Shown: in pieces, positions 1 through 10,218 of the stretch
Layout of the letters: the number at the start of each line of letters is the position of its first letter
Position numbering within the stretch: the stretch's first letter is position 1
Assembly (NCBI GenBank): GCA_007571185.1
Contig: RKRX01000146.1
Span: forward strand, 1-10,218
Direction of reading: 5' to 3'
Length of the DNA: 10,218 bases
Origin: Oceanicaulis sp.
Lineage (GTDB): Bacteria > Pseudomonadota > Alphaproteobacteria > Caulobacterales > Maricaulaceae
The notes under the pieces: generated by a model
Told to the model about the DNA's origin: nothing
The model's input: the letters and a program-made list of their open reading frames with translations, nothing else
The model's database searches: none
Program-made: the position numbers and the translations under genes

Positions 1-98
1 GCAGGAAGCTGCGTCTGCGCCGCAATCAAGCCAGGCGAGCACACAAGCAGCGCGAGCGCCAGAGGCAGGGCTGCGGCGCGACGGTGATCAAAAAACAT
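1..98 (-). CDS. Exported protein, N-terminal part only (signal peptide)
   Basis: The reading frame starts at ATG 98-96 and runs off the left edge of the window after 32 complete codons. The visible peptide begins MFFDHRR, continues with the hydrophobic core AAALPLALALLVC, then SPGLIAAQTQLP. That is a charged n-region, a hydrophobic core and a small-residue c-region ending near IAA/Q, as in a Sec signal peptide; a lipobox is not evident because the cysteine is preceded by LLV. The protein is probably periplasmic or in the outer membrane, but its function cannot be told. The ribosome-binding site is poor: the nearest purine-rich stretch, GGACAGAG, lies about 8 bases or more upstream. The frame stays open upstream through the 7-bp repeat tract, with possible TTG starts at 116 and 152, but the signal peptide favours ATG 98. 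Its likely promoter is about 230 bases upstream, beyond the repeat tract and a terminator. Confidence 0.6.
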   Translation of the reverse strand, partial: MFFDHRRAAALPLALALLVCSPGLIAAQTQLP

Positions 99-138
99 GT
101 GAAAAACTCTGTCCAACGCCCCGCACGCACCTCGCGCG

Positions 139-172
139 AAAAAACCAAGCAAGCCCGTTACGCTTCGCTTGG
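139..172 (-). terminator. Intrinsic terminator or attenuator in the leader of the exported-protein gene
   Basis: On the minus strand, CCAAGC-G-AAGC (172-162, one bulged G) pairs with GCTTGCTTGG (154-145) around a 7-base loop (161-155). Six T residues (144-139) follow at once. That is a 10-bp stem plus a U tract, the form of a Rho-independent terminator, and it points only leftwards because no T run exists on the other side. It lies between a good minus-strand promoter (334-361) and the exported-protein start at 98, so it would either end a short RNA of about 190 bases or act as an attenuator. The TAA of the small repeat ORF (160-158) is in the loop, so a ribosome reaching it would cover the upstream arm. 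Confidence 0.72.
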
Positions 173-259
173 AGCTTGGAGCTTGGAGCTTGGAGCTTGG
201 AGCTTGGAGCTTGGAGCTTGGAGCTTGGAGCTTGGAGCTTGGAGCTTGGAGCTTGGCAT
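158..259 (-). CDS. Small leader ORF made of heptapeptide repeats
   Basis: On the minus strand, TAGGAG (273-268) is followed after 8 bases by ATG (259-257). The 33-residue ORF reads M, then four perfect copies of PSSKLQA, then PSEA and TAA (160-158). A 7-bp repeat has no stop in any minus frame and every frame gives the same seven-residue cycle, so only the flanks decide where translation stops. I see a good ribosome-binding site, a correctly placed upstream promoter, and a stop codon inside a terminator loop. I infer a regulatory leader peptide. It could also be chance, since a simple repeat gives an open frame for free. No known family is recognised. Confidence 0.42.
   Translation of the reverse strand: MPSSKLQAPSSKLQAPSSKLQAPSSKLQAPSEA
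171..256. repeat. Heptanucleotide tandem repeat, (GGAGCTT) x 12
   Basis: Twelve perfect head-to-tail copies of GGAGCTT fill 171-254, followed by a partial GG (255-256) and preceded by GCTT (167-170). The lack of any mismatch implies recent expansion or active slippage. The unit is not a multiple of three, so a gain or loss of one copy shifts any reading frame across it. The plus strand also reads open, as cycles of GAWSLEL, but I see no sign of a plus-strand gene here. The tract lies in the apparent 5' leader of the minus-strand exported-protein gene. Confidence 0.97.
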
Positions 260-333
260 TGTAATATCTCCTATCGTACGCGGTCAACGTGGAAAACGCG
301 AGGTTACTTGAGCACCTCGCACCTGCTCTTGAT

Positions 334-361
334 TCTATAGCAACACCCTTCGTCCGGTCAA
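334..361 (-). promoter_or_regulatory. Sigma70-like promoter for the repeat-bearing leader
   Basis: On the minus strand, TTGACC (361-356) and TATAGA (339-334) are separated by 16 bases, matching the -35 and -10 consensus at 5 of 6 and 4 of 6 positions. Transcription would start near 327. It would run through the small ORF, the repeat tract and the terminator towards the exported-protein gene at 98, giving a leader of about 230 bases. A weaker second candidate with -35 TTGACC at 287-282 is less convincing because its spacing is poor. Confidence 0.5.
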
Positions 362-486
362 CACCGCGTCACATAATTCTATTTTCCACAACCGTCTGAT
401 TCTGAGTTGTGCATCACGGCCAAGTGTAAGGGAATTTTCCTCCCCTCGTTACGGGAGCATCACGCTCCATGTTCATCCACACGCCT

Positions 487-500
487 GAAACCAGGGTTTC
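487..500. promoter_or_regulatory. Palindrome GAAACC-AG-GGTTTC upstream of the aldolase gene
   Basis: This is a perfect 6-bp inverted repeat with a 2-base centre, about 60 bases before the aldolase start. Its size and form suit a dimeric transcription factor site, but there is no second copy nearby and no clear promoter to relate it to. A GC-rich hairpin, GGAGC-atcac-GCTCC (454-468), lies just before it and has no T tract. The rest of 300-561 shows no gene I can support. Confidence 0.25.
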
Positions 501-561
501 TGGAGGCCTGCAACTGAAAAGCGATTGACTGGCGCCGGAAGCTGGGGCTTGGTGTTGTCCC

Positions 562-1587
562 ATGAACTTTTTGTCCGACACCACCGCCCCCGTCCATCCC
601 GACATTCTCGCCGCTTTGGGCGCCGTTAATGACGGTTATGCGCCTAGCTATGGCGCTGATTGGGTCGCAGAGCGGGTGAAAGCTCGACTGGCGGACATCT
701 TTGAAACCGATCTGGAAGTGGTGCTCACGGTTTCGGGCACGGCCTCCAATGCGCTGGCGCTGTCGGCGCTGTGCCCGTCCGACGCTATGGTGCTGTGCCA
801 TGACGAGGCGCATATACAGCGCGATGAACGCGGAGCGCCGGAATTTTTCACGCGTGGCGCCAAACTCTTGCCCCTCAAAGGCGATCACGCCTGTATCTCC
901 GAATCGAGCTTGCGTGAGGTGTTGGCCGAATGGCCGTCTGACTTTGTTCACACCACGCCGCCGGCCGTGTTGAGTCTGTCTCAACTCAATGAATCCGGCG
1001 TGGCCTACAGCCTGAGGCAGATCAGGATACTGATCGATCTGGCCCGCGCGGGCGGCCTGCGCGTGCATATGGATGGCGCCCGTTTCACCAACGCCCTGGT
1101 CGCTCTGGACTGCACCCCGGCGGACATGACGTGGAAATCCGGGGTGGATATCCTGTGTCTGGGCGCAACCAAGAACGGCGCCCTCGCCGCTGAAGCCGTG
1201 ATCCTTTTCCCTGAGGCTCACGACCGGTTCCCGGTCCTGCAAGCGCATCAGAAACGCGCGGGGCACATGCTGCCCAAAATGCGGTTCACCGCCGCCCAGA
1301 TAGACGCCTGGCTGAGCCATGAGCTTTGGCTGAACTTGGCCCGCCAGGCCAATACTGCGGCGCGCTGGCTGTCTGACGGATTGTCAGCTTTGGAGGGGAT
1401 CGCATTGGTCCACCCCACCCATGGCAATGAAGTGTTCGTGCAGATGAAGCCGGAAATGCGCCAGGCGCTGAAAGCCGCCGGGGCGCAGTTTTACGACTGG
1501 CCCGACGGTTCGGCCCGGTTCGTCGCCAGCTGGAATACACGAGCCGAAGACGTGGAAGACGTGCTGAACGCCGCGCGCAAGGGCTGA
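562..1587 (+). CDS. ltaE: Low-specificity L-threonine aldolase-type PLP enzyme
   Basis: This 341-residue protein is a fold-type I PLP enzyme of the threonine aldolase/beta-eliminating lyase family. Family members split L-threonine or L-allo-threonine to glycine and acetaldehyde in the cytoplasm. The N-terminus [19 protein letters not shown] matches the usual family start. [10 protein letters not shown] is the cofactor phosphate-binding region, HMDGAR (169-174) carries the PLP-ring aspartate D171, and LGATKNG holds the Schiff-base lysine K204. Length is close to that of E. coli LtaE. No strong ribosome-binding site precedes the ATG, but the family start leaves little doubt. The gene stands 85 bases before uvrB on the same strand. 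Exact substrate preference (threonine, allo-threonine or a 3-hydroxy amino acid) cannot be read from the sequence. Confidence 0.9.
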
Positions 1588-1672
1588 GTTCCAGCTTTCC
1601 CCCCACGCCTCGGTCCACAAGGCGGAGGCGGCCCCCCTGTTCAACTGCGCGGCGCAAGCCCATATTGCGACC

Positions 1673-3862
1673 ATGCCCAGATTGACCCGAGACGACAGCG
1701 CGTTCACTCCGTTCGGCGTGGAGGACATGACCCAGGCCAGTTTCGGGCTGGACAAGAGCGCCGGACCAGCGGCGTCCACGAACATTATCGACCCGCTCTC
1801 CCTGCCCGAAAACTGGATCCCGCACCGTCCCGACCGACCGGAGAAGTCCGAGGGCGGGCGGGCCTTTCAGATGGTCTCTGAATACGAGCCTTCCGGCGAC
1901 CAGCCCCTTGCCATCGCAGACCTGGTTGAGGGGGTGAACCGGTCGGAAAAAGACCAAGTCCTTCTGGGCGTGACCGGTTCGGGCAAGACTTTCACCATGG
2001 CGAAAGTCATCGAGCAAGTTCAGCGGCCAGCCTTGATCCTCGCCCCCAATAAAACCTTGGCGGCCCAGCTATACGGCGAATTCAAGGCGTTTTTTCCCCA
2101 TAACGCCGTGGAGTATTTCGTCTCCTATTACGACTATTATCAGCCCGAAGCCTATGTGGCGCGCACCGACACCTATATCGAGAAAGAATCAACCATAAAC
2201 GAGGCCATCGACCGGATGCGCCACGCCGCCACGCGCGCCATTCTTGAACGCGATGATGTGATTATTGTCGCCTCGGTATCATGTATTTACGGCATCGGCT
2301 CAGTGGAGACCTATACCGCCATGGTCTTCGATCTGGAGACCGGGACGCAAAAAGACCCCCGCCAGGTCATACGCGACCTCGTGACACTGCAATACACAAG
2401 AAATGACACCGCTTTCCAGCGCGGAAACTTCCGCCTGCGCGGCGATGTGCTGGAAATCTTCCCCACCCATTATGACGAGCGCGCCTGGCGGATCAGCTTC
2501 TTCGGCGATGAGATTGAGCATATCCAGGAATTCGAAGTCCTCACCGGCAAATCCGTCGCCTCACTCGACAAGGTGCGAGTGTACGCCAATTCCCACTATG
2601 TCACCCCGCGGCCTACGCTGAATCAGGCCATTGCGAGCATCAAGGTCGAACTGAAAGAGCAATTGGGCCGGATGGAGGCCAGCGGCAAGCTGCTGGAAGC
2701 CCAGCGCCTGCAACAGCGCACCGAGTTTGATCTGGAAATGCTCGCGGCCACCGGCGTGTGCACGGGGATTGAAAATTATTCGCGCTATCTCACCGGCCGC
2801 AAGCCGGGCGAACCACCCCCCACCATGTTTGAATACCTGCCCGACAACGCGCTGGTCTTCGTTGATGAAAGCCATGTGACCGTGCCCCAGCTGGGGGCCA
2901 TGTATCGCGGCGACTTCAACCGCAAGCGGACCTTGGCGCAGCACGGCTTCCGCCTGCCCAGCTGTATGGACAACCGCCCTCTCAAATTCGAGGAATGGGA
3001 GACCATGCGCCCGCAAACCCTGTATGTCAGCGCCACACCCGGAAAGTGGGAGCTGAACCAAACCGGCGGCGTCTTCACCGAACAGGTTATCCGTCCCACC
3101 GGCTTGGTCGATCCGCCCGTGGAAGTCCGCCCGGTGCAAACCAAAACATCATCCCAGGTCGATGACATTATTGACGAGGCCCGCGAAACCGCCGGGCGCG
3201 GTCTTCGCACCCTCGTCACGACGCTGACCAAACGCATGGCTGAAGATTTGACCGAATACATGCACGAGCAGGGGCTGAGAGTCCGCTATATGCACTCCGA
3301 TATTGATACGGTTGAGCGTATCGAGCTGATCCGTGATCTGCGTCTGGGTGAATATGATATTCTGGTAGGCATCAACCTGCTGCGCGAGGGGCTTGATATT
3401 CCCGAATGCGGGCTGGTGGGCATTCTTGACGCCGACAAGGAAGGTTTTCTGCGCTCGGAAACCTCTCTGGTCCAGACCATCGGGCGCGCCGCGCGAAACA
3501 CTGAAGCCCGCGTCATTCTCTATGCCGACCGGATCACCGGTTCCATGGAACGGGCCATGACAGAGACAAAACGCCGTCGCACCAGACAGGTCACCCATAA
3601 TGCCGAGCATGACATCACCCCGCGCACCGTGGTGCGCGGGGTCAGTGACGTGCTTGAAAACGTGATGGAGAAAACCGCCAAGGGTCAGGGCCAATCCCGC
3701 GAACACGGCGTCGCCGAAACGCAGGCCAAGTTCGGCCCCGGCGCGCTCAGGATCGCGATTGCAGACTTGGAGAAACAGATGCGCGAAGCAGCAGCGAATC
3801 TGGAGTTTGAGGACGCGGCGAGAATCAGGGACGAGATCAAACGTTTGAGTGAAAACGATTGA
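1673..3862 (+). CDS. uvrB: UvrABC excinuclease subunit B
   Basis: UvrB is the damage-verifying helicase-like subunit of bacterial nucleotide excision repair; it is loaded by UvrA and then recruits UvrC. The 729-residue product has Walker A GVTGSGKT (99-106), the tyrosine-rich beta-hairpin region [12 protein letters not shown] that clamps DNA, the DES-H Walker B region [18 protein letters not shown], helicase motif [11 protein letters not shown], and a C-terminal UVR domain (about 692-729) that contacts UvrC. The Walker motif is about 60 residues later than in E. coli, so there is an N-terminal extension. Other starts are ATG 1727, with GGAGG only 2 bases before it, and ATG 1871, which would lose the conserved phenylalanine before the PSGDQP motif and is unlikely. 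Choosing 1673 over 1727 is uncertain. I see no canonical alphaproteobacterial SOS box (GTTC-N7-GTTC) upstream. Confidence 0.97.
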
Positions 3863-3908
3863 GAACGGGTCATGCCTGGCTGAGGGGGCGACCTTCTGAC
3901 ACGGTGGA

Positions 3909-3930
3909 GGGGAAGCCTTTTCGGTTCCCC
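3909..3930. terminator. Hairpin between convergent uvrB and hipA
   Basis: GGGGAA (3909-3914) pairs with TTCCCC (3925-3930), with CC (3916-3917) and GG (3923-3924) closing a short loop after a bulged G. It sits 46 bases after the uvrB stop and 15 bases beyond the hipA stop, so it could end transcription from both sides. Neither side has a long T tract, so efficiency is uncertain. Confidence 0.4.
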
Positions 3931-3945
3931 GATCAGGTCTGCCCG

Positions 3946-5265
3946 CTATCGCGCAGAAAGCGCAAGGAGCGCCTCCCGTCTGGTCTCCACACCCGCTAGA
4001 ATGCTCTCGATCAAGCTGGCCGGAACGGTGTTGTCAGCCAGACCGGTTATCGTCTCCAGCGCTTGCGGCATGGCGGCCTCGAGCTCGCTGCAAAGCTGCT
4101 CGACCGCACCTTTGGGCAATCCTGCGGTCCTGGCGCTCTGGTCAAAATGTCGGCGGGCCATCTGCATGATCTGATAGCGGTTGTTGTCACCAACCGACAT
4201 GGCGAGTTTGAACCGATTACGGGACATGCGACCGTCATCGACGATTGGTTGCGCGGATATGACATCGTAAAGCGGGGCCAGAATGAACCGGCCGCCGGGT
4301 CGAAGTTGAATCGAGCAATTCTTGGCGTGCCCGTCAATGGCCCCGATCAACCAGAACACCATTTGGGCGCGGAAGAAAGCGAGCCGGTCAGCCTCCGGCC
4401 GGTCACTTTCTTTGAGACGATCTAAAATGGGCAGAATGCCGGGACCGCCATCACGCTGGTATTTTCGGGCGGAAGGCGCCGCCAGCGCCTGACAGAAATC
4501 CTCCTGCGGCAGGCGCAGCAAGCGACCGTCCCCCGTCCAGAACCTGTCAAACCGGGTCACGCTCAGCACAAGCTGGTCTTCGAAGCTGTCGATTTCGGCC
4601 TCGGCGACTTTAAGCCCCAAAGCCTTGCATAGTTTCAGGCAGACGAACTCGTTCTGGACACCCTCTGTCAGATCAATGTCGTGGTGGATAACGCCAATTG
4701 CCGGTTTGAGAATATGCGTCGTCGCCGTCGTTCCAACAGGTCGCCGCCAAACGCCCTCTGTCTTGAGGAGCGCGGTTTTGTCCTGCGCCCCTGCGATGGA
4801 GATGCGAAAATCCTGGTCATCTGAATCAAGCCCAAGCGGGTTTACGCGCAATCGTCGTATCAGCTCTGCGATATCAGCCTCTGAAACAGGATCACCACGC
4901 ACCTCACCCGCCAAGCCAGGGTCTTCGCCCTCAGCCAGAAACTGGAGCGCGCCGACGCAATCGCGACCGATCACCGCCAGAAGCGAGAAAGCATCCACAC
5001 CTTCCGCTCCCAGCCGCTCGGCGATGTTTCGGCGAACATGCCCGCCATCCGGCAACAGGTTCTCAAACACATTGATCACCCGATATCCGCGCCAGGTCGC
5101 ATCCGACAGAGGCAGCGAAATCGAGACCGGCATGGCATGGTCGAAGGCCAACCAGTCCCGATCATAGGCAAAGCTGATCGCACCGGGATCGGTCTGCTGC
5201 AACAGGCCGACCCGGCGCGCATTCAGAAAGACATTCAGCCGTCGCGTGCGGGATCGACGCGCCAT
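3946..5265 (-). CDS. hipA: HipA serine/threonine-protein kinase toxin
   Basis: This 439-residue protein matches the length of E. coli HipA (about 440), the toxin that phosphorylates glutamyl-tRNA synthetase and drives growth arrest and persistence. Key residues are present: SIAGAQDK (156-163), whose S156 matches the autophosphorylated S150 of E. coli; K187 in THILKPAIG; the catalytic loop GAIDGHAKN with D311 and N316; and the metal-binding D334 in PLYDVISA. The N-terminal HipA_N region (about 1-110) includes the family motif NVFENLLPDG. The kinase therefore looks intact. Its ATG overlaps the hipB stop by one base (TGATG), so the pair should be translationally coupled, with antitoxin first. 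The target in this host is not known; some HipA relatives act on other tRNA synthetases. Confidence 0.95.
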   Translation of the reverse strand: MARRSRTRRLNVFLNARRVGLLQQTDPGAISFAYDRDWLAFDHAMPVSISLPLSDATWRGYRVINVFENLLPDGGHVRRNIAERLGAEGVDAFSLLAVIGRDCVGALQFLAEGEDPGLAGEVRGDPVSEADIAELIRRLRVNPLGLDSDDQDFRISIAGAQDKTALLKTEGVWRRPVGTTATTHILKPAIGVIHHDIDLTEGVQNEFVCLKLCKALGLKVAEAEIDSFEDQLVLSVTRFDRFWTGDGRLLRLPQEDFCQALAAPSARKYQRDGGPGILPILDRLKESDRPEADRLAFFRAQMVFWLIGAIDGHAKNCSIQLRPGGRFILAPLYDVISAQPIVDDGRMSRNRFKLAMSVGDNNRYQIMQMARRHFDQSARTAGLPKGAVEQLCSELEAAMPQALETITGLADNTVPASLIESILAGVETRREALLALSAR

Positions 5266-5510
5266 CAGAATATCTCTGCAAAGTCAGCGCTATCGCTGCG
5301 CTCGGAGACCACAAGCTCCAGACCGAGCGCGAGGAGTGCGTCGAAGAAAACCTCCATGCGGGTGGCGGGCTCACCGGCCTCAAGCTTGGACACTGTCGCC
5401 TGACGCACATTCATGCGTGAGCCGAGTTCGGCCTGTGACCAGCCGTGCGCCCGGCGAGCCTTGCGCACCAGAGCGCCCGCCATTCGGGGACTTCTCATCA
5501 GATCAGCCAT
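5265..5510 (-). CDS. hipB: HipB antitoxin, XRE-family DNA-binding repressor
   Basis: This 81-residue protein has a Cro/C1-type helix-turn-helix (about 23-55, containing WSQAELGSRMNVRQATVSKLEAG, too long for one motif but with the usual Q-x-x-VS recognition helix). Size and layout match E. coli HipB (88 residues), which binds its own promoter and neutralises HipA. I chose ATG 5510 because GGAG lies 8 bases upstream and the helix-turn-helix begins where expected. A longer frame back to 5624 would run through the promoter and operators, so I reject it. The last dozen residues are polar and acidic, like the flexible tail of HipB proteins. The gene overlaps hipA by one base. Confidence 0.9.
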   Translation of the reverse strand: MADLMRSPRMAGALVRKARRAHGWSQAELGSRMNVRQATVSKLEAGEPATRMEVFFDALLALGLELVVSERSDSADFAEIF

Positions 5511-5522
5511 ATCCGTTACTCC

Positions 5523-5592
5523 ATACGCATTCGCGAATAACTTCCATATATACGCTAACACGTATAAATCAAATTGATACGTAAAAGCGTAG
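5523..5592. promoter_or_regulatory. Three evenly spaced hipBA operator-like sites
   Basis: Three copies of a dyad ATACG-N6-CGTAT lie in this region. Site 1 is 5523-5538 (ATACG-N6-CGAAT), site 2 is 5550-5565 (ATACG-N6-CGTAT, perfect) and site 3 is 5577-5592 (ATACG-N6-CGTAG). Their centres are 5530.5, 5557.5 and 5584.5, exactly 27 bp apart. Sites 2 and 3 together also form a larger imperfect dyad (5551-5591, centre 5571). E. coli HipB binds TATCC-N8-GGATA sites in multiple copies, so several operators are normal for this family. The half-site and spacer here differ. Binding by HipB is inferred from position. Confidence 0.68.
5545..5572 (-). promoter_or_regulatory. hipBA promoter
   Basis: On the minus strand, TTGATT (5572-5567) and TATATG (5550-5545) are separated by 16 bases and lie about 35 bases before the hipB start. 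The second of three inverted-repeat sites fills the spacer, so a bound HipB dimer would block RNA polymerase directly. The -10 is weak, but placement relative to the operators supports it. Confidence 0.5.
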
Positions 5593-5625
5593 AAGATGCA
5601 ATGATGACGGCTCTGAAATGACAAC

Positions 5626-6051
5626 CTAGCCGACGCGCCCGCTCACCAAACGGTCGCGCAGTTCCACGGCCAGCGGAATATCGGCGGGAGGCATGGCATA
5701 ACGCCTCAAATGCTCGGGCCGGACCCAGGCCACGCTCTGACCCTGGACGGGGTGAATGAACCCGTCCCAACGTCGACACACGAAAAGAGGCATTAACAGA
5801 TGCTCGTCGTTTCCGTGCGGTTCGGATGCAAAAGCGAATGGCTGCAAACACCGCTCACACGGTTCGATCCCCAACTCCTCACGCAGTTCGCGGACAACCG
5901 CCTGTTCGGGTGTTTCCCCCGGCTCCACCTTGCCGCCCGGAAATTCCCATAATCCGCCATGGGGTTTGTCGGCGGGACGGCGGGCGAGCAGAACACGCCC
6001 GTCGGGATCAACCAGAGCGCACGCCACAACAAACAGCAGCTTCAGGTTCAC
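5626..6051 (-). CDS. mutT: MutT-type Nudix hydrolase (8-oxo-dGTP diphosphatase)
   Basis: MutT hydrolyses 8-oxo-dGTP to its monophosphate in the cytoplasm and prevents A:T to C:G transversions. The protein carries a complete Nudix box: G-x5-E-x7-REL-R-EE-L-G-I, from [18 protein letters not shown] through REELGI (about 39-62 with the start used here). [21 protein letters not shown] is the usual MutT context just before the box. I chose GTG 6051 (141 residues, GGGA about 7 bases upstream) because MutT proteins normally begin just before [11 protein letters not shown]. The frame is open to ATG 6147 (173 residues, overlapping the parvulin gene by 38 bases), and GTG 6120, with GGAAGAG just before it, is a third option. 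The order after the parvulin gene suggests one operon. Confidence 0.88.
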
Positions 6052-6109
6052 AAGCGTATCCCGTTCAAAATCCGGTTCAAATGTCTCACGGGTGTTCTCG
6101 CCCCTGTTG

Positions 6110-7069
6110 TCACCGATCACCCAGCTCTTCCGCAGCCGGTTGGACATTCTCGAACGCGGACGACGCTGTCGGCAAGGAGGGAGGGGAATGCTCCTCCATC
6201 ACCCTGGTCACGGGATAGCGGGCGCGTAGCGCCTTGAGCAGATCGTCAATGCTCTTAAGAGTCAGAAAGCGCACGATATTGGGTCGCATGTCCTCTAGGC
6301 TTTCGTGCGACTGCCAGCGGCGATCGACCACTTCCAGCACATGCCAGCCATATTCGGTTTCAAATGGAGCGCTGATACGCTGTTCGGGGATATCAAACGC
6401 TATTTGTGCAAAGCCTGGAACCATGCCCGAGCGCGTCAAATATCCGAGGTCGCCGCCATTAAACCGGGTGGAAATGTCACTGCTGACACTGCGTGCAAGG
6501 GCGCCGAAATCCTCACCTTCCGCCAGAAGGCGGGCTACCTCGTCGGCTTCTTCGCGCGTACTCACCAGAATATGTCGCGCGCGAATCTCCTCGGTCAGGG
6601 GCAAGAGACGACTCTGCGCATCATATACCGCAGAGACCGTCTCTTCGGTGACGGCGCGGGACATCACGCGCTCCGCCAGCACAGCGCCCAAGATGCGCTC
6701 TTGCGCCGCCGCCAGGCGCTGACGCGTCGCGGGTTCCTCGTCAATCCCGCGCGCGGACGCCTCCAATCCCAGCAAACGCTGATCAATCAGAGCCGACAGA
6801 GTGTCACGAAACACATCATCACCGGGCTCAATGTCCGCCCCGTTCCCTGAAAAGTCCGCCGCCGCCCGACGTACATCCTCAACGGTGATAACCGTCTCAC
6901 CCACCCGAGCAGCGATATTGGCGGGATTGACGTCCTCAACAGACGCAAACCGCAAACCGCCAGAATCAGATAGCGGCGTTTCAGGTTCGGGTACGGAACA
7001 GGCGACGACAACCATGCTTAAAGACAGCATGCCGCTCCTCAGCAACCAGCGGGTTTGATTGACAGTCAA
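6110..7069 (-). CDS. PpiC/parvulin-type peptidyl-prolyl isomerase lipoprotein
   Basis: This 319-residue protein has a lipoprotein signal ([13 protein letters not shown], then [10 protein letters not shown]) with the lipid-anchored cysteine at C24 and serine at +2. A SurA/PrsA-like N-terminal region (about 50-150, including [15 protein letters not shown]) follows. The parvulin domain (about 160-252) includes [24 protein letters not shown] and [12 protein letters not shown]. It should help fold secreted proteins in the periplasm, anchored to a membrane. I chose the TTG start at 7069 because TAAGGAGG (7083-7076) sits 6 bases before it and because this gives a proper signal peptide. The first ATG, 7126, precedes that ribosome-binding site and would add 19 unlikely residues. 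The gene is divergent from secA, which fits a shared export theme. Confidence 0.87.
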
Positions 7070-7070
7070 T
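7058..7070. promoter_or_regulatory. Perfect palindrome ATTGAC-A-GTCAAT over the parvulin gene start
   Basis: This 6-bp perfect inverted repeat with a single central base covers the TTG start (7069-7067) and the next codons of the parvulin gene. As DNA it could be a small operator; as RNA the one-base loop is too tight for a full hairpin. It may be chance. Confidence 0.25.
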
Positions 7071-7139
7071 GAGAGCCTCCTTAAGTCACAAGCGATCCTG
7101 ATACGACGTACACCCTTCGCCGGCATAGCCGCACCTGGC

Positions 7140-7171
7140 GCGGACGTCGTTTTGATTCATAACACGTCCGC
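7140..7171. promoter_or_regulatory. Inverted repeat GCGGACGT-N16-ACGTCCGC before secA
   Basis: Two perfect 8-bp arms (7140-7147 and 7164-7171) flank a 16-base AT-rich spacer, ending 16 bases before the secA ATG. It lies in the divergent secA/parvulin intergenic region, so it could be an operator serving both genes or a hairpin near the secA ribosome-binding site. No confident promoter could be assigned on either strand between 7070 and 7187. Confidence 0.42.
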
Positions 7172-7187
7172 ACAAAGCAGATACGTC

Positions 7188-9944
7188 ATGCTCAACATCG
7201 CTCGCAAGTTTTTCGGTTCCGCCAACGACCGCGATATCAGGCGCATGCGCCCCATGGTGGATCGCATCAACGCCATGGAGCCGGAGTTCGTCGGGCTCGA
7301 TGATGACGCCCTAGCGGCCAGGACCGTTGAGTTCCGCAAGCGGTGTGAAAACGGCGAGAGTCTAGACACCCTGCTGCCTGAAGCCTTCGCCGCAGTTCGG
7401 GAAGCCGCCAAGCGCACCCTGGGCCAGCGTCATTACGATGTGCAGCTGATGGGCGGCATGGTGCTGCACAAGGGGAATATCGCCGAGATGCGCACCGGTG
7501 AAGGCAAGACGCTGGTGTCCACTCTTGCCGCCTATCTCAACGCTCTGCCGGGCAAGGGCGTGCACGTGGTGACGGTGAACGACTATCTGGCGCAACGAGA
7601 CTGCGAATGGATGGGGCGGATCTTCGCCAGGTTGGGTATGAGCACAGGCGTGATCGTGCACGGCATGGACGATCAGGCGCGCCGCAACGCCTATGCCTGC
7701 GATATTACCTACGGCACCAACAACGAGCTCGGTTTCGACTATCTGCGCGACAACATGAAATACGCGCTGAACGAAATGGTCCAGTTTGGCGGGCGCCCGC
7801 CAGAGAAAGCCGAGCGCTATTTCGCCATCGTGGACGAGGTGGACTCCATCCTAGTCGACGAAGCCCGCACCCCGCTCATCATCTCAGGCCAGACTGAAGA
7901 TCGCACCGATTTCTACAAGACCATCGACGCACTGATCCCGCGGTTGACCGATGAAGATTTCACCCTTGACGAGAAAGCGCGTTCGTGCGCCTTCACCGAG
8001 GAAGGCAATGAGCGTATTGAGAATCTTCTGCGTGAGAACGGGTTGCTGGAGGAAGGCGGTCTGTACGATATTGAGAACGTTTCTGTCGTCCACCACATCA
8101 ACCAGGGCCTGAAGGCCCACAAGCTTTTTCATCGCGATAAAGACTATATCACCCGCGATAATAAGGTCATTTTGATCGACGAATTCACCGGTCGCATGAT
8201 GCCGGGTCGGCGCCTGTCCGATGGTCTGCATCAGGCGATAGAAGCCAAGGAAAGCGTTGATATCCAGCCGGAAAACCAAACACTGGCCTCGATCACCTTT
8301 CAGAACTATTTCCGGCTGTACGAGAAATTAAGCGGCATGACCGGAACCGCCGCCACCGAGGCGGATGAATTCAGCGACATCTATTCGCTTGGCGTGGTGG
8401 AAATCCCCACCAACCGCCCGATCAGGCGCATCGATGAGGAAGACGAGCTCTATCGCACCGAGGCGGAGAAGTTTAACGCCATCCTGAACGCCATCGGGCA
8501 AGCGCACGCCAAAGAGCAGCCGGTTCTGGTGGGCACGGTGTCCATTGAGAAATCCGAACGTCTGTCCGATTTCCTGAAGAAGAAAAAAATCAAACACAAG
8601 GTCCTCAATGCCCGCTATCACGAACAGGAAGCGGGCATCATCGCACTGGCTGGTGAGCCAGGCGCGGTAACCATCGCCACCAACATGGCGGGCCGCGGCA
8701 CCGATATCCAGCTGGGCGGCAATGTGGAGCATGCCCTTCGCGAATGGGCGGAAGCGGAAAAAACCGCTGGCCGTGAACCCACCGATGAGGCGCTCACAAC
8801 CCGGCGTAAGGCGCTGGAGGCGGATATAGCTGACAAGAAACAAAAGGCGCTGGAGGCAGGCGGTCTGTTTGTCATCGGCACGGAGCGTCATGAAAGTCGC
8901 CGCATCGACAACCAGCTTCGCGGACGTTCGGGCCGTCAGGGCGATCCGGGACGGTCAGCATTCTATCTGTCAGTGCAAGACGATCTGCTGCGCATTTTCG
9001 CCCCTGAGCGTCTGGATGGCATCATGCGCACTCTGGGGATGAAGGAAGGCGAAGCCATTCAGCATCCATGGATGACCAAGGCCGTAGAGACCAGCCAGAA
9101 AAAGGTCGAGCAGCGCAATTACGACATTCGCAAGAACATTCTGAAATACGATGATGTGATGAATGATCAGCGCAAGGCGATTTTTGAGCAGCGCATTGAT
9201 TTCATGACCACCGAAACCGTGTCCGACGACATCGCCGATATGCGCGCCACCGCAGTGAACGAGCTGGTCACCCGGCACATCCCTGCACGCGCCTACGCTG
9301 ACCAATGGGATGTGGACGGGTTGAACGAAGCGGTCACCCGGTATTTTGCTCTCGAACCCCCAATAAGAGACTGGGTCGCCGAGGAAGGCATCGCCGATGA
9401 GGAAATCCGTGATCGGTTGATAAAGACCGTCGATGAGGCTTACGCTGAAAAATCGGCCCATATCGGCCCCGAACTGATGCGCCGTATTGAAAAGCAGATC
9501 CTGTTGCAAACCATCGACCGGAACTGGCGCGAGCACCTTCAGAATCTGGATGCGTTGCGATCCGCCGTGGGTTTGCGGGGTTACGCCCAGCGCGATCCGC
9601 TTAACGAGTTCAAGACCGAAGCTTTTGAACTCTTCCAGCACCTTCTCGGCGAGTTGCGTTTTGAAACCACGCGCATGCTGTTTCATTTGCGTCTGACGCC
9701 CAGCGCGCCGGCCCCGGCGCCGCCACAGCCTCCGCAAAACATCACCGCACGGCATATCAACCCGCAAACCGGCCGGAACGACATGGCCGATGACCTGGCG
9801 CGGCGAACACCGCTGGCGACACGCGCCGCCTCACCCGATTTCAATCGCAATGATCCCGGCACCTGGGGACGCGTCTCACGCAATGCGCCCTGCCCATGCG
9901 GATCTGGCAAAAAATACAAACATTGTTGCGGCAGGGTTGGGTAA
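7188..9944 (+). CDS. secA: Preprotein translocase ATPase SecA
   Basis: SecA is the motor that pushes unfolded preproteins through SecYEG. The 918-residue product has Walker A MRTGEGKT (101-108), Walker B VDEVD (215-219) followed by [15 protein letters not shown], the preprotein cross-linking region after it, NBD2 motifs such as [10 protein letters not shown] and [13 protein letters not shown], the helical scaffold and wing region, and a proline-rich linker near 840. The C-terminal SEC-C zinc motif has cysteines at 902, 904, 913 and 914 ([13 protein letters not shown]); E. coli has CH in place of the last CC. I chose ATG 7188 because [15 protein letters not shown] matches the usual SecA N-terminus; the frame is open back to 7059, but those 43 residues are not SecA-like. 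The ribosome-binding site is weak (around AAAGCAG, 7174-7180). Confidence 0.97.
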
Positions 9945-9957
9945 TGTCTTAGTATGG

Positions 9958-10000
9958 GTTTTTGTTCAGTATTCCGTTGCTTGATCCAAGAAACAAAAAC
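9958..10000. repeat. Inverted repeat GTTTTTGTT / AACAAAAAC between secA and the methyltransferase
   Basis: Two perfect 9-bp arms (9958-9966 and 9992-10000) are separated by 25 bases that contain a smaller dyad, CTTG-atc-CAAG (9980-9990). It starts 14 bases after the secA stop. It may be an operator for the methyltransferase, part of an insertion boundary, or a weak terminator structure. I see no clear -35/-10 pair in 9945-10020. Confidence 0.35.
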
Positions 10001-10020
10001 TCAATGTGAATGGAGTAATT

Positions 10021-10218
10021 ATGAAAAAAAGAGCCCCTAGAAACCGAACCATCACCCTAGATGATGAAGAACGTGAAAGACTGAAACGTCACCTCAAGGG
10101 TGTACCTGAGGTCCACTCTGACATGGTCGATTCAACTATTCTTGGGAACTGCCTAGAAATTGCTAGTTATATTGCTTCTGAATCAGTTGATATGCTTTTT
10201 TTAGACCCACCTTATAAT
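10021..10218 (+). CDS. DNA methyltransferase, N-terminal part (DPPYN motif), cut by window edge
   Basis: The frame begins at ATG 10021, with GGAG five bases upstream, and gives 66 residues before the window ends. It starts MKKRAPRNRTITLDDEERERLKRHLK, is charged at first, and then has ILGNCLEIASYIASESVDMLFLDPPYN. The end is catalytic motif IV (D62-N66, DPPYN) of amino-group DNA methyltransferases, and the preceding G-N-C-L-E...S-V-D pattern is typical of the beta class, in which motif IV comes before the SAM-binding motif. It would methylate adenine N6 or cytosine N4. Base content is about 41% GC by hand count (81 of 198), against roughly 60% in secA, and AGA, CTA and TTA codons occur, so it looks acquired. 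A restriction partner would lie beyond the window. Confidence 0.85.
   Translation, partial: MKKRAPRNRTITLDDEERERLKRHLKGVPEVHSDMVDSTILGNCLEIASYIASESVDMLFLDPPYN

Follow-up and report, generated by a model that had tools for sequence, protein, structure and literature searches.

In amino-acid attenuators of the trp/his kind the leader contains consecutive codons for the amino acid under regulation. Leader peptides encoded by tandem repeats are also known. In the pil1 locus of S. gallolyticus, out-of-frame changes in a GCAGA repeat lengthen the leader peptide, and the ribosome then blocks the terminator (PMC3894217). In Pil1-low cells the stop codon lies 39 bp before the terminator, whereas a stop within or beyond the hairpin allows the leader ribosome to block it (PMC3894217). 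Among the papers listed when the open-access literature was searched for repeats, leader peptides, attenuation and phase variation, this one alone describes such a combination in its title or abstract; a review on S. gallolyticus (PMC5891635) also contains these terms. At H. influenzae hmw1A a heptamer tract extends over the -10 box of promoter P2 (PMC8262952). More copies of the hmwA tract give less transcript and less protein (PMC8262952, PMC2651432); it is unknown in that system whether the effect at hmw1A is transcriptional (PMC8262952).

The locus described here lies at one end of the window, which is the whole stretch of 10,218 nucleotides analyzed from an Oceanicaulis sp. contig (C17). 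There, a probably slippage-prone heptamer tract lies in the 5' leader of a gene whose product seems to be exported, and the leader is one of at least five promoter-plus-heptamer modules in the assembly. From its sequence it may be a repeat-number contingency leader, a reading to which we give a probability of roughly 45%. An earlier note on this DNA knew of no attenuator whose leader peptide is a slippery repeat. The pil1 leader is one (PMC3894217), and with pil1 and hmw1A as precedents that guess of novelty fails.

Layout of the leader and dependence of the reading frame on copy number

The features of the leader, in the order in which they would be transcribed, are as follows.

361-356 and 337-332 (332..361), minus strand: promoter-like P1, TTGACC, 18 nt, TAGAAT (promoter scan)
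287-282 and 263-258 (258..287), minus strand: promoter-like P2, TTGACC, 18 nt, TACAAT, adjoining the array (promoter scan)
268..273, minus strand: Shine-Dalgarno-like TAGGAG, within the P2 spacer (sequence)
158..259, minus strand: leader ORF M(PSSKLQA)4PSEA*, 33 amino acids, ATG 259-257, TAA 160-158 (sequence)
167..256, minus strand: heptamer array (CCAAGCT) x12.9, period 7, 100% match (tandem-repeat scan)
145..172, minus strand: terminator-like hairpin CCAAGC-G-AAGC / GCTTGCTTGG, loop 161-155 (folding)
139..144, minus strand: T6 run 3' of the hairpin (sequence)
3..98, minus strand: first codons of the gene whose product seems to be exported, ATG 98, truncated where the contig ends (ORF list)

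The earlier note had described a promoter, a ribosome-binding site (RBS), an ATG at 259, an ORF, a terminator and a gene in this order, and a check of the sequence confirmed its coordinates for the promoter, RBS, ATG, ORF, hairpin and T6. The stop codon also lies where it had been placed, TAA 160-158 falling within the hairpin loop GTAACGG (161-155). Absent from that description was P2, a promoter-like site that overlaps the RBS and the start codon: TAGGAG-N8-ATG and TTGACC-18-TACAAT share the same DNA. The AAGCTCC repeat is stop-free in every frame on both strands, so that an open frame across the array is automatic and the leader ORF by itself is weak evidence. By simple arithmetic, about 71% of random heptamers are likewise stop-free in all frames.

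The hairpin (172-145) folds at -12.9 kcal/mol and is followed by TTTTTT at 144-139; its 5' arm opens with the final six bases of the array. It is unusual for its composition, as 16 of 5000 mononucleotide shuffles of this 28-mer, which was picked post hoc, folded equally well. The output of a consensus terminator scan lacks it, and the 229-nt leader overall folds no better than shuffles (z -0.70).

Copies of the array were added or removed in silico, from -6 to +6, and the end of the ORF was tracked. The frame depends on the copy number. With n, n±3 and n±6 copies the ORF ends in the loop, at 160-158. With n+1 copies (also n-2) it continues across the hairpin and joins the frame of the exported gene up to the contig end, and with n+2 (also n-1) it stops at 90-88, 8-10 bases beyond the A of the ATG of that gene. 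All three frames end in or beyond the hairpin and none stops 5' of it, unlike the frame of Pil1-low cells, and no change of copy number moved the stop from before the terminator into or past it. Thus the pil1 mode, in which copy number switches the terminator, is not available here.

Related elements in the same assembly

The assembly comprises 1.66 Mb in 238 contigs, and it was searched with two heptamers. Arrays of AAGCTCC were found at one end of C28 and C215, and arrays of CTCAGAC at one end of C196 and C138. In these four further contig ends the chassis TTGACN-17-TANAATG lies directly 5' of the array; the spacing in the window is 18. The position of the arrays at contig ends was considered as proof of copy-number polymorphism and set aside, since repeats break short-read assembly regardless.

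The pattern TTGACN{16,19}TANAATG has 5 matches in the 1.66-Mb assembly, all of them immediately before a heptamer array, and its reversed control has 1. Four of the five elements were known when this pattern was composed, and its prospective score is 1/1 (C138). The family of elements exceeds chance. A form of the pattern that lacks the final G and misses the spacing of the window, TTGACN{16,18}TANAAT, gave 5 matches, 4 of them at arrays. Its reversed control also gave 5, and an over-representation of the promoter string itself was rejected. The fifth match is found in C176 (1782-1810), where a promoter-like TTGAC/TAGAAT stands 5' of ORFs whose weak matches to IS1595 transposases are just below the Pfam cut-offs. 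At this site a small ORF, MANAPS, contains GCTCCAAGC.

Each of the five elements has a box of the P2 type (TTGACN-17/18-TANAATG) adjoining its array; the RBS position falls in the spacer and the ATG in the -10 hexamer. The ATG is present in 5/5 and GGAG or GGGAG in 4/5: GGGAG stands at the position matching TAGGAG in C28, C138 and C196, and C215 has a G run. The G that completes the ATG in every element, together with the GGAG or GGGAG of 4/5, favours a start-codon function of the box. In C28 the GGGAG is 6 bases from the ATG (8 in the window) and the hexamer spacing is still 17; this shift of the RBS distance at constant hexamer spacing favours a promoter function. Both functions of the shared box may be real. 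The P1 pair with 18-nt spacing is also found in C196, and by eye is not clear in C28, C138 and C215.

C17, C196 and C138 have homologous leaders, with a score reached by none of 300 shuffles, and the shuffle test also links the leader of C28 to those of C196, C138 and C215. Four of the ten leader pairs fail to beat the shuffles (C17-C28, C17-C215, C215-C196 and C215-C138). The five-way conservation owes part to common descent. Homologous leaders carry a different heptamer, CTCAGAC in C196 and C138 against AAGCTCC. The array of C28 (first ~153 bases) mixes AAGCTCC with two AAGCCCC units, which shows that arrays can diverge, and perhaps such units seed new heptamers. In 20 other contigs of the assembly (129,506 bases) no heptamer array of at least 3 perfect units was found.

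The terminator is visible in one of the five elements, as the other four arrays reach contig ends. The missing 3' ends were sought with TCTGAGGTTTT, which gave no matches, and with GCTTGGTTTTT, which gave three: the window itself and two sites without an adjacent array.

The heptamer in other genomes and the downstream gene

Stretches of at least 4 perfect AAGCTCC units are present in at least 115 other cases in many phyla, including Verrucomicrobia, Pseudomonas, Paenibacillus, Brachyspira and Omnitrophota, and bacteria often have heptamer arrays outside such a promoter chassis context. Among the matches listed, which are not a random sample, the strict promoter lies within 60 bp upstream of none of 116 arrays from 115 other loci, 108 of the arrays having 60 bp of upstream sequence and 8 lacking it. 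A general link between AAGCTCC and a promoter was rejected on this count. Among the same matches listed, 6/116 arrays have a Shine-Dalgarno-like motif and a start codon just 5' of the array, and in 7/116 a same-strand hairpin with T5 follows within 60 bp.

In viral contigs the strict promoter precedes none of 21 AAGCTCC arrays, two of them with less than 60 bp of sequence on that side, and a search for promoter plus array in viral contigs gave no match. Viral contigs contain 69 stretches with GGGAGATNTTACAATG: TTGAC lies just upstream in one, and in none does a heptamer array follow within 60 bases. Four units of CTCAGAC were not found in viral contigs. Six viral contigs harbor AAGCTCC arrays of 33-48 bases with related flanks, TATTGACAA being upstream, and in 4 of these 6 GCGACGTTATGTCACATTGACACAAGATGTAG is downstream of the array. 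Eight Verrucomicrobiota loci, four of them from one genome, have four AAGCTCC units and then AGAGAA, a form that apparently is a dispersed element of this group.

The wide occurrence of such arrays, their contexts and the ease with which a heptamer is stop-free all speak for a neutral origin, in which a heptamer grew by slippage in a dispersed promoter-bearing element; the ORF, the frame effects and the position of the stop codon within the loop would then be incidental. In most genomes heptanucleotides outnumber every other class of long repeat, and slippage has been proposed for them (PMC4679880, citing others). We consider this a serious rival that could prove right. Against it stands the fact that each of the five arrays, built from one or the other of two heptamers, sits right at TANAATG.

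The search among relatives was negative. The same gene order in related genomes, which the earlier note had proposed to look for, was not recovered, as the leader DNA had matches in 0/98 relatives. Three AAGCTCC units were found in 0/118 other members of the family, and promoter plus AAGCTCC in 0/384 other members of the class. In 14 congeners the promoter pattern has 4 matches in 2 genomes (reversed control, 6 in 5/14), and no heptamer array occurs in the 120 bases after these matches. The assembly has 1.66 Mb at 91% estimated completeness versus 2.8-3.4 Mb in the 14 congeners; genome reduction is possible.

The downstream ORF runs for 32 codons from ATG 98 and then meets the contig end, and this gene is the only one known for the five elements. 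By eye, its N terminus resembles a signal peptide, which suggests a surface protein. A copy of the gene near threonine aldolase in the congeners was not found either: a tblastn of the first 32 residues against 1.5 kb around threonine aldolase in 14 congeners gave a best E of 0.24. When residues 41-95 of the 95-residue open frame served as a protein query, 34 candidates came up, none with E <= 0.01, among proteins of about 52-166 residues, a range that excludes much longer full-length homologues. Elsewhere in the window, at 3946-5624 on the minus strand, there is a HipA-like protein (HipA_C, Couple_hipA) with a helix-turn-helix protein ahead of it; the pair looks like an ordinary HipBA-like toxin-antitoxin system.

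Proposed function and comparison with known systems

Our best reading is that the leader combines features of hmwA and pil1, with a mechanism that we infer. The number of copies would change by slipped-strand mispairing, and this change would alter the expression of the exported gene. Transcription may start at two sites, P1 and, next to the array in the manner of Haemophilus hmw1A, P2. Transcripts from P1 would carry the RBS and the ATG, so that a ribosome could cross the array and cover the hairpin and RNA polymerase would pass; untranslated transcripts would tend to end near 139. The copy number modulo 3 would then set the access to the gene, through a stop in the loop, an in-frame fusion, or an ORF end 8-10 bases downstream of the first base of the exported gene's ATG, which would allow translational coupling.

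This contingency leader could be extended to a set of dispersed cassettes, with one promoter/RBS/ATG chassis placed on several genes, the heptamer exchanged while the period of 7 and the openness are kept, and the last unit serving as the 5' arm of the terminator (one element). Copy number modulo 3 would make it a switch of three states: one would release the attenuator and leave the gene its own start, one would fuse the repeat peptide to the exported protein, and one would rely on translational coupling. We find this wider form doubtful.

The earlier note had proposed translation-dependent attenuation, whereby translating the leader opens the gene, whatever the copy number. Part of this proposal stood: the stop lies in the loop of the hairpin with T6, the ATG is found in every element and an RBS-like motif in most, and such a mechanism was demonstrated for pil1, which works with the stop in or past the hairpin (PMC3894217). 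Other parts did not. The ATG overlaps the -10 of a better conserved promoter box, and the box common to all five elements is this inner P2, whose transcript should start inside the array and would thus lack the leader ATG. An mRNA that includes the ATG would have to come from P1, and by eye P1 is distinct in 2/5 elements only (C17 and C196); the terminator is seen in just one. PSSKLQA has no obvious regulatory codon run, that is, no run of codons for one regulated amino acid as in the trp/his type, and the repeat has no purpose in this model. In its exact form the model is quite improbable. A small RNA gene that functions apart from the exported gene is very unlikely; P2, the array RNA and the terminator at 139 would give ~110 nt, perhaps a sponge or a protein-binding repeat RNA. 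P2 is found in all five elements and a terminator-like hairpin directly past the array in the sole element with a visible 3' side, but the presence of two heptamers among the related elements speaks against one common binding sequence, and Rfam 15 at gathering score has no match within the window.

Compared with the systems described so far, the proposed contingency leader is closest to pil1 and hmwA. Like the pil1/pil3 leader, it has a putative promoter, a candidate RBS, an ATG and a putative leader ORF made of tandem repeats of non-triplet length, and then a candidate intrinsic terminator between leader and gene (hairpin 172-145 plus T6, in 1/5 elements); pil1 and pil3 are two such loci in the strain, with surface-protein genes downstream (PMC3894217). 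Unlike the pentamer of pil1 in a streptococcus, a heptamer is present here, and a promoter-like box lies over the RBS and the ATG. In position the array resembles that of hmw1A/hmw2A, as it stands at the -10 box of a promoter-like site, 1 nt past TACAAT in the window and close to TANAATG in 5/5 elements. The hmw tract lies in the 5' UTR of adhesin genes at two paralogous loci, its repeat is ATCTTTC, and a second putative start there, P1, lies 3' of the array; the terms 'leader peptide' and 'terminator' are absent from the main text of PMC8262952.

Two further groups of heptamers are more distant. The TAACTGA repeats of Beggiatoaceae (2-6 copies in that genome and up to 43 elsewhere) are also intergenic arrays near start codons in scattered lineages, but they form stop codons on the forward strand, are sited just 5' of the gene start codons, and have no promoter chassis in the account given by PMC4679880. 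The GGGNATC repeats of Xanthomonas and Nostoc are likewise heptamer tandem repeats that are mainly non-coding and mostly transcribed; they form G-quadruplexes, prefer four units, and have no leader ORF in the description of PMC4692102.

The closest two experimentally studied repeat switches, hmwA and pil1, are from host-living bacteria. If the contingency reading is true, these two separately described arrangements are joined in one leader, and an uncultured alphaproteobacterium-like genome harbors a multi-copy promoter-linked set in which the period of the repeat is kept and its sequence is not. The reading also gives a simple prediction linking copy number and frame. The locus looks like a switch similar in kind to these two known systems, in a new combination.
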